64,000 bases of DNA, taken from the NCBI GenBank assembly GCA_031460175.1, contig JAVKGW010000008.1:1-64000 (forward strand), given 5' to 3'. The stretch is from Armatimonadota bacterium. Its GTDB lineage: Bacteria > Sysuimicrobiota > Sysuimicrobiia > Sysuimicrobiales > Sysuimicrobiaceae. The translations under genes and the position numbers were made by a program. The notes beneath the pieces are model-generated. The model ran no database searches. It saw only the letters and a list, made by a program, of their open reading frames with translations, and was not told the DNA's origin. This document shows, piece after piece, positions 1 through 64,000 of this stretch (the first letter of the stretch is position 1; every line of letters begins with the position of its first letter).

Positions 1-3000
1 TCTCCCCGCCTTTAAGTTCGGAGCCTACCTACGAGGGATTGAAACCCTGCACGCGGGGGTCGGGGTTGGCAGGGGGTCAGGGGTTCGGAGCCTACCTACG
101 AGGGATTGAAACCCACCTCGCGCACGGCGGTGGCGAGCATCTCGTCGGAGTTCGGAGCCTACCTACGAGGGATTGAAACCAAAATAGTCTTCCTCTTCCT
201 CCTCTTCTTCTTCCTCGTTCGGAGCCTACCTACGAGGGATTGAAACCCCTGGAGGACTACCGCCAGGGCGCGGCTCGCATGGTGTTCGGAGCCTACCTAC
301 GAGGGATTGAAACAAAAATAAAAGAAGGAGGTGAACGGGATGTACGACACAGTTCGGAGCCTACCTACGAGGGATTGAAACGTGGGAGCGGGCGAGTCGG
401 CTGAGTAGGAGAGTACCGGTTCGGAGCCTACCTACGAGGGATTGAAACATCGAGGGCCTCCCCGATCGCGATAACCCGACCGGGTTCGGAGCCTACCTAC
501 GAGGGATTGAAACGCGTGCTGGGCTGGGGTGGATGATGTATTCGCGGGTCGTTCGGAGCCTACCTACGAGGGATTGAAACCCGGGGCGGAGAAGCGATGG
601 TTGTACACTTCTGCGGGTTCGGAGCCTACCTACGAGGGATTGAAACGACTCCCCTACGCAAGGGGGGGTCGGGGGTCTTCCCTGTTCGGAGCCTACCTAC
701 GAGGGATTGAAACCGTTCGAACCAGAATTAGATCCCGTCCTGCGCGCAGACGTTCGGAGCCTACCTACGAGGGATTGAAACGGAACTGTGGGAAGACGGC
801 CCACCCGGTCACCCCGGGTTCGGAGCCTACCTACGAGGGATTGAAACTCGGGGAGGCCCTCGATGCTGCCCTCTCGGCCGAGCGTTCGGAGCCTACCTAC
901 GAGGGATTGAAACGTCGTGTGGGAGAACTCGACCCGAACCTCAGCCGAGGTTCGGAGCCTACCTACGAGGGATTGAAACCCCAGGTCATCGATCGTGAAT
1001 CCATCATTTTCGGGGGGTTCGGAGCCTACCTACGAGGGATTGAAACTGGTCTTCGGGGACCACGGGATCCAGACGCGTTTTCCGTTCGGAGCCTACCTAC
1101 GAGGGATTGAAACAAGGGAAAGGGCGGTCGGCGTAGTATTGTTAAGGAGGTTCGGAGCCTACCTACGAGGGATTGAAACTCCCCACCCACAATTCCTGCA
1201 ACCTTGAATCGAATCAGTTCGGAGCCTACCTACGAGGGATTGAAACCGATTACAAATGCGATAATTACTGCCAGGTCTTCTCCGTTCGGAGCCTACCTAC
1301 GAGGGATTGAAACGCAGGGGCGTCAGCACGTTTTCCGTTTGCATGACGCTGGTTCGGAGCCTACCTACGAGGGATTGAAACACTCCGCCTGGACGCGCTC
1401 ATCCTCGAGCGCGCGGCGTTCGGAGCCTACCTACGAGGGATTGAAACCTGGAGCGGTCTACCCTGACGCCCTCGGGCTTCCACGTTCGGAGCCTACCTAC
1501 GAGGGATTGAAACTGGCTTCACCTCCTTAAGGACGCTTGTAACCAACCTCGTTCGGAGCCTACCTACGAGGGATTGAAACAAATTTCATGAATCCACCTC
1601 CGCTAACATTTCTTTCGTTCGGAGCCTACCTACGAGGGATTGAAACTGCAGTTGAAGAGCAACGAGGCTGCCATCGAGGTCCCGTTCGGAGCCTACCTAC
1701 GAGGGATTGAAACACACTTCCTCGCGGCCGTCTCGGTAGTAAATCACCACGTTCGGAGCCTACCTACGAGGGATTGAAACTCACCTCCCCTTAGTTTGGT
1801 CTTTCCTAGAACCTGGGTTCGGAGCCTACCTACGAGGGATTGAAACGTTCCCGCCAGGTGACCACCCTGGCGTTACTGGTGGGTTCGGAGCCTACCTACG
1901 AGGGATTGAAACCCGCAAATTCGCGGCAGGAACAAACCTTGCTTCCCCAGTTCGGAGCCTACCTACGAGGGATTGAAACGCTGGGGGCAGGAGTAGGGTG
2001 GTAGAACTCCCACCAGCGTTCGGAGCCTACCTACGAGGGATTGAAACCGCACACAGAAACACACAAAACACAAAACGCACAAAGTTCGGAGCCTACCTAC
2101 GAGGGATTGAAACAAAGAGCCCTAAAGCGCAGTCAGCGTAAGCGTAATAGCGTTCGGAGCCTACCTACGAGGGATTGAAACTGACTCTTATTCCTCTTCC
2201 TCGAGGAGTACTTATTCCGTTCGGAGCCTACCTACGAGGGATTGAAACCCGGTAGTAACGGAGGGCGACCGGCTGCGGGAAGCGGTTCGGAGCCTACCTA
2301 CGAGGGATTGAAACTGATCGCAGTCGCGTAGTGGAACGGGCACATACGCTCGTTCGGAGCCTACCTACGAGGGATTGAAACATGGTCACAGTCTTTGCCC
2401 ACTCGGGCGCCACCCCGCGTTCGGAGCCTACCTACGAGGGATTGAAACGCAGGTCGATGTCAGCGACTTACCCGAGTGGGTACTGGTTCGGAGCCTACCT
2501 ACGAGGGATTGAAACTGGTTTGAGGTTCGTAGACTTTGACTCGCGGCATTTGTTCGGAGCCTACCTACGAGGGATTGAAACGACAATGAGCAGTACGTGC
2601 TGGTGCCCCTGCAGGGGGTTCGGAGCCTACCTACGAGGGATTGAAACTCCCCTTCACCTCCTCTCAAGGTGATTTTTGAGTTATCGTTCGGAGCCTACCT
2701 ACGAGGGATTGAAACATGTTCAAGGTCTGTGGCTGTGCACCGATAGAACCGCGTTCGGAGCCTACCTACGAGGGATTGAAACGGTTGGGAATTGAACAGG
2801 ATCGCTTTGTCCACGGCCTGTTCGGAGCCTACCTACGAGGGATTGAAACGACGACGATGCGAGCATTGGCCATTGCAGGCGCGAAGGTTCGGAGCCTACC
2901 TACGAGGGATTGAAACTACGCGATCGCTATTCTGGGGCACTCGGATATGATCTAGTTCGGAGCCTACCTACGAGGGATTGAAACGAAGTATGCTCCAGAC

Positions 3001-5717
3001 GAATCTTTCACGTATTATTCAGCGTTCGGAGCCTACCTACGAGGGATTGAAACGTTTAAACACACGAACTCGGGGGAGGGGAGTCTGGGGTTCGGAGCCT
3101 ACCTACGAGGGATTGAAACCTCGGAGCGCCTCAACGGCAGAGGCCTGCTGGCGGAGTTCGGAGCCTACCTACGAGGGATTGAAACGCCGGATGGAGGCCC
3201 AGTAGTGGGCCTCCTCCACTAGTTCGGAGCCTACCTACGAGGGATTGAAACAGGAGATCGTGTTGAACTTACCCTCTGCCCCCACGCCGTTCGGAGCCTA
3301 CCTACGAGGGATTGAAACAACTCAAACAGGAAAATATGCCGCAATTTGTTCCCGCGTTCGGAGCCTACCTACGAGGGATTGAAACATGTAAGGGAATCCT
3401 CGGTATGAATTGGAACCCAGAAGTTCGGAGCCTACCTACGAGGGATTGAAACCTGGAGGAGCAGCGGTAGCTCCTCTTCGACAGGGCGCGTTCGGAGCCT
3501 ACCTACGAGGGATTGAAACGGTCGTGCGATACGTGGGCGCACGTCTGAGACGTGCGTTCGGAGCCTACCTACGAGGGATTGAAACTCAGCTCACGCACGA
3601 CGCCCATGAGCTGGCGGATGAGGTTCGGAGCCTACCTACGAGGGATTGAAACGCCTCCTTCAAAAGCGGCGCAAACCGCGCCGCCTCGGTTCGGAGCCTA
3701 CCTACGAGGGATTGAAACTCGAGCACGAGACGCACTAGCCTCCAACGCCGCCAAGTTCGGAGCCTACCTACGAGGGATTGAAACCGAGGTGGCGGGCATC
3801 CTCCGGGCAGCCGGCCAGAGGGTTCGGAGCCTACCTACGAGGGATTGAAACAGCCCGGGGCGCTCAACGGGGACAAGGGACCACAGGTTCGGAGCCTACC
3901 TACGAGGGATTGAAACCGACCGGCTCGGCGGCATGCAGGCTTCCCAGGACACGTTCGGAGCCTACCTACGAGGGATTGAAACAAGGCCTGGTAGTGCAGC
4001 TCTCCCCAGCGCGCCCGGGTTCGGAGCCTACCTACGAGGGATTGAAACCAGGTTTGTTTTGTCCTCATCACTTAGTTTGAGTTCATGTTCGGAGCCTACC
4101 TACGAGGGATTGAAACCGGAAGCGGTGTACAACCACCGCTTCTCCACGGTAGGTTCGGAGCCTACCTACGAGGGATTGAAACGGGGTCTCCCCCAGGATC
4201 CAGAGCCGTCCGGGTCCTGTTCGGAGCCTACCTACGAGGGATTGAAACTGGAGGACGTGCAGCCCCTGCCCGACGGCCATGGCTAGTTCGGAGCCTACCT
4301 ACGAGGGATTGAAACCATCCTGCGCGCGCGGTACGGGACGGCCAGCACGAAGGTTCGGAGCCTACCTACGAGGGATTGAAACGTAGTCGTTCACGAGCGT
4401 CACCTCCCCAGCTTTCATTCGTTCGGAGCCTACCTACGAGGGATTGAAACGATGGCCCACAGGACCGACTGCTCGGCCCTGACGCGTTCGGAGCCTACCT
4501 ACGAGGGATTGAAACCTCGGGCGCTGTTCCATCCCCGATTAGCACGACCACGTTCGGAGCCTACCTACGAGGGATTGAAACCCGCCGCCGCGCAGGAGGC
4601 GAGAAACCTGCTGCGGGTTCGGAGCCTACCTACGAGGGATTGAAACAGGGTCCGAGGGCCGTCTCGGGTCCTAGGGGAGACTGTTCGGAGCCTACCTACG
4701 AGGGATTGAAACCCGGGCCAGGCGTACAACGTACGCGATGTCCCCATCCGCGTTCGGAGCCTACCTACGAGGGATTGAAACGGAGGCGCGCATTTTCGTC
4801 GTACTCTTCTACTACGCAATGTTCGGAGCCTACCTACGAGGGATTGAAACTAGTAGGGGCTACGAACCGTGATGCTCCACAGGGTGGTTCGGAGCCTACC
4901 TACGAGGGATTGAAACCTTCCCGGGCCCAGGAGATGAACTCCAGACCCGGGCGTTCGGAGCCTACCTACGAGGGATTGAAACTGGGCGGAAGAGGTGTCA
5001 GGCAGGTGTCACGTGAGCGTTCGGAGCCTACCTACGAGGGATTGAAACAGACGGCGGGTCGGCGGTAGATGCTGCCGACCTGGTAGGTTCGGAGCCTACC
5101 TACGAGGGATTGAAACCCGCCATTTCGGGCGGGTTGGCGGCGGCGATGATGGCGTTCGGAGCCTACCTACGAGGGATTGAAACGACTCCAGCCAGCGTGC
5201 GTCGTATACCCTGACGTGCCGTTCGGAGCCTACCTACGAGGGATTGAAACGTAGCAGCGGGGGGGATAGTCCTGACGATCAGTGAAGTTCGGAGCCTACC
5301 TACGAGGGATTGAAACGACGTAGTGCCAGCGCCCCGGGCGTACCGCGACTCGCGTTCGGAGCCTACCTACGAGGGATTGAAACTAGCGTCTCTTATGCCT
5401 GTCGAATTTGCTCTTCGTTGTTCGGAGCCTACCTACGAGGGATTGAAACGAAACTGTCCGCACGACGGACCTGGACACTCAGCAGGTTCGGAGCCTACCT
5501 ACGAGGGATTGAAACTTACTGTCGGGACGAGTGCTGGGCGTCAGATAACGCCGTTCGGAGCCTACCTACGAGGGATTGAAACCTTACGGGTCGTGGCGGG
5601 GGTGGACTCGTCCGGTCTGTTCGGAGCCTACCTACGAGGGATTGAAACATGGTCTTCTCACACTATTGTACGACGAGCGGGAAAGTTCGGAGCCTACCTA
5701 CGAGGGATTGAAACACC

Positions 5718-5747
5718 TCTCACCCCCTGCACTCGCAGGGGGTGAGA
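5718..5747. terminator. Perfect 13-bp hairpin inside the last spacer
   Basis: The last spacer (5715-5752) contains TCTCACCCCCTGC, a 4-nt loop ACTC, and the exact reverse complement. On the minus strand the hairpin lies about 50 nt past the stop of the solute-binding protein gene and is followed by GGTGTTTC. It could therefore end that transcript, and also rightward array transcription. There is no long U-tract on either side, so terminator function is inference. Confidence 0.5.
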
Positions 5748-5752
5748 TCCAA

Positions 5753-5782
5753 GTTCGGAACCTACCTTACGGGGGTTGAAAC
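5753..5782 (+). repeat. Degenerate terminal CRISPR repeat
   Basis: This last copy differs from the consensus at 6 of 30 positions: position 8, three in the middle and two near the 3' end. It keeps the TTGAAAC end. Decay of the repeat farthest from the leader is common in CRISPR arrays, and it supports the orientation given for the array. Confidence 0.9.
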
Positions 5783-5793
5783 GGTTCTTCCGG

Positions 5794-7329
5794 CTACCGT
5801 CGCTCCATCCACACCTCCGCGGGCTTCCAGAAGGGCCAGGTGTTCCCCTGTAGGTGTCCCGTATCGTGAATCCCCTTTCGGATCACCACCTGGGTCCCAG
5901 GGTGGGTGTACACAGGGATCACGGTGTGGTCCTGAAGGAGCAGCCGGTGGAGCTGTTGGAGCTTGTGGCGCTGCGGGGTCAGAGTCCCCGCGGACTCCTC
6001 CAAAAGCTTCTGCAGGGCCTCCGGGCGCTTCACGCTGGCCCAAACCTCCGCGGCAGTATCCCCAAGGTAGAAGCTCACGTAGCTGTTGAAGTTCGGGAAG
6101 TAGCCGAAGCGGTGCACCAGGAGTCCCCGCCAACCCTTCCGCTGGTACTCCACATAGCGGCCGATCTGCGGCAGCTCCAGCTCCGCCCGAATCCCCACCT
6201 GCGCCAGGGCCTGCTGCAGGGCCACTCCCACGTCCCGGTCCAGGTACCACGCGGGGATCAGCCGGGTGCTGAAGCCGTTCGGATACCCGGCCTGGGCCAA
6301 CAGCTCCTTTGCCCGCTGCGGATTGTAGGTGGGGCCACGGTAGTCGTTGAGGACCGCGGGGCTGCCCGGAACCGCGATCTGGTTCCAGGGCTCCGGGGCA
6401 CCCCCCTCCAGGGCCCGCGCCAGGGCTTCCCGGTTCAACGCGTACCCCACGGCTTCCCGGACCCGCGGATCCGCAAAGGGGGAGTCCGCGTTCGCGCTGT
6501 CGGGGACCAGCATGAGGACCGAGCGGGAAGGCAGTCCGGCGACGATCTCAAACCTTCCCGTCTGCCGCAGTTGATCAAGGATCTGGCGGTCTCGGATCCG
6601 CGCGATGTCCAGCTGTCCCGCCAGAAGGGCGGCCTGGAGGACCAGGGGCTGCTCCGTGGGGAAGAACCGGATCTCGATGCGATCCAGATACGGTTTGGGC
6701 TGGTCCCAGTACTGGGCAAATCGCACGTAGTCCGCGTGCGCGCTGGGGTCGTACCGGGTGATCCGGAAGGGACCTGTACCCACCGGCTGCCACTGGGCCC
6801 GCTCCGGGCCCAGCCGCCGGACGTTGGTGGGGGAGACGATGAGGGCTCCGCTTCCCGAGAGGGCGAGATAGATCCCGTTGTCCCACCGCGAGAGGTTCAG
6901 CCGTACCGTGTAGGGATCCAAGGCCTCCACGGACTCGATGTAGGTGGGGAGGCGACGGGCCTTGAGGCTCTCCTCCAGGCTGAACTTGACCGCCGCGGCG
7001 TCCATCGGGGTCCCGTCGTGGAACCGCACGCCCCGTCGCAGCCGCAGGATCAGGCCCTTCCGATCAGGAGTCACCTCCCACCGCTCCGCCAACCTGGGAT
7101 GCACCCGGTTCCATGCATCCACCCACACCGGGGTCTCGTAGACCGGGATGGCGGCGAGGATCCCGAAGATGGGCATGTTCCAAGGCGTCCCGATGGGTCC
7201 CCCGGGGGCGAGCTCCGCCACACGGATGACCCCTCCCCGCGGCTTCTGCACCGCAGGGCCCGCAAAGCCACCCAGTCCCAAGGCCAGGATGAGGAGGACG
7301 CCTAGGGTAACTCTCGCGTACCGAAGCAT
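5794..7329 (-). CDS. ABC transporter substrate-binding protein, family 5 (peptide/nickel type)
   Basis: The 511-residue protein begins MLRYARV, followed by a hydrophobic segment and an Ala-rich cleavage region (about residues 5-28), which looks like a Sec signal. The mature part has the SBP_bac_5 pattern, including a GTGPFRI segment and the ADPRVREAVGYALNR block. Family members capture oligopeptides or related solutes outside the membrane and pass them to DppBC/OppBC permeases. I chose the ATG at 7329 over an upstream ATG at 7380 because the signal peptide starts there and GGGGGGTGGG precedes it. No permease or ATPase gene is adjacent, so the partners are elsewhere or the protein is an orphan. 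The 3' end faces the CRISPR trailer. Confidence 0.88.
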   Translation of the reverse strand: MLRYARVTLGVLLILALGLGGFAGPAVQKPRGGVIRVAELAPGGPIGTPWNMPIFGILAAIPVYETPVWVDAWNRVHPRLAERWEVTPDRKGLILRLRRGVRFHDGTPMDAAAVKFSLEESLKARRLPTYIESVEALDPYTVRLNLSRWDNGIYLALSGSGALIVSPTNVRRLGPERAQWQPVGTGPFRITRYDPSAHADYVRFAQYWDQPKPYLDRIEIRFFPTEQPLVLQAALLAGQLDIARIRDRQILDQLRQTGRFEIVAGLPSRSVLMLVPDSANADSPFADPRVREAVGYALNREALARALEGGAPEPWNQIAVPGSPAVLNDYRGPTYNPQRAKELLAQAGYPNGFSTRLIPAWYLDRDVGVALQQALAQVGIRAELELPQIGRYVEYQRKGWRGLLVHRFGYFPNFNSYVSFYLGDTAAEVWASVKRPEALQKLLEESAGTLTPQRHKLQQLHRLLLQDHTVIPVYTHPGTQVVIRKGIHDTGHLQGNTWPFWKPAEVWMERR

Positions 7330-7404
7330 TCTTGCCCACCCCCCGGAGGTTGTGATCGAGGGTGCCGATCCGAATATCACCGAATTATGAAAACTTTACT
7401 GGGC

Positions 7405-7460
7405 GAGCGCCATTTTGTCAAGGCGCTCCGGGCTGGCGACCGGGTAGCTGAAACGGCTAC
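7405..7460 (+). other. Two short hairpins in the leader of the SAM hydrolase gene
   Basis: GAGCGCC (7405-7411) pairs exactly with GGCGCTC (7422-7428) across a 10-nt loop. GTAGC (7444-7448) pairs with GCTAC (7456-7460). Both lie between the divergent solute-binding gene and the SAM hydrolase start. I recognise no known riboswitch family, so a regulatory role is only a possibility. Confidence 0.3.
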
Positions 7461-7492
7461 ATTCGGTGAAGAAAGGACCGGGGGACGACGGG

Positions 7493-8302
7493 ATGCCGCT
7501 CGTGACCCTGCTCACGGACTTCGGGGACGACAGCCCCTACCCCGCGGAGGTGCGGGCGGTGCTGTGCGCCCCCACCTTCGGAGCGTCCATCTGTGTGGTG
7601 GACATCACGCACCGCGTCCCCCGACACGACGTGCGCCGGGGCGCCTACCTCCTCCGGGCCGCCTGCACGGCCTTTCCCGAGGGCACGGTGCACGTGGCGG
7701 TGGTGGACCCAGGGGTGGGAACCGAACGCAGGGCGCTCGCCATCCGGTCCGGGGGGATGATGTTCGTGGGGCCGGACAACGGCTTACTTCTGCCCGCGGC
7801 CCGGGCCGTGGGATTGCCGGAGATCCGGCAGATCCTGCACCCAGATCTCCGCCGGCTGGAGGTCTCCTCCACCTTCCACGGCCGGGATCTCTTCGCGCCC
7901 GCGGCCCGGTGGCTTGCTCTGGGGTTCCCGTTCGAGGCGGTGGGGCCGAGGGTGGAAGACCCCGTAGAGCTTCCCCTCGGTTCTGCGAGTCGCTCGGAAG
8001 AGGTTCTCCGGGGAGAGGTGCTCGCCGTGGACCCGTTCGGAAACCTCGCCACGAACCTCCCGGGCACCTGGCTTGCGGGCCTTCCGGAAAGACTGGAAGT
8101 GGTGGTGGCCGGTCGGAGGTACCCCGTGAGGCGGGTGCGGACGTACGGGGAGGGGGAGCGGGGGGAGCTTTTGGTGCTCGTGGGAAGCGACGGGTTCGTG
8201 GAGCTCGCGGTGCGGGAGGGAAGCGCCTTGGAACGGCTGGGAGCGCAGCCGGGAGATCCCGTCTCCCTCGCCCCCCGCGGGCCGTCGTCCACAGGATCGT
8301 GA
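7493..8302 (+). CDS. S-adenosylmethionine hydrolase (SAM hydroxide adenosyltransferase, DUF62)
   Basis: The 269-residue protein opens with VTLLTDFGD and contains DITH, VDPGVG, GPDNG and FHGRD blocks in the expected order. These are hallmarks of the SAM hydroxide adenosyltransferase family, which splits SAM with water or hydroxide to adenosine and methionine. Relatives in actinomycetes use halides. The enzyme is expected in the cytoplasm as a trimer. I chose the ATG at 7493 because family members start just before the TDFG motif; an in-frame GTG at 7466 would add nine residues without homology. It heads a rightward run with the S41 peptidase, CYTH protein and TrpB2, but none of these neighbours explains its role. 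Confidence 0.9.
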   Translation: MPLVTLLTDFGDDSPYPAEVRAVLCAPTFGASICVVDITHRVPRHDVRRGAYLLRAACTAFPEGTVHVAVVDPGVGTERRALAIRSGGMMFVGPDNGLLLPAARAVGLPEIRQILHPDLRRLEVSSTFHGRDLFAPAARWLALGFPFEAVGPRVEDPVELPLGSASRSEEVLRGEVLAVDPFGNLATNLPGTWLAGLPERLEVVVAGRRYPVRRVRTYGEGERGELLVLVGSDGFVELAVREGSALERLGAQPGDPVSLAPRGPSSTGS

Positions 8303-8349
8303 CGATGGGGTGCTTTCGGTGAAGCAAGGTGACGAGGAGGAAGGCTGAG

Positions 8350-9693
8350 ATGCGGGGGTGGAAGGTGCGGGTCGTACGGATCGCAGTAGTCCTGGCGGTG
8401 GCGGTGGGCTTGGCGGGCTTCCCTGCTTACACGCCGGCCCGGGCCGCGGATGCTTCGCTGGTCTACGCCACCCTCAACGCGCTGGCGCAGCGCCACGTGG
8501 ATGAGCCCGATCCCGTCCAGCTGCTTCGGGCGGCCCTGGAGGGCGTACGGGAGGCCCTGCGAAGAGCGGGGATCTCCGTGGAGATCCCGGACATCAGGGC
8601 CACGGACTTCGTCCTGGCCCGGGAGGAGTTCCAACAACGGTTCGACGAGGCCGCGGCGCGGGCGAGCGGCCGGATCTCCGAAGTGGAGCTGCAGTACGCG
8701 GCGGCCCGGGCCATGGCCTCCAGCCTCGGCGACTCCCACACGGGATTCCTCTCCCCACAGGAGATGGAGGAGCGCAGGCGCCAGCAGTTCAACGAGGCGG
8801 GGTACACGGGCATCGGGATCCTCCTCCTCGCGAAGTCCGGGCGGTTCTACGTCCGGCGGGTTTTTCCGGGAAGTCCCGCGGAGCTGGCAGGCCTGCGGGA
8901 CTTCGACCGCATCCTCGCCATCGATGGGCAATCCACGGAGGGGATGACCAGCGAGGACGTCTCGGGCCGCATCCGGGGTCCCGGCGGGACCCCGGTGACC
9001 CTTACCGTGCGGCGGCCCGGGTTCCCTGTACCTCTGACCTTCTCCGTGGTGCGGGCGCCCATCGTGGTGCCCACGGTGGAGACCCGGGTCCTTCCAGGAC
9101 AGGTGGGCTACCTCCGGTTCAGCCAGTTCACACAGGGCAGCAGCTTCCAGCTGCGGCAGGCCCTCCAGGATCTCCTGCGGGGGGGAATCCGGGGCCTGCT
9201 CCTGGACCTCCGGGGCAATCCCGGCGGATTCGTAGCGGAGCTCAACCGGGTGGCGGACTACCTCCTGGGGCCGGGGCTCCCCCTCTACACCACGGAATCC
9301 CGGGCGGAGGGCCGGACCACCCAGTTCACCCGGGGGCCCCGGGTTCTCCCTCCGAACGTGCCGCTCGTGGTGCTGGTGGACGAGGACACCGCCTCCGCCG
9401 CGGAGCTGCTGAGCGCGGCCCTCCAGGAGCACGGTCGAGGGACCCTCGTGGGCACCCGCACCGCGGGGGCGGTGTTGATCAGCATCACGGTTCCCCTCCC
9501 CGGCGGCGCGGGGGTCACGGTGGCCATCGCGCGTCTGTACACACCCCGGGGGGCTGTGCTGGAGAAGAACGGGTTGAAGCCGGACGTGGAGGTAGACCTC
9601 GCCCTGGAGGATCTGGATCGGGGGGTGGATGCCCAGTTCGTGCGGGGCCACGTGGAGATCTCGCGACGTCTGGCCGCAGGGCCGACCCCGTGA
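8350..9693 (+). CDS. S41-family (C-terminal processing type) peptidase with PDZ domain
   Basis: The 447-residue protein has an N-terminal signal or anchor (about 9-32), a helical region, a LGDSHTGF block (His130), a PDZ domain (about 150-240) and an S41 core with DLRGNPGGF and DTASAAELL (Ser349). It should act outside the cytoplasmic membrane. The general base Lys of canonical CtpA enzymes lies about 25 residues after the Ser; here that place (374) is Ala, in GTRTAGAV. A His-dependent mechanism, as in tricorn or nisin-resistance relatives, is therefore more likely than a Ser-Lys dyad, with His130 as a candidate. AGGAGG precedes the ATG at 8350. The stop overlaps the next GTG by four bases. 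Confidence 0.9.
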   Translation: MRGWKVRVVRIAVVLAVAVGLAGFPAYTPARAADASLVYATLNALAQRHVDEPDPVQLLRAALEGVREALRRAGISVEIPDIRATDFVLAREEFQQRFDEAAARASGRISEVELQYAAARAMASSLGDSHTGFLSPQEMEERRRQQFNEAGYTGIGILLLAKSGRFYVRRVFPGSPAELAGLRDFDRILAIDGQSTEGMTSEDVSGRIRGPGGTPVTLTVRRPGFPVPLTFSVVRAPIVVPTVETRVLPGQVGYLRFSQFTQGSSFQLRQALQDLLRGGIRGLLLDLRGNPGGFVAELNRVADYLLGPGLPLYTTESRAEGRTTQFTRGPRVLPPNVPLVVLVDEDTASAAELLSAALQEHGRGTLVGTRTAGAVLISITVPLPGGAGVTVAIARLYTPRGAVLEKNGLKPDVEVDLALEDLDRGVDAQFVRGHVEISRRLAAGPTP

Positions 9694-10364
9694 GGGGGAA
9701 GTTCGAGCTTGAGGTCCGCTTCCCGGTCCCGGACCCCGAGGAATTCTCCGGGAAGGTGGCGCGGCTTGGGGGGAGATTGCGGTTTCGCTACGCCCTGACG
9801 GATCTCATCTACCGGCCAAACACCCGGTCCTGGGACCTCCTCACCCGGAGCATCCGGCTGCGGGAGCACCACAAGCCCCGGGAAGGGTGCGAGGTGCTGT
9901 TCAGCCACGTGGAGGTGGTGCGGGAGGGCGTGTTGCCCTTCAAGCGCTCGTGGTACCCGGAAGGGAAGGTGCGGCTGTACGCGGGGCCGCGGGAGGTGTG
10001 CACGCGGTTGTTGGAGGATTTGGGGTTTTCGCCGTGGTTTTCCGTGGTGAAGAGGGACGGCCACAAGTGGGACATGGGGCCGCTCTCCGTGGCCCTGGAA
10101 CAGGTGGAGGGTCTGGGGTGGATGGGGGAGCTGGAGATGGGCGGAGCGGGAGGCGCAACGACTCAGGAGGCTTTCCAGGCGGTGGAGCGCTTGGGAATCC
10201 CTCCCCAGACCCTGACCCCCGACCCTCTTCCGCTCCTCGTGGCCCGGGCACGGGGGATCCTATCGCTCCACGAGGAATCCGGTTCCCCTCCGTCGAATCC
10301 CCCCCAAAACTCCGGAGGTGGCGCACATGAGGGACGCGACGCGGGTGGTCCTTCCGCCGAGTGA
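9690..10364 (+). CDS. CYTH-domain protein (CyaB/ThTPase-like)
   Basis: The 224-residue protein begins with FELEVRF, corresponding to the ExExK signature of CYTH proteins with Arg in place of Lys. It continues with alternating strands rich in Arg, Lys and Glu ([30 protein letters not shown]) as in the triphosphate-tunnel fold. Family members act on triphosphate-containing substrates such as ATP, thiamine triphosphate or inorganic triphosphate; the substrate here is unknown. The last 50 residues are Pro/Gly/Ser-rich and look unstructured. The start GTG overlaps the peptidase stop, and the 3' end overlaps trpB2 by 38 bases, so translation is probably coupled. Confidence 0.75.
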
Positions 10365-11688
10365 GATCCCGCAGGCGTGGTACAACATCATCCCGGACCT
10401 CCCGGAGCCTCCCCCACCCGTGCTGCACCCCGCCACAAAGCAGCCCGTGGGGCCCGCGGATCTGGAACCCATCTTCCCCCAGGAGATCATCCTGCAGGAG
10501 GTCAGCACGGAGCGGTGGGTGGAGATCCCACAGCCCGTGCGGGAGATCTATGCCCTGTACCGCCCCACCCCGCTATACCGGGCAAGGCGGCTGGAGCAGG
10601 CGCTCGGGACACCGGCCCGCATCTACTACAAGTACGAGGGGGTAAGCCCGCCGGGCAGCCACAAGCCCAACACCGCCATCGCTCAGGCCTACTACGCGAA
10701 GCAAAGCGGCGTGCGCCGCCTCACCACGGAGACGGGCGCCGGGCAGTGGGGCTCGGCCCTGGCTTGGGCGTGCCGGATGTTCGGGCTGGAGTGCACGGTG
10801 TACATGGTGCGGGTGAGCTACGAGCAGAAGCCGTACCGCCGGGTGCTCATGGAGACCTGGGGCGCGGAGGTGCTCCCGAGCCCCAGTTCCCGTACCCAGG
10901 CAGGTCGCGCCATCCTGGCGCAGGATCCGAATTCGCCCGGTAGCCTCGGCATCGCCATCAGCGAGGCGGTGGAGGACGCGGCCACCCACGACGACGCGAA
11001 GTACTCCCTGGGGAGCGTGCTGAACCACGTGCTCATGCACCAGACGGTGATCGGACTGGAGGCGAAGCGGCAGCTGGAGCTGCTGGACGAATACCCGGAC
11101 GTGGTGGTCGGGTGTATCGGGGGCGGCAGCAACTTCGCGGGGCTCTCGTTCCCCTTCATGGCGGATAAGCTGCGGGGGCGGGAGGTGCGCATCGTGGCGG
11201 TGGAGCCCACCGCCTGCCCCACCCTCACCAAGGGACAGTACCTGTACGACTTCGGGGACACCGCCCGCACCACGCCCCTCCTCAAGATGTACACCCTGGG
11301 GCACACCTTCATCCCCGCGCCCATCCACGCGGGCGGGCTTCGGTACCACGGGGACGCGCCCCTGGTGTGCCTGCTGTACGACCGGGGCCTCATCGAGGCG
11401 TACGCCTACCCGCAGAACCCCGTGTTCGAGGCCGCGGTGCTCTTCGCGCGGACCGAGGGGATCGTGCCGGGGCCGGAGCCGGCCCACGCCATCCGGCACG
11501 TCATCCAGGAGGCCATCCGGTGCCGGGAGGCGGGGGAAAGCAAGGTGATCCTCTTCAACCTCAGCGGGCACGGACACTTCGACCTGGCGGCGTACGAGCA
11601 GTACCTCGCGGGCAAGCTCCCGGACTTCGAGTACCCGGAGGAGGAAGTCCAGCGGGCCATCGCGGCGCTCGCCCCGCTCCAGCCCTAG
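10327..11688 (+). CDS. trpB: TrpB2-type tryptophan synthase beta-like enzyme
   Basis: The 453-residue protein matches the TrpB2 branch: a long N-terminal extension starting [11 protein letters not shown], then GSHKPNTA with the PLP Schiff-base Lys113, [21 protein letters not shown] and a C-terminal NLSGHGHFD. TrpB enzymes join indole and serine to tryptophan. TrpB2 forms usually occur without TrpA in thermophiles and archaea and are thought to salvage free indole or use phosphoserine. No trpA or other trp gene is in the window. I chose ATG 10327 because GGAGGTG (10314-10320) sits at proper distance. Confidence 0.93.
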
Positions 11689-11741
11689 GAACACCACCAT
11701 CCCGCCGTGGCCCGTGCTATCGTGGCGGTGAGGGGGAAGCG

Positions 11742-12410
11742 GTGACCACGCATGACATCGCGAAGACCGAGCGGATGGAGATGTACCTGAAGGCGGTGTT
11801 CTCCATCCAGCAGACCGCCCCGCCTGCCACGGTCTCCAAGGTGGCGGAGTTCATGGGGGTCTCGGTGCCCTCCGCCAGCGAGATGCTCAAGCGACTGGAG
11901 CAACAGGGGTATGTGCGGGGCACCGAGGACGGGGTCGTCCTCACCCCAGAAGGGCGAGAGGTGGCGGTGCGGGTGGTCCGGCGGCTGCGGCTTGCGGAGC
12001 GGCTGCTCACGGATATCCTGGGCCTGGAGCTCCCCCGGGTCTACGAGGAAGCGTGCAAGATGGAGCACGTCATCAGCCCGGAGGTGGAGGCCCGGCTGGA
12101 GAAGGTGCTCCACCATCCCACCCACTGCCCCCACGGCCAGCCCATCCCACAGCCCGACGGCACCCTTGAGGAGATCCCGACCACCACCCTCGGGGATCTG
12201 CGGCCCGGGGACCGGGCGGAGGTGGCCGCCATTCCGGAAGAGGACGCGGAGCTGGTGCGGTATCTGGCTTCCCTGGGACTGGTGCCCGGAACCCGGATCC
12301 TCGTAAACGAGGTCGCCCCCTACAGCGGCCCCATCTTCTTCGAGGTGAACGGGGTCTGGAAGGCCATCGGACCCCTGGCCGCCTCCCGCGTCCGGGTCCG
12401 CCTCCTCTGA
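11742..12410 (+). CDS. DtxR/IdeR-type iron-dependent repressor
   Basis: The 222-residue protein has a winged helix (about 10-75, with ASEMLKRLEQQGYV), a dimerisation and metal-binding domain with CKMEH followed by HPTHCPHGQPIP, and a C-terminal SH3/FeoA-like domain (about 150-222). The Met in MEMYLKAVF and the C-x2-E-H pattern match the Fe2+-sensing DtxR class, whereas MntR has Glu in place of that Cys. It should repress iron uptake genes when Fe2+ is plentiful. The downstream Fe3+ importer carries two DtxR-box-like sites, which fits. The start is GTG 11742 after AGGGGGAAGC. Confidence 0.92.
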   Translation: MTTHDIAKTERMEMYLKAVFSIQQTAPPATVSKVAEFMGVSVPSASEMLKRLEQQGYVRGTEDGVVLTPEGREVAVRVVRRLRLAERLLTDILGLELPRVYEEACKMEHVISPEVEARLEKVLHHPTHCPHGQPIPQPDGTLEEIPTTTLGDLRPGDRAEVAAIPEEDAELVRYLASLGLVPGTRILVNEVAPYSGPIFFEVNGVWKAIGPLAASRVRVRLL

Positions 12411-12440
12411 GTTTACTTCCCCAATACTGTCTCCGAAGGA

Positions 12441-12473
12441 TTGACAACCTGCGTGGGTAAGGTTAGCCTAAAA
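12441..12473 (+). promoter_or_regulatory. Promoter with overlapping DtxR box, upstream of fbpA
   Basis: TTGACA (12441-12446) is followed after 17 bp by TAGCCT (12464-12469), a good housekeeping promoter. The -10 box lies inside TAAGGTTAGCCTAAA (12458-12472), whose left half matches eight of nine bases of the DtxR/IdeR consensus TTAGGTTAG, followed by the central C and CTAA. Binding of the DtxR protein encoded just upstream would cover the -10 box. The site assignment comes from sequence; regulation is inference. Confidence 0.8.
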
Positions 12474-12512
12474 ACGTTCTTAAGCAATTTAGTCAACTTT
12501 GGAGGGGGTACT

Positions 12513-13505
12513 GTGCGGCGGGTAATGCTCCTGGTGATCGGTGTTGTCCTGGTGCTTGGGGCAGGGGCCACGGGCCAGACCCCGGGCCTCACGGTATACA
12601 CGGGTCGGGGGCAGGCCTTCGTGGAGCCCGCGGTCCGCGAGTTCGAGCGGGAGACGGGGATCCGGGTGCAGGTCCGGTTCGGCCGGGACGCGGAGCTGCT
12701 GGCCGCGTTACAGGAAGAGGGGGCCCGCAGCCCTGCGGACGTCTACTGGGCGAACACCTCCGGGGCTCTGGGCGCCGCGGTCCAGGCCGGGCTGTTGGTC
12801 CCTCTTCCGGAAAGCCTGAGCCGCAGGCCCGTGGCGTTCGTCCCCCGGCACCGCCGGTGGATCCCCCTCACGGTCCGACTCCGGGTGCTCGCCTACAGCC
12901 CGGCCCGGGTGAGGCCGGAGGAGCTCCCCACGAGCGTCCTGCAGCTCCCCCACCATCCCCGGTGGCGGGGGCGGATCGGATGGACGCCCCCTTACTCCAG
13001 CTTCCAGGACTTCATCACCGCCATGCGGGTGATCCACGGGGAAGCGCGGACCCGGGCGTGGCTGGAGGCCATGAAGGCTCTGGAACCCAAGGCGTACACC
13101 AGCAACCCGCCCATGATCGAGGCCATCCGGGCCGGGGAGATTGACGTGGCCCTCACCAACCACTACTACGTGGCGCGGTTCGTGCGCCTCGGCTATCCCG
13201 TGGCCGCGCACCACTTCGCACCCGGCGACGTGGGGAGCCTGGCGCTCGTGACCGGAGCGGGGATCCTCCGGACGAGCCGCAACCCCGCGGTCGCAGCCCG
13301 GTTCCTGGAATACCTACTCGGGCAGAAGATCCAGCAGTTCTGGGCCAACGAGCACCTGGAGTACCCGGTGGTGCGGGGCGTGATCCTCTCGCCTGCGCTT
13401 CTGCCCTTCGATCAGGCCATCCGACGCAGCCCCCGCATGGACTTCGAGGCGCTGCGGGACCTGGAAGGCACCTTGAGGCTGCTGCGGGAGGTAGGGGTGC
13501 TGTAG
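12513..13505 (+). CDS. fbpA: Fe3+ ABC transporter substrate-binding protein (FbpA/IdiA-like)
   Basis: The 330-residue protein begins with a signal-like segment (about 4-26), then LTVYTGRGQAFVEP and the family-1 binding-protein fold. The segment VALTNHYYVARF carries the adjacent Tyr pair that binds ferric iron in FbpA proteins. It should bind Fe3+ outside the membrane and deliver it to the permease encoded 6 bp downstream. The start GTG follows GGAGGGGG; an in-frame ATG at 12525 is the alternative. The upstream DtxR box implies induction under iron shortage. Confidence 0.9.
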   Translation: MRRVMLLVIGVVLVLGAGATGQTPGLTVYTGRGQAFVEPAVREFERETGIRVQVRFGRDAELLAALQEEGARSPADVYWANTSGALGAAVQAGLLVPLPESLSRRPVAFVPRHRRWIPLTVRLRVLAYSPARVRPEELPTSVLQLPHHPRWRGRIGWTPPYSSFQDFITAMRVIHGEARTRAWLEAMKALEPKAYTSNPPMIEAIRAGEIDVALTNHYYVARFVRLGYPVAAHHFAPGDVGSLALVTGAGILRTSRNPAVAARFLEYLLGQKIQQFWANEHLEYPVVRGVILSPALLPFDQAIRRSPRMDFEALRDLEGTLRLLREVGVL

Positions 13506-13511
13506 GCGCGG

Positions 13512-15083
13512 ATGCAGGTCGCGGCGCGGGAAGCTCCCTCCCGGAAACCTGTCCCTTGGCTCCTCCCTGCCCCGGCCTTCCTGGTCGCGGCAGGGATTTT
13601 CGTCCCCCTCGCCTACCTGATCCTCCGGGCCCTGGAGGCGGAGCCCTCCGTGCTTCGGGAGGCGGTCCTCTCTCCCCGCAACGCCCTCCTCCTCTGGAAT
13701 ACCCTGCTCCTGGCCGGGGGAACCGTGGGAGGGAGCCTCCTCCTCGCCCTCCCCCTCGCGCTCCTCGACGTCCGCTCCGACCTCCCCCCGCTCCTCACCG
13801 CCCTCGTGGGAACCCTTCCGCTCGCGATCCCCGAGTACGTGGGGGCGTACGCGTTTCTGGCGGCCACGGGCCCCGGAGGGACTCTGGAAGCGGTTCTCGG
13901 AGTACCGGTGCCGAGGCCGGGCGGGTACTGGGGGGCAACGGTGGTGCTCTCCCTGTTCCTGTACCCCTACGCGTTCCTGAACCTCCGCACCGCCCTCCGG
14001 GGAGTGGATCCCAGCCTCGAGGAGTCCGCCCGGAGTCTGGGATACGGGCCGTGGACGGCGTTCGTCCGGTCGGTGCTGCCGCAGCTCCGGCCCGCCCTCT
14101 CCGCGGGAGGGCTCCTGGTGGCCATCCACGCGCTGGCGGATTTCGCCACGGTAGGACTGCTGCGGTACGAGACCTACAGCTACGCCATCTACCTGCAGTA
14201 CAGCGCGGCCTTCGACCGCACGTACGCGGCTTGGCTTGCCCTCCTGCTCATCGGCCTCGTGACGGGCCTGCTGTGGGGAGAGGCGCGCGTGGTGAGGGGC
14301 CTGCGCCTGGCCCGTACGGGAGCCGGCGCCCAACGGGCACCCCGCAGGACGGCCCTCGGCCCCTGGCGGTGGGCCGCCTACGGGTACGCCCTCGGGTTGG
14401 GCCTGGCGAGCGTGGGTGTGCCGGTCGTGGTGCTCGCGCACTGGATGCTTCGAGCCCCCGGGATGGAAGCGGAGATCGCCCAAGCACTAGCGGGCACATT
14501 GCGGCTTGCAACACCCGCGGCCCTTCTCGCGGTGGGTCTGGCCCTCCCCATCGCCTACTGGAGTGTCCGATACCCTTCGATCGCGAGTGCCGCTGCGGAA
14601 CGGGTGGCCTACTTCGGATACGCCACCCCTCCCCTCGCGTTTGCCCTGGCGGTCGTCTTCTTCGCCCTCCGAACCACGCCCGCCCTCTACCAGACCCTTC
14701 CCCTCCTCGTAGCCGCGGCAGGCCTGCATTTCCTCAGCGAGGCCATCGGCCCCGTCCGGGCCGGACTCTACCAGGCACCCCCTCGCCTGGAAGAGGCCGC
14801 CCGCTCCCTGGGCTACGGCCCCCTCTCCACGTTCTTCCGGGTTACCCTCCCCCTCCTCCGCCCCGGACTCCTGGCCGGCTTCGCCCTGGTGTTCCTCTCC
14901 GCCGCCAAGGATCTGGCCCTCACCACCCTCCTCTCCCCTCCGGGGTACACCACCCTGGCGGTGCGGGTTTGGGGATATGCGAGCGACGCCATGTTCGAGC
15001 GGGCCGCACCCTACGGCCTCGCCATGATCGGCTTGGGCGCCGCGGCTGTGGGGATCCTGATGCGAACCGAGCGGGGGAGATAA
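13512..15083 (+). CDS. fbpB: Fe3+ ABC transporter permease (FbpB-like, double-length)
   Basis: The 523-residue membrane protein contains two homologous halves of about six helices each, typical of FbpB/SfuB permeases. Each half has an EAA coupling loop: EESARSLGYGPWTAF near residue 170 and EEAARSLGYGPLSTF near 425. These contact the ATPase. It should transport Fe3+ received from the binding protein encoded directly upstream (six-base gap) using the ATPase encoded after 15175. Confidence 0.92.
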   Translation: MQVAAREAPSRKPVPWLLPAPAFLVAAGIFVPLAYLILRALEAEPSVLREAVLSPRNALLLWNTLLLAGGTVGGSLLLALPLALLDVRSDLPPLLTALVGTLPLAIPEYVGAYAFLAATGPGGTLEAVLGVPVPRPGGYWGATVVLSLFLYPYAFLNLRTALRGVDPSLEESARSLGYGPWTAFVRSVLPQLRPALSAGGLLVAIHALADFATVGLLRYETYSYAIYLQYSAAFDRTYAAWLALLLIGLVTGLLWGEARVVRGLRLARTGAGAQRAPRRTALGPWRWAAYGYALGLGLASVGVPVVVLAHWMLRAPGMEAEIAQALAGTLRLATPAALLAVGLALPIAYWSVRYPSIASAAAERVAYFGYATPPLAFALAVVFFALRTTPALYQTLPLLVAAAGLHFLSEAIGPVRAGLYQAPPRLEEAARSLGYGPLSTFFRVTLPLLRPGLLAGFALVFLSAAKDLALTTLLSPPGYTTLAVRVWGYASDAMFERAAPYGLAMIGLGAAAVGILMRTERGR

Positions 15084-15109
15084 GGAAACCCCGTACGGTG
15101 CGAATAGGA

Positions 15110-15145
15110 TTGACGGGTAAGGGGGAATTAGACTAGCCTAATTTT
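15110..15145 (+). promoter_or_regulatory. Promoter with overlapping DtxR-like palindrome, upstream of fbpC
   Basis: TTGACG (15110-15115) is followed after 18 bp by TAGCCT (15134-15139). The -10 box lies in ATTAGACTAGCCTAAT (15127-15142), a 16-bp palindrome with one mismatched pair. It shares the TAGCCTAA core with the site at 12458. So the ATPase gene seems to have its own DtxR-controlled promoter in addition to read-through from fbpB. Confidence 0.75.
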
Positions 15146-15174
15146 GCCCCCTCCGGGAGGGCGAGGAGGCTTCC

Positions 15175-16206
15175 GTGGCCGTCGGGGTCCGGCTGCACCG
15201 TGTGACGAAGCGCTACGGTTCCGTGGAGGCCGTCCGGAACCTCACGCTGGAGGTTTACGAGGGGGAGCTCTTTGTCCTGCTGGGGCCCAGCGGATGCGGC
15301 AAGACCACCACGCTTCGGCTCGTGGCGGGGCTTGAGCGGCCGGATGCCGGAGAGATCGAGCTTTTCGGCCGGGTGGTTTCCGGATCCCGATGGGTGCCTC
15401 CTGAAGCCCGGGGGATCGGGCTGGTTTTCCAGGACTACGCCCTCTTCCCCCACCTGCGGGTCGCGGAGAACGTGGCTTTCGGGCTGCGGGGGTGGGGACG
15501 GCGGCAGGCCATGGAGCGGGTGGCGGAGGTCCTGGAGCTCGTGGGCCTGTCCGAATGCACGGACCGCTACCCGCATGAGCTCTCGGGCGGGGAGCAGCAG
15601 CGGGTGGCCCTAGCCCGGGCCCTGGCGCCCCGGCCGCGCCTTCTGCTCCTGGACGAGCCCCTCAGCAACCTCGACGCGGAACTCCGCAAGCGCATGCGGG
15701 CGGAGTTGCGGCGCATCGTGAAGGAGTCGGAGATCACCGCCCTCTTCGTCACCCACGACCAGCAGGAGGCCTTCGCCCTGGCGGACCGCATCGGCGTTCT
15801 GAGTCGGGGCCGTCTGTGGCAGGTGGGGGCTCCGGAGGAGATCTACCACGCGCCCGCGTGCCGGTTCGTGGCGGACTTCATCGGGGAGGCGACCTTCCTG
15901 CCGGGCCGGGTGGAGGCCCACGCCATCCTCACGGAACTGGGCCGGTTCCCCGGAAACGGGCTCCCCGAGGGGACCCGGGTGGAGCTGATGCTCCGTCCAT
16001 CGGACCTGCGCCTGGTCCCGGATCCGGAGGGTCCCGGCGTGGTGGTGGACCGGCACTTCCGCGGGGCGGAGAGCCTCTACGACGTGCGGCTCCCTTCCGG
16101 CGCCCTGGTGCGAGCGAGCCTCGGCGGCTCCCGGGCGCTTCCTCCCGGTACCCGGGTACGGCTCGAACCCGTCTCTCACCGGCCCGTGGTTTTCCCGGTA
16201 GAATAG
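15175..16206 (+). CDS. fbpC: ABC transporter ATP-binding protein (FbpC-type)
   Basis: The 343-residue ATPase has Walker A GPSGCGKTT (about 37-45), Q-loop VFQDYALFP, signature LSGGEQQRV, Walker B LLLLDEPLSNLD and H-loop VTHDQQEA. A C-terminal TOBE-like region (about 235-343) follows, as in the FbpC/PotA/UgpC group. It should energise Fe3+ import through the upstream FbpB-like permease. GCGAGGAGG precedes the GTG start. The DtxR-like palindrome sits 30 bp upstream. Confidence 0.92.
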   Translation: MAVGVRLHRVTKRYGSVEAVRNLTLEVYEGELFVLLGPSGCGKTTTLRLVAGLERPDAGEIELFGRVVSGSRWVPPEARGIGLVFQDYALFPHLRVAENVAFGLRGWGRRQAMERVAEVLELVGLSECTDRYPHELSGGEQQRVALARALAPRPRLLLLDEPLSNLDAELRKRMRAELRRIVKESEITALFVTHDQQEAFALADRIGVLSRGRLWQVGAPEEIYHAPACRFVADFIGEATFLPGRVEAHAILTELGRFPGNGLPEGTRVELMLRPSDLRLVPDPEGPGVVVDRHFRGAESLYDVRLPSGALVRASLGGSRALPPGTRVRLEPVSHRPVVFPVE

Positions 16207-16226
16207 CTCCGCGTGCGGGCAAAGGG

Positions 16227-16985
16227 ATGGCGGATCCCTGCGGAGCCCCGGTGAACTCCCGCGGTAGGCCCGAGGCCGTGCCGTCACGGACCGTCTGGCG
16301 CGTGGACCTCCCGGGTCTTGCGGATTACGGGTCCACCTGGGAACTCCAGCGGGAACTGGTGTCCCGTCGCCAGCGGGGAGAGGTTCCGGACGTCCTGCTC
16401 CTGCTGGAACACCCGCCCGTCATCACCTGCGGCCGGGCCACCAAGCCGGAACACCTCCCGATCCCCCGCGAGAGGCTGGAACGCATGGGGTTCAGGGTGT
16501 TCGACATCGAGCGGGGCGGAAGTGTGACGTACCACGGCCCCGGACAGCTCGTGGGCTATCCCATCCTGGACCTGCGGGGGTACGGCGAGAACGTCGTGGG
16601 GTACGTGCGCATGCTGGAGGAGTCCGTGATCCGGGCCCTGCGCCCGTACGGCATCGAGGCCACGCGGCGTCCGGGCTTCCCCGGCGTGTGGGTGGGAGAG
16701 GAGAAGATCGCGGCCGTGGGGGTGGCGGTCAAACGTCGGGTGACCATGCACGGGTTCGCCCTGAACGTGAACACAGACCTCGATCACTTCCGGGTCATCA
16801 ACCCCTGCGGCATCGGGTACACGCCCACCTCCGTGGAGAAGCTCCTGGGACGCCCCGTGCCCCTGGAAGAGGTACGGGAGGCCTACGCACGGGCCTTTGG
16901 GGAGGTGTTCCACGTGGCCCTGGAACCCCTCCCCCTCGACCGCCTCCCGTGGCCCCAAGCCACTCTCCTACCCGTCACCGGGTGA
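16227..16985 (+). CDS. lipB: Octanoyltransferase LipB
   Basis: LipB moves octanoate from acyl carrier protein to the lipoyl domains of 2-oxoacid dehydrogenases and GcvH, the first step of lipoate synthesis. The protein (252 residues from this start) has GGSVTYHGPGQLVGYPILD, KIAAVG with the expected catalytic Lys (about 160), MHGFALNVN, and NPCGIGY with the catalytic Cys (about 194). The start is uncertain: ATG 16227 lacks a clear ribosome-binding site, and an in-frame GTG near 16278 would begin closer to where family members start. No lipA is in the window. It converges with the next gene, 16 bp away. Confidence 0.93.
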   Translation: MADPCGAPVNSRGRPEAVPSRTVWRVDLPGLADYGSTWELQRELVSRRQRGEVPDVLLLLEHPPVITCGRATKPEHLPIPRERLERMGFRVFDIERGGSVTYHGPGQLVGYPILDLRGYGENVVGYVRMLEESVIRALRPYGIEATRRPGFPGVWVGEEKIAAVGVAVKRRVTMHGFALNVNTDLDHFRVINPCGIGYTPTSVEKLLGRPVPLEEVREAYARAFGEVFHVALEPLPLDRLPWPQATLLPVTG

Positions 16986-17001
16986 AGGGGAGTCCCCCGC
17001 C

Positions 17002-18009
17002 TTACCGGACCACCACCGTGCCCTTCATCCCCACCATGGCGTGGATGGGACACCAGTAGGTGTAGGTGCCGGTCCGGATGAACCGGAGGCTGTAGCTGCG
17101 CGGTCCCGGAGCGCCCAGGGGCACCAGGATCCCGGAGTTGACGTAGCCGCTTCCCGCGTACTCCTTCTGTGGGGTGGGTGCGGCCACCCTGGGGTTGAGA
17201 AGGAGCTTGGGCGGGCCAGAGGCCTGCGGCTGCGGAACCACGAACGGCGGCACTTTCTCGCTTCCCACGAAGGTCACCGCGTGGATCTCGAAGGGGTCCC
17301 GCATCTCCCAGGTCACGGTGGTCCCGCGCTGCACCACGAGGGGTGCCCGGGTGAACCGCATCAACGAGTAACCGCCCTGGGCGTTGCCCACCAAGGACAC
17401 CCGAACCTCCCCGTTCCCGCGCACCTCAGTCCGCAGGCGGCTCAGCGCCTGTCTCCCGGCCTGCAAGGTGGCCCGCTGCTCCTGCCGACCCTGGCGGAGC
17501 ACCGCGGCCGGATCCCGGGGGAGCACGGTTCCCTCCGGGTGGACCCGGACGACCCCGGACATGGCCGGGCCGTGCACGATGCACGTGTAGACGTAGGTCC
17601 CGGGTCTGGTAAAGCGCAGGCGGTACCGGTAGCCGGCCCATGCCTTCGGATCCTCCGGCGGGACTCCGGAGTTCCGGTAGCCCTGTCCGTCGTACTCCGC
17701 CGGGCCCACGGGGAAGGCCACCTGCGGGTTTATGTATGCGGCCTTGCCCTCCGTCACGACCAGAGGCGGGAGCTGCCCTCCGCCCGCGAAGGCCACGTTG
17801 TGGAAGCCCTCAAACCGCCACTCCACCGTATCGCCCGCCGTGATGTCCACCACCCGCGGGTGGAAGGCGTTGGACCACACGCTGCCGTCCTGCGTCATCC
17901 CTCCCACGATCACCGTCCAGGTACGGGCCTGGGCTCCGACCCTTGGTCCTGCCACGAGGACGAGGGCCGCGACGGCGACCCCCGCGAGAACACGCCCCCC
18001 TTGCCCCAT
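17002..18009 (-). CDS. Secreted protein with two cupredoxin-like copper domains
   Basis: The 335-residue protein has a signal peptide (about 1-28, ending VGAQA) and two plastocyanin-like domains. The first has FHNVAF and YTCIVHGPAM; the second has FEIHAVTF and YWCPIHAMVGM. Each therefore keeps a His, then Cys-x2-His and a nearby Met, the ligand set of type 1 copper sites. Both domains also share an inserted stretch with YxGxGYxNSG (YDGQGYRNSG and YAGSGYVNSG), so they look like an internal duplication. It probably carries electrons or copper outside the membrane; the partner is unknown. GGAGGGGG precedes the ATG. Confidence 0.82.
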   Translation of the reverse strand: MGQGGRVLAGVAVAALVLVAGPRVGAQARTWTVIVGGMTQDGSVWSNAFHPRVVDITAGDTVEWRFEGFHNVAFAGGGQLPPLVVTEGKAAYINPQVAFPVGPAEYDGQGYRNSGVPPEDPKAWAGYRYRLRFTRPGTYVYTCIVHGPAMSGVVRVHPEGTVLPRDPAAVLRQGRQEQRATLQAGRQALSRLRTEVRGNGEVRVSLVGNAQGGYSLMRFTRAPLVVQRGTTVTWEMRDPFEIHAVTFVGSEKVPPFVVPQPQASGPPKLLLNPRVAAPTPQKEYAGSGYVNSGILVPLGAPGPRSYSLRFIRTGTYTYWCPIHAMVGMKGTVVVR

Positions 18010-18158
18010 ACCAACACCCCCTCCGAAGTTTTTCGAGGCCTCTGATGTGGAGCGTAACCGCGGCCTGCCCCTCCGGCATCCGTAAAAAGGCGGATATCCC
18101 CCGGGAACCCAGATGGTGGTGGGAGCGTACGGCGGAAGGGCGGACGGATGGCCCGAAC

Positions 18159-20606
18159 TTACCTCCCGGCCGCCCCTCCCCCATCGTACGCGGCGTCCGT
18201 GGAGGAGGCGATCCCCTGCTCCACGGCCCATGCGGCGATCTGGGCCCGGGACCGGAAACCCAGTTTGTTGAGAATGTGCAGCACGTGGGTATCGACCGTG
18301 CGCTCGGAGACCCCGAGCTCTGCGGCGATGTCGCGGTTCGTGAGCCCGTGGGCGATCCAGCCCACCACCTGTCGCTCCCGCGGGGAGAGGCGCATGTTCC
18401 ACCTCTCCTCAAGGGCCTCCCGGATCACCTCCGCGAGGGGAAGGGTGCTTCCTTTGACGCGTTCCGCCTCAAATCCGGTCGCACCCAGGGCCGCACGGGC
18501 CCGGTGGGAGGCGGCCTCGATGACTGCGCGTTGGGGGACCGGCGGTGGGGCGCCCACCTGGCTTCGCAGGCCCTCCGCCGCCCCCAGCCACCGCGCCGTG
18601 GCCCGGGGATCCGTTGCGAGCGTGGCAAGTCCTTCCAGGCACTCCGCAACGCCCCTCCGGGATCCCAGGACCCAGCGCAGGGCTAAGCTATCGCGGTACA
18701 TCCGCCCGGCGTCCCTCCCCCGGTTCATGGCCCGAGCAGCCGCCCCGAGATCCGCCAGCGTCTCTGCGATCCGGATCTTGTCCTGCAGATCCCGGAACCG
18801 CCCAAGGCCCTGCTCCAGGAGGTTGTGGGCTTCCTCGTATCGGCCGAGCTGGTGGGCGGCCTGGCCCATCTCCTGGAGGCACACCGCCATGCCCCATGGA
18901 TCCCCGTGTTGCCGGTACAGGGCCATGGCCTCCAGGAGGAGGCTTCGGGCCTTTTCCGGCTTTCCCTTCGCGAGCGCCACCAGCGCGAGGCTGGAGCAGG
19001 AGATCGCCACGCCCCAGGGATGACCCGTCCCCCGGTAGCGCCGCAGTCCCTCCTTCAGGTAGGAAGCCGCGCGGCGGTAGTCCCCCCGGGCCAGGGCCAC
19101 GTGGGCGAGGATCCTCGAGGTGGAGGCAATTCCAAGCGCATCCCCCGCCGCGGTGAACCCCTCCAGGGCCGCCCGTCCCTGATCCTCGGCCACCCCGAGG
19201 TCGTCCATCACCCAGGCCAGTAACGCCAGGGCCCGCAGGGCCCGAGCCCGCGGAATCGATTTCCCCTCCCCCAGATCCAGGACGCGTCGGAGCCACATCC
19301 GGCCCTCGACCCAGTGCCCGCGCAGGGCCCAGAACTCCCCGAGGGCAGCCGCGAGGGCGAGGGCGGAGGAGGTGTCCGCGCGGTTCAGGAAAGCCTGGAT
19401 CGCCGCCCGCAAGTTGTCGTGCTCGGCCTCCAGCTGGTCCAGGGTTTCGGCCTGCACGGGACCCGCAAGGCCTGCATCGACCTGTTCCGCGAACGCGAGG
19501 AAGAAGTGGGCGTGTCGGACTTCCACCGCTTCGGCCTCCCCGCTCAGCCCGAGCTGCTCCAGGGCGAACTCCCGGATGGACTCCAGCATGCGGAATCGCA
19601 TGTGCCGTGCGGCGGGATCCCGATCCAATAGACTCTTGTCCAGGAGAGCGGCAAGTGCTTCCAGCATCCCCTCCTCAGGCACCCCGCAAACCGCCGCCGC
19701 TGCCTCCAGGGTGAAGCCGCCGCGGAACACTCCGAGCTGGCGGAAGACCCGCTTCAGGTCGGGCGGGAGCAGGGCGTAGCTCCACCCGATGGCGGCCCGC
19801 AGGGTCCGGTGGCGCTCCGGGAGATCCCGGGCCGCCCGGTCGAGCAGCGAAAGCCGGTGGTCCAGGCGCTCCAGGACGGCCTGAGGGGGGAGCGAGGCGA
19901 ACGCCGCGGCCGCGAGCTCCAGGGCCAGGGGAAGCCCGTCCAACCGCACGCACAGCTCGGCCACCGCCCGGGCGTTCCGGGCATCGAGCCGGAAAGCCCG
20001 GTCTACGGCCCTCACGCGGTCCACGAGGAGGGCCACGGAGGGGACCCTGAGGAGGCGGTCTACCCTCGAGAGGCCGCGGAGGTCGGGCACCTCGAGGGGG
20101 GCCACGTGAAACCGGTGTTCGCCCCGCAACCGCAGGGGCTCCCGGCTGGTGACGAGCACCTGCAGGCCTCCTGTCGCTTCCAGCAGGCGCGCCACTTCCC
20201 AGGCAGCCGCCACCAGGTGCTCGAAGTTGTCCAGCACCAGCAGCAGGCGCTTCTTCCACAGGGCCGTGCCGAGGTACTCCACGGGCGGTTGCCCCGGGGG
20301 AATCCGCACGCCCAAAACCCGGGCGACGGTCGGCACGGCCAAGGAGGCATCCGAAACGGGGGCCAGGTCCACGAAGCCGACGCCGTCCCGGAACGCTCCC
20401 GCGCAGCCGTGGGCGCATTCCACCGCGAGCCGGGTCTTCCCCACCCCGGGCGGCCCCGTCAGGGTCAGCAGCCGCACCCTGGACTCCATGAGGAGGGTGC
20501 AGACCTGCATGACCTCTCCCTTGCGCCCCACGAGGGGCGTGGTGGGCACGGGGATCCGGATGCGTCTCAAACCTCGCCCTCGGATGGAGCTTCCATCCCG
20601 GGGCAC
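18159..20606 (-). CDS. Large ATPase/TPR transcriptional regulator with LuxR HTH
   Basis: The 815-residue protein has an NTPase domain with Walker A GPPGVGKTR and Walker B LLLVLDNFEH, a winged-helix and TPR-rich middle (about 330-720), and a C-terminal LuxR-type HTH (LSPRERQVVGWIAHGLTNRD, GVSERTVDTHV). This is the architecture of LuxR-type ATPase activators (LAL/AfsR-like), where signal and ATP binding govern DNA binding. The start is uncertain: GTG 20606 and TTG 20570 are candidates, while the longest frame would run into the divergent sulfur-carrier gene. Targets are unknown; the divergent cysteine operon is the nearest candidate. Confidence 0.82.
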   Translation of the reverse strand: MPRDGSSIRGRGLRRIRIPVPTTPLVGRKGEVMQVCTLLMESRVRLLTLTGPPGVGKTRLAVECAHGCAGAFRDGVGFVDLAPVSDASLAVPTVARVLGVRIPPGQPPVEYLGTALWKKRLLLVLDNFEHLVAAAWEVARLLEATGGLQVLVTSREPLRLRGEHRFHVAPLEVPDLRGLSRVDRLLRVPSVALLVDRVRAVDRAFRLDARNARAVAELCVRLDGLPLALELAAAAFASLPPQAVLERLDHRLSLLDRAARDLPERHRTLRAAIGWSYALLPPDLKRVFRQLGVFRGGFTLEAAAAVCGVPEEGMLEALAALLDKSLLDRDPAARHMRFRMLESIREFALEQLGLSGEAEAVEVRHAHFFLAFAEQVDAGLAGPVQAETLDQLEAEHDNLRAAIQAFLNRADTSSALALAAALGEFWALRGHWVEGRMWLRRVLDLGEGKSIPRARALRALALLAWVMDDLGVAEDQGRAALEGFTAAGDALGIASTSRILAHVALARGDYRRAASYLKEGLRRYRGTGHPWGVAISCSSLALVALAKGKPEKARSLLLEAMALYRQHGDPWGMAVCLQEMGQAAHQLGRYEEAHNLLEQGLGRFRDLQDKIRIAETLADLGAAARAMNRGRDAGRMYRDSLALRWVLGSRRGVAECLEGLATLATDPRATARWLGAAEGLRSQVGAPPPVPQRAVIEAASHRARAALGATGFEAERVKGSTLPLAEVIREALEERWNMRLSPRERQVVGWIAHGLTNRDIAAELGVSERTVDTHVLHILNKLGFRSRAQIAAWAVEQGIASSTDAAYDGGGAAGR

Positions 20607-20681
20607 CGATTCCTGCCACCCGCACGGGACCGGGAGTCCGTGGTAGACTGCTTCCGGAGCGTTAGGACCGGAGGTGAACCC

Positions 20682-20960
20682 ATGCCGATCGTCTACCTTC
20701 CCACGCCCCTGCGCCGGCTGACGAACGGCCAGGCCCGGGTCCAGGTGCCGCCCGGTACCGTGGAGGAGGTGCTCCATGCCCTAGACGCCCAGTTCCCCGG
20801 GCTGCGGGCCCAGATCTGCGACGAACAGGGCGAGGTGAAGGCCTTCATTAACGTGTTCGTGAACGGCACGGAGATCCGGGCGCTCCAGGGCCGCAAGACC
20901 CTCGTGGGCCCGGAGGATGAGGTGTCCATCATCCCCGCCATGGCGGGAGGCAAGCGGTGA
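20682..20960 (+). CDS. MoaD/ThiS-family sulfur carrier protein (CysO-like)
   Basis: The 92-residue ubiquitin-fold protein has VQVPPGTVEEVLHALDAQFP, FINVFVNG and a C-terminal PEDEVSIIPAMAGGKR. Carriers of this family are thiocarboxylated on a terminal Gly-Gly and donate sulfur. Here Lys-Arg follow the Gly-Gly, so the tail would need trimming before activation. The JAMM protease encoded four genes downstream is the obvious candidate. The genetic setting (CysM and JAMM protease) points to a CysO-like role in cysteine synthesis rather than molybdopterin. No activating E1-like enzyme is in the window. GAGGTGAACC precedes the ATG, and the stop overlaps the next start. Confidence 0.88.
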   Translation: MPIVYLPTPLRRLTNGQARVQVPPGTVEEVLHALDAQFPGLRAQICDEQGEVKAFINVFVNGTEIRALQGRKTLVGPEDEVSIIPAMAGGKR

Positions 20961-21808
20961 CGGGCGGAGAGAGTTCCGCGGGCTTGCTCCCGGCGATCCA
21001 CCGGGCCTTCCCGGACCTGGCCTTCGTGCCCACGGAGGACGTCCTGCTGCACGAGGAGTGCGATCCCGAACGGGTGGCGCGTCTGTGTGAGCGCCTGCGG
21101 GAGGAGGGGGTCCTCCGCAATCCGCCCATCGCCGCGCGGCTGGGATCCCGGGCGGTGGTCCTGGACGGTGCCAACCGCACGGAGGCCTTGCGGGAACTGG
21201 GCGCCTGCTACGTCCTCCTGCAGCGGGTGGACTACGAGGATCCCGCGGTGGAACTCCGCACCTGGCGGCACCTGGTCACGGAGGTTCCCCCGGACCTGGA
21301 AGACCGCCTCCGGGAGCTGATGCCCGTGGAGCGGATGGAGCACCGGGAGGCGGTGCGGGCCCTGGAGGAGGGACGGATCCTGGCGTACATGTGGCGACCC
21401 GAGGGCACCCTCGGGCTTCCGCGCGGCGCCGACCTCTTGGAGGACGTCGCACGGCTGCGGGCCCTCGTGGCCGCGTATAAGGGTACCGCCCGCATCCACC
21501 GGGTCCTGGGCGAGGATCCCGAGGTCCTGGCCCGGGAGTACGGGGAGGTGGGCATGCTGGTGGTTTTCCCCACGTTTGCCAAGCGGGAGATCCTGGAGAT
21601 GGCGCACAACGGCCTGAAGCTCCCTACAGGGATCACGCGGCACGTGATTCCGGGACGGGCCCTGCGGGTGAACATGCCCCTGGAGCGGATGCTCCGGGAA
21701 GATCCCCTCCCATCCCTCCAGGCGTGGCTGGAGAGGTGGATGCGGGAAAAGGTGCGCACCCACCAGGTGCGGTACTACGCGGAGCCCACGTTCCTGTTCG
21801 ACGAGTGA
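20957..21808 (+). CDS. ParB/Srx-fold protein, probable free-serine kinase (SerK/SbnI-like)
   Basis: The 283-residue protein has an N-terminal ParB/sulfiredoxin-like domain with VLLHEECDPERV and VVLDGANRTEALRELG. Archaeal SerK and staphylococcal SbnI share this fold, with a catalytic Glu near the first motif and a DGxxR-type phosphate-binding motif. They phosphorylate free serine to O-phosphoserine. A C-terminal domain of about 150 residues follows. The GTG start overlaps the carrier stop (GTGA), and CysM follows after four bases, so the context strongly favours phosphoserine supply over DNA partition. Kinase activity is inferred, not proven by sequence. Confidence 0.7.
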   Translation: MTGGESSAGLLPAIHRAFPDLAFVPTEDVLLHEECDPERVARLCERLREEGVLRNPPIAARLGSRAVVLDGANRTEALRELGACYVLLQRVDYEDPAVELRTWRHLVTEVPPDLEDRLRELMPVERMEHREAVRALEEGRILAYMWRPEGTLGLPRGADLLEDVARLRALVAAYKGTARIHRVLGEDPEVLAREYGEVGMLVVFPTFAKREILEMAHNGLKLPTGITRHVIPGRALRVNMPLERMLREDPLPSLQAWLERWMREKVRTHQVRYYAEPTFLFDE

Positions 21809-21812
21809 GGCC

Positions 21813-22751
21813 ATGGCGTACCGGTTCGTCTCCGCGAAACCCCAGATCGGCGAGGACCTGCTGAACCGGATCGGAAACACGCCGTTGCTGCGCCTGCGCA
21901 GGATCTCCCAGGATCTGCCCCCGGGGGTGGAGATCTACATCAAGGCGGAGTGGTTCAACCCGGGGGGATCCGTGAAGGACCGGCCCGTGCTTCGGATGAT
22001 CGAGGAGGCGGAGCGGGCGGGGCTTCTGACCCCCGACAAGATCATCCTGGATTCCACCAGCGGCAACGCGGGCATCGCCTACGCCATGATCGGGGCCGTG
22101 AAGGGCTACCGGGTGAAGCTCGTGATGCCCGCCAACGCCAGCGAGGAGCGCAAGCGCCGCATCCGGGCGTACGGGGCGGAGATCGTCTTCTCGGATCCCC
22201 TGGAGGGGTCCGACGGCGCCATCCTCCTGGCGCGGGAGATCTACGCCCAGGACCCCGACCGGTACTACAAGCCGGACCAGTACAACAACCCCGCCAACTG
22301 GCGCGCCCACTACGACACCACGGGCCCGGAGATCATCGCGCAGACGGAGGGACGCATCACCCACTTCGTGGGCACCCTGGGGACCACGGGCACCGTCACC
22401 GGGGTGGGCCGGCGGCTGCGGGAGTTCTCCCCGGACGTGGAGGTCATCGCGGTGGAGCCCGACAGCCCCCTCCACGCCATCGAGGGCCTCAAGCACATCG
22501 AGAGCTCGATCCGGCCCGGGATCTACGATCCCACGGTCCACCACCGGAAGATCGGGGTGAGCACAGAGGCCGCGTACGAGATGGCCCGGCGGCTGGCCCG
22601 GGAGGAGGCCCTGTTCGTGGGACCGTCCACAGGGGCGGCCATGGCCGCGGCCCTGCAGGTGGCCCGGGAACTGGAAGAGGCCGTGATGGTGGTCCTGGCC
22701 CCGGACGGGGGGGACCGGTACCTCACCACCCCGCTCTGGCGGGATCTGTGA
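21813..22751 (+). CDS. cysM: Cysteine synthase, CysM type
   Basis: The 312-residue fold-type II PLP enzyme has IGNTPLLRL, NPGGSVKDRP with the PLP-binding Lys55, STSGNAGIAYA (the substrate loop), VGTLGTTGTVTGVGRR and VGPSTGAA. Overall it resembles Mycobacterium CysM, which uses O-phosphoserine and a thiocarboxylated CysO. Clustering with a carrier, a serine kinase-like protein and a JAMM protease supports that substrate use. Ordinary O-acetylserine sulfhydrylase activity cannot be excluded from sequence. Confidence 0.92.
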   Translation: MAYRFVSAKPQIGEDLLNRIGNTPLLRLRRISQDLPPGVEIYIKAEWFNPGGSVKDRPVLRMIEEAERAGLLTPDKIILDSTSGNAGIAYAMIGAVKGYRVKLVMPANASEERKRRIRAYGAEIVFSDPLEGSDGAILLAREIYAQDPDRYYKPDQYNNPANWRAHYDTTGPEIIAQTEGRITHFVGTLGTTGTVTGVGRRLREFSPDVEVIAVEPDSPLHAIEGLKHIESSIRPGIYDPTVHHRKIGVSTEAAYEMARRLAREEALFVGPSTGAAMAAALQVARELEEAVMVVLAPDGGDRYLTTPLWRDL

Positions 22752-22766
22752 AAGGGGAGTAAAGTG

Positions 22767-23162
22767 ATGTTGAGGATCCGAGCCGATCACCTGGAGGAGA
22801 TGGTGGCCCACGCCCGGGCGGAAGCCCCGAACGAGTGCGTGGGGCTGCTCTTCGGCCGGGACGGACGGGTGGAGCGGATCTGGCGGGGGACGAACGTGCA
22901 TCGGAGTCCCTTTTCCTACCAGATGGACCCCGCGGAGCTGCTGCGGGCGTTCCGGGAGATGGAGGCCGCGGGCCTGGAGCTGGTGGGGATCTACCACTCC
23001 CATCCTGCGTCTCCCGCCTACCCCTCAAGGACGGATGTGGCCCGGGCGTACTATCCGGAGGCGGCATACGTCATCATCTCCCTCCAGGAGGACCCTCCTT
23101 CGGTGCGGGCGTTCCGGATCCAGGACGGCCGGGTCACGGAAGAGGACGTGAGGGTGGAATGA
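22767..23162 (+). CDS. JAMM/MPN+ metalloprotease (Mec+-like)
   Basis: The 131-residue protein carries a complete JAMM zinc site: Glu23 in NECVGLL, then His77-Ser-His79-Pro and Asp90, in the order H-x-H-x10-D. In Mycobacterium, Mec+ cuts cysteine from the CysO-cysteine adduct made by CysM; related JAMM proteases trim carriers that have extra residues after Gly-Gly. Both jobs are possible here. I chose ATG 22767 over GTG 22764 because GGGGAG lies nine bases before it. The stop overlaps the next start (ATGA). Confidence 0.92.
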   Translation: MLRIRADHLEEMVAHARAEAPNECVGLLFGRDGRVERIWRGTNVHRSPFSYQMDPAELLRAFREMEAAGLELVGIYHSHPASPAYPSRTDVARAYYPEAAYVIISLQEDPPSVRAFRIQDGRVTEEDVRVE

Positions 23163-23617
23163 GGGTTTCCACACGGGCGGAGTACGGCATCCGGGCCCTC
23201 ATCGACCTCGCCATGTTCGAGGCTCTGGGGCCGGTGCAGACCCACGACATCGCCCGCCGCCAGGGACTCCCGGAACCCTACCTCAACCAGATCCTCAGTG
23301 CCCTGCGGCGGGCGGGGCTCGTGGTGAGCAAGCGGGGGCCTGGCGGGGGACACCTGTTGAGCCGCCCGCCGGAGGAGATCTACCTGGCGGACGTCTTCCT
23401 TGCCCTGGAGGGCACTCCCTCGCCCTGGGAGTGCGTGGACACCTCCGATCCCAACTGCGCCTTCGCGCTCGGCTGTGGCCTGCGGCCCCTGTGGCAGCGG
23501 ATCAAGGAGGCAACAGAGCACGTCCTCCGCACCACCACCCTCGCCGACCTCCTCCCGCGTCCCCTCCTCCCAGCCCAGCCGGATCGCGGCAGGCTCCGCC
23601 CCTCCACCCGCGTCTAG
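23159..23617 (+). CDS. Rrf2-family transcriptional regulator with three-cysteine motif
   Basis: The 152-residue protein starts MRVSTRAEYGIRAL and has the Rrf2 winged helix with recognition segment EPYLNQILSALRRAGLV. Cys92, Cys100 and Cys106 (C-x7-C-x5-C) are spaced as in Rrf2 proteins that bind an iron-sulfur cluster, such as IscR and NsrR. As the last gene of the cysteine operon it may sense sulfur or Fe-S status and regulate the operon, like CymR or IscR. It may bind no cluster, which sequence alone cannot tell. Confidence 0.9.
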   Translation: MRVSTRAEYGIRALIDLAMFEALGPVQTHDIARRQGLPEPYLNQILSALRRAGLVVSKRGPGGGHLLSRPPEEIYLADVFLALEGTPSPWECVDTSDPNCAFALGCGLRPLWQRIKEATEHVLRTTTLADLLPRPLLPAQPDRGRLRPSTRV

Positions 23618-23658
23618 GCCCCGCAAACCCGATCCGTACCCCCACCGGACGCGTGGGG

Positions 23659-23664
23659 TATAAT
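23659..23664 (+). promoter_or_regulatory. Candidate -10 box for the ECF sigma gene
   Basis: A perfect TATAAT lies 28 bp before the sigma factor start. I see no good -35 box at 16-18 bp upstream, so the promoter call rests on the -10 box alone. Confidence 0.45.
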
Positions 23665-23691
23665 GGGCCGGGAGGATGGGAAATCCGGAAG

Positions 23692-24372
23692 ATGGGGAAG
23701 CCGTTGACGAAACCGGAGCAGGAGTCCTGGACGGTGCACCGGGATGTGGGAACATCCCCTCCCGCAGACACCGTCGCGCGCCGCAAGCGGTTCGAGGAGA
23801 TGGTGGCCCAGCACCTGGACGCCCTCTACGCGGCGGCCCTCCGGCTCACCCGGAACCGTCAGGATGCGGAGGACTTGCTGCAGGAGACCCTGCTGAAGGC
23901 GTGGCGGTCCTACCACACCTTCGAGGAGGGCACCAACGCCCGGGCGTGGCTGTTCCGCATCCTGATGAACGCCCACATCGACCGGTACCGCAAGGCCACC
24001 CGGGAACCCGAGCTGAGCGACGTGGAGGACGTGGGCGAGTTCTACCTGTACACCAAGGTGCAGGAGTCCGAGCAGCTACGGGGGGCGGGAGACCCGGAGA
24101 GGCTGCTGGAGCGCATCATGGAGCACGAGGTGCGGGAGGCCCTGGAGAGCCTTCCCGAGCACTTCCGCCGCGTGGTGATCCTCGCGGACCTGCAGGGCTT
24201 CTCGTATAAAGAGATCGCGGACATCCTGGGGATCCCCGTGGGGACCGTCATGTCCCGCCTCTTCCGGGGCCGGAGGTTGCTGCAGAAGAAGCTGTGGGAC
24301 TACGTGCGGACCCACCATCGGATCTCGGCGGGCCCATCCGCCTCATCAGAGGCCGGTGCGGCCGAGGGGTAG
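23692..24372 (+). CDS. ECF-family RNA polymerase sigma factor
   Basis: The 226-residue protein has sigma-2 (LDALYAAALRLTRNRQDAED, then ETLLKAWRSYHTFEEGTNA) and sigma-4 (LPEHFRRVVILADLQGFSY, GIPVGTVMSRLFRGRRLLQ). It lacks regions 1.1 and 3, as in group 4 (ECF) factors of the SigE/SigH/RpoE class. The next gene encodes a zinc anti-sigma protein and starts on the last base of this stop codon, a classic sigma/anti-sigma pair. The stimulus is probably redox or envelope stress. Targets may include the efflux genes downstream, which is inference. Confidence 0.92.
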   Translation: MGKPLTKPEQESWTVHRDVGTSPPADTVARRKRFEEMVAQHLDALYAAALRLTRNRQDAEDLLQETLLKAWRSYHTFEEGTNARAWLFRILMNAHIDRYRKATREPELSDVEDVGEFYLYTKVQESEQLRGAGDPERLLERIMEHEVREALESLPEHFRRVVILADLQGFSYKEIADILGIPVGTVMSRLFRGRRLLQKKLWDYVRTHHRISAGPSASSEAGAAEG

Positions 24373-24623
24373 TGGGGGCGAGCGTCTTGGACTGCCGGGA
24401 GTTCGCACAACGGCTCTGGACGTTCCTGGACGGGGAGCTCGATGACGGCGCCTGCCAGGAGCTCCGGGCGCACCTGGAGCGGTGCCCGGAGTGCTGGGCG
24501 CACTACCGGTTCGAGGGGGTCCTCCGCGACTTCGTCCGCCGGTGCTGCCAGGAGCCCGCTCCGGAGATCGTCCGCCGCCGCGTGATCCGATTCATCGCCC
24601 GGCTCACCGCCCGCGAAGGGTAG
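24372..24623 (+). CDS. Zinc-binding anti-sigma factor (ZAS/zf-HC2)
   Basis: The 83-residue protein has the ZAS motif HLERCPEC (H-x3-C-x2-C) preceded by LDCREFAQRLWTFLDGELDD. It has no membrane helix, so it resembles soluble RsrA-type redox-sensing anti-sigma factors. It should hold the upstream ECF sigma factor until oxidation or zinc loss. The start is GTG 24372 after GAGGGGT; TTG 24387 is an alternative. An additional CC pair occurs near residue 57. Confidence 0.87.
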   Translation: MGASVLDCREFAQRLWTFLDGELDDGACQELRAHLERCPECWAHYRFEGVLRDFVRRCCQEPAPEIVRRRVIRFIARLTAREG

Positions 24624-24660
24624 CTGCGCGCCCTTCCGGGGGCGGTGTTACAATCCCGCC

Positions 24661-25557
24661 GTGCGGCGGGCCGCCATCGACATCGGCACCAACTCCGTCC
24701 GCCTGCTGGTGGCGGACGTGGAGGACGGCCGCGTGACCCCGCTGCTGCAGCGCATGGAGATCACCCGTCTGGGAGAAGGCCTCGCCCACAGCCCCGTGCT
24801 GGCCCCTCAGGCCATCGGCCGCACCGTCCGGGCGGTCCGGGAGTTCGCGGAACGGGCGGGCGCGCTGGGCGCGGAATCCCTGGTGGTGTTCGGCACCAGC
24901 GCCCTCCGGGAGGCCCGCAACCGCGCCACCCTGGAGCGGGACCTCAAACCCCTGCGGGTCCGGGTCCTCACGGGGGAGCAGGAGGCGGAGCTCTCCTTCT
25001 TCGGGGCCCTGGCGGGGCTTCCGGAGCTGCAGGGCCGCATCCTGGTCCTGGACATCGGCGGGGGGAGCACGGAGCTCACCCTGGGAACCCGGGAGCGGAT
25101 CGAGTCCCGGGTAAGCCTGCCCCTCGGGGCCGTCCGAATGACGGAGCGGTTCATCCGCAGCGACCCCGCGGCGGAGGTGGAGCTGGAAGCTTTGAGCCGT
25201 ACCGCCGCCAGCACCCTGGGCCCATACCGCCGGATCTTCTCCCGCCCGGACGTGGCCGTGGGCGTGGGCGGGACCGCCACCACCCTCGTGGCCGTAGACC
25301 AGGCGCTGGAGCCCTACGATCCCGCACGGGTGCACGGGACCCGGCTCACGCAGCAGAAGGTGAGCTCCATGGCGCGGGGCCTCTGCGCCATGCCCCTCGC
25401 CCTGCGCCGTCGGCTTCCCGGCCTGCAGCCACAGCGGGCGGACATCATCTGCGCGGGTGCGGTCCTCCTGGCCACCCTGCTGCGGGAGCTGGAGATTCCG
25501 GAGCTCGTGGTGAGCGAGAGCGACCTCCTGTGGGGAGCCCTCCTCCGGCTGCGGTAG
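24661..25557 (+). CDS. Ppx/GppA-family phosphatase (exopolyphosphatase/ppGpp-related)
   Basis: The 298-residue protein has the ASKHA-fold motifs RRAAIDIGTNSVRLLVADV, VFGTSALREARN, VLDIGGGSTEL and GVGGTATTLVA. Enzymes of the family remove the terminal phosphate from polyphosphate or convert pppGpp to ppGpp. At about 300 residues it is the short form without the C-terminal HD-like domain. It starts at GTG 24661, 38 bases after the anti-sigma gene. Confidence 0.92.
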   Translation: MRRAAIDIGTNSVRLLVADVEDGRVTPLLQRMEITRLGEGLAHSPVLAPQAIGRTVRAVREFAERAGALGAESLVVFGTSALREARNRATLERDLKPLRVRVLTGEQEAELSFFGALAGLPELQGRILVLDIGGGSTELTLGTRERIESRVSLPLGAVRMTERFIRSDPAAEVELEALSRTAASTLGPYRRIFSRPDVAVGVGGTATTLVAVDQALEPYDPARVHGTRLTQQKVSSMARGLCAMPLALRRRLPGLQPQRADIICAGAVLLATLLRELEIPELVVSESDLLWGALLRLR

Positions 25558-25567
25558 GAAAGGCCCC

Positions 25568-27133
25568 ATGAGGCATCGGATCGCCCTCCTCGTCCTTCTG
25601 GTGGCCGCGGCCACCGCAGGGCTTCTGTGGTCTGCGGGGGTGGGATTCCGCCCAACCGCCCAGGAGGTGGATGCGGTGCGGGTGCGGCGCGGGACCCTGG
25701 AAGTGACCCTCCCCGCGGAGGGCTTCTTCGAGTCCCCCACCGTGGATCTCTCCTTCGAACTTCCGGGGCGCGTGCGCCGGGTGCTCGTCAGGGAGGGGCA
25801 ACCCGTAGAGGCGGACGACCTCCTGGCCCTCCTGGAGGACGCGGAGCTGCGTGCGGCCGCGGAGCAGGCCACGGCCGCGGCCCGATCCGCCCTCTACGAG
25901 GCCGAACGGGCCCGGGAAGCCGTCCGCGCCGCGGAGGCCGAGCTGCACAGGGCCATGGCCGCGGGAAGGGCCGCCCGCCGGGAATTAGAGCGGGCCGAGG
26001 GGGCGGTGGCCGTTGCCCGGGCTCAGCTGCGGCAGGCTCTCGCCGCCTACCGGGCCGCCCGGGCCAACCTGGCCCAACTTCGGGCCGGACCTCGACCGGA
26101 GGAGCTGCGCCAGGTGGAATCTGCGGTTGAGGCGGCTGAGGTCGGGCTGGAGGAAGCCCGACGGCACCTGGAGGTCCAGGAGCGCCTGCACCGGGAGGGC
26201 GCGGTGGCGGAGGTCCAGGTGGAAGCTGCCCGCACCCAGTACGAGACGGCCCGCGCCCGCCTCCGGCAGGTCCAGGCCCAACGGGACCTCCTCCGGGCCG
26301 GACCCCGCCGGGAGGCGATCGTGGCCGCGGAGGAGCAGGTGGCTCAGGCGGAGGCCGCGCTCGAAGCCGCCCGAGCGGTCCTCCGGCAGGCGGAGGCGGC
26401 CCGGAGGGCGGCCGTGGAGAACGTGGCGCAGGCGAAGGCGGCAGAGCGGGTCGGTCGCGCCAACGTGGCGCAGGCACGCTCGGCCCTGGGAGCCGCCCGC
26501 TCCCGGGCAGAGCAAGCCCTCGCCGCGGCCCAGGCGGCCCGGGCACGGCTGGAGAAGTCCCGCCTGCGGGCGCCCTTCGCGGGCACCGTGGTCCGGGTGC
26601 TCCTAAACCCGGGAGCCGCGGTAAGCCCGGGGGTCCCCGTGCTCCGCCTCGCGGCGCGGGAGGGGTGGGTCACCGCGGAGGTGGACGAGGCGGAGATCGG
26701 TCAGATCCACCTCGGGCAATCCGTGCGGATCCGCGCGGACGCGTACCCTGGGCGGTTCTACCGGGGGCGGGTGACCTGGATCGCGCCCTCCGTGGAGACG
26801 CGGCTGCAGGACCGGATCGTGCGCGTGCGGGTGGCGTTGGCCTCTCCGGTACGGATGCGGGTGGGCACCGCGGTGGACGTGGAGTTCGTGGTGGACCGGA
26901 TCCCCCGAGTCCTCCTGGTCCCCGCGGAGGCGGTGGTGGAGGCCGCGGACGGCAGCGCGCACGTCTACGTGGTGGAGGGCGGGGTGCTGCGCAGGAGGCC
27001 CGTGGTCCGGGGACGGCGCAACGAGGTCCAGGTAGCCGTCCTCCAGGGGCTCCGGGAGGGGGAACTGGTGGCCCTGGCGGATCCCCAGCTGCTCCGGGAC
27101 GGGCTCCGGGTCCGCATCCGCGGGATCCCATGA
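25568..27133 (+). CDS. Periplasmic adaptor/membrane fusion protein (MacA/HlyD-like)
   Basis: The 521-residue protein has an N-terminal anchor (about 3-20), a split lipoyl domain ([20 protein letters not shown] near 75 and [18 protein letters not shown] near 338), a very long Ala/Arg/Glu-rich coiled-coil hairpin (about 95-335) and a beta-barrel domain. The hairpin is longer than in typical MacA, and repeats such as RAGPRPEE and RAGPRREA suggest internal duplication. It should link the MacB-like permease encoded downstream to the outer layer or cell wall. The stop overlaps the ATPase start (ATGA). Confidence 0.88.
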
Positions 27134-27840
27134 CGCCCGTGGTCTCCTTACGCGAGGTGCACAAGGTGTACCGAACAGGGAAGGTGGAGGTCCACGCCCT
27201 CCGCGGCATCAGCCTCGACATCTTTCCGGGAGAGTTCGTGGCCATCATGGGCCGCTCCGGGTCGGGGAAATCCACCCTCATGCACCTCATGGGGTGCCTG
27301 GACCGGCCCACCTCCGGCCGCGTGTTCCTGGAGGGCCTGGACGTCGGCAGGCTTTCCGACGATGCCCTCGCCGACATCCGGAACCAGCGGGTGGGGTTCG
27401 TGTTCCAGACCTTCAACCTCCTGCCCCGGCTGTCCGCGCTGCGAAACGTGGAGATTCCCATGGTGTACGCGGGCGTCCCCCGGTCGGAGCGCCGCCGCCG
27501 CGCCCTGGAAGCGCTGGAGCGGGTGGGTCTAGCGGACCGGATCCACCACACGCCTCAAGAGCTCTCGGGCGGGGAGCAGCAGCGGGTGGCCATCGCCCGG
27601 GCCGTGGTGAACCGTCCGAGCCTGGTGCTGGCGGACGAGCCCACCGGTAACCTCGACACCCGCTCCGGGGAGGAGATCCTCGCCCTGTTCCAGTCCTTGA
27701 ACGCGTCCGGAGTCACCGTCGTGCTCGTCACCCACGAGCCGGACGTGGCCCGGCACGCCCGGCGGATGGTGGTGTTGCAGGACGGGCAGATCGTGCGGGA
27801 CGAGCCCTTGCCCCATTCCGCGCGGCCGGCCCCGAGGTGA
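27130..27840 (+). CDS. ABC transporter ATP-binding protein (MacB/LolD type)
   Basis: The 236-residue ATPase has Walker [11 protein letters not shown]-loop [17 protein letters not shown], signature [14 protein letters not shown], Walker [13 protein letters not shown] and VTHEPDVA. The ADEPTGNLD form is typical of the MacB/LolD/FtsE group, which drives mechanotransmission rather than substrate passage. It is translationally coupled to the adaptor gene and six bases from the permease gene. Confidence 0.93.
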
Positions 27841-27846
27841 GGGGAC

Positions 27847-29052
27847 GTGGACCTGTGGGAAGCCGTTGACCTCGCCCTGGAAGCCCTCCGTACCCACCGG
27901 CTCCGTTCCCTCCTCACGACCCTGGGCGTGGCCATCGGGGTTGCCGCGGTCATCGCCCTGGTGACCATCGGGCAGTCGGCCCGCTCGAGCGTGGTGGGGG
28001 AGCTCGCGAACCTCGGTCCGGACCTCCTGTGGGTGCTCCCGGGGAAGGCCAAGGAGGGGCAGCAGGTCCCAACCGAGGAGGGACGCCTCACCCTGACCTA
28101 CGAGGACGCCCGGGCGATCCAGGAGGGGGCTGCGGTCCGCGAGGCCGCTCCCGTCCTCCAGACCACCGCGGAGGCCTCCGGTGGAGGCCGCACCACGACC
28201 ACCGTCGTCATCGGTACCACCCCCAACTTCCTGCGCATCCGCAACCTGCAGGTGGCACACGGACGGTTCCTCTCTCCCTCCGACCTCGCCCGGCGCCGCC
28301 GGGTGGTGGTCTTGGGGGACGCCCTCGCCCGGGAGCTGTACCGGACGCCGCGGGCCGGGATCGGCCGGCGCCTGGTGCTCATGGGTCGGGCGTTCCAGGT
28401 GGTCGGGATCTTGCGGCCGGAGGGACAGCTGCTGGGCGTGAACCTGGATGACCGGGCCTACATTCCCTTCCCCACCGCCCAGCAGGTCTTCCGGGTGGAG
28501 CACGCCTCCTGGCTGTTCGTGCAGGCCCGGGACACCGCCTCCATCGCCCGGGCCCGACGCGAGGTGGAGCGGATCCTCCTCCGGAGGCACCGGGTGGAGG
28601 ATTTCACGGTGCTCACCCAGAGCCAGCTGCTCAGCTCCCTGGACGCCATCCTCCGGATCCTCACCCTGGCCCTCGGGGCCATCGCGGCCATCTCCCTGGT
28701 GGTGGGCGGCATCGGGATCATGAACATCATGCTGGTCTCCGTCACCGAACGGACCCGGGAGATCGGCATCCGGAAGGCGGTGGGAGCCCGTTTTGCGGAC
28801 GTCCTCCTGCAGTTCCTGGTGGAGGCCATGGCCATCAGCCTTCTGGGGGGCCTCGCGGGCATGGCCCTGGGGATCGGCATCTCGTGGGGCGTCACGGACC
28901 GCTTGCTCGGGAGCCCGCCCACCGCGGCCACCCTGATCCCCATCGTGGTGCTCGCCACCAGCTTTTCCGTCCTGGTGGGGCTGGTGTTCGGGGTCTATCC
29001 CGCCTGGCGGGCCGCGCGCCTGGATCCCATCGAGGCGCTCCGTCACGAATAA
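27847..29052 (+). CDS. ABC transporter permease (MacB-like)
   Basis: The 401-residue protein has one N-terminal helix (about 18-45), a large extracytoplasmic MacB_PCD domain (about 50-270) and three C-terminal helices in an FtsX domain, with GGIGIMNIMLVSVTERTREI before them. Together with the adaptor and ATPase it forms a tripartite efflux or export system for peptides, macrolides or lipids; the substrate is unknown. The start is GTG 27847. The stop codon lies within the long inverted repeat at 29048-29145. Confidence 0.9.
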   Translation: MDLWEAVDLALEALRTHRLRSLLTTLGVAIGVAAVIALVTIGQSARSSVVGELANLGPDLLWVLPGKAKEGQQVPTEEGRLTLTYEDARAIQEGAAVREAAPVLQTTAEASGGGRTTTTVVIGTTPNFLRIRNLQVAHGRFLSPSDLARRRRVVVLGDALARELYRTPRAGIGRRLVLMGRAFQVVGILRPEGQLLGVNLDDRAYIPFPTAQQVFRVEHASWLFVQARDTASIARARREVERILLRRHRVEDFTVLTQSQLLSSLDAILRILTLALGAIAAISLVVGGIGIMNIMLVSVTERTREIGIRKAVGARFADVLLQFLVEAMAISLLGGLAGMALGIGISWGVTDRLLGSPPTAATLIPIVVLATSFSVLVGLVFGVYPAWRAARLDPIEALRHE

Positions 29053-29145
29053 AACTGCCGGCGGGCCGCTCCAGGGACTGAGCCATCGCCCTTGGGGGGC
29101 GCCTCCCTGTCACCTCGGTGCCGCGTGCCCGCCGGCAGTTTTATT
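29048..29145. repeat. 98-bp element closed by a perfect 19-bp inverted repeat
   Basis: Positions 29048-29066 are the exact reverse complement of 29127-29145 (GCCCGCCGGCAGTTTTATT). The 60-nt interior can fold further: CAGGGA (29072-29077) with TCCCTG (29104-29109), CGCCC (29087-29091) with GGGCG (29097-29101), and CAC/GTG around CTCG (29111-29120). The result would be a three-way junction RNA closed by 19 pairs. A T-rich end on each strand suggests a bidirectional terminator. Unlike a normal terminator, the closing stem encloses 60 nt. It may be a structured RNA or a small mobile-like palindrome. Confidence 0.8.
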
Positions 29146-29237
29146 GTATCCCATCGGGGCTTGGAAGTCCTTCCGCGGAAGACTCTGAACACTCCGCCGG
29201 GGGACGGGAACCGGAAGAGCGGGACGGAAATTCCGCG

Positions 29238-29265
29238 TTGATGGGTCGAGGAGGCGTGGTATACT
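29238..29265 (+). promoter_or_regulatory. Promoter of the initiator tRNA gene
   Basis: TTGATG (29238-29243) is followed after 16 bp by TATACT (29260-29265). The expected transcription start is about five bases before the mature tRNA 5' end. Confidence 0.7.
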
Positions 29266-29276
29266 GAGGACGGCGA

Positions 29277-29353
29277 CGCGGGGTGGAGCAGTCTGGTAGC
29301 TCGCCGGGCTCATAACCCGGAGGTCGCGGGTTCAAATCCCGCCCCCGCTACCA
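29277..29353 (+). tRNA. Initiator tRNA-fMet (CAT)
   Basis: The 77-nt sequence closely follows the bacterial initiator tRNA: CGCGGGG acceptor, D-arm with GGTAGCTCG, anticodon loop CTCATAA closed by three consecutive G-C pairs, T-arm GTTCAAATC, and an encoded CCA. The three G-C pairs and the unpaired first base (C1 opposite U72 here) are initiator hallmarks; the E. coli mismatch is C1-A72. It stands alone with its own promoter and terminator. Confidence 0.97.
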
Positions 29354-29361
29354 GGAGTTGA

Positions 29362-29390
29362 GGGCCGAGGAAAGCCCTCGGCCCTGTTTC
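29362..29390 (+). terminator. Rho-independent terminator after tRNA-fMet
   Basis: GGGCCGAGG (29362-29370) pairs with CCTCGGCCC (29376-29384) around a 5-nt loop, followed by TGTTTC. It lies nine bases past the tRNA CCA. Confidence 0.85.
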
Positions 29391-29407
29391 ATTCAGCCGG
29401 CGGAAGA

Positions 29408-29542
29408 TCAGGGAGTCGGTTCCCTCTTCAAGGCGCGCTTGGCCTCCCGCCGGGCCTGCCGGCGGGCCGCTTTCTGCTCCCGCTTCAGCTGCTTGCGCAG
29501 CTCCCGCTGTCGCTTCAGCGCGCTGTACCGGGGTCTACCCAT
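29408..29542 (-). CDS. Small highly basic conserved-type protein, 44 residues
   Basis: The frame begins ATG at 29542, preceded by CAGGAGTCGAG, a good ribosome-binding site. It encodes MGRPRYSALKRQRELRKQL, then an almost unbroken Lys/Arg/Glu/Gln/Ala helix ending KREPTP. About 45 percent of residues are Lys or Arg. Such a composition suggests an RNA- or ribosome-binding peptide, but I recognise no characterised family. It is the second gene after the DUF89 gene on the same strand (34-base gap). The frame, ribosome-binding site and organised sequence support it as real although it is very short. Confidence 0.72.
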   Translation of the reverse strand: MGRPRYSALKRQRELRKQLKREQKAARRQARREAKRALKREPTP

Positions 29543-29576
29543 CTCGACTCCTGAGGAAGGGATTTGTCTTATCATC

Positions 29577-30818
29577 TCATGAATCCGCCCCAGGCGGTAG
29601 GGGATGCGCGAGCCGGGCTTGGATCACCCCCCATCGGCCCCTCATCCTCCACTCCGGGTCCAGGGCACCAACCCGGTCCACCACCTCCGCCTGCAGCCCT
29701 ACCACCACCTCGGACTTCAGGGTCCGTAGGACCACGAAGGGAGCGGGGAAGTAAGCAGCGGCACGTTCGAGGGGGGTGGTGGGCGGCCACCACACGTCTC
29801 CCACCAGGCGCCGGTAGTTGGCGTCTCCCTTGAGGACCACGAGGTCGGTGGCCGCGAGCTCCGCCTCCAGATCCCGAGGCATCTCGAAGTACGCGAGGCT
29901 CGTGACGAAGAACCAGTGGGCAGTCAGGCGCACCCGGCCCTCCCGGAGGCCGGCCTGCAGGCGTTCTCCCAGCGCTCCCGGGCTCCCTCCGGCCTCGGTT
30001 ACCGCCGCCAGGGTGGCCAGCACGTCGAGAGGCGTGGCGTCCGAGACGAAGAAGGGGTGCCACTTCACGTGCAGGACCACCTCCCTCGCGATCCCCTCCT
30101 CCAGCAGGAAGTCCACCAGGGCGAGGTCTGCGAGAAGCTCCCGGCCCACGTTGTCCAGGACCATCGCGATCCGAAGTCCGCAAGACTCCCTCAGGAACGC
30201 CCACACGGGCCCTGTGTCGTCTGCCAGGAGCCGGGTGTGGGGATCCCCTCCGGGCGCGGCCCGGGCTTCCTCCACGACCTCCGGAAGGCTGAGGTCGAAC
30301 CGGTTGCCCCACAGGCTTGCTTGGAAGAGATGCCGGAAGCGATCCTCGGGATCCTCAGGAAGCTCGGAGAGGAGCGCCTCCAGGGCCCGAAGGCCCCCGC
30401 GGAGCTCCGCCTCCTTCCTGCGCCAAAAGGGGTCCACGCCGTACCAGGGGCCGATCCGGAAGTACCGGGTCGTCTCCAGGAGCCGCCGGTACAAGAAGGC
30501 CTCGGCCCAGTACCACGGCACGTCCTGCCAGCTCGCGCCCAGGTACGGACCCGAGAGCGCGTCCCACAGCGGCCGGTCCGGCGCGGGTTCGGCCAGGGGC
30601 CGGATGACGCCGTGGAGGATCTCCTCCCGGAGGTCTGCGAGCGCCCTTTGGATCTCCGGGGGGAAGGGATTCTGATCTGCCACCTCCTCCAGAATTCGGG
30701 GGACCCGGATCCGGAAGGTGCGCTGGGCCAAGGAGTCCGGGTCCGAGGTCCGCAGGGGCGGCGGCAGCGCCCGGAGATCCACCCGAGGCGGCGGGAGGTC
30801 GAAGCCACGCGGTTCCAT
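29577..30818 (-). CDS. DUF89/ARMT1-family damage-control phosphatase
   Basis: The 413-residue protein has the DUF89 metal and phosphate motifs VLDNVGRELLADL (DNxGxE type) and LKGDANYRRL (KGxxN type) in a mostly helical context with PWYWAEAFLYRR. Family members are metal-dependent phosphatases that hydrolyse damaged or unwanted phosphometabolites such as sugar phosphates; ARMT1-like forms match best. The enzyme is cytoplasmic and the substrate unknown. It precedes the small basic protein gene and is divergent from 30928. Confidence 0.88.
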   Translation of the reverse strand: MEPRGFDLPPPRVDLRALPPPLRTSDPDSLAQRTFRIRVPRILEEVADQNPFPPEIQRALADLREEILHGVIRPLAEPAPDRPLWDALSGPYLGASWQDVPWYWAEAFLYRRLLETTRYFRIGPWYGVDPFWRRKEAELRGGLRALEALLSELPEDPEDRFRHLFQASLWGNRFDLSLPEVVEEARAAPGGDPHTRLLADDTGPVWAFLRESCGLRIAMVLDNVGRELLADLALVDFLLEEGIAREVVLHVKWHPFFVSDATPLDVLATLAAVTEAGGSPGALGERLQAGLREGRVRLTAHWFFVTSLAYFEMPRDLEAELAATDLVVLKGDANYRRLVGDVWWPPTTPLERAAAYFPAPFVVLRTLKSEVVVGLQAEVVDRVGALDPEWRMRGRWGVIQARLAHPLPPGADS

Positions 30819-30927
30819 CCGATCGTCTTCTTTGACGTGGATCCCCCCGGCTCCTCGGGGCGAGAGGAAGCGGTGGCCCGTGGCGCGAATTCCGCGGAAG
30901 GGGAAACTCTAGGCATCGGAGGGAGCG

Positions 30928-31131
30928 ATGGCGGAACGGGAGCCCACCTTCGCAAGCCCGGAGGAGGAGCGGGCCTACCTGCAGCAGGTGAAGGCGGAGC
31001 TGGACGCCGCGCAGACCAAGGAGGAGGTGATCGCGGTCTGGAAGCGGCACTACCTCAAAATCGGCCACCGCAAGCTCGGCCGGCTGCTGCTCGGGCGCCC
31101 CATCGAGGAACTCGTCCGGTCGAGGGGGTAG
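30928..31131 (+). CDS. Hypothetical protein, 67 residues
   Basis: The small acidic-then-basic protein (SPEEERAYLQQVKAELDAAQ, then KLGRLLLGRPIEELV) is predicted to be helical and soluble. CGGAGGGAGCG precedes the ATG. The aminotransferase gene starts two bases after its stop, so they are probably co-transcribed. I do not recognise the family. Confidence 0.75.
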   Translation: MAEREPTFASPEEERAYLQQVKAELDAAQTKEEVIAVWKRHYLKIGHRKLGRLLLGRPIEELVRSRG

Positions 31132-31133
31132 CC

Positions 31134-32468
31134 GTGGAGACTCCGGAGGAACTCTTGCGGGTGGACCGTGAACACTTCATCCACCCTCTCCATCATCCCG
31201 TGGACCACGATGACCCCATCCTCTTCGTGGAGGGAAAGGGCGCCCTCCTGCGGGACGCGGCGGGGAGGGAGTACATCGACGGCCTCGCGTCCCTGTGGAA
31301 CGTGAACGTCGGGCACGGGCGGGAAGAGCTCGCGGAGGCCGCGGCCACACAGATGCGACGGCTGGCTTACACCAGCGCCTACGCGGGCTACACCAACGAG
31401 CCCGCCGTCCGGCTGGTGGACCGGCTGCTCCGGCTCGCGTATCCGAACCTCTCCGGGGTCTACTTCACCACCTCCGGTGCGGAGTCCAACGAGACCGCCT
31501 TCAAGATCGCCCGCTACTACTGGAAGCGGCGGGGCAAGCCCACGAAGACCAAGATCATCACCCGGGTGCACGCCTACCACGGGGTCACCCTGGGAGCCAT
31601 GAGCGCCACGGGGATCCCCGCCTACCAGCGGATGTTCGAGCCGCTCGTCCCGGGATTCGTGCACATCCCGCCCTCCTACCCGTACCGGTACCCCGGGTCC
31701 ATGGCCGAGGCCCTCGAGGAGGCCATCCTGCGGGAAGGGCCCGAGAACGTGGCTGCCTTCATCGCGGAGCCCGTGATCGGAGCGGGCGGCCTCATCCCGC
31801 CCACCCCCGACTACTTCCCAAAGGTGCGGGCCATCTGTGACCGGTACGATGTGCTGTTCATCGCGGACGAGGTGATCACGGGGTTCGGCCGTACGGGGAG
31901 GTGGTTTGCCCTGGAGCACTGGGGGGTACGGCCGGACATGGTGACCTTCGCCAAGGGGGTCACCAGCGCCTACCTCCCGCTCGGGGGCGTGATGGTCTCC
32001 CGGGAGATCCACGAGGTCATCCTGGAGGCCCCCTTGGAGCAGCGGTTCATGCACGCGGCCACCTACTCCGCCCACGCCACGTGCTGTGCCGTGGCTCTCG
32101 CGAACCTGGACATCCTGGAGCGGGAGAACCTCGTGGAGCGGGCCGCGGCCATGGGAGTCCGCCTGCTGGAGGGGCTGGAGACCCTGCGCGACCTCCCAGT
32201 GGTGGGGGACGTGCGGGGGCTGGGACTCATGGCCGGGGTGGAGTTCGTGGAGGACCGGAAGACCAAGGAGCCGGCCATCGGCCTCGGCGGGCGGGTCCTA
32301 CGGGAAGCGAGACGACGCGGACTCCTGGGGCGGCTGCGAACCGGTCAGCGGGGAGAGCATCCCATCGGCGACGTGATCTGCTTCGCGCCGCCCTTCGTGA
32401 TCACCGAGGAGCAGGTGGACCGGATGGTGGAGATCCTGCGGGACGCCGTCCAGGCGGCCATGGGGTAA
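31134..32468 (+). CDS. Class III PLP aminotransferase (omega-amino acid/putrescine type)
   Basis: The 444-residue enzyme has YIDGLASLWNVNVGHGR near the N-terminus, TTSGAESNETAFKIARYYW (cofactor phosphate), ADEVITGFGRTG and TFAKGVTSAYLPLG with PLP Lys274. These features fit class III aminotransferases that use beta-alanine, GABA, putrescine or similar omega-amines with pyruvate or 2-oxoglutarate. The exact substrate is not readable from sequence. It converges with gltB, which ends four bases later. The start is GTG 31134 after CGAGGGGG. Confidence 0.9.
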   Translation: METPEELLRVDREHFIHPLHHPVDHDDPILFVEGKGALLRDAAGREYIDGLASLWNVNVGHGREELAEAAATQMRRLAYTSAYAGYTNEPAVRLVDRLLRLAYPNLSGVYFTTSGAESNETAFKIARYYWKRRGKPTKTKIITRVHAYHGVTLGAMSATGIPAYQRMFEPLVPGFVHIPPSYPYRYPGSMAEALEEAILREGPENVAAFIAEPVIGAGGLIPPTPDYFPKVRAICDRYDVLFIADEVITGFGRTGRWFALEHWGVRPDMVTFAKGVTSAYLPLGGVMVSREIHEVILEAPLEQRFMHAATYSAHATCCAVALANLDILERENLVERAAAMGVRLLEGLETLRDLPVVGDVRGLGLMAGVEFVEDRKTKEPAIGLGGRVLREARRRGLLGRLRTGQRGEHPIGDVICFAPPFVITEEQVDRMVEILRDAVQAAMG

Positions 32469-32471
32469 GCG

Positions 32472-35400
32472 CTACCCCGCCCGCCGCCGGACCACGGGGA
32501 CCGGGGTCTTGACGGCTTCCGGCACCTTGGGGCGCACGGCCCACAGGAGCTCGGGCCAGGCCTGCCGGCGTTGCAGGAGCCACTGGGCCCGAGCGCTGTA
32601 GGTCGCCTCGAAGTAGCGGGCGAGGAGCCGGTGCAGCGCCTCCGCTTCCTCCTCGGAGAGCGCTTCCACCTCCACGAACTCCGGGTTGATCCGGCGCTCG
32701 AGAACCCGGCGATCCATGAGCACGAAGGCCTTTCCGCCCGTCATGCCGGCTCCGAAGTTCCTGCCCACAGGCCCCAGCACCACCACCATCCCGCCCGTCA
32801 TGTACTCGCAGCAGTGGTCGCCCGCGCCCTCCACCACCGCCACCGCGCCGCTGTTGCGTACCGCGAACCGCTCCCCGGCCCGTCCCGCCGCGAACAGCAC
32901 CCCGCCCGTGGCGCCGTACAGGGCGGTGTTGCCCAGGATCACGTGCCGGTGGCTTTGCCGCCGCAGCTCCGGCGGCGGCACCAGCACGATCTCCCCACCG
33001 CTCATCCCCTTGCCCACGTAGTCGTTGGCCTCCCCCACGAGGCGGAAGTGCATCCCGGGCACCAGAAACGCCCCGAAGCTCTGACCCGCAGCGCCCTCGA
33101 ACTCCAAGCGCAGGGTGCCCTCCGGGAGCCCCTCGTCTCCCCACCGGGCCGCGATCTCGCCCGCGAGGGTCGCGCCCACCGTGCGGTCCCGGTTGGTGAT
33201 GGGATGATGCCCGGTGGCCGGGGTCCCCCGCTCGATGGTGTCCCGGTACTGCTGGACCAGGAGCTGATTCAGGGCTCCCTCCACCCGAATCGGTGGGTTC
33301 CAGCTCCCCCGGGCAGGCCCTTCCACGGGCTCCAGGAGCTTCGAGAGGTCCAGCCGCTCGGACTTCGGCAACGGAACGTCCTCCCGGACCCGCAGCAGAT
33401 CCACCCGGCCGATGATCTCCTCTAGGCTCCGGACCCCGAGCCGTGCAAGCCACCGTCGCACGTCCTCCGCGAGGGCACGGAAGAAGGCCTCCACCCGCTC
33501 GGGGGTACCGGGGAACTTGGCCCGCAGGTCCTCCCGCTGGGTGGCGATGCCCACGGGGCAGGTGTTGGAGTGGCACTGCCGGGCCATCACGCACCCCAGG
33601 GCCACCAGGGCCGTGGTCCCGAACCCGTACTCGTCCGCCCCCAGCAGGGCCGCCAAGATCACGTCCCGACCCACCTTGAACCCGCCGTCCACCCGGACCC
33701 GGACCCGGTCCCGCAGGTTGTTGCGCACCAGCGCCACCCGGGTCTCCGCGAGCCCCACCTCCCAGGGGAGACCCGCGTTCTTGATGGAGTCGAGGGGGGA
33801 AGCCCCGGTTCCGCCCTCGTGCCCGCTGATCTGGATCACGTCCGCGTATCCCTTCGCGACTCCGGAGGCGATGGTGCCCACGCCCGTGGTGGCCACCAGC
33901 TTCACGGCCACATGGGCCTCCGGATGGACCTGCTTGAGGTCGTAGATGAGCTGGGCCAGGTCCTCGATGCTGTAGATGTCGTGGTGGGGCGGTGGGGAGA
34001 TGAGCGTGGTGCCCGGCTGGGTCTTGCGCAGCCGGGCGATCTCCTCCGTCACCTTGTGCCCCAAGAGCTGCCCGCCCTCCCCCGGCTTGCTCCCTTGGGC
34101 CATCTTGATCTCCAGCTCCACCGCGGACCGCAGGTACCCCGCGGTGACCCCGAACCGGCCGCTGGCCACCTGCTTGATGGTGGTGTTGGGCCAGTCGCCG
34201 TTGGGGCGGCGCTTGCGGCGCTCGGGATCCTCCCCGCCCTCGCCGCTGTTGCTGCGCATGCCCAGGCGGTTCGCGGCGATGGCCAGGGTCTCGTGGGCCT
34301 CCCGGGAGAGGGCCCCGTGGGACATGGCGGAGATCACGAACCGCCGGAGGATGGCCTCCGCGGGCTCCACCTCCTCAAGGGGCACCGGAGGCCCCGCGGG
34401 CACGATCTCCAGGAGATCCCGCAATGCCTGAGGGGGCCGCCGCGTGGCGGTCTCCACCAGGGCTTGGAAGTCCTCCGGGCGGCCGCTCTGGCTCACCCGG
34501 TGGATGGCCTTCACCACCGCGGGCTCGTACCCGTGGGTCTCCCCGCCGTGCCGGTACCGGTAGAACCCGATGTCCGGCAGGTCCGGGTGCTCCCGGGCCC
34601 GGCAGTACGCCGCATGCCGCCGCAGGACGTCCTGCGCGATGGCCTCGAGCCCCACCCCGGGCGCGTGGACGGGGGTCCCGGTGAAGTACCGGGCCACCAG
34701 CTCCTCATCCAGCCCGATGGCCTCGAAGATCTGGGCCCCGCAGTACGCCGCGAAGGGCGCGATGCCCATCTTGGCCATGACCTTCAGCAGACCCGCCTCC
34801 AGGGCCTTCCGGAGCTTCGCGGCCCCGTCCGGGTGCAGCCGATCCGCGGTCTCCAGGGCCAGATACGGGAAGATTGCCTCCGCCCCGTAGCCCGCAAGAC
34901 AGCACACGTGGTGCACCTCCCGGGCCTCCCCGGTCTCCACCACCAACCCCGCCCGCATCCGCAGGCCTTCCCGGATCAGGTGGTGGTGGACCGCGCCCAC
35001 CGCGAGCAGCATGGGAATGGGAGCCCGATGGGGACTCACGTTCCGGTCGCTGAGCACGAGGATCCCCGCTCCCTCGCGCACGGCCCTTGCGGCCTGCTCC
35101 ACGAGCTCCTCCAAGGCCGACCGGAGGGACTCAGCCCCGCCCGCGGGATCGAACAGGGCCTCAAGCCGTACCGCCCGGAACGGACAGGCGGGGCTCAGGA
35201 GCCACTGGAACTCTTCAGGGGCCAGGATGGGACTCGGGAGGTGCACGAGGTCCGCATGCTCCGGGGTCTCCTCCAGCAGCGACCGCCGCGGCCCCAGCAA
35301 CACGTCCAGGGACATCACCGTGTGCTCCCGCAGGGAGTCAATGGGGGGGTTGGTGACCTGCGCGAACCGCTGCCGGAAGAACTGGTACAAAAGCCGCGGG

Positions 35401-36902
35401 TGGTGCGAGAGGGCACTGGGCGGGGTGTCGTCGCCCATGGACCCCACCGCGTCCTTTCCCTCCGCGGCCATGGCGGCCAACACCCGCTGCAGGTCCTCCT
35501 TGGTGTAGCCGAAGGCCAGGTGCAGCGCGTGCAGGGACTCCTCCCCGTTCCCGGAGGTCACGGAGGGCGCCGGGGCCTTTCCCGCCTCCCGGATGCGCTG
35601 GGCCCACGCCGCGTACGGACGGCGACGGCTCAGGTTCTGAAGGATCTCCGCGTGGTGCTGGACCGTCCCACAGCGGAGGTCCACGGCGATCATCTGGCCC
35701 GGACCGAGCCGGCCCCGCCCCAGGATCCGCCCGGGTGCCAGGGAGAGAACCCCCACCTCGCTCCCCGCGATCACCAGCCCGTCCCGGGTGATGGTGTACC
35801 GGGCGGGCCGAAGACCATTCCGGTCTAGAGCCATCCCGATCACCTGGCCGTCGAAGAACGCCAGGGCCGCGGGCCCGTCCCAGGGTTCCATCAGGCAGGC
35901 GTGATACCGGTAGAAGCCGCGGACCTCCGGATCCAGCTCCGGATCCTTCTCCCAGGCCTCCGGCACCAGCATCCGCACCACGTGGAGCAGGTCCCGGCCG
36001 CTGCGGCGAAGCAGCTCCGCCGCGTTGTCCAGCATGGCGCTGTCACTGCCGTCGAGCTGGATGATGGGCACGAGATCTCCCACCGCCTCGTCCCACAGAG
36101 GACTGCGGAGCTCCGGCTCCCGGGCCCGCATCCAGTGGATGTTGCCCAGCAGGGTGTTGATCTCCCCGTTGTGGGCCAGCAGCCGGAAGGGCTGCGCGAG
36201 AGGCCAGGAGGGGTTGGTGTTGGTGCTGTAGCGCTGGTGGAAGACCGCGGCCTGCACGGAGAAATCGGGATCCTGCAGGTCCAGGTAGAACTGTTCCAGC
36301 TGGGGCGCGCTCACCAGGGCCTTGTACACGATGGTCCGACACGAGAGGGAGGGGATGTAGGCGCCCAGCGGCCTGACACGCCGCTCGATGCGCCGGCGCA
36401 GGCGGTACAGGAGACGCTCGAACGCCTCCTCCTCCAGGCCGTCGGGCTGGCGCAGGAACACCTGCTCGATCCACGGAAGGGTCGCGAGCGCATACTCGCC
36501 CAGGGCCTTGGGCTGCACGGGGACCTTGCGCCAGCCCAGAAGCGGCACGCCGAGCGCCGCGAACTCCGCCTCGCAGGCCCTGCGGCACACCTCCCGTGCC
36601 TCCACCTCCCGGGGGAGGAAGAACATCCCCACCGCGAAGGCGGGGATCTCCCCCCGGATCCCCATCTCGTGCAGGATCCGGCGGAACATCCCCTTCGGGA
36701 TCTGGGTGAGGATCCCCGCCCCATCCCCCGTCCGGCCGTCCGCGGCCTGGGCCCCGCGATGGGTCAGGTTCCGCAGGGCCTGCAAGGCCAGGCGCAGAAC
36801 CGCGTGGGAGGCAGTTCCGTCCGTGCGGGCCACAAAGCCTACCCCGCAGGCGTCCCGCTCCCTCAGGAGGGTTCGCAGATCCAAGTGATCCGTCCACGAC
36901 AT
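32472..36902 (-). CDS. gltB: Glutamate synthase large subunit
   Basis: The 1476-residue enzyme has an N-terminal glutamine amidotransferase domain whose nucleophile is Cys19 in ACGVGF (about 18 residues would be removed), a central domain, an FMN-binding synthase domain with a 3Fe-4S cysteine set (CHSNTCPVGIATQ), and a C-terminal GXGXG beta-helix domain. It makes two glutamates from glutamine and 2-oxoglutarate. No gltD small subunit is adjacent, so the electron donor may be ferredoxin or a separately encoded GltD. I chose ATG 36902 because the conserved N-terminus begins there. The upstream leader has a terminator-like hairpin and a palindromic operator. Confidence 0.95.
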   Translation of the reverse strand: MSWTDHLDLRTLLRERDACGVGFVARTDGTASHAVLRLALQALRNLTHRGAQAADGRTGDGAGILTQIPKGMFRRILHEMGIRGEIPAFAVGMFFLPREVEAREVCRRACEAEFAALGVPLLGWRKVPVQPKALGEYALATLPWIEQVFLRQPDGLEEEAFERLLYRLRRRIERRVRPLGAYIPSLSCRTIVYKALVSAPQLEQFYLDLQDPDFSVQAAVFHQRYSTNTNPSWPLAQPFRLLAHNGEINTLLGNIHWMRAREPELRSPLWDEAVGDLVPIIQLDGSDSAMLDNAAELLRRSGRDLLHVVRMLVPEAWEKDPELDPEVRGFYRYHACLMEPWDGPAALAFFDGQVIGMALDRNGLRPARYTITRDGLVIAGSEVGVLSLAPGRILGRGRLGPGQMIAVDLRCGTVQHHAEILQNLSRRRPYAAWAQRIREAGKAPAPSVTSGNGEESLHALHLAFGYTKEDLQRVLAAMAAEGKDAVGSMGDDTPPSALSHHPRLLYQFFRQRFAQVTNPPIDSLREHTVMSLDVLLGPRRSLLEETPEHADLVHLPSPILAPEEFQWLLSPACPFRAVRLEALFDPAGGAESLRSALEELVEQAARAVREGAGILVLSDRNVSPHRAPIPMLLAVGAVHHHLIREGLRMRAGLVVETGEAREVHHVCCLAGYGAEAIFPYLALETADRLHPDGAAKLRKALEAGLLKVMAKMGIAPFAAYCGAQIFEAIGLDEELVARYFTGTPVHAPGVGLEAIAQDVLRRHAAYCRAREHPDLPDIGFYRYRHGGETHGYEPAVVKAIHRVSQSGRPEDFQALVETATRRPPQALRDLLEIVPAGPPVPLEEVEPAEAILRRFVISAMSHGALSREAHETLAIAANRLGMRSNSGEGGEDPERRKRRPNGDWPNTTIKQVASGRFGVTAGYLRSAVELEIKMAQGSKPGEGGQLLGHKVTEEIARLRKTQPGTTLISPPPHHDIYSIEDLAQLIYDLKQVHPEAHVAVKLVATTGVGTIASGVAKGYADVIQISGHEGGTGASPLDSIKNAGLPWEVGLAETRVALVRNNLRDRVRVRVDGGFKVGRDVILAALLGADEYGFGTTALVALGCVMARQCHSNTCPVGIATQREDLRAKFPGTPERVEAFFRALAEDVRRWLARLGVRSLEEIIGRVDLLRVREDVPLPKSERLDLSKLLEPVEGPARGSWNPPIRVEGALNQLLVQQYRDTIERGTPATGHHPITNRDRTVGATLAGEIAARWGDEGLPEGTLRLEFEGAAGQSFGAFLVPGMHFRLVGEANDYVGKGMSGGEIVLVPPPELRRQSHRHVILGNTALYGATGGVLFAAGRAGERFAVRNSGAVAVVEGAGDHCCEYMTGGMVVVLGPVGRNFGAGMTGGKAFVLMDRRVLERRINPEFVEVEALSEEEAEALHRLLARYFEATYSARAQWLLQRRQAWPELLWAVRPKVPEAVKTPVPVVRRRAG

Positions 36903-36937
36903 CGCGGTCGCCGGCTCCGTCCTGGAAATACGGGAAA

Positions 36938-36969
36938 GCCCGAGAGGGCCGAAGCACGTCCCCTCGGGC
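36938..36969 (-). terminator. Terminator-like hairpin in the gltB leader
   Basis: On the minus strand GCCCGAG and CTCGGGC pair, extended inward by GGG with CCC/CCCU, and are followed by CTTTCCCG. It lies between the gltB promoter and its start codon, 36 bases before the ATG. A hairpin there suggests attenuation. I could not find the tandem hexaloop hairpins that ANTAR proteins bind. Confidence 0.55.
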
Positions 36970-36996
36970 CCGCTTGACCCACTCCGGTTTTCCTCT

Positions 36997-37025
36997 AGGT
37001 AACAATTCCCGGGCGGGAATGTCAA
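36997..37025 (-). promoter_or_regulatory. gltB promoter with palindromic operator between -35 and -10
   Basis: On the minus strand TTGACA (37025-37020) is followed after 17 bp by TTACCT (37002-36997). The spacer holds a perfect palindrome, ATTCCCG-GG-CGGGAAT, at 37005-37020. A protein bound there would block RNA polymerase. The promoter begins only seven bases past the ANTAR regulator stop. The binding protein is unknown. Confidence 0.65.
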
Positions 37026-37031
37026 GGAAGT

Positions 37032-37619
37032 TTATGATAAATCTTGTTGATCAGAGCCGATCCGGGTCAGGATCTCCTCCGCCACCGCCCGCATGGGTCG
37101 CCGGGTGCGCCGGGCCTCCTGCTGGATCCGGCGGTACGCTTCCTCCTCCGTGAGACCCTCCCGGCGCATGAGGATCCCTTTGGCCCGCTCCACGAGCTTG
37201 CGGTCCTGCAGGGTTTGCTCCAGTTCCGCGATGCGGCCCTCCCGCTCCCGCAGATCCCGGAACCGGGCGAGGGCCACCTCGATGGTGGGCACCAGGTCTT
37301 CTTCCTTGATGGGCTTCACGAGGTACCCCAGAACCCCCGCGGCCTGGGCCCGGCGCACCAGCTCCCGTTCGCTGTAGGCGGTGAGCATCACCACGGGGGT
37401 GGGCTGGATTCCCTGGATCTGGCGAGCGGCCTCCAGGCCATCCAGCTCCGGCATCTTGATGTCGAGGATCACCAGGTCCGGCCGCAGCTTGCGCACCAGC
37501 TCCACCGCGCGGCGCCCGTCGGAGGCCTCCCCCACCACCCGATAGCCCCTCTCCTCCAGCATGGACCGAAGCCCCATGCGGATGAGGGATTCGTCGTCCG
37601 CGATCACGATGCGGATCAC
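37032..37619 (-). CDS. ANTAR-domain response regulator (AmiR/NasR/EutV type)
   Basis: The 195-residue protein has a receiver domain with the acidic pair Asp8-Asp9, phospho-acceptor Asp53 (VILDIKMPELDG) and Lys at VKPIKEED, then a coiled linker and a C-terminal ANTAR domain (LVERAKGILMRREGLTEEEA, then RRTRRPMRAVAEEIL). ANTAR regulators bind paired RNA hairpins and stop transcription termination. The start GTG overlaps the kinase stop (GTGA) with GGGAGGTG upstream. The next gene is gltB, whose leader holds a terminator-like hairpin, so gltB is the likely target. Confidence 0.92.
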   Translation of the reverse strand: MIRIVIADDESLIRMGLRSMLEERGYRVVGEASDGRRAVELVRKLRPDLVILDIKMPELDGLEAARQIQGIQPTPVVMLTAYSERELVRRAQAAGVLGYLVKPIKEEDLVPTIEVALARFRDLREREGRIAELEQTLQDRKLVERAKGILMRREGLTEEEAYRRIQQEARRTRRPMRAVAEEILTRIGSDQQDLS

Positions 37620-39259
37620 GACCGCAGCACCTCCCGGGGGATGCGCACCAGGAACACCGCGCCTTCCCGGTTCTCCGCCCGCAGCTCCCCCCGAAGGTCC
37701 TCGTGGACCAGGGTACAGGCGATGCGTAACCCGAGCTCGGAGGAGGCCCGGGGGTCGAAGTCCGGGGGAAGACCCCGGCCGTCGTCCGCCACCTCCAGGA
37801 GCACGTGGGTGGGAGTCTGTCCGAGGCGTACGGTGAGGCGCCCGCGGCTGCGGTCCTGGAAGGCATGCTCGAGAGCGTTCTGCACGAGCTCCGTGACCAC
37901 CAGGGCCGCGGCGGTGGCGGGCTGCGAGGGGAAGTACACGTCCTCGCCCTCCACGGAGACCTCCAGGGCGAGGTGCGGGGGGCACATGTTGGCCACCACC
38001 GCCCGGGCCACCCGATCCAGGACCTCCCGGAGGTTCACCGTGCGGAATCCCTCCAGGGAGAGGATCTCGTGCACCGCGGCGATGCCCAGGACCCGGTTGA
38101 TGGTCTCCGTGAGCACCTCCCGCACCCGAGGATCCGGGTCCTCTCCCAGCTGCAGCCGCAGGAGCATGGCGATGGTCTGGAGGTTGTTTTTCACCCGGTG
38201 GTGCATCTCCCGCACCACCGCGGACCGCATCACGAGGTGGGCGTTCTCGATGGCGAGGGCGGTCTGGGCGGCCAGGGTGGTGAGGAGGCTCACGTCGCCG
38301 GCGGAGAAGGCGTGGGGCTGGGCCCGGTAGCAGTTCAGCACCCCGATGGTGCGGTCCCGGACCCGGAGGGGCACGCACACCATGGAGCGAAGCCCCTGCT
38401 CCCGGGCCAGCTCGGGATCGTAGAACCGGGGGTCCTGGACGAGATCCCGGACCACCTCCACCTCCCCCGTGGCGGCCACCCGGCCCGCGATCCCCTCCCC
38501 GAGGGGGATCGGATCCCGCTCCGTGTACCGGCCGTCCGTGGGGTGCGCCGCGGCCCGGCGCAGGGTGGAGGTTTCCTCGTCCAGGAGCAACAGGCTCACC
38601 AGCCGGGCGTCCAGCATCCGGGCGGCCATCTCCACGATCACCTGCAGCACCTGCTCCAGGTAGAGGGGGGAGGCCAGGGTCTGGCTCAGCTCCGCCAGGG
38701 TACGGAGCTCGTGGAGTTGCCGACGCATGTGGTCGTAGAGCTGAGCCTTCTCGATGGCCCCGCCTGCCAGGTCCGCGATGAGGCTCAACAGTTCGACCTC
38801 CTCCTCCTGGAACTCGTGCTCTGCCCGGGTCTGGACGTTCATGGCGCCCAGGACCCGTCCGCCCACGGTGAGGGGAACCGCCAGCAGGGACCGGAACCGG
38901 TATTCCTGGGTCTCGGGCAGCAACACGAACCGGGGATCCCGCGCGGCGTCGCTGCTCCAGGCGGGCTGTCCGTGCCTGGCGGCCCACCCCGTGAGCCCTT
39001 CTCCCAGGCGCAGCCGGGCCCGACCCACGGCGTCGGGTGCGAGTCCGGTGGTGGCCTTGAGCACCAGGTACTCCCGCTGGGGATCCAGGAGGTAAAGGGA
39101 GCAGGAATCCATCCCCATCACCTCCGCGGTCTTGCGGGTGATGAGGGCCAGGGTGGAGTCCAAGTCCAGGGCCTGGCTGATGGCTCGTCCGATCTCCCGC
39201 AAGGCGGCGATCTCCGCCGCCTTGCGCTGCAGCCGCTGCTGGAGCTCGAGGGGGGTCAT
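37616..39259 (-). CDS. GAF-GAF sensor histidine kinase (HisKA_2 type)
   Basis: The 547-residue protein has a short coiled N-terminus, GAF domain 1 (about 20-170), GAF domain 2 (about 190-345), a HisKA_2 dimerisation domain with EMHHRVKNNLQTIAMLLRLQ (phospho-His near 353-354) and an HATPase with ELVQNALEHAF and ADDGRGLPPDFD. It has no membrane helix, so it senses a cytoplasmic signal through the GAF domains. The layout and the overlapping ANTAR gene match EutW/EutV-type systems. It probably reports nitrogen status, given gltB downstream, but the ligand is unknown. Confidence 0.93.
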   Translation of the reverse strand: MTPLELQQRLQRKAAEIAALREIGRAISQALDLDSTLALITRKTAEVMGMDSCSLYLLDPQREYLVLKATTGLAPDAVGRARLRLGEGLTGWAARHGQPAWSSDAARDPRFVLLPETQEYRFRSLLAVPLTVGGRVLGAMNVQTRAEHEFQEEEVELLSLIADLAGGAIEKAQLYDHMRRQLHELRTLAELSQTLASPLYLEQVLQVIVEMAARMLDARLVSLLLLDEETSTLRRAAAHPTDGRYTERDPIPLGEGIAGRVAATGEVEVVRDLVQDPRFYDPELAREQGLRSMVCVPLRVRDRTIGVLNCYRAQPHAFSAGDVSLLTTLAAQTALAIENAHLVMRSAVVREMHHRVKNNLQTIAMLLRLQLGEDPDPRVREVLTETINRVLGIAAVHEILSLEGFRTVNLREVLDRVARAVVANMCPPHLALEVSVEGEDVYFPSQPATAAALVVTELVQNALEHAFQDRSRGRLTVRLGQTPTHVLLEVADDGRGLPPDFDPRASSELGLRIACTLVHEDLRGELRAENREGAVFLVRIPREVLRS

Positions 39260-39318
39260 CCCAAGGGGATTGTAGGGCTGGAGGCTCCGGCCGCCAAGCG
39301 CGTGCCATAATTGGTACG

Positions 39319-39837
39319 ATGGAGTCTTCCAGCGTGCGAAACCACCGGGAGACCGCCCCCCTCTCCGTGGGGTGCGCGGTCCTCACCATCAGCGACACCC
39401 GGACCCCCCAGACCGACACGGGCGGAAACCTCCTGGTGGAGATGCTGACCGCCCACGGCCACCGGGTGGTGCGCAGGGGGATCGTGCCCGACGAGCGGGA
39501 AGCCATCCGGGGGTGGATCGAGGCGGCAGCCGAGGATCCGGAGGTGCAGGCCATCCTCACCACGGGAGGGACCGGCATCGCACCCCGGGACGTGACCCAT
39601 GAGGTGGTGGCCGAGCTCGTGGAGAAGCGCCTGGAAGGATTCGGGGAGCTGTTCCGGGTGCTCTCCTACCAGGAGGTCGGGCCCGCGGCCATGCTGAGCC
39701 GGGCCATCGGAGGCGTGTACCGGAGAAAGATCCTCCTCAGCATGCCCGGCTCCCCGCACGGGGTGCGCTTGGCCATGGAGAAGCTGGTCCTCCCGGAGCT
39801 GGGGCACTTGGTGCGGGAGGCCGGCCGACCCGGATGA
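39319..39837 (+). CDS. moaB: Molybdenum cofactor biosynthesis protein MoaB/MogA
   Basis: The 172-residue protein has LTISDTRTPQTDTGG, TTGGTGIAPRDVT and SMPGSPHGVRLA, the conserved pattern of MoaB/MogA proteins. These adenylylate molybdopterin before molybdenum insertion. It is divergent from the kinase gene, with 59 bases between, and is followed by the Zur-type promoter. No other Mo-cofactor gene is in the window. Confidence 0.93.
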   Translation: MESSSVRNHRETAPLSVGCAVLTISDTRTPQTDTGGNLLVEMLTAHGHRVVRRGIVPDEREAIRGWIEAAAEDPEVQAILTTGGTGIAPRDVTHEVVAELVEKRLEGFGELFRVLSYQEVGPAAMLSRAIGGVYRRKILLSMPGSPHGVRLAMEKLVLPELGHLVREAGRPG

Positions 39838-39864
39838 GCACCGGCCGGACGGACCTGTCCCGGG

Positions 39865-39914
39865 TTGACGGGCCGCGGATGGGAAGGTAGAATTGAAACC
39901 GAAACTCGATTTCA
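39865..39914 (+). promoter_or_regulatory. Promoter and Fur/Zur-type operator of the zinc uptake operon
   Basis: TTGACG (39865-39870) is followed after 17 bp by TAGAAT (39888-39893). The inverted repeat TGAAACCGA (39894-39902) and TCGATTTCA (39906-39914), separated by AAC, has one mismatched pair and sits on the transcription start. This is where a Fur-family repressor would act. The next gene is such a regulator, so autoregulation together with znuACB is likely. Confidence 0.75.
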
Positions 39915-39927
39915 TCCCTGTCTCACC

Positions 39928-40332
39928 GTGCGGAACCGGCCGCCCCACCGCCTCACCCCGCAGCGCCGGGCCGTGCTCCGGGCCCTGGAGGAACTGGGGT
40001 GCGCGCAGGACGTGGACGCCATCCACGCCCGCGCCCGTCAGTTCCTGCCCCGGATCGGCCGGGTCACCGTGTACCGCACCCTGGACCTGCTCCAGGCCCA
40101 AGGACTCGTGGAGACCCTGCACCTGGGAGACGGCCGAACCCGGTACGAGCTCGTCCGCGCGCACCACCACCACCTCATCTGCCTGCGGTGCGGGAGGCTG
40201 GAACCCTTCGAGGGATGCAACGTGGCGGCCCTGGCGCGGGTCGCCCGGACCCGCGGGTTCCGGGTCACCGGACACCGGCTTGAGCTCGTGGGCTACTGCG
40301 CCGGCTGTCAGGAGCCGGAGGGGATCCCGTGA
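39928..40332 (+). CDS. zur: Fur-family regulator, probably Zur
   Basis: The 134-residue protein has the Fur winged helix (LTPQRRAVLRALEELG, GRVTVYRTLDLLQAQGLV), a His-rich metal region (RAHHHHLICLRCGRL) and a C-terminal CAGC; the two Cys-x2-Cys pairs form the structural zinc site. It is fused by a four-base overlap to znuA, and the operon promoter carries a Fur-like inverted repeat, so zinc sensing is the best guess. PerR or Fur specificity cannot be excluded. The start GTG 39928 is chosen from homology; no clear ribosome-binding site precedes it. Confidence 0.82.
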   Translation: MRNRPPHRLTPQRRAVLRALEELGCAQDVDAIHARARQFLPRIGRVTVYRTLDLLQAQGLVETLHLGDGRTRYELVRAHHHHLICLRCGRLEPFEGCNVAALARVARTRGFRVTGHRLELVGYCAGCQEPEGIP

Positions 40333-41207
40333 GGCGCATCCTTCTCCTCGCACTTCCCCTGCTCCTCCTCGGGGCGGTGGAGGCCGCGGGCCCGCAGAGG
40401 CCCCTCGCCGTGGCCACCTTCTATCCCCTCTACGAGTTCACCCGGCGCGTGGCCGCCGGCCGCTTCGGGGTGCGGCAGCTCGTCCCCGCGGGGATGGAGG
40501 TACACCATTACGAGCCTACGCCCCGGGATCTCCTTCTCCTCCGTCGGACTCGGGTGCTCTTCTACAACGGGGCCGGGCTGGAGCCGTGGGTCGAAAAGCT
40601 CCGGCCTGAACTCCCCAAGGACGTGCTGCTGGTCAATACCACGGAGGGTCTGCCGCTCCTGCGGCCCCGACCCGGAGCGGCCGTGGATCCGCACGTGTGG
40701 CTCGACCCCGTACTGGCGCAGGAGCAGGTGGAGCGAATCCGGGCAGGCCTTTCCCGGGCGGATCCGGAGGGCTCGGAGGTCTACCGGCGCAACGCACGGC
40801 GGATCCGGGCCGAGCTCGCCGCCCTCCACGAGAGATTTCGGGAGCGCTTGAGAAGATGCCGCACCCGGACCTTCATCACCGCACACGCGGCTTTCGGGTA
40901 TCTGGCCCGGCGGTACGGGCTCGAGATGATCCCCATCACGGGACTCGCGCCGGAGGCGGAACCCTCCCCGGCGAAGATCCGGGAGGTGGTGCGGCTGGCC
41001 CGACGGTACGGCGTGCGCGTGGTCTACTTCGAGTCCCCCCCCACCCGCCGGATCGCGGAGGCCATCGCCCGGGAAGTGGGGGCCCACACCGCGGTGTTGC
41101 ACCCTCTCGAGACCCTCCATCCGGAAGAGCAGAACCGGGGACGGACGTACTTCACCGTGATGGCGGAGAACCTCCGCCAGCTGGCCCATGGACTGGAGTG
41201 CCGCTAG
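40329..41207 (+). CDS. znuA: Zinc/manganese ABC transporter substrate-binding protein
   Basis: The 292-residue cluster A-I binding protein has a signal peptide (about 1-20), FYPLYEF, then metal ligands in VHHYEPTP, VDPHVWLDP and TAHAAFGYLARRYGL, and the EPSPAKI helix typical of ZnuA/TroA. It lacks the His-rich loop of E. coli ZnuA. It should bind Zn2+ (possibly Mn2+) outside the membrane. The GTG start overlaps the regulator stop, and its end overlaps the ATPase gene by 20 bases. Confidence 0.9.
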   Translation: MRRILLLALPLLLLGAVEAAGPQRPLAVATFYPLYEFTRRVAAGRFGVRQLVPAGMEVHHYEPTPRDLLLLRRTRVLFYNGAGLEPWVEKLRPELPKDVLLVNTTEGLPLLRPRPGAAVDPHVWLDPVLAQEQVERIRAGLSRADPEGSEVYRRNARRIRAELAALHERFRERLRRCRTRTFITAHAAFGYLARRYGLEMIPITGLAPEAEPSPAKIREVVRLARRYGVRVVYFESPPTRRIAEAIAREVGAHTAVLHPLETLHPEEQNRGRTYFTVMAENLRQLAHGLECR

Positions 41208-41952
41208 GAACCCTCCTGTGGTGGAGCTCCACCGCGTGTGCGTGGACCGGGACGGCGAGCGCGTCCTGGAGGACGTGGACCTGGTGGTGCACCGGGGGGA
41301 CTTCCTGGGGATCATCGGCCCGAACGGGGCGGGCAAGACCACCCTGCTGCGGGTGATGCTGGGGCTGGTGCGTCCCAGCCGCGGGTCCGTGCGGCTGTTC
41401 GGAATCGACCTCCGGTCCTTCCGAGACTGGCCCCGCGTGGGCTACGTGCCCCAACGGTCCGTGCCGTACGAAGGGCGCCTGCCCGCCACGGTGCGGGAGG
41501 TGGTGCTGAGCGGCCGGGTGGGACGGGTGGGGATGGGGCATCGGTTCACGAAGGTGGACGAGGAGGCCGCGGAGCGGGCTCTGGGGATCGTGGGGATGGA
41601 GCGGTACCGGGACCGGCCCGTGACCCAGCTCTCCGCAGGCCAGCAGCAGCGGGTGCAGATTGCCCGGGCCCTCGCCACGGAGCCCGAGCTCCTGATCCTG
41701 GATGAGCCTACGGTGGGCGTGGACGTGGAGGCGCAGGAGCGGTTCTACGGGCTCCTGCACCGGCTGAACGGGGAAGGCGTCACCCTGGTGCTCGTCTCCC
41801 ACGACATCGGCGTGGTGGCCCGGGAGGTGACCCGGCTCGCATGCCTGAACCGCCGCCTCTTCTTCCACGGAAGCCCCCAGGAAGCCCTCCGATCCGGGGC
41901 CCTGGAGCAGCTGTACCCGGCGGGAAGCTGGCTTGTGGCGCACCGGCACTAG
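41188..41952 (+). CDS. znuC: Zinc ABC transporter ATP-binding protein
   Basis: The 254-residue ATPase has Walker A GPNGAGKTT, Q-loop YVPQRSVPYEGRLPATVRE, signature LSAGQQQRVQIARA, Walker B LLILDEPTVGVD and VSHDIG. It is the energy component for the ZnuA/ZnuB importer. The ATG at 41188 overlaps znuA; a start near 41218 would also be possible. Confidence 0.92.
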   Translation: MDWSAARNPPVVELHRVCVDRDGERVLEDVDLVVHRGDFLGIIGPNGAGKTTLLRVMLGLVRPSRGSVRLFGIDLRSFRDWPRVGYVPQRSVPYEGRLPATVREVVLSGRVGRVGMGHRFTKVDEEAAERALGIVGMERYRDRPVTQLSAGQQQRVQIARALATEPELLILDEPTVGVDVEAQERFYGLLHRLNGEGVTLVLVSHDIGVVAREVTRLACLNRRLFFHGSPQEALRSGALEQLYPAGSWLVAHRH

Positions 41953-41953
41953 C

Positions 41954-42751
41954 ATGCTGGAGATCCTGAGCTACGGGTTTATGCAGCGGGCGCTCGCCGC
42001 GGGCGCGGTGGTGGGGGTGGTGGCGCCCCTGATGGGCGTGTTCCTGGTGTTGCGACGGCTGAGCCTCATCGCGGATACCCTCTCCCACACCGCCCTCGCG
42101 GGCGTCGCCCTGGCCCTCCTCCTCGACGCCGATCCCCTCTGGGGAGCCCTCGGGGTAGCTCTGCTGGCCGCGATGGGCATCGAGCGGCTGCGCGCCCGGG
42201 GGAAGATCCCCGGGGAGGCGGTCCTCGCGGTGTTCCTCTCCGCGGGCTACGCGGTGGCAACCGTCCTCCTCAGCCTGGGTGGAGGGTTTACCCCGGACCT
42301 CTTCACGTACCTCTTCGGCGCCCTCACGGCAGTCCAGCCCCGGGATCTCTGGCTCATGGTGCCCTTAGGCGGAACCGTGCTGGGAGCCGTGGGACTCCTG
42401 TACAAGGAGCTGCTCGCCATCACCCTGGACGAGGAGGCAAGCCGCACGCAGGGGATCGCCGTGGACGCTCTCAACCTCCTGTTCAGCGCCATCGTGGCCG
42501 TCACGGTGGTGGTCTCCGTGCGGGTGGTGGGGATCCTGCTCACCGGGTCCCTGCTCGCTCTCCCGCCGCTCGCGGCCCTGAGGCTGGCCCGCAGCTTCCG
42601 GGCCACGCTGGGCCTTGCGGTCGCGTTCGGCCTCACGTCCGTTTTGCTGGGGCTCGTGGCAAGCTTCTATCTGAACATCGCCCCCAGCGGTGCGGTGGTC
42701 CTCATCGCGCTGGGGTTGTTCGCGGGAAGCACCCGATTGGCCCGCGGATAG
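41954..42751 (+). CDS. znuB: Zinc ABC transporter permease
   Basis: The 265-residue ABC-3 family permease has about eight membrane helices, with LIADTLSHTALAGVAL near the N-terminus and VDALNLLFSAIVAV and VRVVGILLTGSLL in the second half. It completes the importer encoded with the two previous genes. It begins two bases after the znuC stop. Confidence 0.93.
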   Translation: MLEILSYGFMQRALAAGAVVGVVAPLMGVFLVLRRLSLIADTLSHTALAGVALALLLDADPLWGALGVALLAAMGIERLRARGKIPGEAVLAVFLSAGYAVATVLLSLGGGFTPDLFTYLFGALTAVQPRDLWLMVPLGGTVLGAVGLLYKELLAITLDEEASRTQGIAVDALNLLFSAIVAVTVVVSVRVVGILLTGSLLALPPLAALRLARSFRATLGLAVAFGLTSVLLGLVASFYLNIAPSGAVVLIALGLFAGSTRLARG

Positions 42752-42754
42752 ACC

Positions 42755-43300
42755 ATGGCTCGCTCCGCGGCCTGCGAACGTCCCCGCACGATCCACACCG
42801 TCGGCCACTCCACCCGCCCCCTTGCGGTCTTCATCGCCCTCCTGGAGGCCCACCGGATCCACGTCCTGGTGGACGTGCGGCGGTGGCCCACCTCCCGGCG
42901 GTTCCCCCATTTCCGGGGAGAGGCGCTCTCGGAGGCCCTGCATCGCCGGGGCATCGGGTACGTGTGGCGGGGGGACCTGGGTGGCTACCGCAGGCCCGAA
43001 CCGGGTTCCGTGAACACGGGCTGGAAAGTGGGGTCTTTCCGGGCCTACGCGGACTTCATGCTCACGGAGGCCTTCGAGCACATCTTCCAGGAGCTGGAGG
43101 CCCTGGCGGGCCGGCACCGCCTCTGTCTCATGTGCGCGGAGGCCAGCCCGTGGCGGTGCCACCGGCAGCTGTTGAGCGACGCGTTCCTGGTGCGCGGCTG
43201 GGACGTCCGCCACATCACGGACCGAGGGTGCGAACCTCACCGCCTGCCGAAGTTCGCCCGGGTGGAGGGCACCCGGATCCTCTACCCGGTCCCGGATTAG
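42755..43300 (+). CDS. DUF488 family protein
   Basis: The 181-residue protein has TVGHSTRPLAVFIALLEAH, VDVRRWPTSRRFPHF and LCLMCAEASPWRCHRQLL, the DUF488 pattern with conserved Arg and Cys residues. Function is not established; the fold and Cys/His motif suggest a nucleic acid or redox role. It starts four bases after znuB and may be co-transcribed with the zinc genes. The motif C-A-E-x5-C-H could bind a metal. Confidence 0.87.
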   Translation: MARSAACERPRTIHTVGHSTRPLAVFIALLEAHRIHVLVDVRRWPTSRRFPHFRGEALSEALHRRGIGYVWRGDLGGYRRPEPGSVNTGWKVGSFRAYADFMLTEAFEHIFQELEALAGRHRLCLMCAEASPWRCHRQLLSDAFLVRGWDVRHITDRGCEPHRLPKFARVEGTRILYPVPD

Positions 43301-43333
43301 GTGTTTCCTCCGGCTTCCAGGGGGTTGGTCAAC

Positions 43334-43924
43334 TTAGGGGCTGGAGCGCCGGAAGACCAGGTCCACCGTCACCCGCACGGGATCCTCCGCCACGAAGATC
43401 AGAAACCGCGGGATGGGGATTCCGTACTCGCTCATGCGGACCACGAATTCTCCCCGGCCGCGGAACCCGTCCGGGAGCGGGATGATGCGGGCCGGAAATG
43501 CCATCTCCCGCTCCCTCCCGTGCAGGAGGAGGAGCCCCCGGACTTCCGCGGGGAACTCGGAGGCGATCCGCACTCCTGCCGCATGGACCGTTCCCGTGAA
43601 GGCGATCACCGGGAACCGATCCGGGTGCAGGTGCCCCCGGTGCATCTGGGCATCCCGCAGGCCGAGTCCCGTGGTCAGAGATCGCGCGGGTACCCGCACC
43701 TGAACCTCCGCCCCATAGACCCACTCCTGGACCTGCCGAATGAGGGCCCTCCCCTCCATCTCCCGGGCATACCCGGTAAACCCGCCCCGGTTGTCCTGGA
43801 CGAAGAAGGTGATCCGACTTTCCTCCGGGGCCAGCACGAACAGGCCCGCGGGGAGTGGAGGAATCGCCTCCGCCGCCGTCACCACCGCGAGCACGAGGAG
43901 GCCGATCGGGATGCTGACCCGCAT
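43334..43924 (-). CDS. YceI-like secreted lipid-binding protein
   Basis: The 196-residue protein has a signal peptide (about 1-20) and a lipocalin-like barrel with ESRITFFVQDNRGGFTGYARE, LRDAQMHRGHLHPDRFPVIAF and PDGFRGRGEFVVRMSEYGIP. YceI proteins bind long isoprenoid-type or lipid ligands in the periplasm. The partner is unknown. It is divergent from thiC. Confidence 0.85.
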   Translation of the reverse strand: MRVSIPIGLLVLAVVTAAEAIPPLPAGLFVLAPEESRITFFVQDNRGGFTGYAREMEGRALIRQVQEWVYGAEVQVRVPARSLTTGLGLRDAQMHRGHLHPDRFPVIAFTGTVHAAGVRIASEFPAEVRGLLLLHGREREMAFPARIIPLPDGFRGRGEFVVRMSEYGIPIPRFLIFVAEDPVRVTVDLVFRRSSP

Positions 43925-43965
43925 GGCCTCACGGTAAAGCGGCTCTATATCGGATGCGTCACGCG

Positions 43966-43994
43966 TTGACAGCGCGCGGGCGGCAGGCTAAGGT
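43966..43994 (+). promoter_or_regulatory. thiC promoter
   Basis: TTGACA (43966-43971) is followed after 17 bp by TAAGGT (43989-43994). The predicted start lies just before the TPP aptamer. Confidence 0.6.
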
Positions 43995-44003
43995 AGCGGC
44001 GAA

Positions 44004-44101
44004 GGACCTGGGGGAGCTCGGGCAACCGGGCTGAGAGGGCCCCTGGTGCGGGGCCGACCCCTGGAACCTGATCCGGGTAATTCCGGCGGAGGGAACGGTC
44101 C
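44004..44101 (+). promoter_or_regulatory. TPP riboswitch (THI element)
   Basis: The closing stem GGACC (44004-44008) pairs with GGTCC (44097-44101). The pyrimidine-binding core CTGAGAGGG (44031-44039) and the conserved ACCTGATCCGGGTAATTCCG with GCGGAGGGA are all present. It should sense thiamine pyrophosphate and shut off thiC. It could act on transcription or translation; the 65-base gap to the ATG contains no clear terminator. Confidence 0.97.
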
Positions 44102-44166
44102 TGGGATGCCTTTACAGGCCCTCTCCCCTGGCTTTCCCGGTCCGTCCAAAGTCCAGGAGGTGTGCG

Positions 44167-45489
44167 ATGGCGACCCAGATGGAGCTCGCCCGCCAGGGCA
44201 GGATCACGGAAGCCATGGCCTACGTCGCGGAGGCGGAGGGAGTCCCGCCGGAGGAGATCCGGGAAAAGGTGGCCGCAGGCCTCGTGGTCATCCCCGCCAA
44301 CCCGCACCACCGCACCCTGACCCGTTACACGGGCATCGGCAAGGGGCTGTCCGTGAAGGTCAACGCCAACCTGGGAACCTCCTACGACTACGTGAACCCG
44401 GAGGAAGAGCTGGAGAAGCTGCGGCTTGCCCTGGCGGCAGGAGCCGATGCCGTCATGGACCTCTCCACGGGCGGGGATCTCCCGGCCATCCGCAAAGCCC
44501 TCCTGGAACGCTGCCCGGTTCCCCTGGGTACGGTCCCCATCTACGAGGCGGAGTTCGAGGCCGCCCGCAAGCGGGGATCCTTCTTCCACATGACCGTCGA
44601 CGACCTGTTTGCCACCATCGAACGTCACGGACGGGAGGGCGTGGACTTCATCACCGTGCACTGCGGGGTGACCCGGCAGGCCCTGGAGCGGTACATGCGG
44701 ACGGAGCGGGTCACGGGGATCGTGTCCCGGGGTGGGGGGTTGATCGCCGCCTGGATGCTCCACAACGGGGCGGAAAATCCCCTCTACCAGTACTACGACC
44801 GTCTGCTGGAGATCGCCCGAACGTACGACATGACCCTGAGCCTCGGGGACGGGCTGCGGCCCGGGTGCCTGGCGGACGACCTCGATCGACCCCAGGTGGA
44901 GGAGCTCATCGTGCTGGGGGAGCTGGTGGAACGGGCCCGGCGGGCCGGCGTCCAGACCATGGTGGAGGGGCCCGGGCACGTGCCCCTGAACGAGATTGCC
45001 ACGAACGTGCAGCTGGAAAAGAAGCTGTGCCGGGAAGCGCCCTTCTACGTGCTGGGCATGCTCCCCGTGGACACCGCGGCAGGCTTCGACCACATCGCGG
45101 GCGCCATCGGCGGCGCGGTGGCGGGCATGTACGGGGTAGACATGCTGTGCTACCTAACCCCCGCGGAGCATCTGGCGCTGCCGACCCCGCAGCAGGTCTA
45201 CGAGGGGGTGGTGGCCTTCAAGATCGCCGCGCACGTCGCGGATGTGGCCCGCGGGAATCCCCGGGCCGTGGAGCGCAACCGCCGCATGTCGGAGGCCCGC
45301 TACCGGCTCGACTGGGAAGCGCAGTTCCGGCTGGCCCTCTACCCGGAGGTGGCCCGGCGCATCTTTGCCGAGCGGAACTCGCAGACCCGGGCCTGCTCCA
45401 TGTGCGGGCCGTTCTGTCCCATGAATCTGGTGGAGCACGTGGTCCGGCGAGCCCGGGGGGCAGAACTCCCCGCGGTCTCCTCCGCCTAG
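44167..45489 (+). CDS. thiC: Phosphomethylpyrimidine synthase ThiC
   Basis: ThiC is a radical-SAM-like enzyme that turns aminoimidazole ribotide into HMP phosphate for thiamine. The 440-residue protein has VKVNANLGTS, DAVMDLSTGGD, VPIYEAEF, IVSRGGG, LSLGDGLRPG, MVEGPGHVPL and the C-terminal cluster site CSMCGPFCPM. The Cys spacing reads C-x2-C-x3-C, one residue shorter than the usually quoted C-x2-C-x4-C. The protein lacks the long N-terminal domain of E. coli ThiC. It is controlled by the TPP riboswitch upstream; AGGAGGTGTGCG precedes the ATG. Confidence 0.96.
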   Translation: MATQMELARQGRITEAMAYVAEAEGVPPEEIREKVAAGLVVIPANPHHRTLTRYTGIGKGLSVKVNANLGTSYDYVNPEEELEKLRLALAAGADAVMDLSTGGDLPAIRKALLERCPVPLGTVPIYEAEFEAARKRGSFFHMTVDDLFATIERHGREGVDFITVHCGVTRQALERYMRTERVTGIVSRGGGLIAAWMLHNGAENPLYQYYDRLLEIARTYDMTLSLGDGLRPGCLADDLDRPQVEELIVLGELVERARRAGVQTMVEGPGHVPLNEIATNVQLEKKLCREAPFYVLGMLPVDTAAGFDHIAGAIGGAVAGMYGVDMLCYLTPAEHLALPTPQQVYEGVVAFKIAAHVADVARGNPRAVERNRRMSEARYRLDWEAQFRLALYPEVARRIFAERNSQTRACSMCGPFCPMNLVEHVVRRARGAELPAVSSA

Positions 45490-45499
45490 GGGCCGGGGA

Positions 45500-47830
45500 T
45501 CACTTCCCCAGTTCCGGCACGGGAACCGCGCCTGTCCGCTGCACGAGCGCCCCGCGCTTGCTCATCCACACCGCGAGGGCGATCACGACGAGCGCGGCCA
45601 CCACCACCGCGCCTCGCGCGACCCCGGGAAGGTCCCCGATCACCAGGGGGGCGATGAGGATGGCCACCAGGTTCATCACCTTGATGATGGGGTTGAGGGC
45701 CGGACCCGCGGTGTCCTTGAGGGGATCGCCCACCGTGTCCCCCACCACCGCCGCTTTGTGGTACTCGGTCCCCTTCCCGCCCAGGTAGCCGTCCTCGATC
45801 TTCTTCTTCGCGTTGTCCCAGGCCCCGCCGGTGTTGGCCATGAACACCGCCAGGAGTTGCGCGGTGAGGATGGCGCCCGCGAGATACCCTCCCAGGGCCC
45901 CGGCCCCCAGCCCGAATCCCACGAGCACCGGCGCCGAGATGGCCACCAACGCGCTCGGCAACAGCTCCCGCTGGGCCGCGGCGGTCACGATGTCCACGCA
46001 CCGGGAGTACTCGGGTCGGGCCCGGCCCTCCAGAAGACCCGGGATCTCCCGGAACTGCCGGCGCACCTCCTCCACCACCTGGAAGGCGGACCGGCCCACG
46101 GCCCGCACGAGGAAGGCGGAGACCAGGAACGGTACTGCCCCGCCGATCAACAGTCCGATGAACACGAGGGGCAGGTTCACCTGGATGCCGACCCGCTCCA
46201 GGGCCGCGAGGAGGCCCTGTCCTCCCGCTTGTACCGCGCGCTGCAGCTCTGCGGGATCCGCCAATAGCCTCGCCTCGTCGATGTACGAGCGGAACAGGGC
46301 CGTGGCCGCCACCACCGCGGTGGCGATGGCGAAGCCCTTGGTGAGGGCCTTGGTGGTGTTGCCCACCTGATCCAGGCGCGCCACGATCCGGCCCGCGAGC
46401 GAGTCCCCCCGTTCCACCCCGGACATCTCGAAGATCCCGTTCGCGTTGTCCACGATGGGCCCGTAGGTGTCCTCCGCGAGGATGAAGCCCGTGGTGGTCA
46501 ACAGCCCGAGCCCCGCCAGCGCGATCCCGTAGGCGGAGAGCGCCAGGTCTCCCCCGAAGATGGCGAAGGACGCCAGGATGGTGGCCCCGATGGCCACGAT
46601 GGACCACACGCTGCTCTCCATTCCCAGCCCCAACCCCGTCAGCAGGAGCGTGGCGGATCCGGTCTTGCTGGCGTAGGCGATCTCCGTGACGGGCGGACGA
46701 TCCGTGTGCGTGTAGTAGTCCGTGATGCGCTCGATGACCACCGCGAGCACGATCCCCATGAAGGTGGCCCAGAAGAACCGCCAGTCTCCCAGGTAGGCAT
46801 GGGTGATGGCCCCGAATCCCACCGTGGCGAGGAGGGCGGCGGTCCAGAAGCCCCGGCTGATGGGCTTCATGGGATCCCCCACCTCCTCGTCGGAGCCCCG
46901 CACCACCCAGGTTCCCACCACGGAGGCGAACACGCCGACGGCCCGCACGAGGAGCGGGAAGAGGATGAGCTTGAGGGCGAAGGCCTGGGCCGATGCCTCG
47001 TCCGGGAACCGGGCCCGGAACACGGGATCCAGAAGGGTGGCCGCCCCGAGGATGATGGCGGCCACGAGGGTCACCTCGTAGGACTCGAAGACGTCCGCGG
47101 CCATTCCCGCGCAGTCGCCCACGTTGTCGCCCACATTGTCCGCGATGACGGCCGCGTTGCGGGGATCGTCCTCCGGAATGCCCACCTCCACCTTCCCCAC
47201 CAGATCCGCACCCACATCCGCGGCCTTCGTGTAGATCCCGCCTCCCACCCGCATGAAGGCGGCCACCAGCGACCCGCCGAACCCGAATCCCACGAGGACC
47301 CGCATGGCGTCCTCTCGGAAGAGCATGAAGATGATCACGGCTCCAAGAAGCCCCAACCCGACCGTGAACATCCCGGAGATGGTCCCTGCCTGGAACGCCA
47401 GCTCCAAGGCCTCCTTGAAGGAGCGGCGGGCGGCGTTCGCGACCCGCACGTTGCCCTGAACCGCGGAGGTCATCCCCACATACCCCGCGCCGTAGGACGC
47501 CAGGCATCCCATGAGGAAGGCACCCGCCACGCCCACCGCCAGGACGGGTTTATCCCGGTAGATCGGAAGGTAGAGGAGGTACAGCCCCACGGTCAGGAGG
47601 ACGATGAACCAGGCCATGGTGCGGAACTGCCGGCTGAGGTACGCGTACGCCCCTTCCTGGATGGCGCGGGCCACGGAGACCATGGACTCCGGACCGGGAT
47701 CCGCCCGCAGCACACGGGCCCGGAGGTAGGCTCCGTACAGGAGCGCCAGGAAGGCGGACCCCAGCACCGCCCACAGAAGGGCCAGCTCGGTGCCCGAGAA
47801 GGGCGGGAGGACGATCTTGGCTTCGGACAT
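45500..47830 (-). CDS. hppA: Membrane-bound proton-translocating pyrophosphatase
   Basis: The 776-residue protein has about 16 membrane helices and the diagnostic GGGIYTKAADVGADLVGKVE, EDDPRNAAVIADNVGDNVGD and a C-terminal DNAKKKIEDG. It pumps protons using PPi hydrolysis. The segment GNTTKALTKG carries Lys near 494 and Thr near 497, the pair found in K+-independent enzymes; K+-dependent forms have Ala and Gly. So a K+-independent H+ pump is expected. CAGGAGGATCGGG precedes the ATG. Confidence 0.96.
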   Translation of the reverse strand: MSEAKIVLPPFSGTELALLWAVLGSAFLALLYGAYLRARVLRADPGPESMVSVARAIQEGAYAYLSRQFRTMAWFIVLLTVGLYLLYLPIYRDKPVLAVGVAGAFLMGCLASYGAGYVGMTSAVQGNVRVANAARRSFKEALELAFQAGTISGMFTVGLGLLGAVIIFMLFREDAMRVLVGFGFGGSLVAAFMRVGGGIYTKAADVGADLVGKVEVGIPEDDPRNAAVIADNVGDNVGDCAGMAADVFESYEVTLVAAIILGAATLLDPVFRARFPDEASAQAFALKLILFPLLVRAVGVFASVVGTWVVRGSDEEVGDPMKPISRGFWTAALLATVGFGAITHAYLGDWRFFWATFMGIVLAVVIERITDYYTHTDRPPVTEIAYASKTGSATLLLTGLGLGMESSVWSIVAIGATILASFAIFGGDLALSAYGIALAGLGLLTTTGFILAEDTYGPIVDNANGIFEMSGVERGDSLAGRIVARLDQVGNTTKALTKGFAIATAVVAATALFRSYIDEARLLADPAELQRAVQAGGQGLLAALERVGIQVNLPLVFIGLLIGGAVPFLVSAFLVRAVGRSAFQVVEEVRRQFREIPGLLEGRARPEYSRCVDIVTAAAQRELLPSALVAISAPVLVGFGLGAGALGGYLAGAILTAQLLAVFMANTGGAWDNAKKKIEDGYLGGKGTEYHKAAVVGDTVGDPLKDTAGPALNPIIKVMNLVAILIAPLVIGDLPGVARGAVVVAALVVIALAVWMSKRGALVQRTGAVPVPELGK

Positions 47831-47894
47831 CCCGATCCTCCTGATTCCCTACCGGAGACTCGCGCTCCCGGAGCCTCCCCCGGGAGACCATTCC

Positions 47895-48356
47895 TTATCT
47901 TACCAATCCGGGCCGCGCGGTGGAGGAGCGGACGATCCGGAGCACGCGGGCGCAGTCGCGGGTCTGGTCCGCGGAGAGCACGAGCATCCCGCCATCGCCC
48001 GCGAGCGAGAGGAGGGGAAGCGCGCGGCGTTCTGCCACGAGGACGTACCGGTTGAGCCGGGTCACGCGCAGGCGCAGGGCGTCCAGGGGGCGGTGTAGAC
48101 CGGAGAGCACAAACCACCCGTCCTGCCGGACGTAGCCCTCCGAGGGGAGTCCCCACCCCGAGGACCGGAACCGCATCCCCACGAGCACGAGGGTTTTCCC
48201 CTGAACCCGGTAGGTCTCGACCACGGGAGTCCGCTCCACGGAGTGCGTGTATCGGATCTCGAAGGAGGGGGATTCCCTCAGGCAGAGGGAAACCGGGGCA
48301 GCATCGGAGAAGGCGGCCGGGAGCGCCAAGAGAAGGAGGAGGAGCGTCCCCCGCAT
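47895..48356 (-). CDS. DUF1850 domain secreted protein
   Basis: The 153-residue protein has a signal peptide (about 1-19), then IRYTHSVERTPVVETY, the core DUF1850 motif, and VGMRFRSSGWGLPSEG. Its role is unknown; relatives often sit beside TRAP-TAXI transporters, but none is here. The ATG overlaps the stop of the upstream DUF192 gene. Confidence 0.82.
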   Translation of the reverse strand: MRGTLLLLLLALPAAFSDAAPVSLCLRESPSFEIRYTHSVERTPVVETYRVQGKTLVLVGMRFRSSGWGLPSEGYVRQDGWFVLSGLHRPLDALRLRVTRLNRYVLVAERRALPLLSLAGDGGMLVLSADQTRDCARVLRIVRSSTARPGLVR

Positions 48357-48805
48357 CAGGGCAGCGGTCGGTAGCGGGCCCGGGCGCCCACGGTGATCCC
48401 GTGCCGTCCGAAGAACCCCTGGTTCACCTCGAGGGCGTACTGGGCCTCCGCCCGGGAGACGTAGATGGGGATCTCGCCGCCCGGACGGGGCGGATCCATA
48501 TCCTGGATGTCCACGATCCGCCAGCGGGCGTCCATGAAGGCGATGGAGAGGGGGATCAGGGTGTTCTTCATCCAGAAGACGAGGCGCTGCGGGGATTCGA
48601 ACAGGAACAGCATGCCGTGGTCCTCCGGAAGGTGCGTGCGGAACATGAGGCCCCGCGCCCGGGCCTGCGGGGTATCCGCCACCTCCACCTGCACCACCAC
48701 GCGCCGGGAATCCTGCAGGAGGATCACCACCCCCCGCTTGAACCGCGGGGCCCCCGCCGGCTGGGTTGCCAAGGCCAGCAAGGCCACCAGGATCAGCAAC
48801 CGCAT
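48356..48805 (-). CDS. DUF192 domain secreted protein
   Basis: The 149-residue protein has a signal peptide (about 1-19) and the DUF192 core: VADTPQARARGLMFRTHLPE, MLFLFESPQ, FWMKNTLIPLSIAFMD and ALEVNQGFF. Its function is uncharacterised. It is located between the hydrolase and DUF1850 genes and is coupled to the latter. Confidence 0.87.
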   Translation of the reverse strand: MRLLILVALLALATQPAGAPRFKRGVVILLQDSRRVVVQVEVADTPQARARGLMFRTHLPEDHGMLFLFESPQRLVFWMKNTLIPLSIAFMDARWRIVDIQDMDPPRPGGEIPIYVSRAEAQYALEVNQGFFGRHGITVGARARYRPLP

Positions 48806-48815
48806 GGCGCCCTCT

Positions 48816-50252
48816 TCACGGCACCCGGTCCTCCATCCACCGCAGGAGGAGGGGGACCGCGGGGTTCGGGTGGGCGGTGACCACGTCCAGGTGGGCGGCC
48901 TCCGGCAGGATGTGTACGGTGGCGTCCCGGCTTGCGGTGCGGCGCAAGAAGAGCTGATGCATCCAGAGATGCCGCAGGATCCCCTGCCCCGCGCCGATGG
49001 ACAGCATGGGCAGATTCAAGGTACTCGGCGGGCGTACCCGCCCGAGGCCGCGGACCGGGGTCGAGGGATCCATCCGCGCCGCCACCGCCACGTCCAGGAG
49101 CAACCGCAGGGGGAAATACCACTCCGAGAAGTCCGATTCCTCGTCCACCGCGGCGGAGACGAGCTCCTGGAGGTCCGTGGGCTCCCCGACCTCCGGGCCG
49201 TTGCGCCATCCCACGAGTCCTCGGCCGGGGTGCGGCCGGAGGGAGGAAAGGATCACCAGGCCCCGGCTTCGGCCGGAGGGGTCTGGGTCGAGGTCGAAGA
49301 TGCCGTCCGGAAGGCCCAGGCGCGCGCGGAGGGCGAAGTTCCGCTGGACGTTGTCGTCCAGGCTCATCCCCAGGGCGGCCTCGTTGGTGAGGGGTTGAGG
49401 ATAGGTGGGGGCTACAGGGAGACCGGCACGCTCCTGGGGCCGGAACCGGGCGAGGAGCGCGGCCACGGAGAGGGCCCGGGTGAGGGTCGGGTTGAGGGTG
49501 GGGAAGGCGAGGTAGGGGAGGACCTGTCCCTGCACCAGGGGGTCTGCACCCGGGATGCGTCCCACCGCGGGGAGCACGAGCCCGTTCCGGTACGCCCGTT
49601 CGTCCACGGGTGGGAGGACGGGGACCGGGAGCCCGTCCAGGAACACGAGGCCCCGCACCCGGCGGAGTCCCGGATCCGGGTCGGCCCCGGTGCCGAAGTC
49701 GTAGGCGGCGTACAGGGCCGCGAGGACTCCGCCCAGGGAGTGTCCGCCCAGGAAGATGGGCATTCCCGGACGGCGGCGCCCGATCTCCTGGAGCAAAGCG
49801 TGCAGGTCCCGGAGGTGCACGTCCAGGCCCCAATGGGCCATGGCCCGGAGGGCCTGCGGATCCGGTTCCGTAAACCGCCGGCCCCGGAGCTCGAACCCGG
49901 GCGCGAAGTAGTAGGCCACCGCGAAGGCGGGGTTTTGGGCGCGCACGGCTTCCCGCAGGCCCGTGTGGTCTTCCAGGAGGTTGCTGCGGCGCTCCCAGAC
50001 CCACACCTCCACCGGCCCGCGGGCCGCCAGGGCCCGGCTCAAGAGATCCAGAGAGCCCGCTCCGCCACTCAGCCCCGGGATCAGCACCAGGACCGCCCGG
50101 GGCGGGCGGCCCGGATGCACGTAGCGGAAGGCCACACTCCGGTTGAGGGCGGGCGGGGTGTGCGGTTCTGCAAAGCCCGGGGCGTCCACCCGCTCACGGG
50201 ACACCCCGCCGAGCGCGAGCATCAGGCCGAGCATGAGCCCCAGGACCGGCAT
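48816..50252 (-). CDS. Secreted alpha/beta hydrolase
   Basis: The 478-residue protein has a signal-like N-terminus (about 1-17) and an alpha/beta hydrolase fold with VLVLIPGLSGGAGSLD (oxyanion region), nucleophile elbow LGGHSLGGVLA and a C-terminal EAAHLDVVTA with the likely catalytic His. An insertion of more than 200 residues sits between them. It may be an esterase, lipase or amidase; no close functional match is evident. It ends ten bases from the DUF192 gene and is preceded by the HtrA gene with a two-base gap. Confidence 0.8.
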   Translation of the reverse strand: MPVLGLMLGLMLALGGVSRERVDAPGFAEPHTPPALNRSVAFRYVHPGRPPRAVLVLIPGLSGGAGSLDLLSRALAARGPVEVWVWERRSNLLEDHTGLREAVRAQNPAFAVAYYFAPGFELRGRRFTEPDPQALRAMAHWGLDVHLRDLHALLQEIGRRRPGMPIFLGGHSLGGVLAALYAAYDFGTGADPDPGLRRVRGLVFLDGLPVPVLPPVDERAYRNGLVLPAVGRIPGADPLVQGQVLPYLAFPTLNPTLTRALSVAALLARFRPQERAGLPVAPTYPQPLTNEAALGMSLDDNVQRNFALRARLGLPDGIFDLDPDPSGRSRGLVILSSLRPHPGRGLVGWRNGPEVGEPTDLQELVSAAVDEESDFSEWYFPLRLLLDVAVAARMDPSTPVRGLGRVRPPSTLNLPMLSIGAGQGILRHLWMHQLFLRRTASRDATVHILPEAAHLDVVTAHPNPAVPLLLRWMEDRVP

Positions 50253-50254
50253 CC

Positions 50255-51283
50255 CTACAGATCGTCTACCAGCTCGGCGGGCACCGCTTCCAGTGCAAAG
50301 CGCCGGCCCTCCCGGATCACGTGCACCACGAGCGGGACTCCCGGCGGGTGCTGGCCCAGCACGGCTTGCAGGTCGTCGAGGTTATACACGGGCCGGTCCT
50401 GAAGCGCCACGAGGAGATCGCCCGGCCGCAAGCCCGCCCGCTCCGCCGCGGAGCCCGGCTGGACCTCCACCACCCGCACCGCGGTGGAGGCATCGAGGCG
50501 ATGACGCACGGCTAGGCCGCGGTCCACGGGGACCGCGGCGGCCACGATCCCCAGATATGCCCGCCGCACCCGGCCATAGCGGATGAGCTGGGCGGCCACC
50601 CACTTCGCGGTGTTCACGGGGATGGCGAAACACAGGCCCTGGGACCCCGCGATCACCGCGGTGTTGATCCCCACCACCTCTCCCCGGGCGTTCACGAGCG
50701 GCCCTCCGGAGTTCCCGGGATTGAGGGCCGCGTCCGTCTGGATCACGTTCTCGATGAGCCGGCCCGTCTCCGAACGCAGGGTTCGGCCCAGGGCGCTCAC
50801 CACGCCCGCGGTGACCGTGGCGGAGAACCCCAGGGGATTCCCGATGGCGATCACCAGCTGGCCCACCCGGAGCCGGGTGGAGTCCCCGAGGGCCGCGGCG
50901 GGAAGCCCGCTCTGCGGCAGCTGCAGCACCGCCAGGTCCGTGTGGGGATCCTCTCCCACCACCCGGGCCGTGAGCTCGCGTCCGTCCACGAGGCGCACCT
51001 CGATGCGGTCCGCACCCCGCACCACGTGGCTGTTGGTGAGCACGTACCCATCCGGGGTGAGGATCACCCCGCTTCCGATCCCCCGTACCTCCGGGAGCCC
51101 CCGCCGGCGCAGGGCTTCCGGCGCCCGCCGCACAAGCCCCACGCTCACCACCGCGGGCCCCACCCGCTCCACGGCCTCCACCACCGCCCGGGAGTACGCG
51201 TCCAGGACCTCCTCCTCAGCACGTCCGGGCGAGGTGCCTTGGCGTCCACCGGCTTCTTCTGAGGCGAGCCAACGCCACTCCAC
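50255..51283 (-). CDS. HtrA/DegP-like trypsin-fold serine protease with PDZ domain
   Basis: The 342-residue protein has the catalytic triad His86 (LTNSHVV), Asp116 (HTDLAVL) and Ser192 (NPGNSGGP), then one PDZ domain (about 240-335, with PGSAAERAGLRPGDLLVAL). Most bacterial HtrA proteins carry a signal or membrane anchor. Here none is visible from GTG 51283, so the mature protease may be cytoplasmic. An upstream start is not evident. It is co-directional with the alpha/beta hydrolase. Confidence 0.92.
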   Translation of the reverse strand: MEWRWLASEEAGGRQGTSPGRAEEEVLDAYSRAVVEAVERVGPAVVSVGLVRRAPEALRRRGLPEVRGIGSGVILTPDGYVLTNSHVVRGADRIEVRLVDGRELTARVVGEDPHTDLAVLQLPQSGLPAAALGDSTRLRVGQLVIAIGNPLGFSATVTAGVVSALGRTLRSETGRLIENVIQTDAALNPGNSGGPLVNARGEVVGINTAVIAGSQGLCFAIPVNTAKWVAAQLIRYGRVRRAYLGIVAAAVPVDRGLAVRHRLDASTAVRVVEVQPGSAAERAGLRPGDLLVALQDRPVYNLDDLQAVLGQHPPGVPLVVHVIREGRRFALEAVPAELVDDL

Positions 51284-51393
51284 GGTCTCCCTCCAGGTCC
51301 CGTCGAGCCCACAAACGCCCCGGAGACCCGGGGAATTCCCCCACGGGGCCGTCCCGGAGGTATCCTCAAGGGGAGACCCGGAAGGAGGCGGCC

Positions 51394-52638
51394 ATGGCCA
51401 TCCTGTGCGATCTCCACCTGCACTCGAAGTACAGCCGGGCCACCAGCCGCGACATGGACGTGGAGAACCTGAGCCTCTGGGCCCGGCGGAAGGGGATCCA
51501 GGTGGTGGGTACCGGCGATTTCACGCACCCCCTTTGGCTCCGGGAGCTGCGCGGCAAACTGCGGCCCGTGGAGGATGGGCTGTACGAATACCGGGGGACG
51601 CGGTTCCTCCTCACCGTGGAGGTGAGCAGCATCTATCCCCAGGACGGGAAGCTGCGCAAGGTGCACGTCCTCCTCCTGAGTCCGTCCTTCGAGGTCTGCG
51701 ACCGGATCAACGCGGTGCTGGGCCGGTTCGGGAACCTGGGAGCAGACGGACGCCCCACCCTGACGCTCAGCTGTGCGAAGCTGGTGGAGTACGTGATGGA
51801 GATCTCGCCCCGGTGCCTGGTGATCCCCGCCCACGCGTGGACCCCGTGGTTCTCCGTGTTCGGGTCCCAGTCCGGCTTTGATTCCCTGGAGGAGTGCTTC
51901 CAGGACCAGCTGCGGCACGTGCGGGCCATCGAGACCGGGCTGTCGAGCGATCCGCCCATGAACTGGCGGATCTCCTGGCTCGACGGGATCACCCTGGTCT
52001 CCTTCAGCGACGCCCACTCCCCCACCAAGCTCGGCCGGGAGGCCACGGCCCTGCAGGCGGACCTGAGCTACGACGGGATCGTGGAGGCCATCCGCACGGG
52101 CCGGGTGGCCTACACCATCGAGTTCTTCCCGGAGGAGGGGAAGTACCACTACGACGGCCACCGCGCCTGTGAGGTTCGGCTGCACCCTCGCGAGACCCGC
52201 GCGCTGCAGGGCCGGTGCCCGAAGTGCGGGCGGCCCGTCACCGTAGGCGTGCTGCACCGGGTGGAGTCCCTGGCGGACCGGCCGGAGGGGGAGGCCCCTT
52301 CCGGGCGACCTCCCTACCGCAACCTCATCCCCCTGGAGGAGATCCTGGCGGAGGCCCTGGGCCAGGGGGTGGGGACCGTGCGGGTGCGGGAGGAATACCT
52401 GAAGCTCGTGGAGCGGCTCGGGGGGGAGTTCGCGGTGCTCACGGACGTGCCGCTGGAGGAGCTGCGTCGGATCACGCACCCCCGGGTGGTGGAGGGGATC
52501 CGGCGCATGCGCGCGGGACAGGTACACATCGAACCGGGGTACGACGGGGAGTTCGGCCGCATCCACCTGTTCCCGGAGGCCCAGGACGCGTCCCGGGAGA
52601 GGGGAAGCGGAGAGAGCGCGCAGATGAGCCTCTTCTAG
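51394..52638 (+). CDS. Endonuclease Q-like PHP-domain nuclease with C-terminal clamp motif
   Basis: The 414-residue protein has an N-terminal PHP domain (CDLHLHSKYSRATS, TGDFTHPLW, IPAHAWTPWFSVFGS, SDAHSP), a zinc finger (CPKCGRPVT) and a helical C-terminal part (PLEEILAEALGQGVGTVRV, then LTDVPLEEL). This is the layout of archaeal EndoQ, which nicks DNA 5' of deaminated or abasic sites, also present in a few bacteria. The last six residues AQMSLF match the beta-clamp binding consensus. AAGGAGGCGG precedes the ATG. Confidence 0.88.
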   Translation: MAILCDLHLHSKYSRATSRDMDVENLSLWARRKGIQVVGTGDFTHPLWLRELRGKLRPVEDGLYEYRGTRFLLTVEVSSIYPQDGKLRKVHVLLLSPSFEVCDRINAVLGRFGNLGADGRPTLTLSCAKLVEYVMEISPRCLVIPAHAWTPWFSVFGSQSGFDSLEECFQDQLRHVRAIETGLSSDPPMNWRISWLDGITLVSFSDAHSPTKLGREATALQADLSYDGIVEAIRTGRVAYTIEFFPEEGKYHYDGHRACEVRLHPRETRALQGRCPKCGRPVTVGVLHRVESLADRPEGEAPSGRPPYRNLIPLEEILAEALGQGVGTVRVREEYLKLVERLGGEFAVLTDVPLEELRRITHPRVVEGIRRMRAGQVHIEPGYDGEFGRIHLFPEAQDASRERGSGESAQMSLF

Positions 52639-52640
52639 CC

Positions 52641-53834
52641 GTGCGGGATCCCGAACCCGTCGAGGGCGCCGTGGTCCTCCATCGGGGCCGGGAACAGCGG
52701 ATCCTCCCGGGGCACCTCTGGGTGTACGAGGGGGAGGTGGCGGAGGTGCGGGGGAACCCCGCCCCTGGGGCCCTGGTGGACGTCCTCACCTCCCGGGGTG
52801 CCTTCTGCGGGCGGGGGTTCTACAATCCCCACAGCAAGATCCGGGTTCGCATCCTCACGTTCGAGGAAGAACCGATCGGCCCCGACTTCTTCGCCCGCCG
52901 CATCGGCCAAGCCCTGGCGCTGCGGGAGCGGGTGGTCCGGGGGACCACCGCCTACCGGGTGGTGTACGCGGAGGGAGACCTTCTCCCCGGGCTCATCGTG
53001 GATCGGTACGGGGATCTGCTGGTCATGCAGACCCTGGCGTTCGGGACGGACGCCCGCAAGGAGCTGCTGGCGGACCTCCTCCTGGAGCAGACGGGGGCCC
53101 GGGTGGTGTACCTGCGCAACGACCCGGGGGTGCGGTCCCTGGAGGGCCTGCCCCGCCACCAGGGGTTCCTGCGGGGAGAGGCCCCGACCCGGGTGGAGAT
53201 CGGTGAGGGAGAGGCCCGGTTCCTGGTGGACGTGGCCAGCGGGCAGAAGACGGGGTGGTTCTGCGACCAGCGGGAGAACCGTCTGAGCTGCGCCCCCCTG
53301 GCCCGGGACGCGGACGTCCTGGAGGTGTTCTCCTACACCGGGGCCTTCGGGATCCACGCGGCCCTGCACGGGGCCCGGTCGGTGCTGGGGATGGATGTGA
53401 GCGAGACGGCCATCGCCCTCGCCCGGGAGAACGCCCGGCTCAACGGCGTACCGGACCGGTGCCGGTACGAGGTGGCGGACGCCTTCGAGGCCCTCCGGGC
53501 CCTGGAGGGGGAGGGTGCCCGGTTCGACCTCGTGATCCTGGACCCCCCCGCCTTCGCCCGGCGGAAGGAGGCGGTCCGCCGGGCACTGGCGGGCTACAAG
53601 GAGATCAACCTCCGGGCCCTCAAGCTCCTGCGGCCCGGCGGGTATCTGGTGAGCTGCTCCTGCTCTTCCTTCGTGGACGAGGGAATGCTGTGGCAGGTGA
53701 TCCTGGAGGCCGCCCGGGACGCGGGCCAGCGGGTGCGCCTGCTGGAGTTCCGGGGGCAGGCCCGGGATCACCCCATGCTGGGGGCCATGCCGGAGACCCG
53801 CTACCTCAAGTGCTTCGTGCTCCAGACGGTATAA
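52641..53834 (+). CDS. SAM-dependent rRNA (cytosine-C5) methyltransferase, RlmI-like
   Basis: The 397-residue protein has an N-terminal PUA domain (LPGHLWVYEGEVAEV), a middle domain, and a Rossmann methyltransferase with FCDQRENR, VLEVFSYTGAFGIHAALHGA, VILDPPAFAR and VSCSCSSF. The DPPAF and SCS motifs are shared by RlmI/RlmO enzymes, which methylate 23S rRNA cytosine. The start GTG lies two bases after the EndoQ stop. Confidence 0.88.
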   Translation: MRDPEPVEGAVVLHRGREQRILPGHLWVYEGEVAEVRGNPAPGALVDVLTSRGAFCGRGFYNPHSKIRVRILTFEEEPIGPDFFARRIGQALALRERVVRGTTAYRVVYAEGDLLPGLIVDRYGDLLVMQTLAFGTDARKELLADLLLEQTGARVVYLRNDPGVRSLEGLPRHQGFLRGEAPTRVEIGEGEARFLVDVASGQKTGWFCDQRENRLSCAPLARDADVLEVFSYTGAFGIHAALHGARSVLGMDVSETAIALARENARLNGVPDRCRYEVADAFEALRALEGEGARFDLVILDPPAFARRKEAVRRALAGYKEINLRALKLLRPGGYLVSCSCSSFVDEGMLWQVILEAARDAGQRVRLLEFRGQARDHPMLGAMPETRYLKCFVLQTV

Positions 53835-53889
53835 TTCCGTTGGAAGGAGCGAGCCTCCACGTGCCGATGCCGTGGCGCGCGAAGTGGTC

Positions 53890-53928
53890 CGGGAGGGGGG
53901 AAAGAGGAATCCCTCCTCCCGTCGTTTT
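53890..53928 (+). terminator. Rho-independent terminator before the R3H ATPase gene
   Basis: CGGGAGG (53890-53896) pairs with CCTCCCG (53915-53921) with additional inner GC pairs, followed by TCGTTTTCC. It ends the methyltransferase transcript. A TATAAT box overlaps the end of that gene (53829-53834), so the hairpin could instead lie in the leader of the next gene. Confidence 0.72.
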
Positions 53929-53939
53929 CCCTGGGGACG

Positions 53940-55550
53940 ATGGGTACACATCTCCACGAGGGAGGGGTTGAGTTGTCGTCGGCCCGCCTGGCACCGCTGA
54001 GCCCGCAAGGGCGGGAGCGGCGGATTCCCGCCCGGTCCATCCAGATCACGGATAACCTCGACCTGCTGCTCGCGGTCCTTCCCCCTCACATCCGGGAGGC
54101 CGTGGAGCGCAAGCCCTACCGGGACAGCCTCATCGAGGTGGTGATGGATCTGGGTCGGGTGCCCGAGGCCCGGTACCCGGGTGGGGCAGAGCCCCTCGGC
54201 AAGGAGCCCGTGACCCGCGCGGACATCCACTACGTGGTGGAGCGGGTGGGAACCTTCGGAAAGGACAACCGGGCCGGCATCAGCGGGACCCTGCACCGGA
54301 TCTCCGCCATCCGGAACCGGCTGGGGGAGATCGTGGGGCTCACCTGTCGGGTGGGCCGGGCGGTGTTCGGGACCGTGGACATCGTGCGGGACGTGATCGA
54401 ATCCGGGAAGTCCATCCTGCTCCTGGGCCGGCCGGGCGTGGGCAAGACCACCCTCCTGCGGGAAGCGGCCCGCGTGCTGGCGGACGAACTCGGGAAGCGC
54501 GTCATCGTGGTGGACACCAGCAACGAGATCGCGGGCGACGGAGACATCCCCCACCCGGGCATCGGACGGGCCCGGCGCATGCAGGTTCCGGAACCTGCCC
54601 TGCAGCACGCGGTGATGATCGAGGCGGTGGAGAACCACATGCCGGAGGTGATCGTGATCGACGAGATCGGCACGGAGGCAGAGGCCCTGGCCGCCCGCAC
54701 CATCGCGGAGCGGGGGGTGCAGCTCATCGCCACCGCCCACGGGAACACCCTGGAGAACCTGCTCCAGAACCCCACCCTCTCGGACCTCATCGGCGGCATC
54801 CAGGCGGTCACCCTCTCGGACGAGGAGGCCCGGCGGCGGGGTACCCAGAAGACGGTGCTTGAGCGGAAAGCCCCGCCCACCTTCGACGTGGTGATCGAGA
54901 TCCACGACAAGGACAAGCTGGCCGTCCACCACGACGTGGCGGAGGTGGTGGACCGCATGCTGCGCGGCATCCCGCCCCGGCCCGAGCTCCGGGTGCGGGC
55001 GGACAGCGGGGAGGTGGAGATCCGGGCCACGGAGCCGGAGGAGCCCACCCGGTCCTTCGTGGTGCCGTCCCCCGAGGCGAAGCCCGGAGCGAAGAAGGTC
55101 CTGCGCATCTATCCCTACGCGGTGAGCCGCAACCGCCTGGAGCGGGCCATCCGGGAGCTCCGGGTACCCGCCTACGTGGTGGACCGGCTGGAGGACGCGG
55201 ACGTGGTGGTGACCCTGAAGTCCCAGGAGAAGCGGCAGCCTAAGAAGCTGCGGGATGCCCAGGAGCGGGGCGTGCCGCTGTACGTGGTGAAGAGCAACAC
55301 CGTGACGCAGCTCGTGAACTTCCTGCGCTCCCTGTTCGAGGGAGGAGAGGAGATGAGCGCGGAGGAGGCGGCGCTGCGGGAAGTGGAGGACGCCATCCAA
55401 GAGGTCCTGCGGCGGGCGCAGCCCGTGGAACTCTCCCCGCAGAACGCGTACGTGCGCCGGCTGCAGCACGAGCTCGTGCAGCGCTACGGGCTCGTTTCGG
55501 AAAGCAAGGGGGAGGAACCGTTCCGCCGGGTGGTGATCTACCCACGGTAA
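53940..55550 (+). CDS. AAA ATPase with R3H domain (Ycf45/SpoIIIAA-like)
   Basis: The 536-residue protein has [20 protein letters not shown] near the N-terminus, a P-loop ATPase ([35 protein letters not shown]), and a C-terminal R3H-type nucleic-acid binding domain (about 470-536). The family is conserved in cyanobacteria, plastids and Firmicutes; its precise role in nucleic acid metabolism is unclear. The start ATG 53940 is one choice; an in-frame TTG at 53973 after GGGAGGGG is the other. Confidence 0.85.
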
Positions 55551-55582
55551 CGGAGCCCGCCGGACGACGGACCCCGCAGGGG

Positions 55583-56251
55583 GTGTTCATCGCCCTGGAC
55601 GGCCCGGAGGGGGCGGGGAAGACCACCCAGGTGCTGCACCTGGCCGAGCGCCTTCGTTCCCTGGGGGTGGAGGTGGTGACCACCCGGGAGCCCGGGGGGA
55701 CCCCGCTCGGGGAAGCCATCCGGGGGCTCCTGCTCGATCCCACCTCCCGCGGGATCTGTCCCCGGGCGGAGATGCTCCTGTTCGCCGCGGCCCGGGCCCA
55801 GTTCACGGAGGAGGTGGTGCGACCGGCTCTGGAGGCGGGCCGGGTGGTGCTCTCGGATCGGTCCGTCTACGCCTCCCTGGCCTACCAGGGGTATGCCCGG
55901 GGGCTGGGGGTCGAGGTGGTGCGGCACGTGAACGAGGTGGCGACGGGAGGGCTGTATCCAGACCTCGCCCTGATCCTGGACGTCCCCCCGGAGGTGGGGC
56001 TGGAACGGGTGAGCCGGGCCCGGGGGGCGGGAGGGCTGGATCGGGTGGAGGGCGAGGATGCCGCGTTCCACCAGCGGGTCCGGGAAGGGTTTCTCCGCCT
56101 GAGCCGCGAAGATCCGCGCGTGCGGGTGATTCCAGCGACGGGGGACCTGGAGGAAGTGGCGGCCCGGATCTGGAGGGAGGTGGAGCCGGTGTTGCGGGCA
56201 CGGGGTCTACCGGTCGGGATGGCCGGAGAGGGGGGAGGGGATCGTGGCTAG
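55583..56251 (+). CDS. tmk: Thymidylate kinase
   Basis: The 222-residue kinase has P-loop LDGPEGAGKTTQ, TTREPGGTPLGE, SDRSVYASLAYQGYARG and LDVPPEVGLERVSRARG, all typical of bacterial Tmk, which phosphorylates dTMP to dTDP. It begins a Firmicutes-like gene order tmk - c-di-AMP receptor - holB. The GTG start is preceded by AGGGG. Its end overlaps the next gene by eight bases. Confidence 0.95.
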   Translation: MFIALDGPEGAGKTTQVLHLAERLRSLGVEVVTTREPGGTPLGEAIRGLLLDPTSRGICPRAEMLLFAAARAQFTEEVVRPALEAGRVVLSDRSVYASLAYQGYARGLGVEVVRHVNEVATGGLYPDLALILDVPPEVGLERVSRARGAGGLDRVEGEDAAFHQRVREGFLRLSREDPRVRVIPATGDLEEVAARIWREVEPVLRARGLPVGMAGEGGGDRG

Positions 56252-56585
56252 CGGCACGCAGCTGGTGCTGGCCATCGTGCAGGAGAAGGACGCCCCCAGG
56301 CTCATCGAGCAGCTCACCGCCTCCGGCTTCCAGGCCACCATGCTGGCGAGCACCGGGGGATTCCTGCGGGCGGGGAACGCCACCGTGCTCGTGGGCACGG
56401 AGGCGGAGCGGGTGGAACGGGTGCTGGAGATCGTGCGGACCACCTGCCGGACCCGGGAGCAGCTGTTGACGCCGGTCCCGCCCGTGATGGAACCCGTGGA
56501 GGTGTATGCCGCGTATCCCGTGCGGGTGCGGGTGGGTGGAGGCATCGTGTTCGTGCTGGACGTGGTGCGGATGGAGCGGGTGTAG
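56244..56585 (+). CDS. Cyclic di-AMP receptor (DarA/PstA, DUF970)
   Basis: The 113-residue PII-like protein has QLVLAIVQEKDAPRLIEQL, ATMLASTGGFLRAGNATVL and a C-terminal GGGIVFVLDVVRMERV, which match the PstA/DarA family that binds cyclic di-AMP as a trimer. Its output is unknown. The position between tmk and holB is conserved in Firmicutes. Confidence 0.9.
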   Translation: MASGTQLVLAIVQEKDAPRLIEQLTASGFQATMLASTGGFLRAGNATVLVGTEAERVERVLEIVRTTCRTREQLLTPVPPVMEPVEVYAAYPVRVRVGGGIVFVLDVVRMERV

Positions 56586-57595
56586 TGCGGTTCGCGGACG
56601 TCCTGGACCAGTACCATGCCATCGGGCTGCTGCGCAGCGCCCTCCGCACGGGGCGGGTCCACCACGCTTACCTCTTCACGGGACCCTCGGGCACGGGTCG
56701 GCGGGAGACCGCCTGGGCCTTCGCCCAGGCCCTCCAGTGCCAGCGCTACGCGGAGGACGCCTGCGGGAATTGTCTACCCTGCCAGAAATCGGAGCGGCGG
56801 GTGCATCCGGACATCCGGTGGATCGAACCGCCGGAGGGCCGTCAGGGGATCGGCATCGACCAGATCCGGGAGATGCGGCAGGAGGCCGCCTACGGTCCGT
56901 ACGAGGGGAAATACAGGGTATACATCGTGGCCCCCGCGGAGCGGCTCCTTCCCGAAGCGCAGAACGCCCTCCTGAAGCTCCTGGAAGAGCCTCCGCCCCG
57001 TATCGTGATCCTCTTGGTGGCGGAGTCCCCGAACGCGCTGCTGCCTACCGTGGTCTCCCGCACCCAGCTTGTGCGGTTCAATCTGGTCCCCGCGGCGGAC
57101 ATCGAGCGGGCCCTGCGGGTCCAGTTCGAGGTGCCTCCCGCCCGGGCCCGGGTACTCGCGGCCCTCTGTGCGGGGCGGGCGGCCCTGGCGGCCCGGTGGG
57201 CCCGGGATCCGGACGCCCTCGCGGACCGGGACCGGGTGGTGGACTGGCTCGGGCGCGTCGAGCAGGAGGGCCTCCTGGCAGCCCTGGAGGCCGCGGAATC
57301 CCTGGCCCAGGACCGGGAGCGCCTCGGGGAGCTGCTGGACATCGCCCTCCTGTGGTATCGGGACGTGCTGGTGGAGCAGCACGCGGGGGACGAGCGCCTG
57401 CTGGTCAACCTCGATCGCCGGGAGGAGATCCGCAGGCTCGCGGCCCGTCTCCCTCCAGAAGCTGTCCGCCGCCGGCTGGAGGCCATCGAGCGGGCGAAGG
57501 CGGATCTCCGCCGCAACGTGCAACCGCGCCTGGCGCTGGAGGCCATGTTCCTGCAGTTCCAGCTCCACCCCACCCCCACGGCACCTCCCGTCTAG
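56585..57595 (+). CDS. holB: DNA polymerase III delta' subunit
   Basis: The 336-residue clamp-loader protein has QYHAIGLLRSALRTGRVHHAYL, a P-loop-like GPSGTGRRE in which the Walker Lys is replaced by Arg, the zinc module CQRYAEDACGNCLPC, and LLPEAQNALLKLLEEPPP with SRTQ. Loss of the Walker Lys is normal for delta', which does not hydrolyse ATP. It starts on the last base of the previous stop and converges with the B-box gene. Confidence 0.93.
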   Translation: MRFADVLDQYHAIGLLRSALRTGRVHHAYLFTGPSGTGRRETAWAFAQALQCQRYAEDACGNCLPCQKSERRVHPDIRWIEPPEGRQGIGIDQIREMRQEAAYGPYEGKYRVYIVAPAERLLPEAQNALLKLLEEPPPRIVILLVAESPNALLPTVVSRTQLVRFNLVPAADIERALRVQFEVPPARARVLAALCAGRAALAARWARDPDALADRDRVVDWLGRVEQEGLLAALEAAESLAQDRERLGELLDIALLWYRDVLVEQHAGDERLLVNLDRREEIRRLAARLPPEAVRRRLEAIERAKADLRRNVQPRLALEAMFLQFQLHPTPTAPPV

Positions 57596-57828
57596 CGGGA
57601 GGCGAGGAGGAACCACCAGAAGAGCAAAACCATAAGCACCGCCCCCGCGGCCACCCACGCCCACAGGGACCTGGGGCGGGGGCGAAGTGGCTGTTCCACG
57701 CAGGGCCGGCACAGGTTTCCGGACGCGGTTCGGACCACGCACCCCGGGCAGATGGCCCGCCCACACCGGGTGCAGTAGTAGAGGGCGGGCCGATCCGGGT
57801 GATAGGCGCACCGGATCTCGCTCACCAT
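57592..57828 (-). CDS. Small B-box zinc-finger membrane protein
   Basis: The 78-residue protein has a B-box-type finger (CAYHPDRPALYYCTRCGRAI, then CPGC and CRPC) followed by one membrane helix (about 55-75). Such proteins occur widely in bacteria as small membrane-tethered zinc-finger proteins of unknown role. The frame begins within the nfo stop region (seven-base overlap) and its own stop overlaps holB on the other strand. Confidence 0.82.
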   Translation of the reverse strand: MVSEIRCAYHPDRPALYYCTRCGRAICPGCVVRTASGNLCRPCVEQPLRPRPRSLWAWVAAGAVLMVLLFWWFLLASR

Positions 57829-58664
57829 CCCCCCTCGGCCCGGAGGGACTTCAGCACCTCCAGGTTGCGGCGATCCGGCCCCTGCTTGCCGAATCCCGGC
57901 GTCTCGATGATCCCGCACAGCGAAGCAAGCCTCGGGTGGCTCACGAGTGTCCGGAAACCCACAAGCCCAATGCGGCCCGCGCCGATGTTCTCATGGCGGT
58001 CCCGCCGGCTCCCGCGGGGAGCCTGGGTGTCGTTGAGGTGCAGGAGCCGCAAACGCGCCAGGCCCACCTGCTCCTGGAAGGCCTCCAGCATGGCCTCCAC
58101 CCCGTCCGGGGTCTGAAGATCCCACCCCGCGGCATAGAGGTGCGCGGTGTCCAGGCAGATCCCGACCCGCTCATCCCCGTCCAGGGCGTCCACAAGCGCC
58201 GCGAGCTCTCCGAACGTCCCCCCCAGGGTGCGGCCCGCGCTGCCCTCCAGGAGCACCAAGGCCCGGTCCGTGGCCGCTAGCCCCCTCCGCACCGCCCGGG
58301 CCACCCGGCGGACCGCCTCCGCGAATCCGCAGTCTCTCGCGCTTCCGATGTGGGTCACCACCCCCAACCCCTCCAGGACCTCCATCACCTCCAGGGCGTG
58401 CCCGAGCGCCCGCACGGACCGCTCGTACACCTCTCCGGAAGCCGCCAGGTTCAGGAGATACGGGGTGTGGGCCACGAGGGGATCGAGGCCACTACGGGCT
58501 CGTTCCCTGCGGAATTCCGCCAGGTCCTCCGGAGGGTACCGAACCGCCCGCCAGCTCCGGGGGTTTCCCACGAAGATCTGGAGGCACTCGCACCCGATGG
58601 CCAAGGCCCGGGCAATGGCGCTGGAGAGGCGGCCCCGGATGGAGACGTGGGCCCCGAACCGCAC
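57822..58664 (-). CDS. nfo: Endonuclease IV
   Basis: The 280-residue TIM-barrel AP endonuclease has VRFGAHVSIRGRLSSAI, LQIFVGNPRSW, AHTPYLLNLA, LLEGSAG, CLDTAHLYAAGWD, LHLNDTQAPRGSRRDRHENI and ETPGF with the zinc ligands of Nfo. It cuts abasic sites in base excision repair. The GTG start at 58664 matches the family N-terminus; an upstream ATG (58694) adds ten residues. The window also holds an EndoQ-like enzyme, so two AP-site routes are present. Confidence 0.95.
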   Translation of the reverse strand: MRFGAHVSIRGRLSSAIARALAIGCECLQIFVGNPRSWRAVRYPPEDLAEFRRERARSGLDPLVAHTPYLLNLAASGEVYERSVRALGHALEVMEVLEGLGVVTHIGSARDCGFAEAVRRVARAVRRGLAATDRALVLLEGSAGRTLGGTFGELAALVDALDGDERVGICLDTAHLYAAGWDLQTPDGVEAMLEAFQEQVGLARLRLLHLNDTQAPRGSRRDRHENIGAGRIGLVGFRTLVSHPRLASLCGIIETPGFGKQGPDRRNLEVLKSLRAEGGW

Positions 58665-58722
58665 GGATCTACTGTACCAGACCTGGACTACCATGGGAGG
58701 AGAACCGACCAGGAGGCTCCGG

Positions 58723-59889
58723 ATGGCTCAGCTCGGGTTCAACACACTCGCGGTGCATGCGGGAAGCCCTCCGGATCCCTTCGGGGCCCTCGTCCCGCCC
58801 CTCTACCAGACCAGTACCTTTACCTTCGAGACCGTGGCCGATGGCGCCCGGCGCGCGAACGAGCGGATCCCCGCGGCCTTCTACACCCGATGGGGCAACC
58901 CGACCCTACGCGCGTGCGCGGACCGCCTCGCCGCCCTGGAGGGCGGGGAGGCGTGTCTGCTGGCCGCCTCGGGGATGGCAGCCACCAGCCAGGCGGTGCT
59001 GGCGGTGGTGCGGGGCGGCGATCACCTCGTGGCCCCCGTCTCCCTCTACTCCGGCACTTTCGAGCTCTTTGCCCAAGTCCTTCCGCGCTACGGGGTCGAG
59101 GTCACCTTCGTGGACCCGGAGGATCCGGAGAACTACGCCCGCGCCGTCCGGCCGAACACGAAGCTCGTGTACCTGGAAACGCCTGCCAACCCGGTGCTGC
59201 AGATCACGGACATCGCCGCCGTGGCCCGCATCGCTCGCCAGGCGGGCATCCTCTCCATGGCGGACAACACCTTTGCCACCCCATACAACACACGACCTCT
59301 CGCGCTCGGGGTGGACGTGGTGGTGCACAGCGCCACCAAGGCTTTGGGCGGGCACCACCACTTGGTCCTGGGCGCCGTGGTGGGCAAGCGGGACTTCATC
59401 GAACGGTGCTGGGAGCAGGTGCGGGTCTACGGCGGATGCGCAGATCCCTTCGCCGCGTGGCTGCTGCTGGTGGGCGTGCAGACCCTGGGCCTGCGGATGG
59501 AGCGGGTGAACCGGACCGCGCTCGAGATCGCCCGCTTCCTCGCGGGCCATCCCCGGGTGGAGCGGGTGTACTACCCGGGCCTTCCAGAGCATCCGAACCA
59601 CGCGGTGGCGCGCAGGCAGATGCACGGGTTTGGAGGCATGCTGGCGTTTGAGGTGCGGGGAGGACTGGAGGCCGGCGTCCGGCTGGTGGAGCGGCTGCGG
59701 GTCATCCAGCGGGCGGTGAGCCTCGGGGGCGTGCATTCCCTCGCCACCCACCCGGCCAGCACCACGCACGCACACATGCCGCGGGAGGAGCGGATCCGGG
59801 CCGGCATCCGCGACGGCCTCATCCGTCTCTCCGTGGGCATCGAGGATCTTGAAGATCTCCTCGCGGACCTGGAGCAGGCTCTGGAATGA
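58723..59889 (+). CDS. Cys/Met metabolism PLP enzyme (trans-sulfuration family)
   Basis: The 388-residue fold-type I enzyme has FNTLAVHAGSPPDPFGALV, YTRWGNPTLRACADRLAALE, ASGMAATSQAVLA, ADNTFATPYN, VVHSATKALGGHHHLVLG with PLP Lys206, and a C-terminal SLGGVHSLATHPASTTHAHM. The family includes cystathionine gamma-synthase, beta- and gamma-lyases and O-acetylhomoserine sulfhydrylases; residues to decide among these are not clear. GGHHHLV differs from the usual GGHSDVVGG. The ACT-like gene starts within its stop (ATGA). AGGAGG precedes the ATG. Confidence 0.88.
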   Translation: MAQLGFNTLAVHAGSPPDPFGALVPPLYQTSTFTFETVADGARRANERIPAAFYTRWGNPTLRACADRLAALEGGEACLLAASGMAATSQAVLAVVRGGDHLVAPVSLYSGTFELFAQVLPRYGVEVTFVDPEDPENYARAVRPNTKLVYLETPANPVLQITDIAAVARIARQAGILSMADNTFATPYNTRPLALGVDVVVHSATKALGGHHHLVLGAVVGKRDFIERCWEQVRVYGGCADPFAAWLLLVGVQTLGLRMERVNRTALEIARFLAGHPRVERVYYPGLPEHPNHAVARRQMHGFGGMLAFEVRGGLEAGVRLVERLRVIQRAVSLGGVHSLATHPASTTHAHMPREERIRAGIRDGLIRLSVGIEDLEDLLADLEQALE

Positions 59890-60320
59890 GACTGGATCCC
59901 CGGCTCGCGGAGCGGCTGGCCCAGGCCCGCATCCTGGTGGACCCCGAACCCCTCGTCCGCGCGCATCTCCCCGACTGGGAGGCCAAGGCGGTACAGCGAC
60001 GGGCGGACCGGTTCCACGCGCCCTTTCTCATCACCGTTCACCCGGATGGCGTCCGGGTGATCTGTCGGGAGACGGAGTGGGCGCAGGCGGGCCGGGGGCT
60101 GCACGCCATCCGGGTGGAGACCGGATGGCGGATGATCACCCTGGAGGTGGACCTGCACGGGGAGGCCACAGACCTCCTCCCCACGGTCGCGGGCCTCCTC
60201 CAACGGAGGGGAATCATCGCCCACCCGCTTCCCACCTTCCACCGGGACCGCCTCCTGGTGCACGAGTCCCAACTGGAGCAGGCCCTCCAGCTCCTGCGGG
60301 ACCTCCAGGCCACGGCGTGA
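59886..60320 (+). CDS. ACT-like small protein coupled to the trans-sulfuration gene
   Basis: The 144-residue protein has VETGWRMITLEVDLHGEATD, then LLPTVAGLLQRRGIIAHPLP with a following TFHRDRLLVHESQLEQALQL. The last block resembles the ACT_7/CASTOR-type amino acid-binding domain (predicted strand, helix, strand, HxxLLV). Its start overlaps the previous stop, so it may regulate that enzyme by binding an amino acid. The function is inferred only from fold-like features and coupling. Confidence 0.6.
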   Translation: MRLDPRLAERLAQARILVDPEPLVRAHLPDWEAKAVQRRADRFHAPFLITVHPDGVRVICRETEWAQAGRGLHAIRVETGWRMITLEVDLHGEATDLLPTVAGLLQRRGIIAHPLPTFHRDRLLVHESQLEQALQLLRDLQATA

Positions 60321-60355
60321 GCCCTCGGGCGGGGACCGGATGCCGGACGTGCAGC

Positions 60356-61570
60356 CTAGGATCGGGCAGGGAGGCGCGAGGCGAGCAACGCGCCGAAGGC
60401 AGCCAAAGCTGCAGCAACCCAGATCACCGCGGGGATGCTGGTGCGGTCCGCGAGGATCCCAAACGGCGTGGCGAACAGGGAAGCGAAGGAGGAGACGGCG
60501 ACCTGCATCCCCCCTCCCAGGGCCCGCCGGCCCGGCAGGTACTGTTGGCCCAGCACCAGGGAGACGGGAAGGGTCCCCATGGAGCTGGCGCCCACCAGCA
60601 TCATCATGGGGTACACGCCCCCGGGCGGCACGAGGGGGAGCAGGGCCACGAGTCCGGCCAGGGCCGCGATGGTGGCAGCCAGCACGGATTTGGGACCGAA
60701 GCGATCCGCGAGCCGGCCCAGGAGGGGAGAGGAGACGATGCCGCTGGCGAGCAGCAGGGAGAGGGCCAGGGAGGCCTCCGTCCGGCTCCGGCCCAGGGTG
60801 TCGATGAGGTAGCCCAGATAGAAGATCGTGACCGCCAGGTGGACGGCCCCCCGCAGGAGGCTCACCAGGAGGACGTTGAGGTACGCGGGCCAGTCGTCCC
60901 GGCCTTCCTCATCCGGGACCGAGGCGGACGCGGCGGGGGAGGCCGATGCGCGGGGCGTGACGAGCCCGAGGGAAATCGCCATGGGGAGCCCCACGAGCAA
61001 CCACCACCGCATTCCCCCAAGACCCTGAAGATCCGTGAGAAGCGCCACCACCGCCGGGCCCAGAGCCCACCCCAGGTTGCCGCCGATGCTGAAGGTCGCC
61101 ATGGCGGTGGCCCGCCGCTCCTCCCCGGACAGGTAGACGGTCCGCACCGCCTCCGGGTGGAACAGCGCACTCCCCAGCGCGATGAGGGCGAGGGCTACGG
61201 TCGCGCTGCGCGCGTCGTGGACAAAGCCCGCGCCTCCGAGGCCCAGGGCGGTGAGGGCCACCCCCGCCGCGGGCATCCACGGCTGGGGCCGCCAGTCCGC
61301 CCACAACCCTGCACCGATCTGCGCCACTCCTCCGCCCAGGGAGGAGGCCGTGACGAGGATCCCCGTGAGCGTGTAGGAGAGCGCGAGCTGCGTGCGGAAG
61401 TGCTGGACGAGGGCGGGGAGGGCGCCTGAGCCCGCGTCCACCGCCGCGTGCCCGACCACGAGGAGGAGCACAAACCACCCCAGACGCGGAGGGGTCCGGG
61501 GGACCGCGGCGGAATCGGTGACGGCCGGCCTCGTGGCGTTCACGGGACACCTCGGGAACGACTCCATCAT
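60356..61570 (-). CDS. MFS transporter (fosmidomycin resistance protein-like)
   Basis: The 404-residue protein has about 12 membrane helices with VVGHAAVDAGSGALPALV in TM1, GAGLWADWRPQPWM and RLADRFGPKS loops, and a central cytoplasmic loop. It resembles the Fsr subgroup of MFS exporters. Substrates are unknown. I chose ATG 61570 with GAAGGG upstream; a GTG at 61582 gives four extra residues. Confidence 0.85.
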   Translation of the reverse strand: MMESFPRCPVNATRPAVTDSAAVPRTPPRLGWFVLLLVVGHAAVDAGSGALPALVQHFRTQLALSYTLTGILVTASSLGGGVAQIGAGLWADWRPQPWMPAAGVALTALGLGGAGFVHDARSATVALALIALGSALFHPEAVRTVYLSGEERRATAMATFSIGGNLGWALGPAVVALLTDLQGLGGMRWWLLVGLPMAISLGLVTPRASASPAASASVPDEEGRDDWPAYLNVLLVSLLRGAVHLAVTIFYLGYLIDTLGRSRTEASLALSLLLASGIVSSPLLGRLADRFGPKSVLAATIAALAGLVALLPLVPPGGVYPMMMLVGASSMGTLPVSLVLGQQYLPGRRALGGGMQVAVSSFASLFATPFGILADRTSIPAVIWVAAALAAFGALLASRLPARS

Positions 61571-61626
61571 AGCGCCCTTCACACCTTCTTGACCTCCTGG
61601 GTGTACTTCGCGGGGAGGTGGATCCC

Positions 61627-62694
61627 ATGCGGTGGGGCATTTTGGCCCTCGCGCTGAGCCTGACCGCCACCGTGCCGGGGGCGGGGGCCCCGCAGGTCAC
61701 GGTCTACGCCCGGAGGCTCGAGATCCCGTGGCAGCTGGCCTTCGCGCCGGACGGCCGGGCCTTCGTGACGGAACGGCCCGGCCGGATCCGGGTGATCCGC
61801 TCGGGTCGGCTGGAACCGGATCCCGTGGCCCAGCTGCCGGTGGCACACGTGGGAGAGGGAGGGCTGTTGGGACTTGCCCTCCACCCGGAGTTTCCCCGGC
61901 AGCCCTACGTCTACGTGTACTACACCTACGAGGCCGGGGGACTGCGCAACCGCGTGGAGCGCCTGCGGGAGGAGGGCGGTCGGCTCGTGCGGGATCGGGT
62001 GATCCTGGACGGCATTCCCGGTGCCTTCGTGCACGACGGCGGACGCCTGCATTTCGGGCCGGACGGCATGCTGTACGTGGGCACCGGAGACGCCCGCTCC
62101 CCCGCCCTCGCCCAGGACCGCACGAGCCTGGCGGGCAAGATCCTGCGGGTCTCGCCGGACGGGGGCGTCCCCCGCGACAACCCATTCCCCGGATCTCCCG
62201 TGTACTCCCTCGGCCACCGGAACGTCCAGGGGCTCGCGTGGCATCCCCGCACCCGCCAGCTCTACGCCACGGAACACGGGCCCACCGGGGACCGGGGCTT
62301 CGCCCACGACGAGGTGAACCTCATCCGGCCGGGCGGCAACTACGGGTGGCCGGAGGTCCTGTGCGGCACCCCCCACCCGCCCGGGTTCACCGATGCCCTG
62401 GCCTGCAGCGGGGACGAGACGTGGGCGCCCTCCGGGGCCACCTTCGTCTCGCGCGGCGCATGGCGGGAGGGGTTGCTCGTGGCCAACCTGCGCGGCGCGC
62501 ACCTGCGGCTGTTCACCTTGAACGGGGAGGGCACCCGGGTGGTGCGGCAGGAACGGGTGCTGGGAGGATTTGGCCGCCTGCGGGACGTGGTGGAAGGTCC
62601 GGACGGGGCCCTGTACGTGCTCACGAGCAACCGGGATGGCCGGGGAAGCCCCACCCCCGAGGACGACCGGATCCTGCGGATCCTCCCCCCCTAG
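61627..62694 (+). CDS. PQQ-dependent sugar dehydrogenase-like six-bladed propeller protein
   Basis: The 355-residue secreted protein has a signal peptide (about 1-22), then EIPWQLAFAPDGRAFVTERP, GEGGLLGLALHPEFP, HFGPDGMLYVGTGDA, YSLGHRNVQGLAWHP, TEHGPTG and NLIRPGGNYGWPE. These are shared by soluble aldose sugar dehydrogenases that use PQQ and Ca2+. Substrate is unknown. GGGGAGGTG precedes ATG 61627. It is divergent from the MFS gene. Confidence 0.88.
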   Translation: MRWGILALALSLTATVPGAGAPQVTVYARRLEIPWQLAFAPDGRAFVTERPGRIRVIRSGRLEPDPVAQLPVAHVGEGGLLGLALHPEFPRQPYVYVYYTYEAGGLRNRVERLREEGGRLVRDRVILDGIPGAFVHDGGRLHFGPDGMLYVGTGDARSPALAQDRTSLAGKILRVSPDGGVPRDNPFPGSPVYSLGHRNVQGLAWHPRTRQLYATEHGPTGDRGFAHDEVNLIRPGGNYGWPEVLCGTPHPPGFTDALACSGDETWAPSGATFVSRGAWREGLLVANLRGAHLRLFTLNGEGTRVVRQERVLGGFGRLRDVVEGPDGALYVLTSNRDGRGSPTPEDDRILRILPP

Positions 62695-62714
62695 CGCGGT
62701 ACCATGGAGGTGCG

Positions 62715-63346
62715 ATGAGCGTGGCGGCCCGGAAGGAGGAGCTGCGTCGGCGTATCATCCGAGGGCGGGCCGCAGAGCCGGACAAGGAGGCCAAGAGCCG
62801 GGCCATCCTCGAGAGGGTGTTCCGACTCCCGCCGTTCCGGCAGGCCCGCACGGTGCTGTTCTACGTGGACGCGGGGAGCGAGGTCCGCACGCGCGCCTTC
62901 ATCCCCAGGGCCATGGCCCTGGGGAAGCGGGTCGCGGTGCCGTACTGTGCCCGGGACGAGCAGGGACAGGACGCGCTCCGGCTGTTCCTGCTCCAGGACC
63001 TCCAGGAGCTGGAGCCGGGTGCCTTCGGCATCCTGGAACCGAAACCCGAGCTGCGCGGGTACCCTGAGCGGGCCCTGGCGGCGCAGGAGGTGGACATGGT
63101 CCTGGTGCCGGGCGTGGTGTTCGATCGTCGGGGCGGCCGCATCGGGCACGGATGGGGATACTACGACCGGCTGCTCCGAAGCGTGCGGCCTGACTGCTGG
63201 CTCGTGGGGCTCGCGTACGAGTGCCAGGTGGTGGAAGAGGTTCCCATGGAGCCCCGGGACGTCTTCGTGGACCTGGTGGTCACGGAACGCGCCGTCTACG
63301 TGGGCCGCGGGCGACCTTCGGGCACCAGAGGCGCCGGGTGGGTCCT

Positions 63347-63350
<4 letters not shown>
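62715..63350 (+). CDS. 5-formyltetrahydrofolate cyclo-ligase
   Basis: The 211-residue enzyme has KEELRRRIIRGR, FYVDAGSEVRT, PKPELRG and the diagnostic DMVLVPGVVFDRRGGRIGHG followed by WGYYDRLL, which bind folate and ATP. It converts 5-formyl-THF to 5,10-methenyl-THF with ATP. GGAGGTGCG precedes the ATG. Its end overlaps the convergent ftsB-like gene by four bases. Confidence 0.95.

Positions 63351-64000
<650 letters not shown>

Follow-up and report, generated by a model that had tools for sequence, protein, structure and literature searches.

Gene organization of the locus

Five genes form one compact cluster on the forward strand at positions 20682–23617 of the window, by which we mean the whole stretch of 64,000 nucleotides that was analyzed, and successive reading frames either overlap or are separated by at most 12 bp. 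The first gene (20682–20960) encodes a CysO-like sulfur carrier of the ThiS/MoaD type (ThiS, 2.8e-12) whose C-terminus reads PAMAGG-KR. The second (20957–21808) has a GTG start within a GTGA overlap with the carrier gene, and its product, of the SbnI/SerK type with a ParB/Srx fold, is a probable free-serine kinase judging from its sequence and modeled structure. After a gap of 4 bp follows a CysM-type cysteine synthase (21813–22751; PALP, 4e-75), which probably uses O-phosphoserine and a carrier thiocarboxylate, and after a further 12 bp a JAMM peptidase (22764–23162; Prok-JAB, 5e-30), a predicted carrier-cysteine hydrolase and probable processing enzyme of the pro-carrier. The last gene, which overlaps the fourth through ATGA (23159–23617; Rrf2, 2e-38), encodes an Rrf2 regulator with three cysteines (C92, C100 and C106), probably of the Fe-S type.

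A sequence-only reading had proposed both this cluster and its families (MoaD-like, SerK/SbnI-like, CysM, JAMM and Rrf2); the reading frames are there, and profile or PDB matches bear out the families. Pfam gives strong domain matches for four of the five proteins, the exception being the ParB-like protein, for which no Pfam match was found. Two associated genes lie directly downstream on the same strand: a SigH/SigR-type ECF sigma factor (23692–24372; Sigma70 r2/r4; TIGR02947 at 195 bits, below the cut-off of 251.55) and an RsrA-like anti-sigma factor (24294–24623; zf-HC2; TIGR03988 antisig_RsrA at 78.7 bits, above the cut-off of 62.5). Upstream and divergent, at 18159–20600 on the reverse strand, lies a large LuxR-type ATPase/TPR regulator. 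Scans of the operon region found no promoters or terminators. The host genome measures 2.49 Mb and is 98.9% complete.

Conservation of the operon

Named contigs of related genomes (CSP1-3, ANGP1, 'Armatimonadetes') place the window in the little-studied phylum CSP1-3/Sysuimicrobiota (described in PMC11604079). Relatives had to be found by alignment, since a scan of genome contigs with a single protein gave no confirmed relative. When all five genes are sought together, as the sequence-only reading had suggested, the set recurs in the same order and on the same strand in 17 of the 19 larger neighborhoods of the phylum, and the SerK-like gene is present in 39/43 phylum genomes, so the clustering is not due to chance. 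The two exceptions (L043 and L044) both belong to genus g10, where SerK-JAMM-Rrf2 is retained and the carrier and CysM do not lie beside it. The same genus has a second SerK copy, partial or interrupted, beside a CBS-like gene (G010:C293, G009:C141). Four genomes have no SerK: two are incomplete and show only a partial CysM (G015, G037), while the other two (G005 and G042, 97% and 89% complete) also lack an operon-type CysM. In these last two, and only these two cases, SerK and CysM are lost together.

The operon is longer in many of the phylum's families, where it runs from a PF01053 enzyme (cystathionine gamma-synthase/lyase) through carrier, cystathionine beta-synthase (CBS), SerK, CysM and JAMM to Rrf2. 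Because the PF01053 enzyme and CBS stand alongside SerK-CysM, two cysteine routes are combined in one operon. This transsulfuration pair is missing from the operon in the window's genus.

Among the 80 loci retained, the five-gene set is confined to the phylum. The SerK-like family itself is common in Chloroflexota and also occurs in Eisenbacteria, Ignavibacteria and others, mostly without the carrier and often behind CBS. One Anaerolineales chromosome (L091, Chloroflexota) carries Suf genes followed by SerK, carrier, rhodanese/E1 and CysM, which we count as an independent association of SerK, carrier and CysM, and another locus (L109) reads SerK, carrier, Fe-S assembly protein, CysM, E1. The avoidance between SerK and CysE in Chloroflexota is weak (3/12 versus 61/109, p = 0.065). 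SerK-like genes are also present in Thermoflexus (L096, L107, L111 and L113), a genus for which standard pathway maps predict cysteine auxotrophy (PMC8129789).

The SerK/SbnI-like protein

By sequence, the ParB-like protein matches SbnI (5uje, 4e-14) and SerK (5x0b, 5e-9) in the PDB. Its AlphaFold (AF2) model, with a pLDDT of 91, aligns over the whole length with the same two structures (E = 1.6e-19 for 5uje and 4.7e-18 for 5x0b; TM 0.80, by target length). Sulfiredoxin and the ParB CTPases align mostly over ∼80 residues, the latter with a TMt near 0.3, and because of this short alignment to the CTPases we reject a role in chromosome partition. Residue E33 aligns with the catalytic E30 of SerK, the position altered in the mutant PDB structures 5x0g and 5x0k, and is invariant in 80/80 homologs. 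The same holds for H32, D70, G71, R74, W103 and R228 across these homologs, which come from several phyla, while position 227 is occupied by Thr or Ser. With sequence matches, whole-length fold and catalytic Glu all in agreement, the earlier assignment to a ParB/Srx protein like SerK and SbnI holds.

The protein also differs from both relatives. Identity to SerK of Thermococcus kodakarensis and SbnI of Staphylococcus is 20–22%, the likeness lying in the fold and in the HE, DG, R, W and TR residues, and the NCBIfam scores fall far below the equivalog cut-offs (63.8 of 350 for SbnI, 41.4 of 380 for SerK). The shared DGxHR motif reads DGANR here, keeping Asp, Gly and Arg but replacing His with Asn; eight homologs outside the phylum have Thr at this position. 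The C-terminus is longer than that of SerK, a feature shared with SbnI. The idea that the archaeal SerK route has been joined to a carrier route needs correcting on one point: a SerK/SbnI-type gene does sit in a carrier operon, but the probable kinase resembles SbnI of bacteria more closely than SerK of archaea. SbnI serves staphyloferrin B rather than carrier-based cysteine synthesis, and archaeal serK, unlike the gene here, is not in an operon with genes for the latter. An archaeal SerK-like protein is reported to bind CTP in a survey of the ParB fold (PMC12704722).

Sequence and model suggest that the protein is a serine kinase, which would supply CysM with O-phosphoserine. Such a supply could also come from elsewhere: the window's genome has a SerA gene with a class-V aminotransferase gene just upstream, so O-phosphoserine may derive from 3-phosphoglycerate, and T. 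kodakarensis likewise has both sources (PMC5120207). The SbnI-like protein could then be a regulator, or a kinase for another enzyme such as the CBS of its relatives, with CysM fed by SerA and the aminotransferase as in mycobacteria. The exchange of the shared His for Asn would fit such a role, as would the naming of SbnI as a bifunctional regulator/kinase in PDB and NCBIfam and the position of SerK directly behind CBS, rather than CysM, in many Chloroflexota. However, SerK and CysM are adjacent, with overlaps or short gaps, at nearly all loci of the phylum, including the window, where CBS was lost, and the catalytic Glu, Asp, Arg and Trp do not vary. We regard this alternative as unlikely.

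The carrier and the JAMM peptidase

The closest PDB relatives of the carrier are CysO (3dwg_C, 2.6e-11) and 4n6e_B. Unlike in CysO, the GG is not C-terminal, AGG being followed by KR. Among 28 carriers of the phylum, 22 have 1–25 residues beyond the GG, with no evident conservation, a single one ends at the GG, and five, from four genera, are fused in frame to a cystathionine beta-synthase with CBS domains (L041:7955–9598, L042:10180–11823, L048:5040–6737, L075:3693–5399 and L084:6079–7824). The ThiS, PALP and CBS domains were confirmed in the fusions of L041 and L048, and in the model of a carrier-CBS fusion (moderate, mean pLDDT 72) the GG lies within a low-confidence linker. A C-terminal extension is not special to the operon carrier: it occurs on a second ThiS protein encoded by the genome, whereas a third ends exactly at GG. 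At L064 (G000:C2, about 159700) a ThiS domain forms the C-terminus of a long reading frame that ends exactly at GG and adjoins an apparent PAPS reductase; it is probably a carrier for sulfate assimilation.

Because an internal GG must be exposed by cutting before it can be thiocarboxylated, these carriers require a processing peptidase. The operon JAMM, whose motif is intact (E24, H78-S-H80, S88 and D91 are at least 97% conserved in 30 orthologs), is the obvious candidate, and given the residues after the GG and the CBS fusions it probably matures the carrier besides releasing cysteine. The QbsD/QbsE system also has a JAMM-processed carrier. In Deinococcus, a JAMM (DRJAMM) cuts MoaD-MoaE (PMC8832034). 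These systems share with the operon a ThiS/MoaD carrier whose GG is hidden by a C-terminal extension or a fused enzyme, and a JAMM in the genome. In contrast to both systems, the fusion partner here is cystathionine beta-synthase, and the processing is predicted.

Carrier and JAMM might instead be a separate protein-modification pair of the SAMP/TtuB type, or a tRNA-thiolation pair, with no more than the operon in common with a CysM using O-phosphoserine and free sulfide. In NCBIfam the carrier does score as SAMP1 (60.8, cut-off 60) and desampylase is the nearest family for the JAMM, and genus g10 keeps JAMM and SerK without an adjacent carrier or CysM. Against this, the best PDB match of the carrier is CysO, carrier and CysM are co-located in Chloroflexota too, and in genus g15 CysM and JAMM form single polypeptides (L041:10424–11842, 473 aa; L042:7925–9325, 467 aa; a third is partial, at a contig end), a fusion which ties the JAMM to the product of CysM. 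A separate modification or thiolation pair thus seems rather improbable to us.

The substrate of CysM

The cysteine synthase scores slightly below the TIGR01138 cut-off (384.6 versus 394.2 bits) and keeps the PLP lysine, K51. The position of R220 in Mycobacterium tuberculosis CysM, an arginine with a role in the use of O-phosphoserine, is Lys in all aligned orthologs except one, where it is Arg. E. coli CysM is also basic at this position. Lys for R220 is a conservative change that falls short of proof for O-phosphoserine, and a basic residue there is not specific for this substrate.

In the window's genome no CysE match exceeds the cut-off and none is full-length, and in the phylum cysE scores above cut-off in 1/43 genomes (G004). 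Six proteins of the genome match PALP, and by our reading the operon CysM is the only cysteine synthase among them, the other five being two ThrC, two threonine-dehydratase-like enzymes and one TrpB-like enzyme, with no cystathionine beta-synthase among the six. Because CysE is missing and the operon CysM is the sole cysteine synthase, O-phosphoserine is its expected substrate, and use of the carrier as sulfur donor would follow the mycobacterial precedent. That CysM instead takes O-acetylserine from an unrecognized acetyltransferase, in ordinary cysteine synthesis with accessory genes, is very improbable: CysM does belong to the CysK/CysM family and some hexapeptide-repeat proteins of the genome give weak partial cysE matches (at most 32 bits), but CysE matches are as scarce as just described and a serine kinase-like gene lies inside the operon.

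Regulation

The three cysteines of the Rrf2 protein are invariant in 22/22 orthologs and for this reason it is probably of the Fe-S type; such a set points away from a cysteine regulator of the CymR type and towards an Fe-S sensor. Upstream of the carrier genes, no inverted repeat common to them stood out as an operator. SigH/SigR-RsrA pairs answer thiol oxidation in actinobacteria. The ECF sigma and RsrA-like genes (23692–24623 in the window) mostly come next after Rrf2 across the phylum, and by analogy this pair likely exerts thiol-stress control. In mycobacteria, oxidative stress induces moeZ-mec-cysO-cysM (PMC11361707).

A probable carrier-dependent pathway with its own serine kinase

The sequence-only reading had proposed a phosphoserine-based, protein-bound synthesis of cysteine, and the CysO-like carrier, CysM, JAMM and SbnI/SerK-fold protein, their conserved neighborhood and the missing CysE all point the same way. 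We consider it probable that the operon encodes a route to cysteine of the CysO/CysM/Mec type that depends on the carrier and O-phosphoserine and has a serine kinase of its own. The carrier would be made as a precursor and trimmed by JAMM after AGG. A MoeB/MoeZ-type E1 with a rhodanese domain would then, by analogy with mycobacteria, adenylate the freed GG and lead to the thiocarboxylate. A suitable enzyme is encoded outside the operon (L054:5104–6285; ThiF 1e-82, Rhodanese 3.5e-19) and is the single full ThiF match in the genome; in two g16 genomes the gene for the E1-rhodanese protein is found downstream, ∼4 kb from the cluster. CysM would convert O-phosphoserine to aminoacrylate, which would take sulfur from carrier-COSH to give a carrier-cysteine adduct, and JAMM would cleave the adduct into cysteine and carrier. 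The Rrf2 protein would probably tune the operon through an Fe-S cluster.

The mycobacterial pathway has been known since 2005, according to references in PMC3227635. The mycobacterial mec-cysO-cysM operon with MoeZ likewise combines a CysO-like carrier, CysM and JAMM, with the E1-rhodanese elsewhere in the genome. Here, in contrast, the operon includes the SbnI/SerK-like gene and Rrf2, the gene order is different, the carrier is a precursor with a non-terminal GG, CysM has Lys for R220, and the ECF sigma/RsrA pair lies directly downstream. Operons of ThiS/MoaD, E1, JAB and cysteine synthase (type 4c) were described in 2006 by Iyer et al. (PMC1779556); they also bring carrier, JAB and cysteine synthase together, but no ParB/SerK-like gene is mentioned, and the E1 is outside the operon in the window while it is inside in the Chloroflexota locus L091. 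The earlier claim that the combination is unusual must therefore be narrowed: joining carrier, JAB and cysteine synthase in one operon is not new, and what looks new in the literature searched is the added kinase gene, the precursor carrier with its CBS fusion, and the CysM-JAMM fusion. In that limited literature we found no published description of a kinase in a carrier-based cysteine operon. More tentatively, the phylum as a whole may possess an undescribed pathway in which a carrier-dependent CysM is fed by a serine kinase dedicated to it and one JAMM first cleaves the precursor or CBS fusion and later releases cysteine, a possibility to which we give somewhat less than even weight.

If the proposed pathway is correct, it would explain how cysteine is synthesized in a phylum almost without recognized serine acetyltransferase, and would bring the SbnI/SerK kinases, so far linked with siderophores and archaea, into the cysteine synthesis of bacteria. 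The natural carrier-enzyme and CysM-JAMM fusions offer a direct test of precursor processing and product release. The results also suggest that calls of cysteine auxotrophy made from CysE and CysK alone may be wrong in such lineages.
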